61,205 nucleotides of DNA, taken from Betaproteobacteria bacterium (GTDB lineage Bacteria; Pseudomonadota; Gammaproteobacteria; Burkholderiales; SG8-41). Below are positions 1 to 61,205 of this stretch, in pieces. Location: contig JACQOJ010000141.1 of assembly GCA_016202605.1 (NCBI GenBank), forward strand, positions 1 to 61,205. Direction: 5' to 3'. Numbering within the stretch: position 1 is the first letter of the stretch; every line of letters starts with the position of its first letter. The notes beneath the pieces were generated by a model, which saw only the letters and a program-made list of their open reading frames with translations, made no database searches and was not told the DNA's origin. Both the position numbers and the translations under genes were made by a program.

Positions 1-1
1 C

Positions 2-1042
2 AGCCGCGACGACGAATTCCTTTTTGTCTGCGAGCAGGCCGACCAACTACGGCGCGAAGCGGTCGGCGACCAGGTGCGTTACGTCGTCAATCGCAACATC
101 AACTACACCAATATCTGTTCCTACCGCTGCCAGTTCTGTGCCTTCGCAAAAGGCAAGGCGAGTGAGAACCTGCGGGGCAAGCCCTACGACCTGCCACTCG
201 GCGAGATCCAGCGCCGAGCGCGTGAGGCTTGGGAACGCGGCGCGACCGAAGTGTGCATGCAGGGCGGCATTCACCCGAGCTATACCGGCAGGACCTATCT
301 CGACATTTGCCGGGCCGTCAAGGCCGCCGTTCCGGAGATTCATATCCATGCTTTCTCGCCGCTCGAAGTCTGGCAGGGCGCGCGGACTTCGGAGGTTTCA
401 CTCGCTGAATTTCTTGTCGAATTGAAGCGAGCCGGTCTCGGAACGCTACCGGGAACGGCAGCCGAGATCCTCGATGACGAGGTCCGAGCAACCCTGTGTC
501 CCGACAAGATCAAGACCGGCGAGTGGCTCGAAGTGATGAGGACGGCCCATCGAAGAGGATTGCGCGCGACGGCAACGATCATGTTCGGCCACATGGAAAG
601 CCCCGTGCATTGGGCGCGCCACCTTCTGCGAATCCGTGCGCTTCAGGCTGAGACCGGCGGCTTCACGGAATTCGTCCCGCTGCCCTTTGTACACATGGAA
701 GCACCAATTTACCGGAAGGGCCGTGCGCGCTGTGGGCCGACGTTTCGCGAGGCTGTACTCATGCACGCGGTGGCGCGCCTCGTCCTGCATCCGCTCATCC
801 CGAACATCCAGACGTCGTGGGTCAAGATGGGACCGGAAGGGGCAAGAGCCTGTCTGCGTGCAGGCGTTAACGACCTTGGCGGAACGCTGATGAATGAATC
901 GATTTCCCGAGCTGCCGGCGGATCGCATGGGCAGGAGATGATCCCGGCCATGATGGAGGCGCTGATTCACTCAGTCGGTAGGCGTCCCCGCGAGCGTACA
1001 ACACTATACGGCATCAGCACGCGCAACGCCCAGTGTGTTTGA
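2..1042 (+). CDS. cofH: FO synthase subunit CofH-like radical SAM enzyme (5' end truncated by window start)
   Basis: Frame is open from base 2. Radical-SAM CX3CX2C motif in NYTNICSYRCQFCAF; CofH-like segments MQGGIHPSYTG and NIQTSWVKMG. Confidence 0.85.
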   Translation, partial: SRDDEFLFVCEQADQLRREAVGDQVRYVVNRNINYTNICSYRCQFCAFAKGKASENLRGKPYDLPLGEIQRRAREAWERGATEVCMQGGIHPSYTGRTYLDICRAVKAAVPEIHIHAFSPLEVWQGARTSEVSLAEFLVELKRAGLGTLPGTAAEILDDEVRATLCPDKIKTGEWLEVMRTAHRRGLRATATIMFGHMESPVHWARHLLRIRALQAETGGFTEFVPLPFVHMEAPIYRKGRARCGPTFREAVLMHAVARLVLHPLIPNIQTSWVKMGPEGARACLRAGVNDLGGTLMNESISRAAGGSHGQEMIPAMMEALIHSVGRRPRERTTLYGISTRNAQCV

Positions 1043-1330
1043 CAGCCGTAATTCCCGGAGTTGCGCCGGGATGACGGGCGCGACCTTGAAGTTCAAGGAA
1101 AGAAGGTCCAAATTAGCGTGCTAAGATGCCGATCATGATGTAACCGGCAGATGTAGTCCTGAAACCGGCGAGTTCGCTTACGCCTGGCGGCTGGCGCTCT
1201 GAGCGAGGGTGTATTTCGTGGCACAGAACGAGAACGTGCCGAATTGAAAAGTGGGCGCGCGCGTATAAAGGCCGAGCGCTGCACAAGCCTCGGGCGGAGC
1301 AGGCGCTGAATTGATCATAGGTGCTTCTGA

Positions 1331-1972
1331 ATGACGCGACTCATACTCGTGCGCCACGGCGAAACGGTATGGAACCGGGAGCGCAGGATGCAGGGGCACA
1401 GGGACAGCCCCCTCTCCGACCTCGGCGTGCGGCAGGCGCGGCAGCTTGCGCGCCGGCTCGCCGAAGTCCCGTTCGATGCGCTGTACAGCAGCGACTCGGG
1501 GCGCGCGCGTCGCACTGCGCTCAGCATCGCCGAGGTCACGCGCCACGAAATCATCCTGGACATGCGGCTGCGGGAACGTCACTTCGGCGTGTTCGAGGGA
1601 CTCACCGCCCCGGAAATCGAGCGTGAATTTCCCGAGGATTATCTGCGTTTCAGGAACCGCGATCCCGACTACACCGTTCCCGGGGGAGAAAACACGCGCG
1701 CCTTTCACGGCCGCTGCATGGGGTGCCTTGCCGAAATCGCGCGGCGTCACGCCGGTGATACGGTGGTCGTGGTCACGCACGGCCTTGTGCTCGACATGGC
1801 CTACCGGACCGCGGAGAGCCTGGCGTTCGACCAGCCCCGGCCTGTGCCGTTGCTCAATGCCAGCCTGAATGCGTTCCGCTATCTGAGCGGCGGCTGGCGG
1901 ATGGAGTCGTGGGGCGACGTCAACCATCTCGTGGCCGAGTCGGTGACGGAGTTCGAGGAAGGCGGCGCCTGA
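1331..1972 (+). CDS. histidine phosphatase family protein (phosphoglycerate mutase-like)
   Basis: N-terminal LILVRHGETVWN RHG motif; later VVVVTHGLVLDM. Confidence 0.9.
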   Translation: MTRLILVRHGETVWNRERRMQGHRDSPLSDLGVRQARQLARRLAEVPFDALYSSDSGRARRTALSIAEVTRHEIILDMRLRERHFGVFEGLTAPEIEREFPEDYLRFRNRDPDYTVPGGENTRAFHGRCMGCLAEIARRHAGDTVVVVTHGLVLDMAYRTAESLAFDQPRPVPLLNASLNAFRYLSGGWRMESWGDVNHLVAESVTEFEEGGA

Positions 1973-1983
1973 CGGGCAGACGC

Positions 1984-2631
1984 ATGTCCGAACGTGAAGC
2001 GGCGGTGCTCGTGCACGGACTGTGGGTGCACGGCGCGGTGATGGCGCTCATGCGGCGGCGGATCGCGCGCTGCGGCTACCGCGCGTTAAGTTATTCCTAT
2101 CCCTCGGTGCGCGTTACGCTGACGGAGAACGCCGATCGCCTTGCGCACTACTGTCGCACGATATCCGCGTCGAAGCTTCATTTCGTCGGTCACAGCCTGG
2201 GCGGACTGGTGATTCTGAGAATGCTGGAGCGCGCGCCGCAGCTCAACGTGGGGCGCGTCGTGCTGGCCGGGACCCCGTTCGGGGACAGTTTCTCCGCGCA
2301 ACGCCTGGCCCGCCTGCCGGGCGGGCGCGCGGCATTGGGCCGCAGCATGCTCGAGTGGCAGGGACGCAGCAGGTCGCTGGAGTTACCCAACGTCGAGATC
2401 GGAGTGATCGCCGGTGACGTCGCCATCGGGTTGGGGCGGGTGATCGCGCCCGCTCTGCCCAAGCCCAACGATGGGGTGGTGTGCGTGGAGGAAACCCGGC
2501 TGGCGGCGATGCGGGACCACGTCGTGCTGCGCGTCAACCATACGGGAATGCTGCTGTCGGCGGCGGTCGCGCGCCGGATCTGCGAGTTCCTGCGCAGCGG
2601 AGCGTTCGCGCGGCCGCGCGGCGGACGGTAA
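1984..2631 (+). CDS. alpha/beta hydrolase
   Basis: AVLVHGLWVHG and GHSLGG nucleophile elbow. ATG at 1984 preferred over the longer ORF start at 1909, which overlaps the upstream gene. Confidence 0.8.
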   Translation: MSEREAAVLVHGLWVHGAVMALMRRRIARCGYRALSYSYPSVRVTLTENADRLAHYCRTISASKLHFVGHSLGGLVILRMLERAPQLNVGRVVLAGTPFGDSFSAQRLARLPGGRAALGRSMLEWQGRSRSLELPNVEIGVIAGDVAIGLGRVIAPALPKPNDGVVCVEETRLAAMRDHVVLRVNHTGMLLSAAVARRICEFLRSGAFARPRGGR

Positions 2632-2673
2632 TACGGTGATGGGTGATGATGGGTATGGGCGATTAACAGGACC

Positions 2674-3792
2674 ATGAGCGCAGCGATTTGCCGTTCACCA
2701 GTCACGAGCCACCAGTCAACAGTCACCCAACACCGGAGCAGGCTCGCCCTGCGCCTCGGTGCGGCGTGTCTCGCACTGGCGATGAGCGGCTGCACGAATC
2801 TCGGCTATTACCTGCAGTCGGTCGGCGGCCAGCTCGATATCTGGCGGCGCGAGCGGGCGATCGAGGATCTCGTCACGGATCCTGCGACCAGCGATGAACT
2901 CAAGCAGAAGCTCGCCCGCGTGGTCGAAATCCGCGAGTTCGCGAGTCGCGAGCTGAAGCTTCCCGAAAACCGCAGCTACCGCCGTTACGCCGATCTCGAA
3001 CGGCCGTTCGTGGTGTGGAATGTTTTCGCCGCCCCCGAGTTTTCCGTGCGGCCGGTGCAGTGGTGCTTCAGGTTCGCGGGTTGCGTCAATTACCGCGGCT
3101 ACTTCTCGCAGGCGGATGCCGACCGCTTCGCCCGGGAACTCGCGGCGCAAGGCCAGGATGTTTACGTGGGAGGCGTCCCGGCGTATTCGACGCTTGGATG
3201 GTTTCCGGATCCCGTGCTCAACACCTTTCTACGTTTTCCGGACGTGGAGATCGCGCGGCTCGTCTTCCATGAGCTTTCGCACCAGGTGGCGTACGTGCGC
3301 GATGATTCCGTGTTCAACGAGTCGTTCGCCGTGGCGGTCGAAACGGAGGGCGTCAGGCGCTGGCTCGAACGCGGGGGAGATGAGCGGCAGAAGGCCCGGT
3401 TCGAGCGCACGCAGCGGCTGCGCGCGGAGTTTGTCGGACTCATCCAGACCTATCGAGCCAGGCTCGACGCGCTCTACCGGTCGCGGCTTGCGCCGGAAGA
3501 AATGCGGAAGCGCAAGGCGGCTATCCTCGACGAGCTGGGCGGGGAGTACGAGCGGTTGAAAGCGAACCGGGAGGGTTTCGCCGGCTACGACCGCTGGTTC
3601 GACCGGAAGCCGAACAACGCACAGCTCGCATCGGTCGCCATCTATACTCAGCAACTGCCCGCGTTCCAGGCTTTGCTGCGCGAGCACGGCGGAGACCTCG
3701 CCCGGTTCTACGCGGCCGTGAGAGCGCTTGCGGACCTGCCCAAGGACGAGCGCGCCGCCAGGCTGGGGCAACTGGCTCCGGGCACGCGCTGA
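2674..3792 (+). CDS. predicted aminopeptidase lipoprotein (COG4324-like)
   Basis: Lipobox-like LAMSGC; zinc-protease-like HELSHQ; FPDPVLNTFLRFPD segment. Start codon uncertain because repeat sequence lies in the N-terminus. Confidence 0.75.
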   Translation: MSAAICRSPVTSHQSTVTQHRSRLALRLGAACLALAMSGCTNLGYYLQSVGGQLDIWRRERAIEDLVTDPATSDELKQKLARVVEIREFASRELKLPENRSYRRYADLERPFVVWNVFAAPEFSVRPVQWCFRFAGCVNYRGYFSQADADRFARELAAQGQDVYVGGVPAYSTLGWFPDPVLNTFLRFPDVEIARLVFHELSHQVAYVRDDSVFNESFAVAVETEGVRRWLERGGDERQKARFERTQRLRAEFVGLIQTYRARLDALYRSRLAPEEMRKRKAAILDELGGEYERLKANREGFAGYDRWFDRKPNNAQLASVAIYTQQLPAFQALLREHGGDLARFYAAVRALADLPKDERAARLGQLAPGTR

Positions 3793-3850
3793 GAACGCGG
3801 CCCGGCTGCTATAATTCGATCGCGACGCAAGCCTGAAACGGAGGACACGA

Positions 3851-4480
3851 ATGCGATTCGGCAGCGCGAGCTTTGGTCACAATTTCCGTATCCCGCCGGA
3901 GTACGCTTTCTGCGCGCCGGACCGCAAGACGCGGGTCAGGATGTCGCAGAACAACAATCCCAACCTGGCCTGGAGCGATCTGCCCGCCGGCGTCAGGTCG
4001 CTGGTGGTGATCTGCCACGATTATGACGTGCCGAGCAAGCCGGACGACGTCAACCAGGAAGGCCGCACGATTCCGGCGTCACTGCCCCGGGTGGACTTCT
4101 ATCATTGGGTGCTGGTCGACCTCGACCCCGGGACGAGCCCGATCAAGGCCGGGGAATTTTCGGATCGCGTCACGCCGCGCGGCAAGAAAGGTCCGGAGGC
4201 TCCGCGCGGCACGCGCCAGGGCATCAACGACTACACGATGTGGTTCTCCGGCGACAAGGACATGGCCGGAAATTATTTCGGCTACGACGGGCCGTGCCCG
4301 CCGTGGAACGATACGATTCCGCACCATTACGTCTATACGCTCTACGCGCTCGGCGTCGAGAAATGCCCAGTGACCGGCATCTTCAAGGGACCCGACGTGC
4401 TCGCGGCGATCGAAGGCCACGTGCTCGCCAAGGCGAGTTTTACCGGACTCTACACCCTCAATCCGGACGTGAAGGTCTGA
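3851..4480 (+). CDS. YbhB/YbcL family Raf kinase inhibitor-like (PEBP) protein
   Basis: NLAWSDLPAGVRSLVVICHDYD and YDGPCPPWNDTIPHHYVYTLYAL PEBP signatures. Confidence 0.85.
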   Translation: MRFGSASFGHNFRIPPEYAFCAPDRKTRVRMSQNNNPNLAWSDLPAGVRSLVVICHDYDVPSKPDDVNQEGRTIPASLPRVDFYHWVLVDLDPGTSPIKAGEFSDRVTPRGKKGPEAPRGTRQGINDYTMWFSGDKDMAGNYFGYDGPCPPWNDTIPHHYVYTLYALGVEKCPVTGIFKGPDVLAAIEGHVLAKASFTGLYTLNPDVKV

Positions 4481-4502
4481 ACGAGGCTCCACGCCGCACC
4501 GA

Positions 4503-4526
4503 GGCCGGTTGCCGCCGGCCTTTTTT
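4503..4526 (+). terminator. intrinsic terminator downstream of the PEBP gene
   Basis: Stem GGCCGG (4503-4508) / CCGGCC (4515-4520) followed immediately by TTTTTT. Confidence 0.75.
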
Positions 4527-4699
4527 GTTGACTAAGGGGAAGCGAAATTGCCGATGAACGCGGATGAAAAGCGGAACAGCAGGAAACGCGGGAAACAATA
4601 GACGGGATTTTCAAGATTCGCAGGATTGCAGTATCTGACACCAGAAATCATGTAAGTCCTGTTAATCCTGTCTATTGTTTTGCTTGATCCTGATCTTAT

Positions 4700-7600
4700 A
4701 TGCGCCCATCCGTTCATTGGCGTCGATCGGCGGCTGAAGCTCAAGTGAAAGCGGACCTGGAACAGCGACTGAGGAATCTGCCGCGGCCGACGTATCCCGA
4801 GGAACTGCCGGTCGTCGCGAAACGGCAGGAAATTGCCGCTGCCATCGCCGCAAACCAGGTCGTGATCGTGTGCGGCGAAACCGGCTCCGGCAAGACCACG
4901 CAGCTGCCGAAAATCTGCCTCGAACTCGAACGCGGCGTGGCGGGCCTCATCGGTCACACCCAGCCGCGGCGCATCGCGGCGCGCACCGTCGCCGCGCGCA
5001 TCGCCACGGAACTGAAGAGCCCGTTGGGGCATGTTGTCGGCTATAAAGTGCGTTTCGCCGACCGGTTGTCGCCCGATACCTACCTCAAGCTGATGACCGA
5101 CGGCATCCTGCTCGCGGAAACACAGAGCGACCGCCTGCTCAAAGCCTACGACACGCTGATCATCGACGAAGCGCACGAGCGCAACCTCAACATCGATTTT
5201 CTGCTCGGCTACCTGAAGCGGATTCTCCCGCAGCGACGTGATCTCAAACTGATCGTGACCTCGGCCACGATCGACGCCGAGCGCTTCTCGCGCCATTTCG
5301 GCGGCGCGCCGGTCGTCGAAGTCTCAGGGCGCACCTATCCGGTGGAAGTGCGCTACCGACCGATCAGGGCCGATGAGGAAGAAGACCGGGATATCGAGCA
5401 GGCGATAATGGATGCAATCGACGAACTCGCGCGGGAAAGAGCGGGAGGCGACGTGCTGGTCTTCCTGCCCGGAGAGCGCGAAATCGGCGAAACGGCGGAG
5501 GCGCTGCGCAAGCATCATCCACGCGGCGTGGAGATCCTGCCGCTCTACGCGCGCCTTTCGTTCGAGGAGCAGGAACGCGTGTTCCGCCCCGGTGGCGCGC
5601 GGCGCATCGTGCTCGCCACCAATGTCGCCGAGACTTCGCTCACGGTGCCCGGGATCCGCTACGTCGTCGACCCCGGGCTCGCGCGCATCAATCGCTACAG
5701 CTATCGCAACAAGGTCGAGCAGTTGCAGGTTGAGAAAATTTCGCGCGCCGCAGCGAACCAGCGCGCCGGGCGCTGTGGACGCGTGGCCGCGGGGGTGTGC
5801 ATCCGGCTCTATTCCGAGGAGGACTACGCGTCGCGGCCTGAATACACCGATCCGGAAGTCCTGCGTTCCTCGCTCGCCTCGGTCATCCTGCGCATGAAGT
5901 CACTCAAGATCGGGGAAGTGGAGGATTTTCCGTTTCTCGACGCGCCGAGCCCGCGCATGATTGCGGACGGCTATCAATTGCTTGCAGAACTCGGCGCGGT
6001 GGACGAACGCAACCGGCTTACCGCCATCGGCGGGCAGCTCGCGAAGTTCCCGATCGATCCGCGCATCGCGCGCATGATCCTCGCGGCGAAGCACGAAGGA
6101 TGCCTCGCCGAGGTGCTCATCATCGCCTCCGCGCTTTCGATCCAGGATCCGCGGGAGCGGCCGTTCGAGCGCGCCGCCGCCGCGGACAAGGCGCACGAAA
6201 CGTTCCGGGACGAGCGCTCGGATTTTCTCGGATTCGTCGCGCTGTGGAAATTTTTCGATGATGCGCTGAAACACAGGAAATCCAACCGCAAGCTCGGCGA
6301 GCAGTTGCGCGAGCACTTTCTTTCGCACCGGCGCATGCGCGAGTGGCGCGATGTTCACGGCCAGCTCGCGGCGCTGGTCGGCGAATCGGGCATGCACGCG
6401 AACGAGGCGCCGGCGACCTACGAGCAGGTTCATCGTGCGCTGCTCGCGGGGCTGCTCGGCAACATCGGCTTCCGCGGCGAGGAAGGCGAGTATCTCGGGG
6501 CGCGCGGCATCAAGTTCGCGATTTTTCCGGGTTCGGCTCTCCGGAAGGCGCGGCCCAGGTGGATCGTGGCGGCGGAACTCACCGAGACTGCGCGGCTCTA
6601 CGCGCGGTGCGTCGCCAGGGTCGAGCCGGAGTGGATCGAGCCCATCGCCCAGCCGCTGGTGAAGCGCCACTACTTCGATCCGCACTGGGAAAAAGACCGC
6701 GCGATGGTCGCCGCCTTCGAACGCGTCACACTCTATGGCCTGACCATTGTTCCGAGGCGCCGTGTTCATTACGGACCGATCGATCCCGGGCAGGCGCGGG
6801 AGATTTTCATCCGGCAGGCACTCGTCGCCGGGGAATACGCGACACGTGCGTCGTTCTTCGAGCACAACCGCCGGCTCGTCAGGGAAGTGCAGGAACTCGA
6901 GCACAAGGCGCGCAGGCGCGACGTGCTGGTCGACGAGGAGACGATATTTGGTTTCTATGACCCTCTCATCCCGGCGGACGTCTGCACGGGTGCGGCGTTC
7001 GAGAAATGGCGGCGACAGGCCGAGGCATCGGAACCCCGACTCCTGTTCCTGACACGCGACTACCTGATGCGGCACGCGGCGGCGGATATCACCGAGGCGC
7101 AATTTCCCGAGTCGGTGCGTGTGGGCGATGCCGAGCTGAAACTCACGTACCGTTTCGATCCGGGGCATCCGCTCGACGGCGTAACCGCAAGCGTGCCGCT
7201 GCATTTGCTGAACCGATTGGAGCCGGACTCTTTCGAATGGCTGGTGCCGGGAATGATCCGCGACAAGGTGGCGTTCGCCTTCAAAGCGCTGCCGAAACAG
7301 TGGCGCCGTCGTCTCGCCCCGGCAGCGTCGCATGTGACGGCTTTTCTTGAGGAGCAACGACAAGCTCGATCGTTCGCTGCGGCGCTGGCGCGGTATGTGC
7401 AGCGGGTGGCGGGAAGCCCGGTCACCGCGAATATCGTCGAAGCCATCGAATATCCGCCGCACCTGCGCATGAACTTCCGCGTGATCGACGATGCCGGGCG
7501 GGAGCTCGCGACGGGCCGCGACCTCACGGCGTTGAAAGCCCAGCTCGGGAAGGCGGCGCAGGTCACGTTCGGGAAGGCCGAGCCTGGAATCGAACGCGGT

Positions 7601-8455
7601 AATATCCGGACCTGGGATTTCGGCGACCTGCCGCACGAAATCGCTTTCACCCGCGGCGGGCGCAGGCTTACCGGTTATCCGGCGCTGGTCGATGAGCAGG
7701 AGAGCGTCGCGATCCGGCTCTTCGACGTGAAGGACGCAGCGGACAACGCCATGCGCGCCGGTGTCATCCGTCTGATGTGCCTCGCTTTGAAGGAGCAGAT
7801 GAAGCAGCTCGAGAGGAACCTGCGCGAATTCGAGCAGGCGGCGCTGCAACTGCGCGGGGTGGCGAACAGCGACGAGCTCAGGGCGGATCTGATCGCGGCG
7901 ATCGCCGATCGCGCGTTCATCGGCGACGATCGCCTGCCGCGCACGCAGAGGGAGTTCGAGACACAGCGCGCGCGCGCGCGCACGCGGCTGCCCGCGGTCA
8001 CCGAAGGGGCGTGCCGCCTCCACACGGCCATCGCCGATGAGTACCAGCGCCTCGCGCTGCGGCTCGCGGGCGGGAAAGGTGTACCCGCGCGTCCCGCATC
8101 TGAACTCCGCGCGCAGCTCGCGCGGCTCATCCACAAGGGATTTTTCAGCGCGACCCCGTGGGAGCGCCTGTCGCAGTTGCCGCGCTACCTCAGGGCGATG
8201 CAGCTGCGCCTCGACAAGTACTCCGCCAATCCCGAGCGCGACGCCAGGCACGCGGCGAGCATCGCGGAGCTCGTGCGGCGCCACGAGGAACGCATGGAAG
8301 CGCAGCGCAAGACGGGGAGGACACCGGATCCGCGCCTCGATGAATTCCGCTGGCACATCGAGGAACTGCGGGTCTCGCTCTTCGCGCAGGAACTGAAGAC
8401 GCCGTACCCTGTTTCCTATAAGCGGCTGGACAAGATCTGGAACGCGATCCGCTGA
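4700..8455 (+). CDS. hrpA: ATP-dependent RNA helicase HrpA
   Basis: 1251 aa DExH helicase: GETGSGKTTQLPK, DEAH, QRAGRCGR; C-terminal HrpA-specific region. Confidence 0.93.
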   Translation: MRPSVHWRRSAAEAQVKADLEQRLRNLPRPTYPEELPVVAKRQEIAAAIAANQVVIVCGETGSGKTTQLPKICLELERGVAGLIGHTQPRRIAARTVAARIATELKSPLGHVVGYKVRFADRLSPDTYLKLMTDGILLAETQSDRLLKAYDTLIIDEAHERNLNIDFLLGYLKRILPQRRDLKLIVTSATIDAERFSRHFGGAPVVEVSGRTYPVEVRYRPIRADEEEDRDIEQAIMDAIDELARERAGGDVLVFLPGEREIGETAEALRKHHPRGVEILPLYARLSFEEQERVFRPGGARRIVLATNVAETSLTVPGIRYVVDPGLARINRYSYRNKVEQLQVEKISRAAANQRAGRCGRVAAGVCIRLYSEEDYASRPEYTDPEVLRSSLASVILRMKSLKIGEVEDFPFLDAPSPRMIADGYQLLAELGAVDERNRLTAIGGQLAKFPIDPRIARMILAAKHEGCLAEVLIIASALSIQDPRERPFERAAAADKAHETFRDERSDFLGFVALWKFFDDALKHRKSNRKLGEQLREHFLSHRRMREWRDVHGQLAALVGESGMHANEAPATYEQVHRALLAGLLGNIGFRGEEGEYLGARGIKFAIFPGSALRKARPRWIVAAELTETARLYARCVARVEPEWIEPIAQPLVKRHYFDPHWEKDRAMVAAFERVTLYGLTIVPRRRVHYGPIDPGQAREIFIRQALVAGEYATRASFFEHNRRLVREVQELEHKARRRDVLVDEETIFGFYDPLIPADVCTGAAFEKWRRQAEASEPRLLFLTRDYLMRHAAADITEAQFPESVRVGDAELKLTYRFDPGHPLDGVTASVPLHLLNRLEPDSFEWLVPGMIRDKVAFAFKALPKQWRRRLAPAASHVTAFLEEQRQARSFAAALARYVQRVAGSPVTANIVEAIEYPPHLRMNFRVIDDAGRELATGRDLTALKAQLGKAAQVTFGKAEPGIERGNIRTWDFGDLPHEIAFTRGGRRLTGYPALVDEQESVAIRLFDVKDAADNAMRAGVIRLMCLALKEQMKQLERNLREFEQAALQLRGVANSDELRADLIAAIADRAFIGDDRLPRTQREFETQRARARTRLPAVTEGACRLHTAIADEYQRLALRLAGGKGVPARPASELRAQLARLIHKGFFSATPWERLSQLPRYLRAMQLRLDKYSANPERDARHAASIAELVRRHEERMEAQRKTGRTPDPRLDEFRWHIEELRVSLFAQELKTPYPVSYKRLDKIWNAIR

Positions 8456-8497
8456 TATGCGGGGGAATCCAATAGCGGAGACGCGAAGCTTCGTTTC

Positions 8498-9340
8498 TTA
8501 TTCCGGAACGAGCCAGTCGATCGTGGCGCTGCCCGCGCCCGCGACGGACAATGCCCGCCACAGCCAGTCGAGCAGGGGACGCGCCTCGTCGGCGAAGCGC
8601 CACGGCGGATTCACCACCAGCATCCCGCATCCGGGCACGGTGATGTCGAAGTCTCTTTCCTGCACCAGCAATTCGAGCCGCAGTATCCTGCGTATCCCGG
8701 ATTGCTTCGCGCTGCGCGCGAAGGCGAGCATCGCGCCTGGCGCCATCAGTGGATACCAGACGGCGTAGGTGCCGGTTGCCCAGCGCTCGCCGGCCTGCCT
8801 GAGCGCTTTTGTGATGCGCTCGAATTCCCTGGCGCGGTCGAATGAAGAATCGATCAGCACCAGTCCGCGCCGCTCCTGCGGCGGCAGGAACGCCTTCAGG
8901 CCCTGGTACGCGTCGAGGAAATGGACGGCGACCCGCCTGTCCCGTTCAAAAAGCGCCTTCAACTCGGCGAAATCGGTCTTGTTGAGTTCGGTGAGGATGA
9001 TCCGGTCGCCCGGACGAACGAACCGTTTGGCAATGAGGGGAGAACCGGGGTAGAAGCGCAGTTTCCCGTCGGGATTTTCCGCATGCACCGCCTGCAGGTA
9101 GGGCGCGAGCGCGGCCGGCGCATCCTTGCGATCCCACAGGCGGCCGATGCCGTTCTCGAATTCGCGCGCCTTCTGCGCCCAGGGATGCGCGAGATCGTAA
9201 CGACCTGTCCCGGCATGCGTGTCCAGAAAGCAGTACGGCTTGTCCTTCCTGCCCAGCGCGAGCAGGAGCCGCACGAGCAGCGCGTGCTTGAAGACGTCGG
9301 CAAAGTTGCCGGCGTGAAAGAGATGCCGGTAGGCGAGCAT
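8498..9340 (-). CDS. rlmJ: 23S rRNA (adenine(2030)-N(6))-methyltransferase RlmJ
   Basis: MLAYRHLFHAGNFADVFKHALLVRLL; DTHAGTGRYDL; NPPW motif. Confidence 0.92.
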   Translation of the reverse strand: MLAYRHLFHAGNFADVFKHALLVRLLLALGRKDKPYCFLDTHAGTGRYDLAHPWAQKAREFENGIGRLWDRKDAPAALAPYLQAVHAENPDGKLRFYPGSPLIAKRFVRPGDRIILTELNKTDFAELKALFERDRRVAVHFLDAYQGLKAFLPPQERRGLVLIDSSFDRAREFERITKALRQAGERWATGTYAVWYPLMAPGAMLAFARSAKQSGIRRILRLELLVQERDFDITVPGCGMLVVNPPWRFADEARPLLDWLWRALSVAGAGSATIDWLVPE

Positions 9341-9415
9341 GCGTTCGTATGATCGGGAAGTCGGGAGATCGGGAGAACGAATCAGCCTCTCGCGATCTCA
9401 CGAACTCCCGGCTCT

Positions 9416-9775
9416 TCACAGCTTGTTGTATTTCGTGGCGCGGCCACGCGATTTGTGCACGGGATATTTTTTCGCGTTGAGCGCGAGCTTCTTCTCCGCC
9501 GCGGCGCCGAGGTCGATATCGAGCTTGTCGCACAGTCGCAGCAGGAAGAGGAGCACGTCCGCCGCCTCCAGCGCCACTTCGTCGCGCGCCTCCCGCGGAA
9601 GGTTCACGGCCTCGTCGAACGTGAGCCACTGGAAGTGCTCGACGAGCTCGCCGGCCTCGCCCGCCACGGCCATCGCGAGGTTCTTGGGATTGTGGAACTG
9701 ATCCCAGTCGCGCTCGGCCGCGAATGCGGCGAGCCGAGCGCGCAACGTTTCCAACGTGTCGGTATGTTTCTTCAT
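9416..9775 (-). CDS. MazG-like nucleotide pyrophosphohydrolase
   Basis: RDWDQFHNPKNLAMAVAGEAGELVEHFQW and EAADVLLFLLRLCDKLDID motifs. Confidence 0.85.
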   Translation of the reverse strand: MKKHTDTLETLRARLAAFAAERDWDQFHNPKNLAMAVAGEAGELVEHFQWLTFDEAVNLPREARDEVALEAADVLLFLLRLCDKLDIDLGAAAEKKLALNAKKYPVHKSRGRATKYNKL

Positions 9776-9908
9776 GTCCCGGCCCTGCCATGCGCTTTAT
9801 GCGCCATTGTATACTGCACACCGTGGCGGCTCATGACGGCGGTGCAGACTGAATATCCCCATCATTACCCAGGCGGACGCGGAGGCGACTGACCTGATCC
9901 TGCGCGCG

Positions 9909-10406
9909 GTGGCGTTTGCGGCGCACAAGCACCGCGACCAGCGCCGCAAGGACAAGGACGCCTCGCCTTACATCAACCATCCGATCCAGCTCGCGGTCGT
10001 GCTGTGGGAGGAGGGCGGCGTGCGCGACGCGCAAGTCATTGCGGCGGCGCTGCTGCACGATACCCTGGAAGACACGGAGACCACCTGGCACGAACTGCGC
10101 GGGGAGTTTGGCGAGGAGCTCGCCGACGTGGTGCTGGAAGTCACCGACACCAAGTGGATCAAGAAGGAGTTGCGCAAGCGCATCCAGGTGGCGCGCGCCC
10201 GGTATTCGAGCGACAAGGCCAAGCTCGTGAAGCTCGCCGACAAGATCTGCAACCTGCGGGACGTTGCCGCGCATCCGCCCGCGGGGTGGTCGCTGGAGCG
10301 CAAGCAGCAGTATTTCGACTGGGCCAAGGAAGTCGTGGATCATTTGCGCGGCACCCACCCCGAGCTCGAGCGCAGGTTCGACGACGTCTACGCGCTCAAG
10401 CCGTGA
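9909..10406 (+). CDS. stand-alone HD-domain (p)ppGpp hydrolase-like protein (RelA/SpoT/Mesh1 type)
   Basis: FAAHKHRDQRRKDKDASPYINHPI and AALLHDTLEDTETT motifs. True start may lie upstream (frame open back to about 9849, no clear ATG). Confidence 0.8.
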   Translation: MAFAAHKHRDQRRKDKDASPYINHPIQLAVVLWEEGGVRDAQVIAAALLHDTLEDTETTWHELRGEFGEELADVVLEVTDTKWIKKELRKRIQVARARYSSDKAKLVKLADKICNLRDVAAHPPAGWSLERKQQYFDWAKEVVDHLRGTHPELERRFDDVYALKP

Positions 10407-11965
10407 CTCTGGGCGCCGCCCGGTCTGCTTCTGCCCATGATCCAGGCGGGGATCAGCGCTAGCGTGAAGACCGCAGCGACGATGAGAAAGCTGTCGCGGA
10501 AACCCATGGTGTAGGCCTGGGCGTAGACCACCCGGCCCAGGAAATGCAGCGCTCCCGCCATCTGCAGGTCCTGGGGCACGCCCGCCTGGGCAAGCAATCC
10601 CTGCATCGTGCGCAGCAACTCCATCGTGGCGGTATTGGCGGCCGTCTGCACGCTCGTCAGCGTGTCGCTGTGAAAAAACGTCCGGCGGTCCAGCGCGACC
10701 GACAGCAGGTTCACTCCGAACGCGCCGCCGAGCTGGCGCGAAAAATTGATCATTCCCGCGCCCTGGCCGAGCAGTTCGGGACGCAGCGCGCGCAGCGCCG
10801 CCACGTTGAGCGAGGGCTTGATCAGCCCCAGGCCGATGCGCGATACGATCACACACCACGCGATGGTCCAGAACGACGTATTGGCATCGACACCCGCCAG
10901 CCAGTAGGAGGACACCCCGAAGCACAGCAGTCCCGCGATGATCATCCCGCGCGCGGACAGCCGGTCGCTCAGGTAGCCGGCGATGGGCATGAAAAAGCCG
11001 AGCACCAGGCCCGCGGGCATCAGCAGCAACCCCGCCGCGAGCGGCGTGAGATGCTGAACGGTCTGCACGAAAAGCGGCACGAGGTAGGTGGAGCCGAAGA
11101 GTCCCGCGCCGAAGATGCAGGCGACCGAAGCCGCAGCCGTGAATTGCGCGTTCGCGAGCACCCTGAGATTGACCAGGGGCTGCGCGGCTTGCAGCTCCCA
11201 CGCGAAGAAGGCGATGGCGCACACGACGGCGAGCGAGAACAGGATCAGGATATAGTCGGAGTTCCAGCCCTCGCGCTGCCCGTTGGAAAGCCCGGTGAGC
11301 AGAAAGGCGAGTGAAGTCGACAGGAGAAAAAATCCGAGCCAGTCGAAGCGCACTCGCTCGCCCGTTTCCTCGCGCTCGGGCATGAAGAGGCTCCCCAGCA
11401 GCATGGCGGCGGCGCTGACGGGCACCGCAACGAAAAAGATGTAGCGCCAGTTGAAGTGATCGATCAGCACGCCGCCGAGCGTCGGGCCCAACGCCGGGCC
11501 CAGAATCACGCTCATCCCGAAGAACCCCATCGCGCTGCCGCGCCGCTCGGGGGGAAAAACGCGAAACAGCGTGTACATCGAAAGCGGCTGCAACAGGCCC
11601 GCTACCGCGCCCTGCACGACGCGGCAGAAGATGAGCACGGATTCGTTGGGACTCAACCCCGCAAGCACCAGCGCCGCGACGAATACGGAAAGCGCGGCGA
11701 TGAAGGTCTTGCGCTGGCCGAAGCTGTGCATCATCCAGGCGTTGAGCAGCATGCCCACCGTCATCGCGGCCAACGCGCCGGTGGAAAGCCATTGCGCGCG
11801 GTCCTGCCCGATGCCGAAGGCGCCCATGATATCCGGGATCGCCACGTTGACGGTAGTCGTCGTCAGCACCGCCGAGATGGTCCCCAGCATGACCGTAACG
11901 GTGGCGAGCCAGCGGTAGCCCGGCCCGTAACGGCGGAACAGGACTTCAGTGGTTTCCAACGGCAA
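10388..11965 (-). CDS. DHA2-family MFS efflux permease (EmrB-like)
   Basis: 14-TM-like sequence; TTTVNVAIPDIMGAFG motif; overlaps the downstream end of an EmrA-like gene. Confidence 0.88.
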   Translation of the reverse strand: MPLETTEVLFRRYGPGYRWLATVTVMLGTISAVLTTTTVNVAIPDIMGAFGIGQDRAQWLSTGALAAMTVGMLLNAWMMHSFGQRKTFIAALSVFVAALVLAGLSPNESVLIFCRVVQGAVAGLLQPLSMYTLFRVFPPERRGSAMGFFGMSVILGPALGPTLGGVLIDHFNWRYIFFVAVPVSAAAMLLGSLFMPEREETGERVRFDWLGFFLLSTSLAFLLTGLSNGQREGWNSDYILILFSLAVVCAIAFFAWELQAAQPLVNLRVLANAQFTAAASVACIFGAGLFGSTYLVPLFVQTVQHLTPLAAGLLLMPAGLVLGFFMPIAGYLSDRLSARGMIIAGLLCFGVSSYWLAGVDANTSFWTIAWCVIVSRIGLGLIKPSLNVAALRALRPELLGQGAGMINFSRQLGGAFGVNLLSVALDRRTFFHSDTLTSVQTAANTATMELLRTMQGLLAQAGVPQDLQMAGALHFLGRVVYAQAYTMGFRDSFLIVAAVFTLALIPAWIMGRSRPGGAQSHGLSA

Positions 11966-13094
11966 TGGTAACCTCCACCATCATTCCCGGCCGCAGCGCG
12001 GGGTCCCTCTCGGTGAGGAGGATGCGCACCGGCAGGCGCTGGGTGATCTTCGTGAAGTTGCCGCTGGGATTGGGGTCGGGCAGCAGCGCGAACTTGCTGG
12101 TCGCGGCCCGTCCGATGCGGTGGACTTCGCCCGAGAAAATCCTGCGGGGATAGGCGTCGACGCGGATCTCGGCTTTCATGCCGGGCTTCAGCAGCCCGAC
12201 CTCGGTCTCCTTGACGTTCGCCTCGACCCAGATCGCGTTCGGATCGTGGAACATCAGGATGCGCTGCCCGGGCGCGACGTGTTCGCCCTTGCGCACGAAC
12301 GTCATCACCACCCTGCCGCCGGTCGGGCTGACGATCGTGCGATCTGCGATGTCCACTTCCCGGCGCCGGATTTCGGCGCGGATCTCATCCGCCTGGCGCG
12401 CGAGCACGAGAAGCTGCCGTTCCATCACCTTGAGCTGGCGGCGGCTGCCGCCGGCGGCGGACAGGGTGCCGCGAACCGCCGCGACTTCCGCCTGCGCCTT
12501 GCGGTGGCTTTCCTGGACCTGGTGATAGGCGCTGCGCGCGCGCTCCATCGCCTGCGGGGAGAGCCATTTCGCGTCGGCGAGCTCCTGCGCCCGCCGGTAG
12601 TCATCGCGCGCCTGCCTGAGCTGCACCTGGAGCGCGGCGACTTCCGCCTCGGCGGCGGCGAGACGGTTGCTTTCGCTCTGGTACCTGCCGAGCGTTTCCT
12701 GATCGACCTGGCCGGTTTGCGCCTGCACGACCGACATCTGGTTTTCGATGCCCTTGAGCTTCGCGACGAGGACTTCGCGCTGCAGCACCGAGTCGCGCGC
12801 GTCGACCTGCGCCAGCAACTGGCCCTTTCTCACTTCATCGCCCTCGATGACGGGCAGTTCGGTGAGCCATCCGGAGACACGGCTCGAGATGGTGACGATC
12901 TCGCCGTCGATGCGCGCATCGTCGATATAGACATGCGTCCAGCGGTGGTAGATCCATTGGCCGCCCCAGACCAGAAGGATGAGAGCTGCCGCGCCGAGGA
13001 GCAGGAGTTTTCCGTGTCCCGCCAGACGGTTTGGCGAGCGATTGCGCTCGATGCGGGCGCTGCCGCCCGCGCCATCAGGCTCGTTCGTAGCCAT
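11946..13094 (-). CDS. HlyD/EmrA-family periplasmic adaptor (membrane fusion) protein
   Basis: VYIDDARIDGEIVTISSRVSGWL and GQLLAQVDARD lipoyl/HlyD motifs. Start MATNEPDG chosen within the longer ORF. Confidence 0.88.
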   Translation of the reverse strand: MATNEPDGAGGSARIERNRSPNRLAGHGKLLLLGAAALILLVWGGQWIYHRWTHVYIDDARIDGEIVTISSRVSGWLTELPVIEGDEVRKGQLLAQVDARDSVLQREVLVAKLKGIENQMSVVQAQTGQVDQETLGRYQSESNRLAAAEAEVAALQVQLRQARDDYRRAQELADAKWLSPQAMERARSAYHQVQESHRKAQAEVAAVRGTLSAAGGSRRQLKVMERQLLVLARQADEIRAEIRRREVDIADRTIVSPTGGRVVMTFVRKGEHVAPGQRILMFHDPNAIWVEANVKETEVGLLKPGMKAEIRVDAYPRRIFSGEVHRIGRAATSKFALLPDPNPSGNFTKITQRLPVRILLTERDPALRPGMMVEVTIAVGNH

Positions 13095-13272
13095 GGACCC
13101 GGATTTTTCTGAAAAGAGTCGTACTGCACGCAGTTTAGGCACTCGCCCCGCATTAAGCGAGCCGGATTCCAATATGTGGCCAGAGTGTTGTATCGTGTCG
13201 GCTCGCAGCCGGCAAGAACACGGCCAGGGGCGCGCTCCGCTTCTCATTGACAACACGCCGATTAGGGGACTC

Positions 13273-13941
13273 ATGACATTCAAGCTGTTCGGTTTCTGGC
13301 GTTCGCTCGCCAGTTATCGCGTGCGCGTCGCGCTCGCGCTGAAGGGCCTCAAGGCGGAAGAGATATCGATCAACCTGCTGCAGGGCAGGCAGTACAGCGA
13401 CGACTACAAGGCGGTCAATCCGCAGAGCGTGGTGCCGGCGCTCGCGATCGACGGCGGCCCGCCGCTTTTCCAGTCGCTGGCGATCCTCGAATACCTGGAC
13501 GAGACGCATCCGCAGCCGCCGCTCCTGCCCGCGGATCCCCGCGGGCGCGCGCGCGTTCGCGGGCTCGCCATGATCGCGGCCTGCGACGGGCACCCGCTGG
13601 TGGTGCCGCGCATCCGCAACTATCTCGAAAAGGAACTGCACGTGGACGAGGCGGGGCGCAACCGCTGGCTCGCGCACTGGACGCTGAAAGCGCTCGAAGC
13701 GCTCGAGGCGCATCTCGCCACCGAGCGCGAGACCGGCCGCTTCTGCCACGGCGATGCCGTCACCATCGCCGACATCTGTCTCGCTTCGCAGGTCATCGCG
13801 GCCACGCAATATTTCGGCTGCGACACTGCGGGCGTGCCGACCACGATGCGGATTTTCGGCGAATGCATGAAGCTCGAGGCGTTCGACAAGGCGCAGCCCA
13901 TGAAGCGGCCCGAAGCGCCCGCGAGCGGCGCTGCGCATTAG
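13273..13941 (+). CDS. maiA: maleylacetoacetate isomerase (zeta-class GST)
   Basis: LFGFWRSLASYRVRVALALKGL with SxxSxRVR zeta-GST motif; NPQSVVPAL; LAILEYLDE. Confidence 0.85.
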   Translation: MTFKLFGFWRSLASYRVRVALALKGLKAEEISINLLQGRQYSDDYKAVNPQSVVPALAIDGGPPLFQSLAILEYLDETHPQPPLLPADPRGRARVRGLAMIAACDGHPLVVPRIRNYLEKELHVDEAGRNRWLAHWTLKALEALEAHLATERETGRFCHGDAVTIADICLASQVIAATQYFGCDTAGVPTTMRIFGECMKLEAFDKAQPMKRPEAPASGAAH

Positions 13942-13985
13942 TATTCGAGCCGGCATCGATCAAAACGACAAAACGAGGAGGAAGC

Positions 13986-14249
13986 ACGAGACTTTTCCAT
14001 CCCACCCGGACATGCCTCATTGTCGCGGCAAGCGCCGCCGTCACGGCGGCGGGCGCCGGCGCGCAATCGTATCCGCAGCGCCCGGTGCGTGTGGTGGCGG
14101 CGGACGGCTACCCCGCGGTGATCTCGGGCCAGGTGAACTGGATCCCGGGCAGCCCGATTTCCGCCCTGCCGCGCGAATTCGCGCAGCGAGTGAAGCAGAA
14201 ATTCGACAAGTGGCGCGACGTCGTGAAAAAGGCGGGTCTGCGGCTCTAG
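13986..14249 (+). pseudogene. remnant of a Bug/TctC-family substrate-binding protein: start codon apparently ACG, central domain deleted
   Basis: Good SD (GAGGAGGAAGC) followed by ACG AGA CTT; signal peptide plus QSYPQRPVRVV N-terminus fused to PREFAQRVKQKFDKWRDVVKKAGLRL C-terminus; about 200 residues missing. Confidence 0.7.
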
Positions 14250-15460
14250 CGGTGCCGGCCTTTGCGCTCGCGCGCCGCGACAAGACAGGCAAGACAGACC
14301 GCGGTCGGAACCGCGAGGGTCGCGAACGCGATGCCGTAGCTTCGGCTGGCGGCATACACGACGGCGAACAGGACCGGCCCGACGAGTTTGCCGATGTTGA
14401 TGATGACGAGCGCCCCGCTGGTGGCGAGACTCACCTGTCCGTGCGGCGCGAGGCGGCCGATTTCGGCGAGCACCGTCCCCGGCCAGCTTCCCGTGGCGCC
14501 GCCGAGGACGGCGAACAGAACGTAGACCGCGAGCAGCGGCAGCGCGGGCGACATCCCCAGCGCCGCAACGCAGGCGAGCAGCAGCACTCCCGCGTTCCAC
14601 GCGAGGATTCCCGCGGTGTCTTGCGCGCGGTCGACCAGCCAGCCCAAAAACACCCGGCTCACGGCACTGCTTGCCTGCACCACGGTGAGCACCGTCCCCG
14701 CGACGACGAGGCTCATGCCGAGCGTCTCCACGCAGGCGACGACCACGTACGACACGACGCAGAACTGGGCCCACGAAAAGCAGCCGCCGGCGATCGACAC
14801 CAGCCGCAAAGACCTTTCGGCCCAGATCGTCGCGACGCCGGCGAGGGGGTTGCCGGAGACGGCTGGAGCATTTGATTCCCGGTCTTCGTCCCACTCATGG
14901 CGGCCGCGCTGCATGACCGCGATGACCGCGTAGAGGAGCGCGGCGCTCAGCGCGCCGGACCAGCGCCAACCGGCCGCCACGGCCACCGCCGGGCCGATGA
15001 GCGCCGCGAGTATGCCGCCGAACGGGATGCCGAGTTGGTGCACCGAGAACACGAGACTGCGGCGCGTCGCGGGTGTGTAGCGTACCAGCAGCTTCGATGA
15101 GGAAGGCGTCAGCAGGCCGTAGCCCATGCCGATGACCACCGAACCGGCCGCGAGAAACGGCGCCGGCGGCAGCAGCATGATCAGAATTCCGGTTCCGCCG
15201 AGGCCGAGCCCGAGCTGGTACGTGCGGCAGGCGCCAAGCCTGCGGCTCAAGTTGCCGAGCAGACTGAGCGAGACGAAGACGCCGCACCCGACGAGGCTGA
15301 CCTGGTAGCCGATGAGCGAAGCGTCGATCCGGTAGTCGTGCGCTACCGCGGGCGCGACGGCGGGCAGCACGAAGATCGCCATGGTCCCCGCGGTGTGGCC
15401 GGCGGCCAGGACGCCGACCAGGAACGAGAGCGGGAGGCCGCTGTCAGCGCGTGATGACAT
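14246..15460 (-). CDS. MFS transporter
   Basis: 12-TM hydrophobic pattern. Start MSSRADSG chosen within ORF. Confidence 0.82.
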   Translation of the reverse strand: MSSRADSGLPLSFLVGVLAAGHTAGTMAIFVLPAVAPAVAHDYRIDASLIGYQVSLVGCGVFVSLSLLGNLSRRLGACRTYQLGLGLGGTGILIMLLPPAPFLAAGSVVIGMGYGLLTPSSSKLLVRYTPATRRSLVFSVHQLGIPFGGILAALIGPAVAVAAGWRWSGALSAALLYAVIAVMQRGRHEWDEDRESNAPAVSGNPLAGVATIWAERSLRLVSIAGGCFSWAQFCVVSYVVVACVETLGMSLVVAGTVLTVVQASSAVSRVFLGWLVDRAQDTAGILAWNAGVLLLACVAALGMSPALPLLAVYVLFAVLGGATGSWPGTVLAEIGRLAPHGQVSLATSGALVIINIGKLVGPVLFAVVYAASRSYGIAFATLAVPTAVCLACLVAARERKGRHR

Positions 15461-15629
15461 GGCGTGTCGGGGATCTTCGGATGGAACCGGCGTTCCGGGA
15501 AAACATGAATCGACGATCACACCAGTGCGGTTGCGAGCCGTAGATGTGAACGGGCGCAGCCATTATGCGGGCAAACGCCGGAGGGCGAACGGCATCGGAG
15601 TTCTGCAGTCGAAGCGATCGCGGACGGCG

Positions 15630-16448
15630 CTACTTTCCCGTGAACCGCGGCTTGCGGCCTTCGCGGTGCGCGGCGATCGCCTCGTCCACGTCGTGGCTCC
15701 ATTCGAGCCGGGACCGGATCTCGTCGGAGAGCTGCCGCGCTTCGCGCAGCCCGGGAGCGAGGCGGGTGTGCGCCACGCGTTTCGCGCCGCGCAAGGCGAT
15801 CGGGCCTTTCTCCGCGATGTTCCGCGCGAACGCCATCACTTCCTCCATCAGCCGTTCATGCGGGTAAGCCGCCAGCGCGAAGCCGATGCGCACCATTTCC
15901 TCCGCCCCGACTTCGCGGCCGCTGCACAGCAACTCCAGGGCGCGGGCGCGTCCGACCACCGAGGGCAGACGCGCCGGCCCGCCGCCGCCCGGGATCCCGC
16001 CCATATCGGCTTCGGGAAAGGAAATCGTCGCGCGTTCGGAAACGAAACGCATGTCGCAGGCAAGCGAGAGTTCGACGCCGTTGCCGCGCGCCTTGCCGTT
16101 CAGCGCGGCGATCACGATCTGCGGCAGCATTTCCAGCGAATCGCGCAGCCGCGCGCCGCGCAGCACGAAATCGACGATCTCCTGTTTGTCCATGGCGCCG
16201 CGGATCGCGGGATCGAATGCGCCCCAGGAGAAATACTCCTCACCCGCGCCCCGCACGATGACAACCCGGGTTTCCTCGTCCCTGTGCAGCGCCTCGACGA
16301 CGGGCTCGAACGCGTACAACATCTCCCTGCGCCAGCGGTTGCCCTCGGCGGGGCGGTTGAGCGTGATGACCGCGATCTTGCCGTCGCGTTCGAAAAGCAC
16401 GGGCGCGTCCCGCGCGGCGTCCGTCGTTGCGGTCGCTGCGGAAGTCAT
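15630..16448 (-). CDS. enoyl-CoA hydratase/isomerase family protein
   Basis: IAVITLNRPAEGNRW; IAALNGKARGNGVELSLACDMRF crotonase signature. Confidence 0.88.
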   Translation of the reverse strand: MTSAATATTDAARDAPVLFERDGKIAVITLNRPAEGNRWRREMLYAFEPVVEALHRDEETRVVIVRGAGEEYFSWGAFDPAIRGAMDKQEIVDFVLRGARLRDSLEMLPQIVIAALNGKARGNGVELSLACDMRFVSERATISFPEADMGGIPGGGGPARLPSVVGRARALELLCSGREVGAEEMVRIGFALAAYPHERLMEEVMAFARNIAEKGPIALRGAKRVAHTRLAPGLREARQLSDEIRSRLEWSHDVDEAIAAHREGRKPRFTGK

Positions 16449-16581
16449 TGCTGTCTCCAGGCTGCAGAAACGTTTCGAAAAGCGGAAAATCCCGCAACCG
16501 CAGATTAACGCGGATCAAAATCGGCAACAAGCTCCCGCATCGGTAGAATAGTCACCTCGTCGATATGGGAGGAGTGCAGGC

Positions 16582-17835
16582 GTGAACGACAACACGAAAA
16601 CCACGAGTGGCGCCCACGGAGCGGTGGCCACGCGCCGCTGGGTCGCGCAACGCTGGCTGATCGACAACGTCATCCGCGCGGTCGGCATCGACTGGGACCA
16701 GCCGCGATCGATCAGTTACAACGCGCCCTGCGGTCCGGAGGCGAACGCCGATTTCGCGGCGATCCGCGAGCGCGTCAGAAAGTACGCGGATATTTCACCG
16801 GTGTTCGAGGCGACGGCGCGCCGCCGCGAGGCCAAAGCGCGCGTGGCGGAGGACGCCGCGGAACTCGTGACCGCCCGCAACAACTATTTCATGGCGGCGA
16901 TCCACTATGCTGCGTCGCAGTGGACGTTCGACGAAAACAGCGAGCAGAACCTCGCGCTCAACGCGCGCAAGCGCGAGTGCTACTCGAATTACGCGCGACT
17001 CGCGGATCGCAAGGTCGAGGCGGCATGGATCCCGTTCCAGGGCAAGGCGCTTCCCGGCTGGTTCCATCTTCCGCCCGGGTACGGCGGCGGCCGCATCCCC
17101 GCGGTGCTGTCGATCCCGGGCATGGACGGCTTCAAGGAAGCGGGCGTGGCGATGTACGGCGACCGCTGGCTCGCGCGCGGAATTGCGGTGCTCACTATCG
17201 AAGGCCCCGGTCAGTACGAGGCCGCGGTGCTGGGCATGCAGGTCAGCGTCCCGAACTGGATCGAGGCCGGACGCGCCATGGTGGACTGGCTCGTCGCACG
17301 GCCCGAGATCGACCCGGAGCGCATCGGCGTCGTCGGGCAAAGCTTCGGTTCCTTTTTCGGCACCATCGTCGCCGCGCACGAGCCTCGATTCCAAGCGTGT
17401 GCGGTCACCGCGACCTGCCTCGAACCGGGCTGTCGCACGATCTTCGAGGAAGCGTCGCCCACGTTCAAGCAGCGCTTCATGTACATGTCGGGATACCGGG
17501 ACGAAGACGCGTTCGACGAGTTCCGCAAGACGCTCACCTGGGAGGGCCACGCCGGGAATATCCGCATGCCGTATCTGTGCGTGGCGGGTGAAGCCGATGA
17601 ACTCTCCCCGCTCGAACATACCGAACGGATGATGCGGACGCTGCAATGTCCGAAGCGGCTCGTGGTCTATCAGGACTGCCGCCATTCGGTGGGCAACGTG
17701 CCTTCGACCAACCTCGGCCCGACGCCACAGGTTCTCGTGGCCGACTGGATGAGCGCGCGCCTTGCGGGCAAGGCGTTCGCGAGCGAGCGGTGGTATGTCG
17801 AATCAAGTGGCCGGGTGGTGAAGACGCCATACTGA
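16582..17835 (+). CDS. alpha/beta hydrolase (FrsA/DUF1100-like)
   Basis: IPAVLSIPGMDGFKE; GVVGQSFGSFFG nucleophile elbow; long helical N-terminus. Confidence 0.75.
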   Translation: MNDNTKTTSGAHGAVATRRWVAQRWLIDNVIRAVGIDWDQPRSISYNAPCGPEANADFAAIRERVRKYADISPVFEATARRREAKARVAEDAAELVTARNNYFMAAIHYAASQWTFDENSEQNLALNARKRECYSNYARLADRKVEAAWIPFQGKALPGWFHLPPGYGGGRIPAVLSIPGMDGFKEAGVAMYGDRWLARGIAVLTIEGPGQYEAAVLGMQVSVPNWIEAGRAMVDWLVARPEIDPERIGVVGQSFGSFFGTIVAAHEPRFQACAVTATCLEPGCRTIFEEASPTFKQRFMYMSGYRDEDAFDEFRKTLTWEGHAGNIRMPYLCVAGEADELSPLEHTERMMRTLQCPKRLVVYQDCRHSVGNVPSTNLGPTPQVLVADWMSARLAGKAFASERWYVESSGRVVKTPY

Positions 17836-17913
17836 AAAATCCGCCTCCCTCTTGTTGGTGGGGACGGCAAGCGGTAAACGGCAAATCCTGAATTTTGCGG
17901 AGGACATACAGCG

Positions 17914-18120
17914 ATGGCGGAAGACAACCTGACGCTCGACGAAGCGCGGAGGATGGCGGCGGAGGTCGGCATGACCCGCTTCACGGATGAGCATTTGCAG
18001 CAACTCACGCGCGCGATGAAGACGGCGCGGGCGCGGCGAGCGGCGCTGCCCGTTGCGGAAATCACGCCCGCCGACGAGCCGGCGCACGTCTTCCGCGTCG
18101 ATGTGGAGGACGACCGATGA
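17914..18120 (+). CDS. 68-aa GatC/AtzG-like small subunit preceding an amidase
   Basis: Helical N-terminus and ADEPAHVFRVDVEDDR C-terminus resembling GatC; ATGA overlap with the amidase gene. Confidence 0.6.
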   Translation: MAEDNLTLDEARRMAAEVGMTRFTDEHLQQLTRAMKTARARRAALPVAEITPADEPAHVFRVDVEDDR

Positions 18121-19511
18121 GCGAGCTTGCCTGGCTTACCGTCGCCGAAGCCGCCGAACTGCTGCGCGCGAAAAAGCTCTCGCCCGTCGAGTACGCCAAA
18201 GCGCTGATCGACCGCGTCGAGAAGCACGACAAGCATCTCAACGCCTTCCTCCGCTTCACGCCCGAGATTGCGCTGGATGACGCGCGCCGGGCGGAGGAGG
18301 AGATCATGCGCGGCGGATGGCGCGGCCCATTTCACGGCGTGCCTTACGGCCTCAAGGACATCGTCGATTACGCAGGGCTGCCGACGACCGCGCATTCGAA
18401 GATCCTTCGGGATAACATCGCTGCGGGTGATGCCGTGGTGGCGCAAAAACTGCGCGTGGCCGGCGGCGTCTTCATGGGCAAGATGTCGACCCACGAATTT
18501 GCGCTCGGCGGGCCGTCGTTCGATCTGCCCTGGCCGCCGGCGCGCAATCCCTGGAACCGCGACCATTTCTGCGGCGGATCGTCGAGCGGCTCCGGCGCCG
18601 CCACCGCAGCGGGGTTCCTGCCGGCAGCGATCGGGACCGATACCGGGGGCTCGGTGCGCAATCCGGCGGCGATGTGCGGCGTGGTCGGGATGAAACCGAC
18701 CTACGGCGCCGTAAGCCGGCGCGGAGTATTGCCCCTCGCGTTCTCCCTCGATCACGTCGGCCCGCTCACCCGCACGGTGCGGGACAACGCGCTGATGCTC
18801 GATGCGATCGCGGGCCACGATCCCCTCGACCCCGGCAGCGCCAACCGCGCGACGGGCGGCTGCACCGCCGGGCTCGAGCGCGGGGTGAAGCGCCTCAGGG
18901 TCGGCGTGATCCGCCACTTCTACATGCGCGACATGCAGGCCGATCCCGAGATGACGGCCGGGATCGAGGCGGCGGTCGAGGTGCTGGGTCGGCTCGGCGC
19001 TCAGGTGCGCGAGATCGCGACCGCTCCGCTCGGCGACTACGTCGCCTGCAATCGCATCATCCTCACGAGCGAAGCCTTCGCGATCCACGAGAAGTGGATG
19101 TGCGAGCGCCCGCAGGATTACGGCGCGCTTACCCGCGAGCGTCTGATGGCCGGCGCCTTCGTGCGCGCAGCCGATTACGTGAACGCCACGCGCGTGCGCC
19201 GCAGACTGGCGGACGCGTTTCATGCGCTGTTCGACGGTATCGACGTTGCGGTGACGGCAAGTTCAATGGACCCCGCCTGCCGCATCGACGACCCGAAGGC
19301 GATCGAGTACACCTATGCCCGCCAGGCGCGCGCGCCTTTCAACGTGACCGGCAGCCCGGCGCTGTGCGTGCCGGCGGGATTCGGCAGGAGCGGCCTGCCG
19401 CTCGCGATGCAGATCGTCGGCAAGCCGTGGAGCGAGGCGCTCGTCTACCGCGTCGCGCACGCCTACGAGCAGGCGACGGGCTGGGTGAAGATGCATCCCG
19501 AGTTCGAATGA
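18117..19511 (+). CDS. amidase signature family protein (AtzE/GatA-like)
   Basis: GLKDIV Lys; GGSSSGSGAATAAG Ser loop; GTDTGGSVRNPAAMCGVVGMKPT. Confidence 0.88.
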   Translation: MSELAWLTVAEAAELLRAKKLSPVEYAKALIDRVEKHDKHLNAFLRFTPEIALDDARRAEEEIMRGGWRGPFHGVPYGLKDIVDYAGLPTTAHSKILRDNIAAGDAVVAQKLRVAGGVFMGKMSTHEFALGGPSFDLPWPPARNPWNRDHFCGGSSSGSGAATAAGFLPAAIGTDTGGSVRNPAAMCGVVGMKPTYGAVSRRGVLPLAFSLDHVGPLTRTVRDNALMLDAIAGHDPLDPGSANRATGGCTAGLERGVKRLRVGVIRHFYMRDMQADPEMTAGIEAAVEVLGRLGAQVREIATAPLGDYVACNRIILTSEAFAIHEKWMCERPQDYGALTRERLMAGAFVRAADYVNATRVRRRLADAFHALFDGIDVAVTASSMDPACRIDDPKAIEYTYARQARAPFNVTGSPALCVPAGFGRSGLPLAMQIVGKPWSEALVYRVAHAYEQATGWVKMHPEFE

Positions 19512-19541
19512 CGAACAGCGTTGTAAACAAACGGAGGTTTC

Positions 19542-20249
19542 ATGACGTCCCGCTTCATGCTCTGCAGTTTCAAGACCTGTCCCTGGGTTCAACGCGCCGC
19601 GATCGTGCTGCGCGCGAAAGAAGTTCCTTACGAGATCACCTATATCGACCGCGATAACCGGCCGGCGTGGTTCCTCGCCGTCTCGCCGCATTCCAAGGTG
19701 CCGGTGCTGATGATCGACGGCAAGGAAGCGCTGTTCGAATCGAATGCCATCGCCGAGTACCTCGACGAAACCGTGGCGCCGCGGCTGCATCCCGAGGATC
19801 CGCTCGCACGGGCCCGCAACCGCGCCTGGACCGATTTCGTGCCGACCTTCGCCGGCGCGATCTCCAATACGGCGTATGCCGATTCCGAGGAAGAGTTCGC
19901 CGCGCGTGCGCCCAGGATCTCCGGTCCGTTCGGAAAACTCGAGGAAGCGCTCGGCAGGCGCGGCAACGCCGGACCGTATTTCAACGGGGCGAAATTCTCG
20001 CTGGTCGATGCCGCCTACGCGCCGTTCCTGCAGCGCTACACCTTCATGGACCGGCTGCGGCCGCTCGGCATCATCGAGAGATTTCCGCTGCTTTCCGCCT
20101 GGCGCGATGCGCTGCTCGCCGCACCGGCGGTGCGAGCTTCGACCGTCGCCGACATCGAAGATGCGTGGCAGGAGAATCTGATCCTGCGCAAGCGCTGGCT
20201 CGCGAAGTTCGTGCGGCAGCGTGTGGCGGGCGTGGCCGCGGCCGGATAG
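19542..20249 (+). CDS. glutathione S-transferase family protein
   Basis: SFKTCPWVQRAAIVLRAKEVPYE; SPHSKVPVL; ESNAIAEYLDE. Confidence 0.88.
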   Translation: MTSRFMLCSFKTCPWVQRAAIVLRAKEVPYEITYIDRDNRPAWFLAVSPHSKVPVLMIDGKEALFESNAIAEYLDETVAPRLHPEDPLARARNRAWTDFVPTFAGAISNTAYADSEEEFAARAPRISGPFGKLEEALGRRGNAGPYFNGAKFSLVDAAYAPFLQRYTFMDRLRPLGIIERFPLLSAWRDALLAAPAVRASTVADIEDAWQENLILRKRWLAKFVRQRVAGVAAAG

Positions 20250-20290
20250 ACTCCAGTATCCTTGCGTGCATTGGTTTTTCACGGGGAAGC

Positions 20291-21337
20291 ATGCATATGA
20301 TGGATGATGGCAAACGCGAACACATCACCAGCCCGGACGCCTGGATCGGAGCGGATATCCAGCACGATCCATCGTGGATCCATCAGTTGAACGCGTCAGA
20401 TGTGGCCGAAATCGATGCCGCGCTCGCCCATGCCAGGCGCATTGGAGCGCGCGCACCGTTCGCCGCCGTGGACTTTCCCCTGCCGCGCTTTGCCGTGGTG
20501 CTCGACGGCATCCTCGATGAACTCGAGAACGGCCGGGGCTTCGTGCTGATCCGCGGCATCCCGCGCCACCGCTACACGGACGAGGAATGCGAGATCGTGT
20601 ACTGGGGACTGGGGACGCACCTCGGCGATCCGGTATCGCAGAACGCGCGCGGCCACCGTCTGGGCCACGTGCGCGACGAAGGCCGCGTGCTTGCCGATCC
20701 CAACGCCCGCGCCTATCAGACCAGCCAGCGCATGGATTTCCATACCGACCTGCTGCCCGTCGACGTGCTCGGTTTGTTCTGCATGCGCACCGCCAGGTCC
20801 GGCGGCGCCAGCAAGCTGACGAGCGCGCTCACCATACACAACGTGCTGCGGGAAGAGCGCCCCGATCTGCTGGAGGCGCTCTACGGCATGTTCCATCTCG
20901 ACTGGCGCGGCGAGGAACCGGAAGGCGAGCAGCCCTGGTTCACCATACCCATGTTCAGCGCCCGCAACGGCAAAGTGACCGCGCGCATTTGCAGCCGCGT
21001 ATATTACGAATCCGCGGCCCGGTTCGGAGAGCGCTACCGGCCCACTGCGATCCAGCGCGAGGCCCTGGAAGCCGCGCAGGAAATCGCCAATCGGCGCGAG
21101 TTGATGCTGACCATGGATTTCCAGGAAGGCGATATCCAGTTGATCAACAATCACACCATGATGCATGCGCGCGAGGCCTACGAGGATTACGACGCACCCG
21201 CCCGCCAGCGCCATCTGCTCAGAATGTGGATCGCTGTTTCCGACGCGCGGCGCCGGCCCCTTTCGGATGCGCTCGCCGGCCGTTATCGCTGGGTGCTTCA
21301 GGGCGGCATTCCGGCGAAGGCGGCCGCGACCGGCTAG
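20291..21337 (+). CDS. TauD/TfdA family Fe(II)/2-oxoglutarate-dependent dioxygenase
   Basis: HxD motif in MDFHTDLLPVD; NNHTMMHAREAYEDY and RHLLRMWI C-terminal motif. Confidence 0.85.
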   Translation: MHMMDDGKREHITSPDAWIGADIQHDPSWIHQLNASDVAEIDAALAHARRIGARAPFAAVDFPLPRFAVVLDGILDELENGRGFVLIRGIPRHRYTDEECEIVYWGLGTHLGDPVSQNARGHRLGHVRDEGRVLADPNARAYQTSQRMDFHTDLLPVDVLGLFCMRTARSGGASKLTSALTIHNVLREERPDLLEALYGMFHLDWRGEEPEGEQPWFTIPMFSARNGKVTARICSRVYYESAARFGERYRPTAIQREALEAAQEIANRRELMLTMDFQEGDIQLINNHTMMHAREAYEDYDAPARQRHLLRMWIAVSDARRRPLSDALAGRYRWVLQGGIPAKAAATG

Positions 21338-21460
21338 CTTCTCGCACGCGCGCAGGGTTCGCCGATCAGCTCATGTGCGTGTCGGTACGACGGTCTCGCA
21401 AAGCAGGGCCGCAAGAAATCGAAAGACACGCAGTCAAAACGCAGGCAAAATCCTTCCCCT

Positions 21461-22681
21461 ATGACTACGCTCTCTCAAGCCGCTCCGCGCCCTGAGGGGT
21501 TCCCCCGCGCCGTGAGTCTGCTGCTGAACGTCGGCCACGGCATCGACCACATGTTCCTGCTGGTCTTCGCCACGGCCGTCGCGGCAGTCGCTGTCGACTT
21601 CGGGTATGAAAACTGGACGGACCTGATGCCCTACGCGGTGGGCGCCTTTGCGCTGTTCGGCCTCGGCGCGCTGCCCGCCGGACGCCTGGGCGACCTGTGG
21701 GGCCGCCGCATCATGATGATCATCTTCTTCGTCGGCATGGGCGTCGCCGCGGTGCTGGTGTCGCTCACGCAGAATGCCTGGCAGCTGGCGGCCGGGCTGA
21801 CGCTGCTTGGCGCTTTCGCGGCGATCTACCATCCGGTAGGCGTTCCCATGCTGGTGCAGAACGTTCCCAACCCGGGCGCCGTCATCGGCGTCAACGGATT
21901 GGCCGGCAATCTCGGCATCGCCGTTGCCGCGCTCGTGACCGGCTTTCTGGTCAAGTGGATCGGCTGGCGGGCCGCCTTTGCCATACCCGGAATGATCGCG
22001 ATCGCATGCGGCATCATTTTCGCGCTCGCATGCCCCAGGGAGACGGAAGCGCCGTCCAAGCGGAAGGGCGGCAAGGCCAGGGTGGTCCTCACGCCGGCCA
22101 CGCTGGTGCGCGCGTTCACGGTGATGACGGCAGCGGCAGTGGCAAGCAGCCTGCTCTTCAACTTCACCACCAACGGCAATTCCCAACTGCTGTCGGAGGC
22201 CTTTCTGGGGATGATCGAAGACCCGGCCGTGCTGGGCGCGCTGCTGGCGGTGATTTACGTCATCGCATCGTTCGCGCAGATCGTCGTCGGCCGCCTGATC
22301 GACACCATGCCGTTCAAGCCGCTGCAGTTGTGGATGTCGGTCGCCCAGGTGCCGCTGCTCGTCTTCGCCGCGCATACGCAGCACTGGTGGCTGTTCGTCG
22401 CCTTGCTCGGAGTGATGATCCTGATCTTCGGCTCGATCCCGTTCACCGACGCCATGATCGTGCGCTATGTCGACGACCGGCTGCGCTCGCGGGTGGCCGG
22501 CATGCGCCTCACCGTGGCGTTCGGAATCAGCTCGCTCGCCGTGTGGCTGCTCGGGCCGATGGTGAAACAGATCGGATTTTCCAACGCACTGTGGATCCTG
22601 GCCGGCATCGCCGCCATCAAGGCGGCGATCGTGCTGCTGCTGCCGGACGAGCCCGCGGCGGCGGCACAGACACAGGCCTGA
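21461..22681 (+). CDS. MFS transporter
   Basis: 12-TM pattern; AGRLGDLWGRRIMM MFS loop 2-3 motif. Confidence 0.87.
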   Translation: MTTLSQAAPRPEGFPRAVSLLLNVGHGIDHMFLLVFATAVAAVAVDFGYENWTDLMPYAVGAFALFGLGALPAGRLGDLWGRRIMMIIFFVGMGVAAVLVSLTQNAWQLAAGLTLLGAFAAIYHPVGVPMLVQNVPNPGAVIGVNGLAGNLGIAVAALVTGFLVKWIGWRAAFAIPGMIAIACGIIFALACPRETEAPSKRKGGKARVVLTPATLVRAFTVMTAAAVASSLLFNFTTNGNSQLLSEAFLGMIEDPAVLGALLAVIYVIASFAQIVVGRLIDTMPFKPLQLWMSVAQVPLLVFAAHTQHWWLFVALLGVMILIFGSIPFTDAMIVRYVDDRLRSRVAGMRLTVAFGISSLAVWLLGPMVKQIGFSNALWILAGIAAIKAAIVLLLPDEPAAAAQTQA

Positions 22682-22732
22682 AGAACGCGCGGCCTGCGAC
22701 GCGCGCTCGAACCTGCTATCGGACTTCCGGGT

Positions 22733-23704
22733 TTATTCGACCTTCAGCCCCGCCGCGCGCACCACTTCGCCCCAGGCGCGCACTTCATCGGCCACGTGCT
22801 TCTTGAACTCGGCCTGCGTGTACGGCGCGGCTTCGGCTGAATTTCCGGCGAGCAGTTCCTTCATTCTCGGCTGCGCCACCGCTTTCATCGCTTCGGCGTG
22901 CAGCCGCGCGATGATCGCCTTCGGCGTGCCGCCGGGCGCGAAGAATCCCGTGTTGCAGCCCATTTCAAACCCCCGGATCGCTTCCGCAACCGCCGGGGTA
23001 TCGGGGTACAGCGGCGAGCGCTTCGGCGAGGTGATTCCCAGGAGCGTCAACCTCCCGGCCTTGATGTGGGGAATGGCGGCGGATATGCACGAGAAATACA
23101 TCCCGGCTTCGCCTCCAACCAGGGCGGCCGTGGCCGGCCCGCCGCCCTTGTAGGGCACGTGCAGCAGCTTCACGCCGGTGTCGCGTATGAACCGTTCCGC
23201 CGTGAGGTGCGTGATCGAGCCGGGGCCGGAAGACGCGAACGCAAGCTGGCCGGGGCGCGCCTTGGCATGATCGATCAGCTGCTGGATCGACTTGACGCCG
23301 ATCCTGGGATTGACGACGAGCACCAGCGGCGAGCGCGAAGGCAGCGCGATCGGCTCGATGTCCTTCAGCGGGTTGTACGGCAGCTTCTTGTAGAGGCTCG
23401 CGCTGATGGCGTGGCTCGGAACGTCGGTCATGAGCAGGGTGTAACCGTCAGAGTTTGCCTTCGCGGCGATGGAGACGCCCAGCGTGCCGGCGGCGCCGGG
23501 GCGGTTGTCGGGGATCACCTGCTGACGGAGCGATTCGGAAAGCGCTGCGCCCAGGCCGCGGGAAATGACATCGGTGATGCCGCCCGGAGGCCAGGGGACG
23601 ATCAGCCGGATCGGCCGCGACGGATACTCCTGCGCGCCCGCATGCTGGATCATGGGCAGGAACACCGCGGCGAGCAACAGACTTGCGGCTTGTGCGGCTT
23701 TCAT
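22733..23704 (-). CDS. Bug/TctC-family tripartite tricarboxylate transporter substrate-binding protein
   Basis: Signal peptide; EYPSRPIRLIVPWPPGG; NRPGAAGTLG; DGYTLLM. Start MKAAQAASLL. Confidence 0.9.
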   Translation of the reverse strand: MKAAQAASLLLAAVFLPMIQHAGAQEYPSRPIRLIVPWPPGGITDVISRGLGAALSESLRQQVIPDNRPGAAGTLGVSIAAKANSDGYTLLMTDVPSHAISASLYKKLPYNPLKDIEPIALPSRSPLVLVVNPRIGVKSIQQLIDHAKARPGQLAFASSGPGSITHLTAERFIRDTGVKLLHVPYKGGGPATAALVGGEAGMYFSCISAAIPHIKAGRLTLLGITSPKRSPLYPDTPAVAEAIRGFEMGCNTGFFAPGGTPKAIIARLHAEAMKAVAQPRMKELLAGNSAEAAPYTQAEFKKHVADEVRAWGEVVRAAGLKVE

Positions 23705-23972
23705 CGTCTCTCCTCCTGGATTGCTGTATCGGGCTGTCCGCCCGGGACGGCGGCACTTCGCGTGCGGCATCCGCCGTATTCGTCTTCTTGTCGGTTCATT
23801 CGCGTGAAGCGATCCCCGTGGGATCGACGCGCGAGCCGATGTTAGAACCTCATCTGATTCCGTGTCAACAAGATCGAAATGACTTTCACGGGGCATCCCG
23901 TTCGTTTTCCGCGCCTGCTTTATGCATTAAGATAGCCGCCCATCGAATTGCACAAGACAAGAGGAGAGGCGC

Positions 23973-24704
23973 ATGAGACTGCTCGAAGGAAAAACAGTCG
24001 CGATGACGGGCGGCGGAGGAGGGCTGGGACGCTGTTACGGCTTCGCCATGGCAAAAGCCGGCGCGGCCGTCGCCGTTTCGGACATCAACGCCGAAGCGGC
24101 GCAGGCGACGACCGATGCCATCATCAAGGCCGGCGGCCGGGCGATCACGGTCCGGGCGGATGTGACCCAGGCGGCGGAGTTCGAGAAATTGCTCGACCGC
24201 ACCGAGGCGGAGTTCGGCCCGCTCGACGTGCTGCTCAACATCGCCGGCATGTTTCCGCGCGTCGCGCTCGTGGATATGACGGAGGAAACGTGGGACGCGG
24301 TGATCACGCTCAACTTGAAGAGCGTGTATCTGGGCGCGCGCGCCGCGATCCGGCGCATGCTTCCGCGCAGGCGGGGCATCGTCCTGAGCACCGCCTCCGG
24401 CACGGGCATCCGGGGCCAGCCGAAGGCTTCGGCTTACTCGGCGTCCAAGGCCGGGATCATCGGCTTCACGCGCGCGGTCTCGCTCGAACTCAAGGACACG
24501 GGCGTGCGCATCAACTGCTTCGGCCCCGGCGCGACGGACACGCCGTTGTGGCGGGTCGGCAAGACCGGGGAGGACATCAAGCGCCTGCTCGCCGCGGGCT
24601 TCGTTTATCAGCCGGACGATTTCTCGAACGTCGTCGTTTTCCTGGCGAGCGACCTGTCCGCCCCGTTGAACGGCGAATTCATCAGCCGCGATCTGCACCG
24701 CTAG
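23973..24704 (+). CDS. SDR family oxidoreductase
   Basis: TGGGGGLGRCYG Rossmann motif; YSASKAG catalytic YxxxK. Confidence 0.9.
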   Translation: MRLLEGKTVAMTGGGGGLGRCYGFAMAKAGAAVAVSDINAEAAQATTDAIIKAGGRAITVRADVTQAAEFEKLLDRTEAEFGPLDVLLNIAGMFPRVALVDMTEETWDAVITLNLKSVYLGARAAIRRMLPRRRGIVLSTASGTGIRGQPKASAYSASKAGIIGFTRAVSLELKDTGVRINCFGPGATDTPLWRVGKTGEDIKRLLAAGFVYQPDDFSNVVVFLASDLSAPLNGEFISRDLHR

Positions 24705-24726
24705 CACGCGCAGGCGACTCCCCGCA

Positions 24727-25470
24727 TTACCGGTCGTCGGAGGGCGACTGCCTGATCGTGCTGCGCACCGCCCCGCTGCGCTCCCGCGCCTGGTACAGCA
24801 TGCCAAGCGTAATTTTCCGCACTTCGATCCTGCTGTGCTCGATATGCGCGCGCAGCAGCCGCTGCGCTTCATCGCCGCGCCCCTTCTGCAGCGCGGCGAG
24901 AATCCCGGCGTGTTCGTCGTAGGTCGCGGCAATGCGCTCGGGCTGGTAGAAATCGAGACGGCGGATGATGCGCATGCGCTCGGTGATCTCGCGATAGGTG
25001 CGCGCCATCTCGCCGTTGCCGGTGCATTCGACCATCTGGCAATGGAAAGCCTCGTCGAGCGGCCCGATCTTGTCCGGGTCCTGCAACCGTTCCCTCGAGG
25101 GAACCTGCCATGCGCGGGAGAGCTTGTGCAGAATGACGCGGCGTTTTTCGTCGGTGCATAGCGCGCGCGCTGCGTGGCACTCGATCAGCACGCGAAATTC
25201 GTACAGCTCGTCGAACTTTTCGAAGTCCAGGGACGGGATCAGCCAGCCCACCTTCGGGATGGCTTCGACGAAGCCCCCATGCTGCAGGCGCTGCAGGGCC
25301 TGCCGCAGCGGCGTGCGGCTGACATTGATCTGCTGCGCAAGCTCCGATTCGGAGAAGCGTTCGCCGGGCATCAGCCCGAAATCGAAGATGCGTCTCTTGA
25401 TTTCGTCGTAGGCGTAATCGGCAAGGCTGACGGTTTCCCGGTCGATGGCAATGACTTTCGCCATGGTCAC
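24727..25470 (-). CDS. GntR family transcriptional regulator (FCD type)
   Basis: DEIKRRIFDFGLMPGERFSESELAQQINVSRTPLRQALQRL wHTH; FCD-like C-terminal domain. Confidence 0.9.
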   Translation of the reverse strand: MTMAKVIAIDRETVSLADYAYDEIKRRIFDFGLMPGERFSESELAQQINVSRTPLRQALQRLQHGGFVEAIPKVGWLIPSLDFEKFDELYEFRVLIECHAARALCTDEKRRVILHKLSRAWQVPSRERLQDPDKIGPLDEAFHCQMVECTGNGEMARTYREITERMRIIRRLDFYQPERIAATYDEHAGILAALQKGRGDEAQRLLRAHIEHSRIEVRKITLGMLYQARERSGAVRSTIRQSPSDDR

Positions 25471-27284
25471 GTTCCTTTCTTGTCATTGGCGAGTGTATAC
25501 GCGCGCCAGCCGCCGAACGCAGTAATATCCTGCGCCTCCCGCAACGCCTGCGGCTCGCAGATGAATCCCTTCACCCAGGTGCCGTCGCTCAACTCTATCG
25601 TGCCCAGTCCCAGCGGTGGCGGAATTTCTGCGAGCAGCGAACCGAGCGTGTCCGGAGGCATATCATAGACTTCGACGGCGATCGCCGCGCCGTCATCGGT
25701 GCGGGCGAGGCCGGGCTTCGGCGGCTCCCTTCCGTTAAGGGCGTAGAGCCGGTAGCGCGCCGCGGTGCGCGTCACCGCGCGCAGCCGCGCCCCGCGCGCC
25801 GTCAGCTGATGGTGCAACGACATGTCCTGCAGGTACGCGCCGACCACCGCCAGGGGAATGGCGTCCGGCGGAGTGGCGGTGATCCGCGTGTCGGCGGGCT
25901 GCGGCCCGCGCAAGTGTGCTCCCAGCGGCAATGCCCGCGAGCGCTGCCAGTGCGCGGCGCACTCGATGAGCGCCCAGTCGCTCCCCCCGCGCGCGATGAA
26001 CGTCACCCCGAACGGCAGGCCGTCTGCGGTGAAGCCGAACGGCACTGCCACCGCGGAGAGCCCGAGCAGGTTGACGAAATTGGTATAGGTTCCGAGTTCG
26101 CTGTTGCGCCGGATGGGTTCGGCCGCGACCTCCGCCTGTTTCGGCAGACACGGCGCGGTGGGCACCATCAGGACATCGAACTCTTCCCAGACGTGCCTCG
26201 TGCGCACCTCGAGTTCCCGCACGCGGTATAACGCGTTGAAGGCATCGACCGCCGAGTAGCGCTTGCCGGCGCCGATGACTTCGGCGACCACCGGATCGAT
26301 GCCCGGCGGGCGGCGCTCGATCAGCGCGCCGGCAACGGCGTAGCGCTCCGCCGTCCATGGCCCCTGATAGAGCAGCGCGGCGACTTCCGCGAACGGCGCG
26401 AGATCGAATGTGCCCTGCGCGCACTTCAGCGTCTGCAGATGGAGGCGGCTCGCCTCGAACAGTTCGCGGTAGGCGTCGCTGACGAAAAACGGATCGCGCG
26501 GAATGCCGACGCGCGGGCACGGCGGCAGCGCATAGCGCCGGCTTCCGGGCTGGTGGAAAACCGGATCCGCGGGACCCGGCGTATCCCGCCGCGCGATCAC
26601 TTCAAGCACGGCGGCTGCGTCGGCTGCCGTCAGCGTGAACGCCGACACGCAGTCGAGCGTTCGGCACGCCGGCACGACGCCGGCGTTGCTGACGATCCCC
26701 GGGGTGGGCTTCAAGCCGAGCAGGTTGTTGAACCCCGCCGGCACGCGGCCCGACCCCGCGGTGTCGGTGCCCAGCGCGAAAGCCACCAGCCCGCGCGCCA
26801 CCACCGACGCCGAGCCCGAGCTCGATCCGCCGCTGATGTGTTCCGCGCTGAAAGCATTGGGCACCCAGCCGTACGGCGAGCGCGTGCCGACCAGGCCGGT
26901 GGCGAACTGGTCGAGGTTGGTCTTGCCGAGCAGCACCGCGCCCGCCTGCATCAGCCGCGCGACCACCTGCGCGGTGTCCGTGGCGATGTAGGCGAACTCG
27001 GGGCAGGCCGCCGTGGTGGTCCAGCCGGCGACATCGATGTTGTCCTTGACCGCGAACGGCACCCCGTAGAGCGGGCACTCGGCGGGCGGGCGCTGTGCCA
27101 GCGCGGCAAGTTGAATCTCGAGCTGCGGCGCGGTTGCCAGGCAGATCCAGGCCGGGTCGCGCGTCTGTTCATTGCGCCGGCGAAGCGCTTGCCACTGCCT
27201 GCGCACAAATTCAGGCGTCGCAAACGGGTCCGCTGCATTTGCGGCGCGGATCTCGGCAATCGTGATCGGCGCGCTCATGCCCAT
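25467..27284 (-). CDS. atzF: allophanate hydrolase
   Basis: Amidase domain (GGSSSGSASVVARG, GTDTAGSGRVPAGFNNLLGLKPTPG) plus C-terminal allophanate-hydrolase domain (GAYLQDMSLHHQLTARGAR, GLGTIELSDGTWVKGFICEP). Confidence 0.9.
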   Translation of the reverse strand: MGMSAPITIAEIRAANAADPFATPEFVRRQWQALRRRNEQTRDPAWICLATAPQLEIQLAALAQRPPAECPLYGVPFAVKDNIDVAGWTTTAACPEFAYIATDTAQVVARLMQAGAVLLGKTNLDQFATGLVGTRSPYGWVPNAFSAEHISGGSSSGSASVVARGLVAFALGTDTAGSGRVPAGFNNLLGLKPTPGIVSNAGVVPACRTLDCVSAFTLTAADAAAVLEVIARRDTPGPADPVFHQPGSRRYALPPCPRVGIPRDPFFVSDAYRELFEASRLHLQTLKCAQGTFDLAPFAEVAALLYQGPWTAERYAVAGALIERRPPGIDPVVAEVIGAGKRYSAVDAFNALYRVRELEVRTRHVWEEFDVLMVPTAPCLPKQAEVAAEPIRRNSELGTYTNFVNLLGLSAVAVPFGFTADGLPFGVTFIARGGSDWALIECAAHWQRSRALPLGAHLRGPQPADTRITATPPDAIPLAVVGAYLQDMSLHHQLTARGARLRAVTRTAARYRLYALNGREPPKPGLARTDDGAAIAVEVYDMPPDTLGSLLAEIPPPLGLGTIELSDGTWVKGFICEPQALREAQDITAFGGWRAYTLANDKKGT

Positions 27285-29014
27285 GCCACCTTCGCACGCC
27301 CCACGTGATGCGGCAGGTGCGCCGGCCGCGGGATGGCCGCGAGCAGTTCTTTTGTGTAGTCGGCCCCGGGCGCGGAGAGGATTCGTTCCGTCGGTCCTTC
27401 TTCGACGATCCGTCCCGCGCGCATGACGATCACGCGGTCGCACAGCAGCCGCACGACCTCGAGATCATGGCTGACGAACAGATAGCTCATGCCCGATTTG
27501 GCCTTGAGGTCGGCCAGCAGATTGAGCACAACCGCCTGGACCGAGACGTCCAACGCGGCGGTGGGCTCATCGAGTATCAGCAGCTCCGGGCGCGTCGCGA
27601 TCGCGCGCGCGATCCCGACCCGCGCTTTCTGCCCGCCGGAGAGCTGATGCGGCAGCCGGTCGAGCAGTTCGCACGGCAATCCGACTTCCGCGGCCAGTTG
27701 CTCGACTCGGGCGCGGATGTCACCGGCCCCGGTCATGCCGTCCAGCCGCAGCAGCGGATCGGCGATCGATTGCGCGGCGGTTGCGCGCGGATTCAGGCTT
27801 TCATGCGGGTCCTGGAACACCATCTGCAATGCGCGCCGCAGCGGCGAGCGTGCAAACCCGCCGGCCGGCACCGCGGTCAGTTCGTGTCCCTTGAAACGGA
27901 TGCTGCCCGAGGTCGCGTCGAGCAGGCGCATGATCATCGCCGAAGTCGTCGACTTGCCGCAGCCCGATTCGCCGACCAGGCCGACGCTTTCACCGCGGGC
28001 GATGCTGAAACCGATGCCGTCGACCGCGCGGAAAGCGTGTCCGGTGGACTTGCCGCGCGTTCTGAGCCGGTGCAGCAGCCCGCCCGGCGACTCGAACACC
28101 TTGACGAGAGCGCGCACCTCGAGCAGCGGCCCGGACGTCGCCGCCGGCTCCGCCACCGCGGGGGGCTGCGGCGGGCGCTGGTCTTCGGGCAGCAAGTCGC
28201 GGATGGTTTGCGCGGCGTGCGGGGTGGATCGGATCAGCCGCCGCGTGTACGGGTGCGCGGGCGCGGTAAACAGCGCCCGCGTATCCTGTTGCTCGACGAC
28301 CCGGCCCTGTTCCATGACGACGATGCGGTCACAGTATTCGCCGGCGAGGCCGAGGTCGTGGGTGATCAACAGCGTCGACATGCCCTCGGAGTGCGTCAGG
28401 TCGCGCACGAGCTCCATGACCGCTTTCTGCGTGGTGACATCGAGCCCCGTGGTCGGCTCGTCGGCGATCAGCAGTTGCGGACGGCAGGCGAGCGCGATGG
28501 CGATCACCACGCGCTGGCACATGCCGCCGGACAGTTCGAACGGATAGGCGTGGTAGCGCCGCGCGGCGTCGCGGATGCGTACGCGCTCCAGCGCCGCGAT
28601 GGCCTTCTCGCGCGCCTGGTCGTGCGTCGCCCGGGCGTGGCGGATCAGCACGTCCTCGATCTGCTTGCCCACCGGGCGGATCGGATTGAGCGCCGCGCGC
28701 GGATTCTGGAAGATCATCGAGATCTCGCGGCCGCGCAGGTCGCTCATCACGGTTTCGTTGGCGTCGTGCAGCTTGATGCCGCCGAACTCCATGGCGCCGG
28801 AAACGATGCGGCCGGCGCGGTCGAGGATGCGCATCACCGCGTACGAGGTCACCGACTTGCCGGAACCCGATTCGCCGACGATGCCCAGCGTTTCGCCTTT
28901 CGCAATCTGCAACGTGACGGAGCGCGCGGCCGTGACCGGCCCGCGCCGCGTGGCGAATTCCACGCACAGGTCCTTGACGGCGAGCAACGGCGGACGGTGC
29001 AGGAACAGGCTCAT
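27275..29014 (-). CDS. fused two-domain ABC transporter ATP-binding protein (DppD-DppF-like)
   Basis: Two Walker A (GESGSGKS, GESGCGKST) and two signature motifs (LSGGMCQR, LSGGQKAR) in one chain. Confidence 0.9.
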   Translation of the reverse strand: MSLFLHRPPLLAVKDLCVEFATRRGPVTAARSVTLQIAKGETLGIVGESGSGKSVTSYAVMRILDRAGRIVSGAMEFGGIKLHDANETVMSDLRGREISMIFQNPRAALNPIRPVGKQIEDVLIRHARATHDQAREKAIAALERVRIRDAARRYHAYPFELSGGMCQRVVIAIALACRPQLLIADEPTTGLDVTTQKAVMELVRDLTHSEGMSTLLITHDLGLAGEYCDRIVVMEQGRVVEQQDTRALFTAPAHPYTRRLIRSTPHAAQTIRDLLPEDQRPPQPPAVAEPAATSGPLLEVRALVKVFESPGGLLHRLRTRGKSTGHAFRAVDGIGFSIARGESVGLVGESGCGKSTTSAMIMRLLDATSGSIRFKGHELTAVPAGGFARSPLRRALQMVFQDPHESLNPRATAAQSIADPLLRLDGMTGAGDIRARVEQLAAEVGLPCELLDRLPHQLSGGQKARVGIARAIATRPELLILDEPTAALDVSVQAVVLNLLADLKAKSGMSYLFVSHDLEVVRLLCDRVIVMRAGRIVEEGPTERILSAPGADYTKELLAAIPRPAHLPHHVGRAKVAWA

Positions 29015-29913
29015 GTGCGGCGCTGCGGGTCGACGAGGTCGCGCAGCCCGTCGCCCAGCAGGTTGAAGATGAAAACGGCCAGCATCAACGCCGCGCCCGG
29101 AAACAGCGCGAGCCACCATTCGCCGGAGACGATATAGTTCGCGCCCTCGGCGACCATGATGCCCCACTCCGCGGTCGGCGGCCGCACCCCGAGGCCGATG
29201 AAAGACAGTCCGGCGGCATTCAGGATGGCCCAGCCCATGTTGAGCGAGAGCTGCACCATCATCGGCGGCAGCGTGTTCGGCAGGATCTTCAGGAGCAGGA
29301 TGCGGATTTCGGAGTTGCCGGAGAGCCGTGCGGCCTGCACGTAGCCGGCGTTGCGGCGGATCGACACCTCGGCGCGCGCCACCCGCGCATAGAATGGCAG
29401 GTTGATGATGGCCGTGGCGATGACGATGTTCTGGATGGTGTTGCCCGCGGCGGCGACGATGCCCATCGCCAGCACGAACAGCGGGAAAGCCATGATGGTG
29501 TCGAGCAGCCGCCCCGACAGCCTGTCGAACCAGCCGCCCCAGTATCCGGCGAACGCCCCCAGCGTCGCGCCGCAGACGAACGAGATCGCCACCGCGGATA
29601 CCGAGATCAACAGGTCGAGCCGGGTGGCGACGATCACTCGCGAAAACACGTCGCGGCCCAGATGGTCAGTGCCGAACCAGTGCCCGGCGCCGGGCGGCTT
29701 CAGCGCCTTGTCGGCGAGCGTGGCCAGCGGGTCGTGCGGCACCAGCGCCGGCCCGAAAAGCGCGATGAGCGTCATCAGCGCGAACAGGACGAACGCGAAG
29801 AACGTCACCGGGTTGGACGTCATCACGTAGCGGAAATGGGCAAAACCGCGCGCGAATGCAGAGCGTCGCGGAACCGCGATCGCGAGCGTCGGCATGAACG
29901 AAGTGTCAGCCAT
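29011..29913 (-). CDS. ABC transporter permease (DppC-like)
   Basis: FGTDHLGRDVFSRVI and EYSA-type loop region; multi-TM. Confidence 0.88.
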   Translation of the reverse strand: MADTSFMPTLAIAVPRRSAFARGFAHFRYVMTSNPVTFFAFVLFALMTLIALFGPALVPHDPLATLADKALKPPGAGHWFGTDHLGRDVFSRVIVATRLDLLISVSAVAISFVCGATLGAFAGYWGGWFDRLSGRLLDTIMAFPLFVLAMGIVAAAGNTIQNIVIATAIINLPFYARVARAEVSIRRNAGYVQAARLSGNSEIRILLLKILPNTLPPMMVQLSLNMGWAILNAAGLSFIGLGVRPPTAEWGIMVAEGANYIVSGEWWLALFPGAALMLAVFIFNLLGDGLRDLVDPQRRT

Positions 29914-30925
29914 CGATGCGCACCCGCGGATCCACCAGGGTATAAAGGGTATCGACGGCGAGGTTCAGCAGCACGAACAGGATGGCCATCGACAGCACGA
30001 AGCCCTGTACGGCCGCGTAGTCGGACACCACCAGCGCCTCGATCGCATACGAGCCGATGCCGGGCCACGCGAACACCTTTTCCACCAGCACGTTGGCGCC
30101 GAGCGAGAACGAGAACACCATTCCCAGCGTGGTGATGATGGGCAGCATCGCATTGCGGAAGGCATAGACCATCAGCACGCGGCCGCGCGAGAGCCCCGCG
30201 GCCCGCGCGGTGCGCAGGTACTCCGAGGCCAGCGCCTGCAGCATCGCCGCGCGCGTCATGCGCGCCAGCGGCGCCAGCGTGAACAGCGCGAGCGTGATGG
30301 CGGGCAGCATCAGCTGCTTGAAAGCCGACCATGCGGTTGCCCATTCGCGGGCGAGCAGCCCGTCGAACACGAGGAAACCGGTAACATGCGGCGGCGGAAC
30401 GTGCAGCAGGTCAAGGCGTCCGAGCGGCGCGGGGGCCAATCCCAGCAGAAAATACAACACGTAGATGAGCAGCAATCCCGTGAAGAAGGTCGGCAGGCTG
30501 ACGCCGGCGGTCACCACGAAACGGCAGAGCTGGTCGATCCAGCTGTCCTGGTGGACGGCCGCCAGCACGCCCAGCGGAATCGCGGTCATCACCGAAAGGA
30601 ACAGCGCCGTCAGCGTGAGCTCCAGCGATGCCGGCAGGCGCTTCAGGAGTTCCGCCGCCACCGGCTGGCCGGTGGAGATCGACTGGCCGAGGTCGCCCCG
30701 GGAGAGGTCCTTCAGATAAGTCGCGAACTGCCGGGGCAAGCCCTGATCGAGGCCGAGTTTCGCGCGGATTTCCGTGATCGACTCGGGCGTCGCGGAGGCC
30801 CCCGCGAAGTACGCCGCCGGATCGCCGGGCAGCGCCCGCGTCAGCAGGAAGGTAACCACGACGATCCCGAACACCGTCGGGATCGCCTGCAGGCAGCGCG
30901 CCAGGATGATCGACAACTGGCCCAT
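29906..30925 (-). CDS. ABC transporter permease (DppB-like)
   Basis: FLLTRALPGDPAAYFAG; EYLRTARAAGLSRGRVL EAA loop. Start MGQLSIILAR chosen within a longer ORF. Confidence 0.88.
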   Translation of the reverse strand: MGQLSIILARCLQAIPTVFGIVVVTFLLTRALPGDPAAYFAGASATPESITEIRAKLGLDQGLPRQFATYLKDLSRGDLGQSISTGQPVAAELLKRLPASLELTLTALFLSVMTAIPLGVLAAVHQDSWIDQLCRFVVTAGVSLPTFFTGLLLIYVLYFLLGLAPAPLGRLDLLHVPPPHVTGFLVFDGLLAREWATAWSAFKQLMLPAITLALFTLAPLARMTRAAMLQALASEYLRTARAAGLSRGRVLMVYAFRNAMLPIITTLGMVFSFSLGANVLVEKVFAWPGIGSYAIEALVVSDYAAVQGFVLSMAILFVLLNLAVDTLYTLVDPRVRIDG

Positions 30926-30933
30926 GGACTGTG

Positions 30934-32547
30934 CTACACGAGCTTGTACGAGCGCGCATCCACCTGGCGATGGAACCAGAACTGATAACCCTGCATCCTG
31001 GTCGTCATCGCCGATTCCAGCGTCGGCTGCCACAGGGGGATGCGCGGCACGTCGTCGAAGGCCTTCTGGATCAACTGGCGGACTTTCGGGTCGTACGCGG
31101 GGTCGGACTTCTCCATGTGCAGCGTCTCGTCGATCAGTTTCTTGACCGCCGGATCGTCGTAATTGGAGGCATTGAACAGGTTGCCCTTGATGTACGCCCA
31201 GTAAAAGTAATAGCACGGCGTATTCAGCCAGCCGCCGAAGTTCTCCAGCAGGAAGGGCAGCTTCTTCTCCACCAGCGCAACGGTGCGCCAGTTTGCGCCC
31301 GGCACCTTGTCCAGCGTGACCTTGATGCCGATCTTGCCGAGGCTTTCCTGGATCAGCAGCGCCGCGGGCTCGCCCCAGTCGGCTTCGCCGAGGTCGAAGG
31401 ACAGGGGCACTTCGAAGCCGGCTTTGTACGCGGTCTGACCGAGCAGTGCCTGAGCCTTGGCGAGATCGGTGGCATAGGGAAACGGCTGCGGCCAGACCGC
31501 CGAGACGGGCTTGGCCGACTTGCCGCCCCACATCGGCACGCCGCGGCCGTAGGCTGCCTGCCTGAAGATCTGCTCGTAGGGAATCGCCCACGCGACCGCC
31601 TGCCGCACGCGCTGGTCCCTGAACGGCTCGAAGTTGTAGTTGAGGCATGCGACATACAGGCAGTTGTCGATCGGCGAACCCGTGACCTTGATCTTCCTGT
31701 TCGCGGCGAGTTCCTGCGCGTCCTTGTTGGGAATCTGGAACGACAGGTGCACGTCCCCGCGCTCGATCAGCGCGCGGCGCGTAGCCTGTGCCGGCACCTC
31801 ACGGATGATCACCCGCTGCACGCCCGGCAGCGGACCGCCGGCCCATTTGTCGTTGCGCACGTAAACGAGCTGCTGGCCGGCATCCCAGCGCTCGACCTTG
31901 AAAGCGCCGCTGCCGGCCGGATTGCGGTGCAGGTACTCCGCCGCCCACGGATCGGCCGCGGTCGCCCTGGATTTCGCGACCTTCGAGTTGACGATCACTG
32001 CCACCGGCACGCCGAGGTTCGGCAGAGAAAGTTTCGATGGCCGCTTCAGGTCGATGCGGAAAGTCCTGGCATCGACGGCGACGAACTGCGCCGGATCGAC
32101 AAAACCGCCGGCGCCCATCTGCACTTTGGGGAATCCGCCCAGCGCGAGCGCGCGCTCGAAAGACCATTTCACATCTTCCGCGGTGACCGGGCTGCCATCC
32201 CAGAACGTGGCGTTGGGCTTGATCTTGAAGGTGATGGATTTGCGGTCCGGCGCAACGATCCAGCTCTCGGCAAGTTCGGGCTGGACCTTGTCGTAGTCGT
32301 ACGCGAGCGAGCCGTCGGCGAGCTTCCTGGTGCCGAAGGTCACGAGACGGTCGTAGACGTTGACCGCGACCTGGTAGCTCGGGCGGTTGGTTCCCGGACG
32401 ATGTATATCGAGGCTGTTGATGGTGTTGCCGATCAGCACGACGGCGGTGTCATTGGGCGCTGCCCATGCGGTGGATTTCAGAAAAGGGAGCATGGACGAG
32501 CCGAAGGCCAGGGCCCCGGCGGATTTCAGAAGTTCACGGCGATTCAT
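30934..32547 (-). CDS. ABC transporter substrate-binding protein (SBP family 5, peptide/opine/nickel type)
   Basis: MNRRELLKSAGALAFGSSMLPF signal; AESWIVAPDRKSITFKIKPNATFWDGSPVTAEDVKWSFERAL. Confidence 0.9.
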   Translation of the reverse strand: MNRRELLKSAGALAFGSSMLPFLKSTAWAAPNDTAVVLIGNTINSLDIHRPGTNRPSYQVAVNVYDRLVTFGTRKLADGSLAYDYDKVQPELAESWIVAPDRKSITFKIKPNATFWDGSPVTAEDVKWSFERALALGGFPKVQMGAGGFVDPAQFVAVDARTFRIDLKRPSKLSLPNLGVPVAVIVNSKVAKSRATAADPWAAEYLHRNPAGSGAFKVERWDAGQQLVYVRNDKWAGGPLPGVQRVIIREVPAQATRRALIERGDVHLSFQIPNKDAQELAANRKIKVTGSPIDNCLYVACLNYNFEPFRDQRVRQAVAWAIPYEQIFRQAAYGRGVPMWGGKSAKPVSAVWPQPFPYATDLAKAQALLGQTAYKAGFEVPLSFDLGEADWGEPAALLIQESLGKIGIKVTLDKVPGANWRTVALVEKKLPFLLENFGGWLNTPCYYFYWAYIKGNLFNASNYDDPAVKKLIDETLHMEKSDPAYDPKVRQLIQKAFDDVPRIPLWQPTLESAMTTRMQGYQFWFHRQVDARSYKLV

Positions 32548-32923
32548 GGCGCATTCCTTTCTTGGGCTGGCCGCATCTCATGCGGTATACAAGCCGGAAT
32601 GCAAGATGCGTACCACGAACGGATGGCAGCGTTGTCCGAGGCAGACGCCGCGTGGAACCGCGGCAAGGCTACTGAAGACGGCACTGCTTTTGGGCGCGCG
32701 CGCTCGATTCAGGTGCGCGCCCTGCCCGGGGAGCGGAGCATCGTGCCCGATGAACCGGAACGGATGGAACTGCAAATGACTTCGCCGTCTGTCTCCCGTG
32801 AAGTGCCGCCCGTCGCCGCGACGCCGGGGAAGACGATTGATTCGTGACATATGCCATACGTCCGTCGGCAGGGTTAACCGTATCGTAGGGGCCGAGTGGA
32901 ATGCGCCAACGCGCGGTCCACTC

Positions 32924-33015
32924 AGCTTCGAAAAGGGCAAACCCGACCGAAAGGCGGGGACGCAAAGTCACTGGTCTAAAGAGCCTTGCGCTCCATGACC
33001 GAGAGATTGCCGAGG
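32924..33015 (+). promoter_or_regulatory. cyclic di-GMP-I (GEMM-I) riboswitch aptamer
   Basis: AGGGCAAACC-CGACC-GAAA-GGCG-GGGACGCAAAG-TCACTGGTCTAAAGAGCCTTGCGCTCCATGACCGAGAGATTGCCGA follows GEMM-I consensus including GAAA-capped stem, GGGACGCAAAG and terminal UUGCCGA pairing with GGGCAA. Confidence 0.9.
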
Positions 33016-33186
33016 GCGGGTTGTTGGGCTGCCGGTAATCTCTCCAGCGTTGCCCGATTACTCCCCTTCGTAGTCCACCTGGCTTTCTCCCCGCCGGGAG
33101 AGCGCATCACTTTTTCCGTCGAGTGTCCCTTTTGAACGACCGCTGCGGGATTTTCCCCGCGGGGAACTGAACGAGGGACTCAGATC

Positions 33187-33627
33187 ATGCTGGAACGTTT
33201 TCAAGGCAAAGAAGGCCGTGTCGCACTCCTGAACGTACTGCGCAACCAGTTCTTGATTGATGGAAATTCCGATATTGCCGACAAGATTGCCTCGGCAGCG
33301 CAGATCAGGGAATACTCGCCCGGAATACCGCTTTTCAGCGAGGGAGAGCGGGGCAGCGATCTGTATTTTATTCTCGCCGGGCAGGTTTCCATTTCCATGG
33401 ATGTGCGGGAGATTGCAACTGTCAGCGCGGGAATGCACGTGGGAGAAATCGGCCTGTTGGAGCCGTTCAGGGGACGCTCAGCCAATGTCATTGCAAAGGA
33501 CACGGTGGTTGCCGCGCTGGTGTCCCAGACCAGATTCACCGAAATCGCGAGATTCCACCCCGAGCTCTGGCGCCGCATGGCCATGGAGCTCGGCCGCAGG
33601 CTGGTCAAAGCGCAAGCCAGGGGCTAG
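33187..33627 (+). CDS. stand-alone cyclic nucleotide-binding domain protein
   Basis: IPLFSEGERGSDLYFILAGQVSIS; PBC-like GEIGLLEPFRGRSANVIA. Confidence 0.88.
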   Translation: MLERFQGKEGRVALLNVLRNQFLIDGNSDIADKIASAAQIREYSPGIPLFSEGERGSDLYFILAGQVSISMDVREIATVSAGMHVGEIGLLEPFRGRSANVIAKDTVVAALVSQTRFTEIARFHPELWRRMAMELGRRLVKAQARG

Positions 33628-34018
33628 TCCAGGCGCCGCTTGAAGAACGTTACGGGCAGGCCGGAAGCCGCTTGCGCCGATTCGATCCTGCGCGGCACCC
33701 GACACGGCACCACCGTAAAAAGCCTCCTGGCCCGCGCCGGCGCCCCGGGGCTGACCGGCCCTCGCAGCGTCTTCGGTCAGTTTGCCGCCATGGGCTACAA
33801 GATCGTGCCGCAAAACGACACCCCCCACCGACCGGGTCGAAGCCAGCGGCTACACGGGGGGTCACACCGTAGCGATATACGGCAGCGACAACGCCAGGGG
33901 CATCGACGCCGTGCAACTCGAATTCGGCCGCGACCTGCGCACGACAGAAAGGGTCGACAAGTCCGCAAAGGACACGGCAAAGGCCATCGCCGCGTTCTAT
34001 GAACGCTACCTCAAGTAA
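33628..34018 (+). pseudogene. N-terminally missing, frameshifted gene fragment (possibly N-formylglutamate amidohydrolase-like)
   Basis: Frame 1 ...SVFGQFAAMGYKIVPQNDTP continues as frame 2 PTDRVEASGYTGGHTVAIYGSDNARGIDAVQLEFGRDLRTTERVDKSAKDTAKAIAAFYERYLK, with the shift at the CCCCCC run near 33821-33826. Confidence 0.5.
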
Positions 34019-34208
34019 TTCGGTCTCGAAGCAACGACGTCACGGTCATTCTTCCCCGCGCGCCTGCGCACGCTCGTCAGTCGTCCTCTTCCCCGCGCGC
34101 ACGCGCATGCTCGAACCCGCAACGGCTCGCGCCGATGGTGTACCATGCGGCCATTCCCCGGTTTCTTGCAACGGACGGCCCCACGCCGTCATACATGGAG
34201 GAAGCACG

Positions 34209-34769
34209 ATGACTAAACCCCTGGGCAACGAAGATCTGTCGGACAAAGTGGGCGAGCGGGTGATCGACAAGCCCGAACTTCCCGCAGGCGGCATCACCAA
34301 CGAGAACGACGTGTACACTGAGGTCGTCTCGGGCGAGATGCAGCTCAAGCGCGGCACCGCGGGAAAGTTCCAGGTGTTGTGCGACGAGCCCGCGCGCATC
34401 GGCGGCACGGACAAGTATCCGTCGCCGATGGCCTACCTCGCCATGTCGATAGGCTTCTGACTGCTCACCCAGGTTGCGCGGTACGCGCACATGATGAAGA
34501 TGAAGGTGAGCGGCGCCAACTGCCGCGTCGTCCTGCGCAAGCATCTCGGCGGCTCGGTGCTGAAAGGCACGGTGTTCAACCGCTGGGAAGGCGTCGGCAC
34601 GTATCTCAAGGTCGAGAGCGAGGAGCCGGCGGACAGGCTCGCGCACCTGCTCAGGAACGCCAAGGCGGGGTGTTTTGCCGAGGGCCTGATCACGCAGCAG
34701 GTGCCGTTGCACAGCCACGTCGAGGTGAACGGCAAACCGTTCCACATCGAGGGCGTCACCGGGAAGTGA
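34209..34769 (+). CDS. OsmC family protein, probable selenoprotein (UGA at 34458-34460 read as Sec84)
   Basis: Single frame from ATG 34209 (SD GGAGGAAGC) to stop at 34767-34769, interrupted only by TGA: ...KYPSPMAYLAMSIGF-U-LLTQVARYAHMMKM...NAKAGCFAEGLI... The UGA sits at the family's active Cys position; second Cys conserved. Confidence 0.8.
34463..34511 (+). promoter_or_regulatory. candidate bacterial SECIS element
   Basis: Inner hairpin TGCGCG-GTA-CGCGCA (34475-34489), loop starting with G 21 nt after UGA; outer helix GCTCACC (34463-34469) / GGTGAGC (34505-34511). Confidence 0.7.
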
Positions 34770-34879
34770 GAAGGTGCAGGAATGAAGTCCCCTCTCCCCC
34801 GGTTTTCACGAGGGCAGGCTGCTCGGGAATGGCAAATCCCGGTCACTGGTCACCGGTCACGCCGTTGACTTGTGATTGG

Positions 34880-34899
34880 ATTCCCGACTCCTCGGGAAT
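34880..34899. repeat. extragenic palindrome ATTCCCGA-CTCC-TCGGGAAT
   Basis: Perfect 8-bp inverted repeat; similar TCATTCCCGCG-type sequences at about 1050 and 54420. Confidence 0.6.
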
Positions 34900-34948
34900 G
34901 ACAATCAAAGACGTTTTGCGGTCGGCTTCAAGTCGACGTCTATTAAAT

Positions 34949-34969
34949 CCCTCGGCTTGCAGCCGAGGG
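34949..34969 (-). terminator. probable intrinsic terminator of the ASL-family gene
   Basis: CCCTCGGCT-TGC-AGCCGAGGG; on the minus strand followed by ATTTAAT. Confidence 0.55.
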
Positions 34970-34973
34970 TTGT

Positions 34974-36479
34974 TCAGTTCCGGTCGGACTGCTGCGCCAG
35001 AACGGCGAACGCTTTGTCGAGAGCCGCTTCGGCGCGTGCGCGATGCTCCGTACCGGCCTTCAGCCACGCGAGATCCGCGGTGACGCTTTCGCGCTCGGCC
35101 GAGAGCATGCGTTCCACCTCCGCGGGCTGCGGCCCGCCGGTGCCGCGCCGGCCGAACACCATGTGTTCGGCGCTGATGACTTTCCGGAAATCGGTTTCGT
35201 TCAGGGGAAAGGCCTGCTTCGTCTCGGCCTCGTAGATGCGGGCTGCCTCCGTATACGGGATTTCGTGCAGCGTGAGGCCTTTTCCGCGGCCGTAATCGGT
35301 CAACTTCGACGCGAAATGGTGGCCGGTGCGAAACGGCACGCCGGCCTCCTGCATCAGCGCGTCGGCGATCTCGGTCGTCGTCGAGTAATCGGCATCGACT
35401 TCGGCCCGCGCGCGCTCCTTGTTGACCACGATGCCGTCCACCACCTGCTGCAGGAGCTTCAGCACCTGCAGGGGCGTCGCGCACGGCACCGGGTCGTACT
35501 TGCGGTAGTCGAACATTCCGGTGCGGTTGTTGTGGGCGATGAGGAACACGGTCTGCATTTCGCCGAGCATGATGCTCGCTTGCGCCCGCAACTGTTCCAG
35601 CGCCGCGGGATTGCGCTTCTGAGGCATGATGCTGCTCACGCCCGTCAGTTCGCCCGTTGCCAGCATGAACCAGGGCGTCGGTTCGGCATACTGCGCATGA
35701 ATGTCCTGCGCGAACTGCCCGATCTGCACGGCGGCGATCGCCAGCGCGCTCGCGACCTCGAGTGCGCCGTCCACGGACGCAAGATGGTTCGCGTCGTAAG
35801 CGTTCTCGACGAGACCTTCGAAGCCCAGCAGCACGGCAAGGCGCTCGCGATCGATGGGAAAACTCGACGTGGCGAGTGCGGCGGCCCCGAGCGGGTTTCG
35901 GTTGATACGTTGATACGCCTGCTGCAGCCGCTCGGTCTGGCGGGCGAGCGCGGCCGCCAGCGCGTGCAGGTAATGCGCGAACGTCGTGGGCTGCGCCTGC
36001 ACGCCGTGCGTGTAGGCCGGAATGATGGTCTCCGTGTGCCGGCCCGCCACCGCAAGCAGTTTTTCACGCACGGTCGCCAGCGCCTCGAGTTCCTTGAGCA
36101 GCCCGTCGCGCAGATTCATGCGCGCGATGGTCGATGCGATGTCCTGGCGGCTTCGTCCGGTGTGCAGCCGCGAGGCATCCATGCCCACGATGGCCGTGAG
36201 CCTCGGCTCGTAGTCCAGATAGTCGGCCGAGCGTTGCGGGAGCGATCGGCGCTCCTGCGCGATCAACTGCGCAATCCCGTTCGCGATCCGGCGGGCGATC
36301 GCATGCGGCACGATCCCGGTCGCATCCAGCATGACGATGGAGGCCTTGTTGATCTGGTCGAGGAACTCGACGGAACGCCCTCCGCCGCGGAACACTTCGT
36401 TGATGTCCAAAGCGCCGGTCCCTGCCGCGGCAGGCGTGGCGTCAGAAGCCGGCGCGTTGGTACGTGTGGAGTCACTCAT
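34974..36479 (-). CDS. argininosuccinate lyase family protein (ASL/fumarase superfamily paralog)
   Basis: GVSSIMPQKRNPAALEQLRAQAS superfamily signature; DASRLHTGRSRQD; TSSFPIDRERLAVLLGF. Confidence 0.82.
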   Translation of the reverse strand: MSDSTRTNAPASDATPAAAGTGALDINEVFRGGGRSVEFLDQINKASIVMLDATGIVPHAIARRIANGIAQLIAQERRSLPQRSADYLDYEPRLTAIVGMDASRLHTGRSRQDIASTIARMNLRDGLLKELEALATVREKLLAVAGRHTETIIPAYTHGVQAQPTTFAHYLHALAAALARQTERLQQAYQRINRNPLGAAALATSSFPIDRERLAVLLGFEGLVENAYDANHLASVDGALEVASALAIAAVQIGQFAQDIHAQYAEPTPWFMLATGELTGVSSIMPQKRNPAALEQLRAQASIMLGEMQTVFLIAHNNRTGMFDYRKYDPVPCATPLQVLKLLQQVVDGIVVNKERARAEVDADYSTTTEIADALMQEAGVPFRTGHHFASKLTDYGRGKGLTLHEIPYTEAARIYEAETKQAFPLNETDFRKVISAEHMVFGRRGTGGPQPAEVERMLSAERESVTADLAWLKAGTEHRARAEAALDKAFAVLAQQSDRN

Positions 36480-36743
36480 GACTGATTTTCTCCTGATAAG
36501 GCCATGTTACCCGTGACCGGGGGCCGGGGTAGAGGACAGGGACCGGGCCGACGCGGTCGCGGACGGACGACGTGCGAATATTGCGGCCGCGGGCGGGAGC
36601 ATGGCGGTTGAAATCCCTCGCCGCCCAGGCTCCCGGGCGGTAAAATGCTCCGACAACAGCGAAAAACCGACGCAAACGTAAGACTCAAGCACGATCGTTT
36701 TTGAGATTGCTTCCGGCGTTCTCGGAGGGTTGGAGGAGAGCTC

Positions 36744-37697
36744 ATGTTTCTTTCACGTGCTGCGATATGGGCGATTTCCGCCGGGATGCTGATTCTCGGT
36801 GGCGATCCGGTGTTTGGCCAGGACAAATATCCCGGCAGGCTCATTCGGATTGTCACGGCAACCCCCGGAAGCAATCACGACTGGGGCGCGCGCCTGGTCG
36901 CGCAGGAGCTTACGCCCCGTATCGGTCAGCGGGTGATCGTGGAGAATCGCGGCAGCGTCGCGGTCGAATACGTGGCCAGGGAAGCGCCACCTGACGGGTA
37001 TACCCTTCTCTTCTACGGCGCATTCGCCTGGTTGCAGCCCTTGCTGACAAAAGTGAACTGGGATCCGCTCGGGGATCTCGCGCCGGTCAGCCTGGCGATG
37101 AGCTCGCCCAACGTGCTGGTCGTGCACCCGTCGCTGCCTGTCAAGTCCGTCAAGGAGTTGATCGCTCTCGCCAAGGCCAGGCCGGGCGATCTCAACTACA
37201 GCGCGGGCGGCGGCGGCTCCACGCCGCACATCGCGGCCGAGTTGTTCAAGTACATGGCGGGCGTCGACGTCGTCCGTGTCCACTACAAGGGTTCCGGTCC
37301 GTCGATGATCGGCCTGCTCGTGGGCGAAGTGCACCTGATGTTCGCCGCGTTGGGACCGGTCTTGCCCCACGTCAAGCAGGGCAAGGTTAGGCCGATCGCG
37401 GTTTCGACGCCCAGGCGAACGCCGCTGATGCCCGACCTGCCCGCGGTCGCGGAAACCCTGCCGGGCTATGCATCGGAGGCGACGATCGGTTTTTTTGTTC
37501 CACGCAAGACATCGCCGGCCATCGTCAATATCCTCAACCGTGAGATCGTCCAGTCCCTGAAGACGACGGATCCGCGAAGGTTGGCAGGGGCCGGCGTCGA
37601 AGTCGTCGGCAACTCTCCCGAGGAGTTCGCCGGCTTCATCAAAACGGAAATGGCCAGGATGGGCGAGGTCATCAGGAGCGGCTCCTTCACCAAATGA
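36744..37697 (+). CDS. Bug/TctC-family substrate-binding protein
   Basis: Signal peptide; KYPGRLIRIVTATPGS; PDGYTLLFYG; VHYKGSGPSMIGLLVGEVHLMF. Confidence 0.9.
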   Translation: MFLSRAAIWAISAGMLILGGDPVFGQDKYPGRLIRIVTATPGSNHDWGARLVAQELTPRIGQRVIVENRGSVAVEYVAREAPPDGYTLLFYGAFAWLQPLLTKVNWDPLGDLAPVSLAMSSPNVLVVHPSLPVKSVKELIALAKARPGDLNYSAGGGGSTPHIAAELFKYMAGVDVVRVHYKGSGPSMIGLLVGEVHLMFAALGPVLPHVKQGKVRPIAVSTPRRTPLMPDLPAVAETLPGYASEATIGFFVPRKTSPAIVNILNREIVQSLKTTDPRRLAGAGVEVVGNSPEEFAGFIKTEMARMGEVIRSGSFTK

Positions 37698-38191
37698 TTG
37701 ATCAGACTTGCTTGCCGGTGTCCGTGCAACGCCGCCTGCGGTTCTTGGTTTCGATCGCCCTGATGGCGGGCGCGAATCTGTGCGCGGCGCAAGGCTACCC
37801 GCAGAAGCCGGTCCGTGTCATCGTGCCCTTTGTGCCCGGCGGGACCGTCGACACCGCCGCGCGCACGATCGCAGGCAAGCTGCACGAGGGTCTCGGTCAG
37901 CCGGTCGTCGTTGACTACCGCAGCGGCGCGAATGGCATCATCGGCGCCGATTACGTCGCGAAATCCCCGTCCGATGGCTATACGCTGTTGGCGGCGCCGG
38001 CGGGAACCCCGGGGGACGTCGTGATCAAGCTCAATGCCGAAATCGTCACAGTCTTGCGCACACCGGAAATCAGGGAGAAGTTATCCGGTCTGGGGATGAC
38101 GGTGGTCGGCAGCGCGCCCGGGGAATTCGCCGTTTTCCTGAAGGCGGACATCGCCAAGTGGGGGCCGATGTCATCAAGCGCGCGAACGTGA
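37694..38191 (+). pseudogene. internally deleted Bug/TctC substrate-binding protein (N-lobe start joined in frame to C-terminal segment)
   Basis: QGYPQKPVRVIVPFVPGGTVDTAARTIAGKL...SPSDGYTLLAAPAG joins directly to TPGDVVIKLNAEIVTVLRTPEIREKLSGLGMTVVGSAPGEFAVFLKADIAKW; about 150 central residues absent; ATGA overlap with the upstream Bug gene. Confidence 0.7.
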
Positions 38192-38237
38192 AGCTTTGAT
38201 TTCGACAACATGCAACATTTTGGCGAGGCAGGCGGAC

Positions 38238-39905
38238 ATGCCGGATGATTCCAAGCAAACACGCTCCGCTCAGCCGCAAAAGATCTCGCGGCCGCGGCTC
38301 GATTTCCAGGAGCACCTTGCCGACCTCGAAGCGGAGGGCCTGCTCGTTCGCGTCGACCGGCCGATCAACAAGGACACCGAGCTGCATCCGCTGGTGCGCT
38401 GGCAGTTCCTGGGCGGAATTCCCGAGGAAAAGCGTCGCGCGTTCCTTTTCACCAACGTCGTCGACGCCAGGGGCCGGCGCTACGACATGCCGGTGGCAGT
38501 CGGCGCGCTCGCGTCCTCGCGGCAGATCTACGCGATCGGCATGGGCAAGGCGGTCGAGGAAATCGGACCGACGTGGATGCACGCCATCGCGAACCCGATC
38601 GCCCCCGTCGCCGTCAGCTCGCCCGCGTGCCAGCAGGTCGTGGTCACCGGCGACGCGCTGCGCGCCCCCGGCGGCGGACTTGCGCGTCTGCCCGTGCCGA
38701 TCTCGACGCCGGGCTTCGACGCCGCGCCTTACCTCACGGCAACGCTGTGCGTCACGCGCGATCCCGAGAACGGCATCCAGAACATGGGCACCTACCGCGC
38801 CGGGCTCAAGGCCACCGACCGGCTCGGCGTGCGCATGGTCGCGCGCGTCGGCGGCGCCGGCGGTTACCTGCACTGGCTCAAATACCGCAGCCGCAAGGCG
38901 CCCATGCCGATCGCCATCGTCATCGGCTGCGCGCCGGTGGTGTTCTTCACCGGACCGCAGAAACTCGCGATCGACCAGGACGAGCTGATGGTAGCGGGAG
39001 GGCTGGCCGGCGAGCCGATCCGCAGGACGAAATGCGTCACCGTCGATCTCGACGTGCCGGCGGACGCGGAAATCGTCATCGAAGGCGTGATCGATACGGC
39101 AGTGCTCGAGCCGGAGGCGCCGTTCGGCGAGAGCAACGGCTACGTGGCGCTCGAGGCGTACAACATGCCGATGCAGGTCACGGCGATCACGCACAAGCGC
39201 TCCCCCGTATTCACCTCCATCATCAGCCAGGTCACGCCGAGCGAGTCGAGTCTCGTGAAGAAGGTCGCGTACGAGCCGTTGTTCCTCGCGCATCTGCGCG
39301 ACGCCCTGGGAATCAGGAACGTGCGCCGCGTGGTGATGCACGAGCCGTTGTCGAACCTGCGACCGGTCATGTTCGTGCAGTTCGCCCGCGACACGCCGCG
39401 CACGGAAGTGTGGCGCGGACTGCACGGCGCGGCGACGCTGCGCCCCGAGTGCGGCAAGATCGTGATCGCCGTCAGCGAGGACATCGATCCCGCGAACACG
39501 GATGCGGTGTTCTGGTCGCTCGCCTATCGCTCGACCCCGGCGGAGGACGTGCACATCGCGCCGTACCGCCGCGGCGTGCAGGGGTCGCAATACGGCCCGC
39601 AAAATTCGGAATCGACGCTGTTGATCGACGCGACGCAAAAGTACCCCATGGCGCCGCTCGCGCTGCCCACCCGTGAGCACATGGAAAGGGCGCGCGCGAT
39701 CTGGGAGGAGCTCGGTCTTCCCGCGCTCGCGGCGAGGGCCCCATGGCACGGCTATACGCTCGGGGACTGGACCGACACCTGGGAGCGCTACGCGCGGCGT
39801 GCGACCGCGGGCGACTGGGAGGAAAGCGGCAAGGAGACGATTGCGCGGCGGCGTAGCGACGTCACGCCGGAGACGCCGGTGCGCAAAGTCGAGAAGCTCG
39901 ACTGA
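38238..39905 (+). CDS. UbiD family decarboxylase
   Basis: DFQEHLADLEAEGLLVRVDRPINKDTELHPLVRWQF; EAPFGESNGYV; PVFTSIISQVTPSESSLVKK. Confidence 0.88.
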   Translation: MPDDSKQTRSAQPQKISRPRLDFQEHLADLEAEGLLVRVDRPINKDTELHPLVRWQFLGGIPEEKRRAFLFTNVVDARGRRYDMPVAVGALASSRQIYAIGMGKAVEEIGPTWMHAIANPIAPVAVSSPACQQVVVTGDALRAPGGGLARLPVPISTPGFDAAPYLTATLCVTRDPENGIQNMGTYRAGLKATDRLGVRMVARVGGAGGYLHWLKYRSRKAPMPIAIVIGCAPVVFFTGPQKLAIDQDELMVAGGLAGEPIRRTKCVTVDLDVPADAEIVIEGVIDTAVLEPEAPFGESNGYVALEAYNMPMQVTAITHKRSPVFTSIISQVTPSESSLVKKVAYEPLFLAHLRDALGIRNVRRVVMHEPLSNLRPVMFVQFARDTPRTEVWRGLHGAATLRPECGKIVIAVSEDIDPANTDAVFWSLAYRSTPAEDVHIAPYRRGVQGSQYGPQNSESTLLIDATQKYPMAPLALPTREHMERARAIWEELGLPALAARAPWHGYTLGDWTDTWERYARRATAGDWEESGKETIARRRSDVTPETPVRKVEKLD

Positions 39906-39906
39906 A

Positions 39907-40782
39907 GTGAAACCCGCGCCGTTCGTCTACCACGATCCGCGCACCGTGGCGGAAGCCTGCGATTTGCTCGCAACGCGCGAGAACGCGCGCGTGCTCGCCG
40001 GCGGCCAGTCGCTAATGCCGATGATGAATTTCCGCTACGCGATGCCGGATCACCTCATCGACCTCAACCGGGTCGACGAGCTCGCGTACCTGCGCTGCGA
40101 GGGCGAAGTGCTCCGCGTCGGCGCGATGACGCGCCAGCGCGACCTCGAATTCTCGCCCGAAGTCGGAAAGCGTTGCCCGGTCCTGCGTGAAGCGCTCTCC
40201 CACGTCGGGCACCGCCAGACGCGCAATCGCGGCACCCTCGGCGGCTCGCTGTGCCACCTCGATCCCTCGGCGGAGCTCGTCAACGTGGCGGCGCTGCTGG
40301 GCGGCACGCTGCATGTGGTCTCGAAGGGCGGCGCGCGGGACATCCCGTTCGCCGAATTCGCGGTCGCCTACATGACGACGAGCCTGCAACCGGACGAGCT
40401 GCTCGCCGGCGCCACGTTGCCGCTGCCGGCGCGCGGCCGCGGCCATGCGTTCGCCGAGTTCGCGCGGCGCCATGGCGATTTCGCCATCGTCGCGTGCTCC
40501 GCGCTGATCGGGCTCGACCGCGATGGCAGAATCGCGGACGCGGCGGTCGCGCTGTCCGGACTGGGCCACGCGCCGGTGCGCCCGGCGTCGATCGAGCGGG
40601 CGCTGCGAGGCGAGAAACCGGGCGCGGCCGCGTTCAAGGCCGCCGCCGCGGAAGCGGGCGGGTTCGACGCCGTCGCGGACGCCTACGTCACCGCCGCGTA
40701 CCGCCGGCACCTCGCGCGCGTGCTCGTCTACCGCGCCCTGGAACAGGCATCGATGCGGGCGCTGGAGGCGGGGAATGGCTGA
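39907..40782 (+). CDS. molybdenum hydroxylase FAD-binding (medium) subunit
   Basis: ARVLAGGQSLMPMMNFR; RQTRNRGTLGGSLCHLDPSAEL. GTG start at 39907. Confidence 0.9.
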   Translation: MKPAPFVYHDPRTVAEACDLLATRENARVLAGGQSLMPMMNFRYAMPDHLIDLNRVDELAYLRCEGEVLRVGAMTRQRDLEFSPEVGKRCPVLREALSHVGHRQTRNRGTLGGSLCHLDPSAELVNVAALLGGTLHVVSKGGARDIPFAEFAVAYMTTSLQPDELLAGATLPLPARGRGHAFAEFARRHGDFAIVACSALIGLDRDGRIADAAVALSGLGHAPVRPASIERALRGEKPGAAAFKAAAAEAGGFDAVADAYVTAAYRRHLARVLVYRALEQASMRALEAGNG

Positions 40783-41257
40783 TACCAGAACCATCACCGT
40801 CACGGTCAACGGCCGGGTGTGCTCGCGCGAAGTCGAGACGCGCCTGACGCTCGCCGATTTTCTGCGCCACGAGCTGAATTTGACCGGCACGCACGTCGGT
40901 TGCGAGCACGGCGTGTGCGGCGCGTGCACGGTGCTGGTGGGCGGCGTGAGCGCGCGCGCCTGCCTGATGCTCGCGGTGCAATGCGACGGGCGGGAGGTCG
41001 CGACCGTCGAGTCGCTCGCCGACGGCGACGAGCTCAACCCGCTGCAGCAGGCGTTCCGGGACAATCACGGCCTGCAGTGCGGCTTTTGTACGCCGGGCAT
41101 ACTGATGACGCTCACCGAATTTCTGCGCGACCATCCCGACCCGGGCGAGGCGGAGGTGCGCGACGTGCTGTCCGGCAATCTTTGCCGCTGCACCGGCTAT
41201 CAGGCCATCGTCGCGGCGACGCTCGATGCCGCGAAGCGCATGCGAGGGGGCGCGTAA
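40775..41257 (+). CDS. (2Fe-2S)-binding small subunit of molybdenum hydroxylase
   Basis: [40 protein letters not shown]. Confidence 0.92.
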
Positions 41258-43599
41258 TGGTTGCCACCGGATTCGGTGCATCGGTCAAGCGCAAGGAGGA
41301 CCCGGCTTTCCTGCAGGGCAAGGGCCAGTTCGTCGACGACATCCATCTGCCCGGGATGCTGCACGCGGCGTTCGCGCGCAGCCCTTACGCGCACGCCAGG
41401 GTCGGCCGGATCGACAAGGCCGCGGCGCTCGCGGTGCCCGGCGTGCACACGGTCATCACCTATGCCGACCTGCCGGAGTCGGTGCGCCGGCAGACGTTGC
41501 CGTTGTTGGTGCCGCATCCGGCGATCAAGCAGGCATACATGCCGTATGCGCTGGCGAAAGACGAGGCATGCTATGCCGGCGAGCCGGTCGCGTGCGTGAT
41601 TGCGGACAGCCGCTACATCGCCGAGGATGCCGCGCAGCTCGTCGCGGTCGAGTACGAGCCGTTGCCGGCGGCAAACGACTGCCGCGCCGCGCTCGAGCCG
41701 GGCGCGCCGCTCGCGCATGCCGGCGCCGAATCCAACGTGGCGGCGCGTTTTCCCGTCAAGGTCGGCGACGCCGAGCGCGCGTTCGTCACCGCCGCCCACG
41801 TATTTCGCGAAAGAATCCACCAGCACCGCGGCGGCGCGTTTTTCATGGAGTGCCGCGGGGCGGTCGCGTGCTACGAGGCGCCGGCGCAGTCGTATCTGCT
41901 CTACGTTTCCTCGCAGGGCTCGCACCGGCTCAAGCGCTGCATGCTCGACATGTTCGAACTCGGCGACCACCAGGTGCGCGTCGTCGCGCCGGACGTGGGC
42001 GGCGGCTTCGGGCCCAAGGGATCGTTCTATCCAGAATACGTCAACGTCGCGGTGGCGTCGCGGCTCACCAACCGGCCGGTGAAGTGGATCGAGGACCGGC
42101 GCGAGAACTTCCTCGCGACGCACCAGGAGCGCGACCAGTACTGGGACGTGGAAATCGCCGTCGATGCCGGCGCGAAAATCATCGGCGTGCGCGGCCAGTT
42201 GATCCACGAGACCGGCGCCTACGTGCCGTGGGGCATCGTGCTGCCCTGGATCACCGCGACGACGGTGCCCGGGCCGTACGTGATTCCCAACTTCAAGCTG
42301 GAGGTCGTCTCGGTGTTCACCAACAAGATCCAGACGACGCCCGTGCGCGGGGCGGGCCGGCCGGAGGCGGTGGTGACGATGGAGCGGCTGATGGACCGCG
42401 TCGCGCGCGAGCTGAAACTCGATCGCGCCGGGGTGCGCGCGCGCAACTTCATCCGGCCGGAGCAGATGCCGTACAACGTCGGCATCATCTTCCGCGACGG
42501 GCGGCCGGTCACCTACGACAGCGGCGATTATCCGGCGTGCCAGGCGGCCGCGCTCGCGACCGCCGACTACGAGGAATTCCCGCGGCGTCAGGCGGAAGCC
42601 CGCGGATCCGGTCGTTATCTCGGCATCGGCATCTCGAATGCGGTGGAGGCGACCGGGCTCGGGCCGTACGAGGGCGCCACGGTGCGCGTTGCGACTTCCG
42701 GCAAGATCGTCGTCTATACCGGCGCCGCGCCGCAGGGGCAATCGCACAAGACGACGCTCGCGCAGATCGCGGCCGACCAGCTCGGCGTCGACTACGACGA
42801 CGTGACCGTGGTGACTTCCGACACCGCCGGCATTTCGCTCGGCATCGGCAGTTTCGCCGCGCGCACGGCGGTCAACGCCGGGTCCTCGGTTCACCTCGCG
42901 GCCAGAGAAGTCGCCGACAAGGCGAAAAAAATCGCGGCCGGAATGATGGAGTGCATGGAAGACGACCTCGAACTCGCCGATGGCTGCGTGCGGCTGAAAA
43001 GCGCGCCGGACGTCAGGAAGAGCCTGCGCGAGATCGCCGTGAAATCGATCGGCATGCCGGGCTTCTCGATGGCGGGCGGGTTGCCGCCGGGACTCGAGCA
43101 CACCGCGTACTTCACGCCCGAGCGATCGGTGTATTCGAACGGCACGCATGTCGCCGAGGTCGAGGTCGACATCGAAACCGGCGCGGTGAAGATCGTCCGC
43201 TACACGGTCGCGCACGATTGCGGGCGCGTGATCAATCCCATGATCGTGGACGGCCAGGTCGTCGGCGGCGTCGCGCACGGCGTGGGCAACGCGCTGTACG
43301 AGCGCCTGGTCTACGACGACAACGCGCAGCCGGTGTCCACCAACTTCGGCGAATACCTGCTGCCGCTCGCGACCGATGTGCCGCACGTGGACCTGGTGCA
43401 CCTGGAGACGCCGTCGCCGCTGAATCCGCTGGGGATGAAAGGCGCCGGCGAGGGCGGCACGATACCGGCGATCGCGGCAATCATCAGCGCGGTCGAAAAC
43501 GCGCTCGCGCCGTTCGGCGTGACCATCGCCGAAGCGCCGATCACGCCGCAGCGCATCGTGGAGCTGCTCGGCCCGGCGGCGCTCGGACGGACTGCATGA
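41257..43599 (+). CDS. xanthine dehydrogenase family molybdopterin-binding (large) subunit
   Basis: GASVKRKEDPAFLQGKGQFVDDI; DVGGGFGPKG; RGAGRPEAV; GMKGAGEGGTIPA. Confidence 0.93.
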   Translation: MVATGFGASVKRKEDPAFLQGKGQFVDDIHLPGMLHAAFARSPYAHARVGRIDKAAALAVPGVHTVITYADLPESVRRQTLPLLVPHPAIKQAYMPYALAKDEACYAGEPVACVIADSRYIAEDAAQLVAVEYEPLPAANDCRAALEPGAPLAHAGAESNVAARFPVKVGDAERAFVTAAHVFRERIHQHRGGAFFMECRGAVACYEAPAQSYLLYVSSQGSHRLKRCMLDMFELGDHQVRVVAPDVGGGFGPKGSFYPEYVNVAVASRLTNRPVKWIEDRRENFLATHQERDQYWDVEIAVDAGAKIIGVRGQLIHETGAYVPWGIVLPWITATTVPGPYVIPNFKLEVVSVFTNKIQTTPVRGAGRPEAVVTMERLMDRVARELKLDRAGVRARNFIRPEQMPYNVGIIFRDGRPVTYDSGDYPACQAAALATADYEEFPRRQAEARGSGRYLGIGISNAVEATGLGPYEGATVRVATSGKIVVYTGAAPQGQSHKTTLAQIAADQLGVDYDDVTVVTSDTAGISLGIGSFAARTAVNAGSSVHLAAREVADKAKKIAAGMMECMEDDLELADGCVRLKSAPDVRKSLREIAVKSIGMPGFSMAGGLPPGLEHTAYFTPERSVYSNGTHVAEVEVDIETGAVKIVRYTVAHDCGRVINPMIVDGQVVGGVAHGVGNALYERLVYDDNAQPVSTNFGEYLLPLATDVPHVDLVHLETPSPLNPLGMKGAGEGGTIPAIAAIISAVENALAPFGVTIAEAPITPQRIVELLGPAALGRTA

Positions 43600-43615
43600 A
43601 AGGCAAGGGGAGAGA

Positions 43616-44335
43616 ATGAGCGAATTCGATTTCAAGGTCACGCGCGACGGTGCGATTGCGCGGCTTGACCTCAACCGTCCGGAAGAAGGAAACGCGCTGA
43701 CGCGGGCGATGATGTTGCGGTTTGCGCAGGTGTTGCGCGAGCTGGGTGCCGGTACGCAGATCAACGCGATCGCGATCGGCGGCCGGGGCGAGCAGTTCTG
43801 CCGCGGGCGCGATGGCAGGGGCGAATCGCGCGCCGGCATGACGCCGTACGAAGTGCGGGTAAACATGATGGGCGCCGTGCTCGACGCTTACCAGGCGATC
43901 CGGGACGTGCCGGTGCCGGTGGTTGCCCTGGTGCACGGCGACGCGCTGGGTTTTGGCGCGGCGCTCGCAGCCGGTTGCGACATCACGCTCGCCGCTCACG
44001 ATGCGCGCTTCGCGTTTCCGGAAATCGAACACGACATTCCGCCGACCATGGCGATGTGCGCTGCGCTGGGCAAGGTGCCCGAGAAGGCGCTCGTCTACCT
44101 GATCTACTCGGCGGAACGGGTCGATGCCCAACGGGCGGTAACGCTGGGTCTTGCGAGTAAAGTGCTGCCGCAGGCGACTTTCGCCGCTGACGCGGACGCG
44201 TTTCTGGAAAAGCTTGCAAGCCGGCCGCGCCTGGTTCTGGAAACGATCAAGCGCTATCAGGCGAAGGCGTCGCACCTGACGCCCGACATGGCCGCGGAAT
44301 ATGCCGGCACGCTGCTCGCCCTGGTGCGTTCCTGA
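43616..44335 (+). CDS. enoyl-CoA hydratase/isomerase family protein
   Basis: IARLDLNRPEEGNALT; VALVHGDALGFGAALAAGCDITLAA. Confidence 0.88.
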   Translation: MSEFDFKVTRDGAIARLDLNRPEEGNALTRAMMLRFAQVLRELGAGTQINAIAIGGRGEQFCRGRDGRGESRAGMTPYEVRVNMMGAVLDAYQAIRDVPVPVVALVHGDALGFGAALAAGCDITLAAHDARFAFPEIEHDIPPTMAMCAALGKVPEKALVYLIYSAERVDAQRAVTLGLASKVLPQATFAADADAFLEKLASRPRLVLETIKRYQAKASHLTPDMAAEYAGTLLALVRS

Positions 44336-44353
44336 GCCTGCCCGGCCCGTTCA

Positions 44354-44926
44354 ATGCAGATCAAGAATCGGTTTGAAGTTCCGGCGTCACCCGCAGCAGC
44401 GTGGTCCCTGCTCATGGATATTCCCGCGATCGTGCCGTGTTTTCCGGGGGCGGAGCTGGTCGAAACGGTTGACGCGGACAGCTACAAGGGGCGCGTCACC
44501 GTCAAGCTCGGGCCGCTGACGATGGTGTTCGCCGGGAATTTGCGTATCGAGACCCGGGATGAGGCGCGGCGTTCGGCCACGGTAAAGGCAACCTGGACCG
44601 AAGCCAGGGGACGCGGCAATGCGATCACGGTGACGCGTTTCGTCATGCGTGAGCACGAGGGCGGGACGGTCGTCGATGTGGACAGCGACGTGCAGCTTGC
44701 CGGGCAGGTCGCTCAGTATGGCCGGGGCGCGGGGATGATATCCGGGGTATCCGAGCAACTGATTTCCCGGTTCGCGGAGAACCTGCGCGCGCACATACAC
44801 GCGTTGTCGGCAACGCCGGGCGCGCCGCGCGCGGGGGAACAGGCTGCCTTGCGCCAGACGAAGATCCCGGTTCTTGAGTTGCTATGGAAGGCTCTGGTTG
44901 AGCGTTTGAAGCGGATTATTTCATAG
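44354..44926 (+). CDS. CoxG-like SRPBCC family protein
   Basis: FEVPASPAAAWSLLMDIPAIVPCFPGAELVE; YKGRVTVKLGPLTMVFAGNLRI. Confidence 0.85.
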   Translation: MQIKNRFEVPASPAAAWSLLMDIPAIVPCFPGAELVETVDADSYKGRVTVKLGPLTMVFAGNLRIETRDEARRSATVKATWTEARGRGNAITVTRFVMREHEGGTVVDVDSDVQLAGQVAQYGRGAGMISGVSEQLISRFAENLRAHIHALSATPGAPRAGEQAALRQTKIPVLELLWKALVERLKRIIS

Positions 44927-45211
44927 CCCTTCGACGATCCGCAGGTCGCGCTCCGCGCCATCGCCGAGCGCCTCGAGCGCGGCCTGGTAGCCCGGGCTGT
45001 CGTGCGCCGCGATCGCCTTTTCGACGCTCTCGAACTCGATGACCACCACGCGCTGCATGGCCCCCGCCTCGTACACCTTCGTCGGGTCGCCGCGCACCAG
45101 GAATTTCGCGCCCGCCGCCTGCATCACGGGACCCGCGAGCTTGCGGTACGCCTCGACCTTCTCCGGGTCCCTGATGGAACGAAACATGTTGATCCAGTAG
45201 CCCTTGGCCAT
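44921..45211 (-). CDS. DUF1330 domain-containing protein
   Basis: KGYWINMFRSIRDPEKVEAYRKLAGP; RVVVIEFESVEKAIAAHDSPGYQAAL. Confidence 0.85.
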   Translation of the reverse strand: MAKGYWINMFRSIRDPEKVEAYRKLAGPVMQAAGAKFLVRGDPTKVYEAGAMQRVVVIEFESVEKAIAAHDSPGYQAALEALGDGAERDLRIVEGL

Positions 45212-45250
45212 GACGAGTCTCCTCTTGGTTAACGGGGTCGGAGTCACTTT

Positions 45251-45826
45251 TCAAAACACGAGGCCCGCGCCGACTCCGAACAGGGCGCCAGCACCAAGAA
45301 TCGCGAAAATCGCCGCGGCGATGCCATGAACGAGACGAATCGGCATGCGGTGCGCAATGCGGTCTCCCAGGAGGACGGCGGGAGCGTTGGCGATCATCAT
45401 GCCCAGGGTCGTTCCGGCGACGACGGAGAAGAATGCGTGGTACCGGGCCGCCAGGGCGACGGTCGCGATCTGCGTCTTGTCGCCCATCTCGACGAGGAAA
45501 AATGCCACCAACGTCGCGCCGAAGACGCCCAGGCGCGCCAGTTTCGCGTCGCTCTCCTCGAGCCTGTCAGGAATCAGGCACCATATCGCCATCCCGATGA
45601 ACGACAGGCCGAGAGCCCAGCGCAGAGTTTCGCGGTCGAGGAGCGAGGTGATCCATGAACCGAGCGCCCCCGCGAGAGCGTGATTCGCCAGCGTGGCCGC
45701 CAGGATGCCGACAATGATCGGCAAAGGCTTTCGGAACTTCGCCGCAAGAATGAACGCGAGTAACTGGGTCTTGTCGCCGATTTCCGCCAGCGCGACAACG
45801 CCCGTGGAGACGAGGAAAGATTCCAA
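45251..45826 (-). CDS. TMEM165/GDT1 (UPF0016) family transporter, predicted Mn2+ exporter
   Basis: Two ExGD(K/R)T motifs: AEIGDKTQLLAF and VEMGDKTQIATVAL. Confidence 0.88.
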   Translation of the reverse strand: MESFLVSTGVVALAEIGDKTQLLAFILAAKFRKPLPIIVGILAATLANHALAGALGSWITSLLDRETLRWALGLSFIGMAIWCLIPDRLEESDAKLARLGVFGATLVAFFLVEMGDKTQIATVALAARYHAFFSVVAGTTLGMMIANAPAVLLGDRIAHRMPIRLVHGIAAAIFAILGAGALFGVGAGLVF

Positions 45827-45884
45827 CTTTTGCTCCCCGGCCGGAATCGGAACCCATGACCACGCGCCTCCCCGGCCAAGCCGG

Positions 45885-45998
45885 AGGCATCGCAGTCAAA
45901 GGTCTCGCCAGGCCGGGGGCAGCTTGCGCCATGACCGCAGGGTCAAGTGTGTTGACGCAAGCCCCTTCGCCGCAGGCGAAGGGCGGCTACTCCCCAAT
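45885..45998 (-). promoter_or_regulatory. yybP-ykoY (manganese) riboswitch
   Basis: Minus strand GGGGAGTAGCCGCCCTTCGCCTGCGGCGAAGGGGCTTGCGTCAACACACTTGACCCTGCGGTCATGGCGCAAGCTGCCCCCGGCCTGGCGAGACCTTTG: GGGGAGUAG and GGCGAGACCUUUG loops and GUCAACAyAC. Confidence 0.85.
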
Positions 45999-46075
45999 GA
46001 CAGCGGAAATTTTACACCCATTCGGCGAAAATGGCCGGAAAATAAGTTCCCGATTTCTCGCCCAAGGACACCGCC

Positions 46076-47077
46076 GTGCTCGACAGGAAAATCAAGCCCA
46101 GCTCCATCGTCAAGAATCTCGATGAGTACGTGATCGGCCAGGACGAGCCCAAGAAGGTCGTCGCGGTCGCCGTCTATGCGCATTACCGCAAGATCGAGAA
46201 GGCGCGCAGGGACGCGCTCGAGCTGGTCAAGAGCAACGTTCTGCTGATCGGCCCCTCCGGCACCGGCAAGACCCTGCTGTGCGAGACGCTGTCGCGGGTG
46301 CTCGGCGTCCCGTTCGTGACGGCGGACGCCACCTCGCTCGCGCAGAACCGCTACGTCAACGAAGAGATCGAGGCCATCCTGCAGCGGCTGGTGGACAAGG
46401 CGGACGGCGACCTCACCCGCGCCCAGCTCGGCATCGTCTTCATCGACGAGATCGACAAGCTCAAGGCCACCGGCGGCCAGGCGCGCGCCGTCTCGGGGGA
46501 GAGCGTCCAGCACGCGCTGCTCAAAATCATGGAAGGCTCGCAGGTGAAGCTCGGCGGCGGGCAGTACATCGACACGGCCAGCATCCTGTTCATCTGCGGC
46601 GGGGCGTTCATCGGTCTCGACGACATCATGGCGAGGACCCAGACCTACGGCTACATTTCCACTTCGAAAAGCGATGACAGGAACATCATCGACCGGCTCA
46701 ACGCGCGGGTGAAGCCGACGGATCTCTTCGAGTTCGGGCTGATCCCCGAATTCACCGGGCGGCTGCCCATCGTCGCCCGCTTCCACGACCTCACCAGGGG
46801 AATGCTGGTGCGGATCCTGATCGAGCCCAGGAACTGCATCTACAACCAGTACTCCGAGATCTTCAGGAACGAGGGCGTGGAGCTTGCCATCGAGCACAGG
46901 GTGTTCGAGCAGATCGCGGACATCGCCATCGAATACAAGGCCGGCGCCCGGAGCCTGCGCGGGATATTCGAGGAGCTGATCACCCCCATCCTCTACGCCG
47001 TCCCGGACGATCCCACCATCCGCAGCGTCGAGATCGAGTCGCTGTTCACCGAGCCGCGTTATATCAGGCAGGGATGA
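46076..47077 (+). CDS. ClpX-like AAA+ ATPase lacking the N-terminal zinc-binding domain
   Basis: [67 protein letters not shown] start; no Cys4 zinc domain. Confidence 0.85.
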
Positions 47078-47128
47078 AGGCGGAAGTCCCCCGTCAGTCG
47101 TCAGTGGTCACCCGTCACCTGTCTCCGG

Positions 47129-47524
47129 TCACTCTTCGTGCGTCATCAACAGCACAACCTGGATTTGTCCGGCGTCGACGGGCTCGACGCGGTTGGTATC
47201 CGGCTTCGCGGCGGCTTCCGCCGCGTTGATGTTGGACGCCGAGAACAGACCCCACGCCACACCGGCGATCAACAGGAGCGGGTTGCTCAGTCCGGCCCAT
47301 ACCGAAATCGAGCGGCCGGCGAGCGTGCCGCTCACGACGGCGCTGGTCCGCTGCAGGACGACGCGCTCGCCCGGGTCCATCGGCACGGCGTCCAGGGCCT
47401 TGCCGACGATTCCCTTGTAAACCACGTCGTCCACGGCGGGTGGCGGCTGCGGAACATCCTCCGCCCGCACCGCAACCGCCAGCAGCAGGCATGCAGCCAG
47501 AACGATGGAGCGGTTGATCGGCAT
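47129..47524 (-). CDS. hypothetical exported/membrane protein
   Basis: MPINRSIVLAACLLLAVAVRA signal-like N-terminus and one internal hydrophobic segment. Confidence 0.5.
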   Translation of the reverse strand: MPINRSIVLAACLLLAVAVRAEDVPQPPPAVDDVVYKGIVGKALDAVPMDPGERVVLQRTSAVVSGTLAGRSISVWAGLSNPLLLIAGVAWGLFSASNINAAEAAAKPDTNRVEPVDAGQIQVVLLMTHEE

Positions 47525-47585
47525 GACAACCCGGGAGCCAGCAAACAACATGCCATTGCCTCGGAACGCGTGACTGAATAATACT

Positions 47586-47609
47586 CCCTCCCCCCGGCAA
47601 GGGGGAGGG
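47586..47609. repeat. palindromic extragenic element CCCTCCCCC-CGGCAA-GGGGGAGGG
   Basis: Perfect 9-bp inverted repeat in non-coding sequence. Confidence 0.6.
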
Positions 47610-47710
47610 TCAGGGAGGAGGTGCAGTCAGCGAAGCTGCCAACGAAACAGCGGACCCGTGATGGGGCGGCAGACGGGGAATGCGCGCCAGGGTGGTGCGC
47701 CACCATAACG

Positions 47711-47809
47711 CGTCAAATAAAGCCGGCTTCGCGCTGGTGGCGGATCGCCAGGACCAGAATGCGGTCGTGCGCCTCGCCGTCGCGATAAAGGGTGAGGGCG
47801 GCAGTCTTG
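47711..47809 (-). pseudogene. C-terminal remnant of a RelE/ParE-type toxin
   Basis: Minus strand SKTAALTLYRDGEAHDRILVLAIRHQREAGFI* preceded by an in-frame TAA; the ILVLAIRHQREAGF ending is typical of RelE/ParE toxins. Confidence 0.5.
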
Positions 47810-47873
47810 CTTTACGCCTTTGTCGGGTCGCCGCACACCGGGAATCGTCGGGTGGATCGACCAACCGGTGCCC

Positions 47874-48143
47874 TCACGGCGCGCCGCGCTTGGGGGGCCG
47901 CTTGTAGAACTTCTTCCCCGGCCTCTTGCCGTGTGGCCGGCCGCCGGGCTTATTGGGATGAGCACCGGACGCAGCGGCGTTCCGCCGGGTGTCCTGCTCC
48001 GGAATTCCCTCTCGATTTCCCGGAGCCAGCATAATCTCCAGCTCATTGATCTCATCCCACTGGGCATCGGTGCGCTGCCTGTCCGGGACCGCCAGAAGCG
48101 CCTGCAGGCGAAGACGCGGGGAAGTCGGTTGCGATTCATTCAT
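47874..48143 (-). CDS. hypothetical small protein with basic C-terminus
   Basis: 89-aa ORF with helical N-terminus and basic KRPGKKFYKRPPKRG tail. Confidence 0.45.
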   Translation of the reverse strand: MNESQPTSPRLRLQALLAVPDRQRTDAQWDEINELEIMLAPGNREGIPEQDTRRNAAASGAHPNKPGGRPHGKRPGKKFYKRPPKRGAP

Positions 48144-48258
48144 GCCGGCATTATCTCATCGTTCGACAAGGACGGCATGGCCCGCGAGTTGCGGGTCGTT
48201 TGCGCCAGATCAACCCCGAACCAGGTACCGTGATATAACCTCTCGCCCCAGGAGGGCA

Positions 48259-50976
48259 ATGGTTTCCGTGGGACCACCAGGACAGGCAGAGGAATCGCTA
48301 CGCTACGGCGAGGAGCACTATCGGACCCTGTTCAAGGCGATCGCCGATGCCGTATTCGTCCACGAGGTTCGCGAAGACGGTCCCCCGGGGCGATTCCTGG
48401 AGGCCAACAGCGTGGCGTGCGGGCGCTTGGGCTACACCCGCGAGGAACTGCTCCAGATGTCGCCGGCAGACATTGACGCACCGGATTCGGGCGTAGATGT
48501 CAAGTCCATCGGGCGTCGTGTGTTAGCCGGCGAAACGGTGGCATTTGAACAGGTCCATCTCGCCAAAGACGGACGGCGCATCCCGGTGGAAATCCGCGCT
48601 CAAAAGTTCAGTCTGGACGGGAAGGTCTGCGTCCTGTCTCTCGTGCGCGACATTACGGAGCACAAGCAGGCCGGGCAGGCTTTGAAAGAAAGTGAGTATC
48701 GACTGAACCTCGCGTTGGACGCATCCGGCCTTGCGGTCTGGGACTACGACTTTGTGACCGGGGACGTGCGCTTGAGTCGGCACTGGTGGCCGATACTGGG
48801 CTATGCGCCGGGCGAAGTTCCTTCACGCATAGAGGCGTGGGAGAAACTCACGCACCCGGACGACGTGGGACAGGTGAAAGCAGCCTTGGGTGCCCACATG
48901 AAGGGGATCACTCCGATCCTGGATGCGGAGTATCGCATGCAGGCGAAGAGCGGCGAGTGGCGCTGGATTCGAACGGTGGGACGGGTGGTCGAGCGCGATG
49001 CGGCGGGCCGTGCGTTGCGTGGCACCGGCACGCATGGCGACATCACGCCGCGCAAGAAGCAAGAGGAGAGGATCGAGAGGCTGACCCGGATTCACCAGGT
49101 CCTGAGCGGCATCAACTCGGCGGTTGTGCGTATTCGCGACCGCAACGAGCTGTTCCAGGAAGCGTGCCGCATTGCAGCGCGGCAGGGCGGCTTCGGAATA
49201 GCATGGATCAGCAAGTTCGATCCGGCAACGATGGATGTCACGCCTGTCGCCTGGGCGGGGATTGATGCCATCGGGTATGAGAAATTGAAGACCACCGCGC
49301 GAGCGGACGTGCCACCGGGTCACGGCGTGGTGGGGCGTGCGATAAGGCAACAGAAACCCGTGGCGTGCAACGATTTGGCTGCCGAGCCCGATGTTGGAAG
49401 CGAACAGCGCAGAGAGGCGCTGCGCTTGGGCTATCGCTCCGATATAGCCTTGCCGCTCTTCGAGGAAGGGTCAGTTGCAGGAACCCTCACGCTGTATGCC
49501 AAAGAACCCGATTTCTTTACCGGGGACGAGATCAAGCTCCTGGCTGAACTCGCGGGCGATGTTTCGTTTGCGCTCGACTTCATGGCCAAGGAAGAAAAGC
49601 TGAGTTACCTGGCCTACTATGATGCTTTGACTGGTGCGGCCAATCGTACTCTGCTGAACGATCGCCTCGCACAGACGCTGGTGCAGGCCCATCGCTACGG
49701 CCATATCGTCGCCGTTGTGGTTCTCAACCTGGATCACCTCAAGCTGATCAATGACAGCCTGGGCCACACGGCCGGGGACGAGTTGCTCAAGAGGTGCGTC
49801 GCGCGCATACGGTCGTGCGTAAGAGAGAGTGATACCGTGGCGCGTCTCGGAGGAGACGAATTTGTCCTTGTCCTGCCGGGTCAAAGAAACGCATCGGCAA
49901 CATCTCGCGTGGTCAGCAGGGTTGCCGAAGCGGTGTCGGCAGCCCCGGAGATAACGGAAACGCTGCAACGGGTCCTCAACGCCGTTTCGGAGCCTATGAT
50001 TGTCAGCGAGCGCGAACTCAACATGACCTGCAGCATGGGTGTGAGTTTGTATCCTGAAGACGGCAAGGACGCCGAGATATTGTTGCGCAACGCCGGGGCG
50101 GCATTGTCCCGCGCGAAACAGCTCGGACGGAAAAACTATCAGTTCTATACGGCTGAACTCAACGCCAGGATTGCGGAGCGGCTCTCTCTTCACTCCTTGC
50201 TGCGCCAGGCCCTGGAGCGGGATGAGTTCGCGCTCCACTATCAGCCGAAAATCCGCCTTAAGACGGGGGAAATATCGGGATGCGAAGGACTGCTGCGCTG
50301 GAACAGGCCCGGGGCAGGAATAGCGTCGCCGGGCGAGTTCATTCCGGTATTGGAGGAGACCGGCCTGATCGTGGACGTGGGGCGGTGGGCAATGGAAAAG
50401 GCGGTGTCAACATACCGGAAGTGGCAGGCGCAACACGGGCAGGCGCCGAGAATTGCGGTGAACGTGTCCCGGCTCCAGTTGGCACAGAAAGACTTTGCGG
50501 CGGTTGTGGAGACGCTTCTGAAGCGCAACGAAAACGGGCCGGTGGGGCTCGAACTCGAGATAACCGAAAGTCTCATCATGCAGGATATCGAGGCGAACAT
50601 CGCCAAACTCAAAGCGATAAGGCAAATGGGCATCAGTGTGGCCATTGACGACTTCGGCACCGGCCATTCGTCGCTCAGCCTCATACACAGCCTTCCGGTG
50701 GATACCCTGAAGATCGACCGGGCCTTTGTCACCGGTATGAATGCCTCGCCAGACGGTCTCACGATCGTGACGACGATTATTTCCCTGGCGCGCGGCCTCG
50801 GACTCAAGGTGGTGGCGGAAGGCGTCGAGACCGGGGAGCAGGTGAAGATGCTGCGGCTTCTCAACTGCGAGGAAATACAGGGGTACGCGATAAGCCGCCC
50901 GCTTCCGGAAGACCAGTTCGAGGCGTGGTGGAAGACATATCGTCCCGAAGGCCAACCCGCCGTCACGTTGAAATAG
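48259..50976 (+). CDS. PAS-PAS-GAF-GGDEF-EAL diguanylate cyclase/phosphodiesterase
   Basis: RLGGDEFVLVLPG; EAL-type domain with EGLLRW, ISVAIDDFGTGHSSLSLI, KVVAEGVET; PAS and GAF-like N-terminal regions. ATG 48259. Confidence 0.9.
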   Translation: MVSVGPPGQAEESLRYGEEHYRTLFKAIADAVFVHEVREDGPPGRFLEANSVACGRLGYTREELLQMSPADIDAPDSGVDVKSIGRRVLAGETVAFEQVHLAKDGRRIPVEIRAQKFSLDGKVCVLSLVRDITEHKQAGQALKESEYRLNLALDASGLAVWDYDFVTGDVRLSRHWWPILGYAPGEVPSRIEAWEKLTHPDDVGQVKAALGAHMKGITPILDAEYRMQAKSGEWRWIRTVGRVVERDAAGRALRGTGTHGDITPRKKQEERIERLTRIHQVLSGINSAVVRIRDRNELFQEACRIAARQGGFGIAWISKFDPATMDVTPVAWAGIDAIGYEKLKTTARADVPPGHGVVGRAIRQQKPVACNDLAAEPDVGSEQRREALRLGYRSDIALPLFEEGSVAGTLTLYAKEPDFFTGDEIKLLAELAGDVSFALDFMAKEEKLSYLAYYDALTGAANRTLLNDRLAQTLVQAHRYGHIVAVVVLNLDHLKLINDSLGHTAGDELLKRCVARIRSCVRESDTVARLGGDEFVLVLPGQRNASATSRVVSRVAEAVSAAPEITETLQRVLNAVSEPMIVSERELNMTCSMGVSLYPEDGKDAEILLRNAGAALSRAKQLGRKNYQFYTAELNARIAERLSLHSLLRQALERDEFALHYQPKIRLKTGEISGCEGLLRWNRPGAGIASPGEFIPVLEETGLIVDVGRWAMEKAVSTYRKWQAQHGQAPRIAVNVSRLQLAQKDFAAVVETLLKRNENGPVGLELEITESLIMQDIEANIAKLKAIRQMGISVAIDDFGTGHSSLSLIHSLPVDTLKIDRAFVTGMNASPDGLTIVTTIISLARGLGLKVVAEGVETGEQVKMLRLLNCEEIQGYAISRPLPEDQFEAWWKTYRPEGQPAVTLK

Positions 50977-51141
50977 GTTGCTTAAAAGGCCCGGCGGCCT
51001 CATACTCGGCGCGTCGAACGGGTTGCCGGTTCCGTCTGTTTTCCGCACCTTCACCGGGCGCCTTCCGCTGGTCGTTCCCCCTCGCAGTTCGATATCCCGC
51101 CTGATCCCACGCGGGATGTGCCTCATTTCCGAAGGAATACC

Positions 51142-51645
51142 ATGACCGAAAAAGCGCGCAAGGAACTCGATGCTCTCGACCTGCTGATGCAGGACCACCG
51201 GGAAATGGAGTCGCTGTTCAGTGAGTTCGAATACCTGCGGCAGAACGGCAGGAACACCGGGCGCGTGATCGCGAACGCGTGTGCGGAGCTCAAGATCCAT
51301 GATACGCTCGAAACCGAAATCTTTTATCCCGCAGTCGGTAAGGCGGCCGAAGACGAAGAGATCGACGGCCTCATGGATGAGGCGGAAGAGGAGCATGACA
51401 CGATTCTCGAGCTGATCGAAAAGCTCGAGCAAACGCGTACGGACCACAAACAACGCGATGCGTACTTCACCATTCTCGCCGGGCATGTGAAGCACCATGT
51501 GCTGGGAGAAGAAACGGAGCGCTTTCCGGTGGTGAAGAAGTTGAAGCGGCTCGACCTCGACTCGGTCACCGCCGCAATGAAAAAGCGCAAAGCCGAACTG
51601 ATGGCCGAAACGGGAATCGCCGAGGCGGACGAGGAAACCGTGTAG
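51142..51645 (+). CDS. hemerythrin domain-containing protein
   Basis: LLMQDHREMESLFSEFE; KIHDTLETEIFYPAV; EEEHDTILELIEKLE; HVKHHVLGEETERFPV. Confidence 0.9.
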   Translation: MTEKARKELDALDLLMQDHREMESLFSEFEYLRQNGRNTGRVIANACAELKIHDTLETEIFYPAVGKAAEDEEIDGLMDEAEEEHDTILELIEKLEQTRTDHKQRDAYFTILAGHVKHHVLGEETERFPVVKKLKRLDLDSVTAAMKKRKAELMAETGIAEADEETV

Positions 51646-51833
51646 GGAGCCGTTCTTCAAATCCAAGGGCTGGTCGAAGGATCACAAGATCTTCCGGGAT
51701 GCGTCAGAGCCGGTTCAGGTCCAGGCGCTTTCAGCGCTCACCGCGCTGAACGGGGCGGGCGCATCGTTTCCATGGGTTCGGGCGCCGGCGCGCGTTCGGC
51801 GAAACACCGGACTATCGTGTATCGTCGCGCTTC

Positions 51834-52760
51834 ATGCAGGCCATCATCTCCGTCACGAACCTCTCCAAAACCTACGCCTCCGGTTTCCGGGCGCTCAAGA
51901 ACGTCAGTCTCGACATCCGCCCGGGAGAGATCTTCGCGCTGCTCGGGCCCAACGGCGCGGGGAAGACGACGCTGATCGGCATCATCTGCGGCATCGTCAA
52001 TCCGGGCGCAGGCACCATCCTGGTGGACGGCCGCGACATCATCGCCGACTACCGCGCCGCGCGCGGCATGATCGGTCTCGTGCCGCAGGAGCTGACGACC
52101 GATGCCTTCGAATCGGTGTGGAACACCGTGTCCTTCAGCCGGGGGCTGTTCGGCAAACCCGCCAATCCCGCGCATATCGAAAAAGTGCTCAAGGACCTGT
52201 CGTTGTGGAACAGGAAAGACAGCAAGGTGATGACGCTCTCCGGCGGCATGAAGCGGCGGCTCCTCATCGCCAAGGCGCTCTCGCACGAGCCGCGGATTCT
52301 CTTTCTCGACGAACCGACCGCCGGCGTCGACGTGGAGCTGAGGCGGGACATGTGGAACCTGGTGCGCTCGCTCCAGGCCGCCGGCGTGACCATCATCCTG
52401 ACCACCCATTACATCGACGAGGCGGAAGAGATGGCGGATCGGATCGGCGTGATCAACAGGGGCGAAATCATCCTCGTGGAAGAGAAGGCCGAGCTCATGC
52501 GCAAGCTCGGCAGGAAACAGTTGACGCTGCACCTGGAGCAGCCGCTCGCGCGCGTCCCGCCGGCGCTCTCCGCCTACAACCTGGAGCTCGCGGGCAACGG
52601 CGGAGAATTGATCTACACGTACGACGAGCGCGGTGACCGGACGGGTATCACGGCGCTCCTCCAGGCGCTGCCCGAAGCCGGCATCCGGTTCAAGGATCTG
52701 CAGACGACGCAAAGCTCGCTCGAAGATATCTTCGTCACGCTGGTGCGGGACAGAAAATGA
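51834..52760 (+). CDS. ABC transporter ATP-binding protein (ABC-2 type)
   Basis: [51 protein letters not shown]. Confidence 0.93.
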
Positions 52761-53527
52761 ACACCGTGAACGTTTACGCGATCCGCGCGATCTACAAATT
52801 CGAAATGGCGCGCACGCGGCGCACGCTGATGCAGAGCATCATTTCCCCCGTGATCTCGACTTCGCTTTACTTCGTCGTCTTCGGCGCGGCGATCGGCTCG
52901 CGCATCTCCGAGGTGGAGGGGATCACCTACGGCGCTTTCATCGTGCCCGGGCTCATCATGCTGTCGCTGCTCACGCAGAGCGTCTCCAATGCCTCGTTCG
53001 GGATCTACTTCCCGAAGTTCACCGGAACCATCTACGAACTCCTGTCGGCGCCGGTCTCCTATCTCGAGATCGTGGTGAGCTACGTCGGGGCGGCCGCGAC
53101 CAAGTCGGTCGTTCTCGGCCTCGTCATCCTCGCGACGGCGGCATTCATCGTGCCGCTGCGGATCGAGCACCCCGTGTGGATGCTGCTGTTTCTCGTGCTG
53201 ACCTCGGTGACGTTCAGCCTGCTGGGCTTCATCATCGGCATCTGGGCCGACGGTTTCGAGAAGCTGCAGCTCATCCCGCTGCTCGTCATCACGCCCTTGA
53301 CCTTCCTCGGTGGCAGCTTCTACTCCATCGACATGCTGCCGCCGTTGTGGCAGACGGTCAGCCTGTTCAACCCCGTCGTTTACCTGGTGAGCGGCTTCCG
53401 CTGGAGCTTCTACGGGATTGCCGACGTGAGCGTCGGCGTGAGCCTCGCCATGACCTGCGTGTTCCTCGCCGCGTCGCTGGCCGTCGTGGCATGGATCTTC
53501 AAGACCGGATACCGGCTCAAGGCTTAG
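52757..53527 (+). CDS. ABC-2 type transporter permease
   Basis: Six-TM ABC-2 membrane domain; overlaps the ATPase gene by ATGA. Confidence 0.9.
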
Positions 53528-53556
53528 CGCGGCCGGACGAACCGCGGTTAAGTGTT

Positions 53557-53946
53557 CTACACCGCAATATGCCAGAAATCGCGCGCGTATTCAGGGCCGG
53601 TCAGGTCGAATACCTGCCCGTTAGGGTTGCGATACTTGCGCTCGGTCTCCGTCCCGCTTGCGGAGTGAGTGATGCCGCCGTGGCGGACAGCGCCGTTGGC
53701 TTCGACCTTCGCCGATTCCTGATCCATGTCGTCAACGAGGAAGCCGAGATGATGCAATCCCCTGCGGCTGTCTCCCTTCATGTTGACGTTCGACGGATGG
53801 ATGATCACCAGGCTCACGACTCCATCCGACAGCCCGATCGCCGTGTCCGTCCGCCGCACGCGCTCCATGCCGAAGGACTTCTCGTAGAACTGCGCGGTCT
53901 TCTCCATCTCCTCGACCACCATCGCTATGTGGCGCAGCTTTGCCAT
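53557..53946 (-). CDS. VOC family protein
   Basis: AKLRHIAMVVEEMEKTAQFYEKSFGMERV; HHLGFLVDDMDQ. Confidence 0.88.
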   Translation of the reverse strand: MAKLRHIAMVVEEMEKTAQFYEKSFGMERVRRTDTAIGLSDGVVSLVIIHPSNVNMKGDSRRGLHHLGFLVDDMDQESAKVEANGAVRHGGITHSASGTETERKYRNPNGQVFDLTGPEYARDFWHIAV

Positions 53947-54002
53947 CGGTATCCTCCTTTGGTTAGACTTGCCTCAAACTTCCAGGCAATGAGAGGACCA
54001 TC

Positions 54003-54404
54003 ATGCCAGATACCAGCTTCGCTTTCGACCACGTCCACCTCGTAGCCAGGGACCCGCCAGCCACCGCCGCCTGGTATGTCGACAAGCTCGGCGGCACGAT
54101 CGTGCGGAGCCTCGAGGTCAAAGGGGCGCCGCAGATCTACGTGTCGTTCGGCGGCTTCATCGTCATCGTGCGCGGCCAGCGCCCGGCCGAGTCGGCGCAA
54201 GACAAGCCCGGACTGCAATGGGGCGTCGATCATTTCGGCGTGCGGGTCAAAGGCGATTTCGACGGCTTCTGCGAAGGCCTCCGCAAGCGGGGTGTCACGT
54301 TCAGCCTGGACCCGACCGACTTCAACCCGACGACCCGCATCGCCTTTATCAACGCACCGGACGGCGTCAGCGTCGAACTGCTCAACCGGAAGGATCAGCT
54401 GTAG
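54003..54404 (+). CDS. VOC family protein
   Basis: FDHVHLVARDPPATAAWYVDKLGG; FINAPDGVSVELLNR. Confidence 0.87.
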   Translation: MPDTSFAFDHVHLVARDPPATAAWYVDKLGGTIVRSLEVKGAPQIYVSFGGFIVIVRGQRPAESAQDKPGLQWGVDHFGVRVKGDFDGFCEGLRKRGVTFSLDPTDFNPTTRIAFINAPDGVSVELLNRKDQL

Positions 54405-54624
54405 ACCACAAGGAACCGTCATTCCCGCGAAGCCTGCCCTCGAATGCTTTAATCGGGGGGCAGGAGTCCAAGTACGGACCTACAACCCCTCAACAATCCG
54501 CGACTCCTGCTCCGCCTCGTCCCCGAACCTGAGGGACGGACCACTAAGGATTGCAAAGAGCTGAGCTAACGCACCAAGTTTGTTAGTGGTTTGCTCCTCG
54601 AAAACCTCGAGAAGAGGTTGGCGG

Positions 54625-55683
54625 TCAGGCTGAACGGCTGGTAATGCCCGAGAGGTTCCGCGGGTGGGGCGTTATTTCCCCGCGCTCGATCCGGCGCGCG
54701 ATGTTCAAGACCGTCTCCTGAGCGGGAACGGCCAACCCTAAGCTGCGTGCCTTGCTCTCCAGCAGCCCGTTCGTGTACTCGAGCTCGGTGCGCCGCCCTC
54801 GCAACAGGTCCTGGGCGACCGAGGGGCGTTCCTGTGCAGTCAGTCGACCGAGCCGCTCCGTAAGGCTGCGGCTGATTTTCATCGCGGAATGCCGATCGCC
54901 GGCGGCCGCCGCTGTCCACGTGTCCGGAGAGGCGCCGTAGATCGATACGAGCGAATAGCCGAGAGACTGCCCGACGCGGATGCCCTCGGCCGCCAATCGG
55001 ATGATGACCGGTCGCAGAAAATCCGCCTTCAATAGCTCATGGCTGGTAAGACCGGATGCCGCCGAAAGCCCGTGGGAGATCGAGTTGGTGACCAGCTTCG
55101 ACCAGCGCTCGCCCTGGAGATTGGTGGTCGCCACCGCGCTGTCTACCACGCCGAGCGCACGCACGACCTCTGCGACGCGCGGCGTCACCTTGCCGCCGGG
55201 CCGGCCTACGCGAAACACCGTGTAGGCATCGCCGCCGGGCGTGGAAGTGCGAATGACATGGCCGAGTCCGACGGCATTGACTCCGATCGAGCTCATGACT
55301 ACACCCATTGTCCGCTGCCAGCCCACCACGAGTGCGATGTGTTCTTCGTTCATGCCATTCTGCATGGAGACGATGCAACCGTCCGGGGCGAGGTACGGGG
55401 CGATGAGCGTGGACGCCCGGAGCGTGTCGTATGACTTGACGCAAAGAAACACAACGTCGAGCGGTCGGGCGGCGAACTTGCCGACTTCGCTGACGTGCAA
55501 CACTGCGGGCCGCGCGACCTGCTCGGCCCGCGTATCGCTCAGCCGCAGACCTTGCCTGCGGATCTGCTCGACGCTTTCTTGCCGCTGACTGATCAGAGTG
55601 ACGTCCTCGCCGGCGAGCGCGAGGTGCCCGCCGATGTAGCCGCCGACGCCGCCAGTGCCCAGTACGCCGATGTGCAGACTCAT
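54625..55683 (-). CDS. ketopantoate reductase family protein (2-dehydropantoate 2-reductase-like)
   Basis: IGVLGTGGVGGYIGGHLALAG Rossmann motif; RGRRTELEYTNGLL C-terminal ApbA motif. Confidence 0.88.
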   Translation of the reverse strand: MSLHIGVLGTGGVGGYIGGHLALAGEDVTLISQRQESVEQIRRQGLRLSDTRAEQVARPAVLHVSEVGKFAARPLDVVFLCVKSYDTLRASTLIAPYLAPDGCIVSMQNGMNEEHIALVVGWQRTMGVVMSSIGVNAVGLGHVIRTSTPGGDAYTVFRVGRPGGKVTPRVAEVVRALGVVDSAVATTNLQGERWSKLVTNSISHGLSAASGLTSHELLKADFLRPVIIRLAAEGIRVGQSLGYSLVSIYGASPDTWTAAAAGDRHSAMKISRSLTERLGRLTAQERPSVAQDLLRGRRTELEYTNGLLESKARSLGLAVPAQETVLNIARRIERGEITPHPRNLSGITSRSA

Positions 55684-55714
55684 GGTCTGCCCTGAAGGCG
55701 CGTCAGGCGAGCGC

Positions 55715-57085
55715 TCAAATCACCAACATGCGCGCGAGGTCGCCTGCGTTTTCCAGCCGTTCGAGAGACCAAACTGTGTCTATCGCTTTCTGGATCTGCT
55801 CCGCCGTCAGATAGGGCCTGGCCTGGTCGCGGAACTTCTTCTCGGCCTGCGCCTCGGTCATCGGGCGCTTGGGGTCGCCGGGGAAATGATCCACGCGCTT
55901 GCGGAAAGTCTTGCCGTCCTTCATGTGCACGGTGACGATGCCCGGGTAGAACTTCGGGTAAATGTTCTCGATTTCGGGATCGGGCACGAGCTCGGTGCGC
56001 GCCGTCAGATCCTGCGCGTCCGGAGCCTGGATGCGGGAATCGAGGAACTGGGCGGCGGTGACCTCCCCATCGAGCAGCGCAATCGCGACGCAGTAGTTGA
56101 AACTGTGGTCGGCCGACTCGCGGGTCGTGGGCTTGAGCTTGCTCGCGTCCCACGAGGGTTTCTTGAATGCGAAGTCGTAGAGCCCCACCACCACGCGTTC
56201 GATGTCGCGCGGATCGATGTTGTTCTCGGCGCGCAAGTCGAGCGCGGCCTGCACCGGCGATTGGGTCATGGTTTCGACCGGGTAGTACTTCAGGTAGGTG
56301 CGCATGATCTTGTGCTCGCGGATCGGGCCGGTCAGCGCGTCCAGGTCGCCGCCGCCGGCGACGATGTTGAGGTAGCCGTAGTCGCCTTCGAAGACTTTCA
56401 GCGGTCCGGTGATGCCTTCGGCGGCGAGCAGCGCGGCGAACACGCCGTCGCCCGCGGCCTTGGCTTCCGCCGTGCCCTTGATCTTGCCGATGACGCCGCG
56501 CCGTATTTCGCTGAGGAAGTTGGCCTGGCTGCCGGCGATCGCCATCGAGTGCGCGATCTTGTCCGCGGGCAGCTTGAGCAGGCGGGCGGCCGCCGCGGCC
56601 GAGCCGTACACCATGTTGGTGGGATGGTCCCAGCCGCGCGTCCACAGGCAGGGCTCGCCGCAGTGGTCCACCAGCCGGAGCTGGATTTCGTAGGCGTTCA
56701 CCAGGCCGCAGATCAGTTCGCGCCCGTCGAGCCCCTGCGCCTCGGCGACCGCGAGCACGCTCGCGAGATTGCCGCTGGGATGGCCGGGATCGCGGCTCAT
56801 CAGCGTGTCGTTGTAATCGAGGTAGCGGATCGAAGTGCCGTTGGCCCAGGTCGCGCCCAGCACCGAGGTGCGTTCAGTGGTGCCGAGGATGGTCGCTTCC
56901 GGATTGCCGCCGAGCCGTCTCACCACGCTGCGCATGATCTTGGCCGGGTCGGACGAGAACCCACCCAGCGCGCAGCCGAGCGTGTCGAGGATGGTCATCT
57001 TCGCCTTGCGCACCACCTCCGGCGGCAGTTTCTCGTAGCGGATCTGCTCGGCGAGGCCGGCGAGCTTCTCGACTATGGTCGTCAT
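55715..57085 (-). CDS. MmgE/PrpD family protein
   Basis: TILDTLGCALGG; NGTSIRYLDYNDTLMSRDPGHPSGNLASVLAVAE. Confidence 0.9.
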   Translation of the reverse strand: MTTIVEKLAGLAEQIRYEKLPPEVVRKAKMTILDTLGCALGGFSSDPAKIMRSVVRRLGGNPEATILGTTERTSVLGATWANGTSIRYLDYNDTLMSRDPGHPSGNLASVLAVAEAQGLDGRELICGLVNAYEIQLRLVDHCGEPCLWTRGWDHPTNMVYGSAAAAARLLKLPADKIAHSMAIAGSQANFLSEIRRGVIGKIKGTAEAKAAGDGVFAALLAAEGITGPLKVFEGDYGYLNIVAGGGDLDALTGPIREHKIMRTYLKYYPVETMTQSPVQAALDLRAENNIDPRDIERVVVGLYDFAFKKPSWDASKLKPTTRESADHSFNYCVAIALLDGEVTAAQFLDSRIQAPDAQDLTARTELVPDPEIENIYPKFYPGIVTVHMKDGKTFRKRVDHFPGDPKRPMTEAQAEKKFRDQARPYLTAEQIQKAIDTVWSLERLENAGDLARMLVI

Positions 57086-57114
57086 TGCCTTCTCTCTCCC
57101 GTTGTTGTGAGGCG

Positions 57115-58080
57115 CTATTCGACTTTCGCGCCGGTGGCGCGGATGACTTTGCCCAGCTTTTCGACCTCCGTCTTGAAGTACGTGGCGAATTGCTCCGCCG
57201 TTCCTCCTGCGGGATCCAGCCCCCGGCGCGCGAACTGCTCCTTCATGTCCGGGAGAGTCAGTATCTTGTTTACGGCGGCATTGAGCTTGGCGACGATGTC
57301 GCGGCTGGTCCCGCCCGGCGCGAATAGCCCGTACCAGGTCGCAAATTCAAAGCCCTTCACTCCGGACTCGTCCACCGTTGGCAGTTCCGGCATTGCCGGC
57401 GCGCGCTTGATACTGGTTACGGCGAGTGCGCGCAACTGCCGCGCTTTCAGGTTGGGTATCGTCCCGGGCAGGGCAGCAATCATGGCCTGAGTCTCGCCGG
57501 AGATCATCGCGGTGAGGGCGGGCACCGTGCCTTTGTAGGGGATGTGGGTCATCCTGGTGCCGGTGTCCAGCTTGAACATCTCGGTAGCCAGGTAGGACGC
57601 ACCGCCGACGCCGGACGAGGCATACGCGATCTCGTTGGGGCGCCGTTTCGCCAGAGCGATGAACTCTCGCACGTTATTTGCCGGCAGCGAAGGGTGTACT
57701 ACCAGCACATTGGGCGTCGACGCCGCGAGGACGATGGGTATGAAGTCGCGGAGGGTGTCGTAAGACAGTTTCTTGTACAGCGTGTGGTTCGCCGCCAGCG
57801 AGTTGACCTGCAGGATCAGCGTGTAACCATCGGGCGCCGATTTCGCGACGATCTCCGAGCCGATCACCGTGCCGGCGCCCGGGCGGTTTTCCACGATCAC
57901 CTGCTGTCCGAACGCCTCGGTGAGCTTCGCGGCCATCTGGCGGGCAACGATGTCGGTGCCCCCGCCGGGCGTGAACGGCACGACGATGCGCACCGTGCGG
58001 GCCGGGTACTGCTGCGCGATCGCCGACACGCTCGCCGCAAACATGAGCGGCAGCAGGACCAGGACTGTTCTCGTGACCAT
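57115..58080 (-). CDS. Bug/TctC-family substrate-binding protein
   Basis: QQYPARTVRIVVPFTPGGGTDIVARQMA; NRPGAGTVIGSEIVAKSAPDGYTLIL. Confidence 0.92.
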   Translation of the reverse strand: MVTRTVLVLLPLMFAASVSAIAQQYPARTVRIVVPFTPGGGTDIVARQMAAKLTEAFGQQVIVENRPGAGTVIGSEIVAKSAPDGYTLILQVNSLAANHTLYKKLSYDTLRDFIPIVLAASTPNVLVVHPSLPANNVREFIALAKRRPNEIAYASSGVGGASYLATEMFKLDTGTRMTHIPYKGTVPALTAMISGETQAMIAALPGTIPNLKARQLRALAVTSIKRAPAMPELPTVDESGVKGFEFATWYGLFAPGGTSRDIVAKLNAAVNKILTLPDMKEQFARRGLDPAGGTAEQFATYFKTEVEKLGKVIRATGAKVE

Positions 58081-58164
58081 GATCGCCTCCTTCGTCTTGT
58101 AGTCGGCGTGCCTCACCCCTCGGCGGGCTGCCATGTTTTTCCTACGGCGCCAAAGCTAGCACCT

Positions 58165-58225
58165 CTTGTACATACCAAGAAGATATAAAATGGAATGTGT
58201 AATGCATTTTTGGAATAGAAAGGGC
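58165..58225. promoter_or_regulatory. divergent promoter/operator region between Bug operon and LysR gene
   Basis: AT-rich island TATAAAATGGAATGTGTAATGCATTTTTGGAATAG in a GC-rich context, with AATGCATT palindrome and TGGAAT direct repeats. Confidence 0.45.
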
Positions 58226-58230
58226 GCGTC

Positions 58231-59223
58231 ATGAACCTGCGACAGATGCAGTATTTGTGCGAGATCGCCAAGCGCGAGCTCAACATCTCCGCCGTTGCCG
58301 CGGCGCTGCACACCAACCAGCCGGGTATCAGCAAGCAGGTGAAGCTGCTGGAAACGGAACTGGGAATCGAGATCTTCGTGCGCTCGCGCAACCGGCTATC
58401 GGGCATCACCTCACACGGGCGCAAGATCATCGAGATGGCGCAGAGCATCACGAACGAGGTTGCCAACATCAAGGCCGTGAGCCGGGACGTCGTGCAGAAA
58501 GACAGCGGCTCGCTCGTTATCGCGGTCACGCATACGCAGGCGCGCTACGTGCTGCCCGAGGTGATCAAGCGCTTCACCGCGCGCTACCCCAAGGTGCGCA
58601 TCACCATGCGCCATGCCGACCCGGAGAAGATCACCGAAATGCTGCTTTCCGGCGCAGCCGATCTGGGCGTCACCACCAACGACCCGCCCGCGTTGCGCGA
58701 ATTGGTCGTGCTGCCCGTCCGCGAGTTCCGGCGCGTCGTGGTGGTGCCACGCGGGCACGAACTCCTGCAACGCCGGCGGCTGACGCTGAAGGCGTTGGCC
58801 CGCTATCCGATCGTCACCTACGAACCCGCGTTCACTGCGCGGGAAATCGTGGTGCGAGCCTTCGACAAGGCGAAACTCGAACCCAGGCTCGTCATCAGTT
58901 CGATCGACGCTGACGTGATCAAGACTTGCGTGGAGCAGGGAATGGGCATCGCGGTACTTTCGGAGGTTACTTTCGATGCCGGGCGCGACTTGAACCTGGC
59001 GGCGATTCCCGCTGGCCACCTGTTCGACCCCTCGATCACCAAGATATGGCTGTGCCGCAAACACTACCTGCGGCGCTATGCCTACGATTTCATAGAGATG
59101 TGCAACCCGCGTTGGAGCAGGTCCACCGTCGAGCACTTGATGGCTGAACGCCCAACAACCCTTGGGGGTGACTTTTCTCCGGAAAATTCGCGGCGCCTTG
59201 TAGAAGTCTCTCGGGAATCCTGA
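58231..59223 (+). CDS. LysR family transcriptional regulator (CysB/Cbl-like)
   Basis: MNLRQMQYLCEIAKRELNISAVAAALHTNQPGISKQVKLLETELGIEIFVRSRNRL; CysB-like long sequence. Confidence 0.9.
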   Translation: MNLRQMQYLCEIAKRELNISAVAAALHTNQPGISKQVKLLETELGIEIFVRSRNRLSGITSHGRKIIEMAQSITNEVANIKAVSRDVVQKDSGSLVIAVTHTQARYVLPEVIKRFTARYPKVRITMRHADPEKITEMLLSGAADLGVTTNDPPALRELVVLPVREFRRVVVVPRGHELLQRRRLTLKALARYPIVTYEPAFTAREIVVRAFDKAKLEPRLVISSIDADVIKTCVEQGMGIAVLSEVTFDAGRDLNLAAIPAGHLFDPSITKIWLCRKHYLRRYAYDFIEMCNPRWSRSTVEHLMAERPTTLGGDFSPENSRRLVEVSRES

Positions 59224-59416
59224 AGACTGCTAATGGGTGTCAACAGCCGACAGCCATGGTAGGCACCAATGTACCGTCGGTCGATAGCTTCAACGCCGCG
59301 CGGATCCGGGAAATGAGTGTGCGAACGCTCTCTTTGCTGTATCATTTATCTCCCCTACGCGCGAACGGCGGCCCACGCCCGGGCCGAAACGATTCCTGTG
59401 ACGAGGTTCATTTGAC

Positions 59417-59686
59417 ATGCAACAAATCCTGGAATACCTGAAAGATCGCGGCGAGCAGATCGATTCGGAGATCGCTGCCGCGACCGGCCTCTCGCTTGCG
59501 AACGTGCGTCTCCGTGTGACTGACCTGCAGGCCAAGGGTGCCGTAATGGTGTGCCGCTCGATCCGCTACAAGGACGGCAAGGCGACCGAAGGGCTGCTCT
59601 GCCGCATATCGGGATACACTCCGCCTCCCGCCCCCGGCAGGAAATCAAAGGCGCAGACGCAGGCGAAAAGCGCTTCGACCGGCTGA
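59417..59686 (+). CDS. small winged-helix-like putative transcriptional regulator
   Basis: MQQILEYLKDRGEQIDSEIAAATGLSLANVRLRVTDLQAKGAVMVC helix-turn-helix-like pattern. Confidence 0.5.
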   Translation: MQQILEYLKDRGEQIDSEIAAATGLSLANVRLRVTDLQAKGAVMVCRSIRYKDGKATEGLLCRISGYTPPPAPGRKSKAQTQAKSASTG

Positions 59687-59748
59687 TCGACGACAACCAT
59701 TCCGGTATCGACCGCCTGATGGACGTGAGCCTGCCGTTTCTCTTCGAG

Positions 59749-59940
59749 TCAGGATTCGCGGCGATTGGTTTCAGGCGCAACCGAAGCGCGGGACGGGGAG
59801 TATGTCGCCGGCGCCTGCCGCACCATTGAGGTGAGCGCGCAAAGCTCCTCGAGCCACCGCAGCCGGTCAATCTCGGGGATGCGCGGGTAGGCCCTGACCC
59901 GCTCCTCGGTAGTCTCGTGCTCGTAGTCGATCCTCGCCAT
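59749..59940 (-). CDS. hypothetical small protein
   Basis: 63-aa ORF with MARIDYEHETTEERVRAYPRIPEIDRLRWLEELCALTS; downstream of the VOC gene on the same strand. Confidence 0.4.
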   Translation of the reverse strand: MARIDYEHETTEERVRAYPRIPEIDRLRWLEELCALTSMVRQAPATYSPSRASVAPETNRRES

Positions 59941-60026
59941 GACGAGCCTCCTCTTGAGAGTTTAATCGCCGCGGAAGCGTCACCCGAAACCGCGGCGACG
60001 GCAAAGAAACGCGCGCACCACACCTT

Positions 60027-60917
60027 TTACTCCGGACCGACGAAGCCGATGTATGCCCCACAGGCTTCCGCCGGCGTTGCCAGCATGGCGTGCTCCCCGG
60101 TGTTGCGCACGCCGCGCGCCAGAGGCGGCATGCCGTGCTCCTGCATCCAGCGGGCGGCCGCGCCCATGCCGGTGGTGCGGTATAGCGCCTGGAACGGACC
60201 GGGACCGCGGCGCTGCAGTGCGTCGGCAGCCGGCCCCGGCGCGTAGGGCTGGACGATGCCAAGACCCATCGGGCCCAACTGGAATACCGCCATGTTCGAC
60301 ATGATCACCGTGCCCCGCTGCAACGGCGGTTGAGGCATGCCCAGCACCTTGGCGTACGTTGCTGCTGCGGCCTCGGCGTCCTCGGTGACCATGTAGGCTC
60401 GCTCCAAGGCGTACACCCCATTGGGATGCTCGCCGGCGCCCGGCACCTGCTCGCGGCGCTCCGCCATCGGTGTCAGGTGCTGAATGAAGAAGATCGGCAG
60501 CGGGTTCCCGGGGCCGAGCACCGCGAGCTTCCATCGCAGTTCCTGCCCGGCCGGGCTGAGTCGGCTGCCTTCAATCGCGTCGCCCACGTCCACGCCGCGG
60601 CTGCGCATTGCGCTCACGTCCGCCACGAGGTCGTCGCTTTGCAGAACGATGTAGCGAATGCCGCCGCCCGCCGCGATGAACTTCGCCAGACCCGCACCCC
60701 AGCTTCCGGGCCGACCGGCTGCCGCTTTTTGTCCGGCCTGATCGCGGATCGCCAACAGCTCTATGTAGTCGTCCTGGTTGAACGCGATGGCATTGTGGGT
60801 GCCCCTGCCGGTATGGACTCCCCCCGGATAGATGTTGAATCCCAGCTTGCGGTACTGATCGATGGCCTGCTGCAGATCGGGGACGCAGATCATGACGTGG
60901 TCAATACGCGTGAACAC
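60027..60917 (-). CDS. VOC family protein (two-module)
   Basis: FTRIDHVMICVPDLQQAIDQYRKLGFNIYPGG; second module YALERAYMVTEDAEAAAATYAKVLGM. Confidence 0.82.
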   Translation of the reverse strand: MFTRIDHVMICVPDLQQAIDQYRKLGFNIYPGGVHTGRGTHNAIAFNQDDYIELLAIRDQAGQKAAAGRPGSWGAGLAKFIAAGGGIRYIVLQSDDLVADVSAMRSRGVDVGDAIEGSRLSPAGQELRWKLAVLGPGNPLPIFFIQHLTPMAERREQVPGAGEHPNGVYALERAYMVTEDAEAAAATYAKVLGMPQPPLQRGTVIMSNMAVFQLGPMGLGIVQPYAPGPAADALQRRGPGPFQALYRTTGMGAAARWMQEHGMPPLARGVRNTGEHAMLATPAEACGAYIGFVGPE

Positions 60918-60941
60918 GGGCGGCTCCCATCCAAACTCTCG

Positions 60942-61205
60942 TTAACGCCTGATCAGCGCAAGCACTTCCTCGAGCACGCCGTCGGCGATGGCTTCGAGTT
61001 CTCCCGGCGTGCGGTTCTGGATCGGGTGCGGCACCCACGCGACCGCGGGATCCAGGCCGAGCGCGCGCGCCTGGGCGGCGGCGGCCGGCTTGAACGCTTC
61101 CGTGGCGATCACGCATCCGGGAATGCCGCGGCGATCGAAAGTCGTGATGTCGTGCAGACTGCACGACGTGCACGACCCTCAATCGGCCAGTCCCACGACG
61201 ACGAC
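60942..61205 (-). CDS. UGSC-motif selenoprotein family protein (5' end beyond window; UGA at 61179-61181 read as Sec)
   Basis: Minus strand frame VVVVGLAD-U-GSCTSCSLHDITTFDRRGIPGCVIATEAFKPAAAAQARALGLDPAVAWVPHPIQNRTPGELEAIADGVLEEVLALIRR*. The in-frame TGA produces the exact UGSC motif; 25 bp upstream of the VOC gene on the same strand. Confidence 0.82.
61142..61175 (-). promoter_or_regulatory. candidate bacterial SECIS element
   Basis: Minus strand inner hairpin GTCGTGCA-GTC-TGCACGAC (61149-61167), loop starting with G 20 nt after UGA; outer helix TCGTG (61171-61175) / CACGA (61142-61146). Confidence 0.7.

Follow-up and report, generated by a model that had tools for sequence, protein, structure and literature searches.

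The window, that is, the whole 61,205-nt stretch of DNA analysed here, corresponds to an entire contig (C119) of its own genome assembly (2.8 Mb, 156 contigs, 73.7% complete), and the contig itself stops at position 61205. At this end lies the C-terminal half of a gene with a U-G-S-C motif, followed downstream by a VOC/glyoxalase-like gene. The features of the locus are as follows:

60027..60917, minus strand: VOC/glyoxalase-like gene (PF13468) with a GTG start, downstream of the UGSC gene
60942..61205, minus strand: UGSC-family selenoprotein gene, C-terminal half (87 residues and a TAA stop)
61136..61181, minus strand: predicted SECIS hairpin in full, UGA included, -26.9 kcal/mol, z -4.58
61149..61167, minus strand: predicted SECIS apical stem-loop, 8 bp stem GUCGUGCA/UGCACGAC, loop GUC
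61179..61181, minus strand: in-frame UGA, first residue of U-G-S-C, TGA in 80/80 relatives and 8/8 copies of the own genome

Translation of the minus strand from 61205 to 60942 gives VVVVGLAD-U-GSCTSCSLHD..., in which the in-frame UGA is residue 9 of 87, and 78 residues follow it before the TAA. This re-reading agreed with the initial annotation on the frame, on the TGA giving U-G-S-C and on the intact 78-residue C-terminal region; the stop also precedes the GTG start of the VOC gene as described, but the gap is 24 bp and not 25. As the window takes in the whole contig, the gene was truncated where the contig stops and not by the window. About 87 N-terminal residues are expected past the contig end, given the 174 aa of the nearest ortholog, and this half was not found in the rest of the 73.7% complete assembly.

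The fragment matched the Pfam family UGSC (PF24696) with E=1.7e-22 and 80.8 bits (curated cut-off 25), covering profile positions 85-170 of 172; the full length was seen in orthologs only. With NF041046 it scored 81.9 bits, below the cut-off of 125, because half of the gene is missing. The HMM search thus bore out both the presence of a UGSC-motif gene at the window end, together with its frame and TGA-GSC motif, and the statement that UGSC is a recognised annotation family, for which these two models exist. The description of the gene as hidden holds for standard gene calling, which stops at the UGA, but not for the motif and the family, which has been known since 2008, so that the window gene is a new member of it.

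The nearest ortholog is found in a congeneric genome, Betaproteobacteria bacterium RIFCSPLOWO2_02_64_14 (MEQT01000221.1; G001:C221, locus L097), and is 94% identical over the window fragment. It encodes 174 intact residues with Sec at residue 96, and scores 132.7 bits with PF24696 (cut-off 25) and 123.8 with NF041046, just under the cut-off of 125. An upstream stop, a frameshift or a loss of homology, which would have spoken against the initial annotation, were looked for in this ortholog and none was present; the UGSC reading of the window gene therefore stood, the ortholog being intact and homologous over its whole length. The window gene is almost certainly a genuine UGSC-family selenoprotein gene. 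The out-of-frame ORF at 60901-61182 (93 aa, TTG start), which had been dismissed as probably spurious, does exist, yet its frame is open in only 4/80 relatives and closed in the other 76, and we likewise considered it spurious on this ground.

The alternative that the UGA is a true stop, owing to a pseudogene or a sequencing error, with the downstream frame as a relic, could draw on the fact that standard gene calling ends at this codon and on the incompleteness of the gene in the window. Against it, the codon was TGA in all 80 GTDB loci compared (the best 80 of 393 relatives) and a Cys codon in none, the loci having been found by peptide patterns that leave out the Sec codon; in the own genome, eight UGSC copies carry one TGA each. 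Folding of the 51 nt from the UGA gave -26.9 kcal/mol (z -4.58), and none of 200 shuffled sequences folded as well. The apical stem-loop of the window gene lies 14-32 nt from the U of the UGA, and an 8-bp apical stem with a loop starting with GU was found at a constant distance in 114 of 116 genes, the two exceptions being the C102 copies, which folded in a shifted register. The covariation score of the SECIS was 0.304, compared to 0.110 +/- 0.022 for shuffled and at most 0.145 for slid alignments (25 distinct sequences). At the SECIS loop, the serine codon was AGT in 108/108 cases, against 5% in the window genes. When the window gene was recoded with synonymous codons, all 8 stem pairs were reached in 2.2% of the trials, indicating that the stem is partly dictated by the protein sequence; the covariation and the loop codon are independent of this constraint. 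Of the sel genes that the initial annotation had proposed to look for, selB (444 bits), selA (588 bits) and tRNA-Sec (77.7 bits) were detected in the own genome, together on contig C48. UGA conservation, SECIS covariation and the Sec machinery together refute the true-stop reading, which we regard as vanishingly improbable, and on this sequence evidence the UGA of the window gene is predicted to encode selenocysteine. At the same locus as selA, a gene for a thioredoxin-reductase-like flavoprotein was noticed between selB and tRNA-Sec (G000:C48; L031:2761-3672, minus strand).

Inspection of the genes surrounding UGSC revealed a constant companion, a homologous protein of about 340 residues, either separate from UGSC or fused to it, with the motifs WSDGLPVVPPT, MAGCxPEYLP, NGP and ANATIGRA. 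In the own genome it was fused or adjacent in 7/7 UGSC genes with sequence on both sides. Among the GTDB loci it lies directly upstream on the same strand in 77/80, and in the three loci with no visible partner the contig runs out within 340 bases; in 31 of the 77 loci with a partner, the two genes overlap by the 4 bp ATGA, which holds the start of UGSC and the stop of the partner, as it does in the nearest ortholog. UGSC and partner were present in an identical set of 39/60 genomes of relatives, and their copy numbers correlated with a Pearson r of 0.99 (n=35 genomes with uncapped counts), a value inflated by relatedness, which does not produce the identical list of absences. In genome G005 the partner was found at 30/30 UGSC copies examined, and the distances among UGSC proteins followed those among partners (r 0.92). 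Taken together, UGSC and its obligate partner very probably form a two-component unit. The partner of the window gene is expected past the contig end and was not found elsewhere in the incomplete own assembly.

Scanning of the partner proteins gave no Pfam, NCBIfam or PDB match, with the exception of a thioredoxin part, and no match to GrdB. An apparent match between partner and UGSC was discarded, as it came only from those partner rows that still contained the tail of a fused UGSC. A Foldseek search with the partner and its thioredoxin domain returned thioredoxins, besides class I fumarate hydratases that were matched poorly over the whole chain (TM 0.22, rmsd 16) and judged to be due to chance. 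A few aquatic organisms have been described in which UGSC is fused to a domain called 'Unknown_1' (PMC2398784), and this may be the partner domain found here.

The thioredoxin part itself is a CxxC domain with which the partner often begins in the subfamily of the window gene, and a PDB sequence search with the partner alignment matched thioredoxins or thioredoxin-fold proteins in 47/47 cases. Where this domain is not fused, a homologous ORF is found directly upstream of the partner, as on contig C96 of the own genome, and a TrxB-like gene follows the copy on contig C102. Near most UGSC paralogs of the own genome the thioredoxin domain is absent.

The other neighbours of UGSC are variable. No VOC homolog was found near any of the 80 relatives, and the VOC gene, rejected as part of the UGSC unit, is probably outside it since it is not conserved next to UGSC elsewhere. 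TctC receptors were nearest to UGSC in 5/14 positions of the own genome, compared to about 6% of genes (P about 7e-4), an association that is only suggestive because TctC genes cluster. Further neighbours include acyl-CoA dehydrogenase, FAA hydrolase, MmgE/PrpD and isochorismatase-like genes. In its own right, the number of TctC matches in the own genome (151; receptors of tripartite tricarboxylate transporters) is very high for a 2.8 Mb assembly. Three TctC genes lie within the window (22745-23563, 36888-37676 and 57115-58116), and the region 54625-59223 is a catabolic-looking block with a ketopantoate-reductase-like gene, MmgE/PrpD, TctC and a divergent CysB-type regulator.

A UGSC match was obtained in all 74 genomes searched of the bacterial family, and the copies per genome among the relatives ranged from two to dozens. 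Genome G005 (5.7 Mb, 98% complete, 2% contamination) contained 58 UGSC matches, 51 of them with exactly one in-frame TGA. The 30 copies examined shared no more than 68% identity with one another and selA was present in a single copy, so that the high number does not come from a co-assembly of strains. The motif variants U-G-G-C and U-G-A-C were common among the G005 paralogs (L196-L222), and therefore a search restricted to UGSC misses part of the family. Two fused UGSC-partner genes of this genome have lost the motif and carry NAGIT instead (G005:C76, L227, 15000-19500; G005:C80, L228); they are possibly non-catalytic members.

The AF2 model of the ortholog, built from 36 sequences, was confident (pLDDT 92.4, pTM 0.85) and showed strands and helices in alternation, Sec being placed where the helix that follows strand 3 begins. 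Foldseek returned generic flavodoxin/Rossmann-like matches and no specific relative, and no thioredoxin was among the 50 PDB matches listed; a PDB sequence search with UGSC gave no match. The fold is thus modelled as Rossmann/flavodoxin-like and not thioredoxin-like, in disagreement with the likely Trx-like fold assigned to UGSC earlier, when a redox role was suggested (PMC2398784). In profile searches, 32/36 UGSC proteins matched TIGR01917 (glycine reductase selenoprotein B), 28/36 GrdF and 14/36 TIGR01918, and no unrelated family recurred among the matches of these proteins. The GrdB-type matches had E values of 1e-2 to 1e-5 (best E 1.9e-5) and covered one domain, TIGR01917 scoring 16 bits against a cut-off of 602. 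PF07355 was not matched. An hhalign comparison with a single GrdB aligned Sec with Sec (E 1.5e-4, probability 51%), and one with a set of UPNC GrdB-like proteins gave no usable match. We read UGSC, on these profile comparisons, as a putative remote homolog of the Sec domain of GrdB, and not as a member of the GrdB family.

These relationships bear on what the pair might do. It is somewhat probable that UGSC and its partner constitute the two parts of a GrdB-like selenoreductase whose substrates vary, in which UGSC would be the Sec-bearing subunit; for GrdB-like chemistry as such, by analogy, we consider the chances about even. Most likely the system would be fed by thioredoxin, with the partner as the substrate subunit. 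Complex formation, chemistry and substrates of the pair are what we infer, using as a model the half-reaction of selenoprotein B (GrdB) in glycine/sarcosine reductase. The substrate would be held by the partner and attacked by the UGSC selenolate, the second residue of U-x-x-C (and residue C102) would resolve the selenium intermediate, and the reduced state would be restored by the thioredoxin domain or by a TrxB-like enzyme. UGSC paralogs would then differ in substrate.

The U-x-x-C motif, the thioredoxin neighbours and the Trx-like fold suggested in PMC2398784 would also suit a selenium-dependent thiol-peroxidase or disulfide oxidoreductase, with the partner only as a chaperone or regulatory domain. 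We consider this unlikely, given the confident Rossmann/flavodoxin-like model with no thioredoxin among the PDB matches listed, the family matches pointing to GrdB-type reductases, and the presence of about fifty divergent paralogs per genome beside uptake receptors and catabolic genes, which fits substrate diversity better than antioxidant defence. It is less probable still that the pair binds or detoxifies selenium or metal/organometal compounds instead of reducing carbon substrates. Metal or selenium handling has been proposed for the SAO selenoprotein system, and other multi-selenoprotein operons have been interpreted likewise (PMC13188914); the presence of several cysteines near Sec, with U-x-x-C-x-x-C in the subfamily of the window, would be in keeping with such a role, but the second cysteine pair is lost in paralogs such as those with GSCTSW, GSCTPA or GSCSSG, and no metal-resistance genes were found among the annotated neighbours.

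UGSC and its partner might represent an unrecognised two-component class of selenium-dependent reductases, in which a stand-alone GrdB-type Sec domain is paired with a substrate subunit of a new fold. Within single genomes of betaproteobacteria, probably non-fermenting ones, this class would have diversified to act on about fifty distinct substrates, which would make for one of the largest bacterial selenoproteomes; we put this forward tentatively, its chances being a little short of even. What is new here is the obligate partner, the putative remote GrdB homology with the modelled fold, and the copy number, while the gene itself belongs to a known family. Up to about fifty different UGSC copies in related bacteria suggest a large, unexplored set of selenium-based reductases. 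The largest whole selenoproteome reported comprises 63 selenoproteins, with a co-assembly caveat (PMC13188914), and the 51 single-UGA UGSC genes of G005 approach this figure with one family alone. The obligate partner, the thioredoxin donor domain and the likely GrdB ancestry make the function of UGSC testable.

Compared to known systems, the window gene belongs to the UGSC family (PF24696, NF041046, the 'UGSC-containing protein' of the GOS selenoproteome, PMC2398784), with which it shares motif and Sec position, its ortholog having the length of the family and being homologous to it throughout; it differs in that the window copy is half a gene, and in the obligate partner, which lies outside any Pfam or NCBIfam model matched. 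UPNC GrdB-like selenoproteins occur in most genomes of the bacterial family (G000:C73:14283-14642, L194, L231; L185-L195). These GrdB-type Sec proteins (PF07355) thus live in the same bacteria as UGSC, but have the motif U-P-N-C, a long C-terminal extension and one or few copies. With GrdB, GrdF and GrdH (TIGR01917, NF040794, NF040795, PF07355), UGSC shares a U-x-x-C at a corresponding position, profile matches to the C-terminal domain that are weak yet recur, and the link to thioredoxin. In contrast to them, UGSC is a single domain of about 170 aa that matched neither PF07355 nor subunits of the GrdA/GrdE type, its partner is unrelated to GrdB, and it is found in Proteobacteria with catabolic neighbours.
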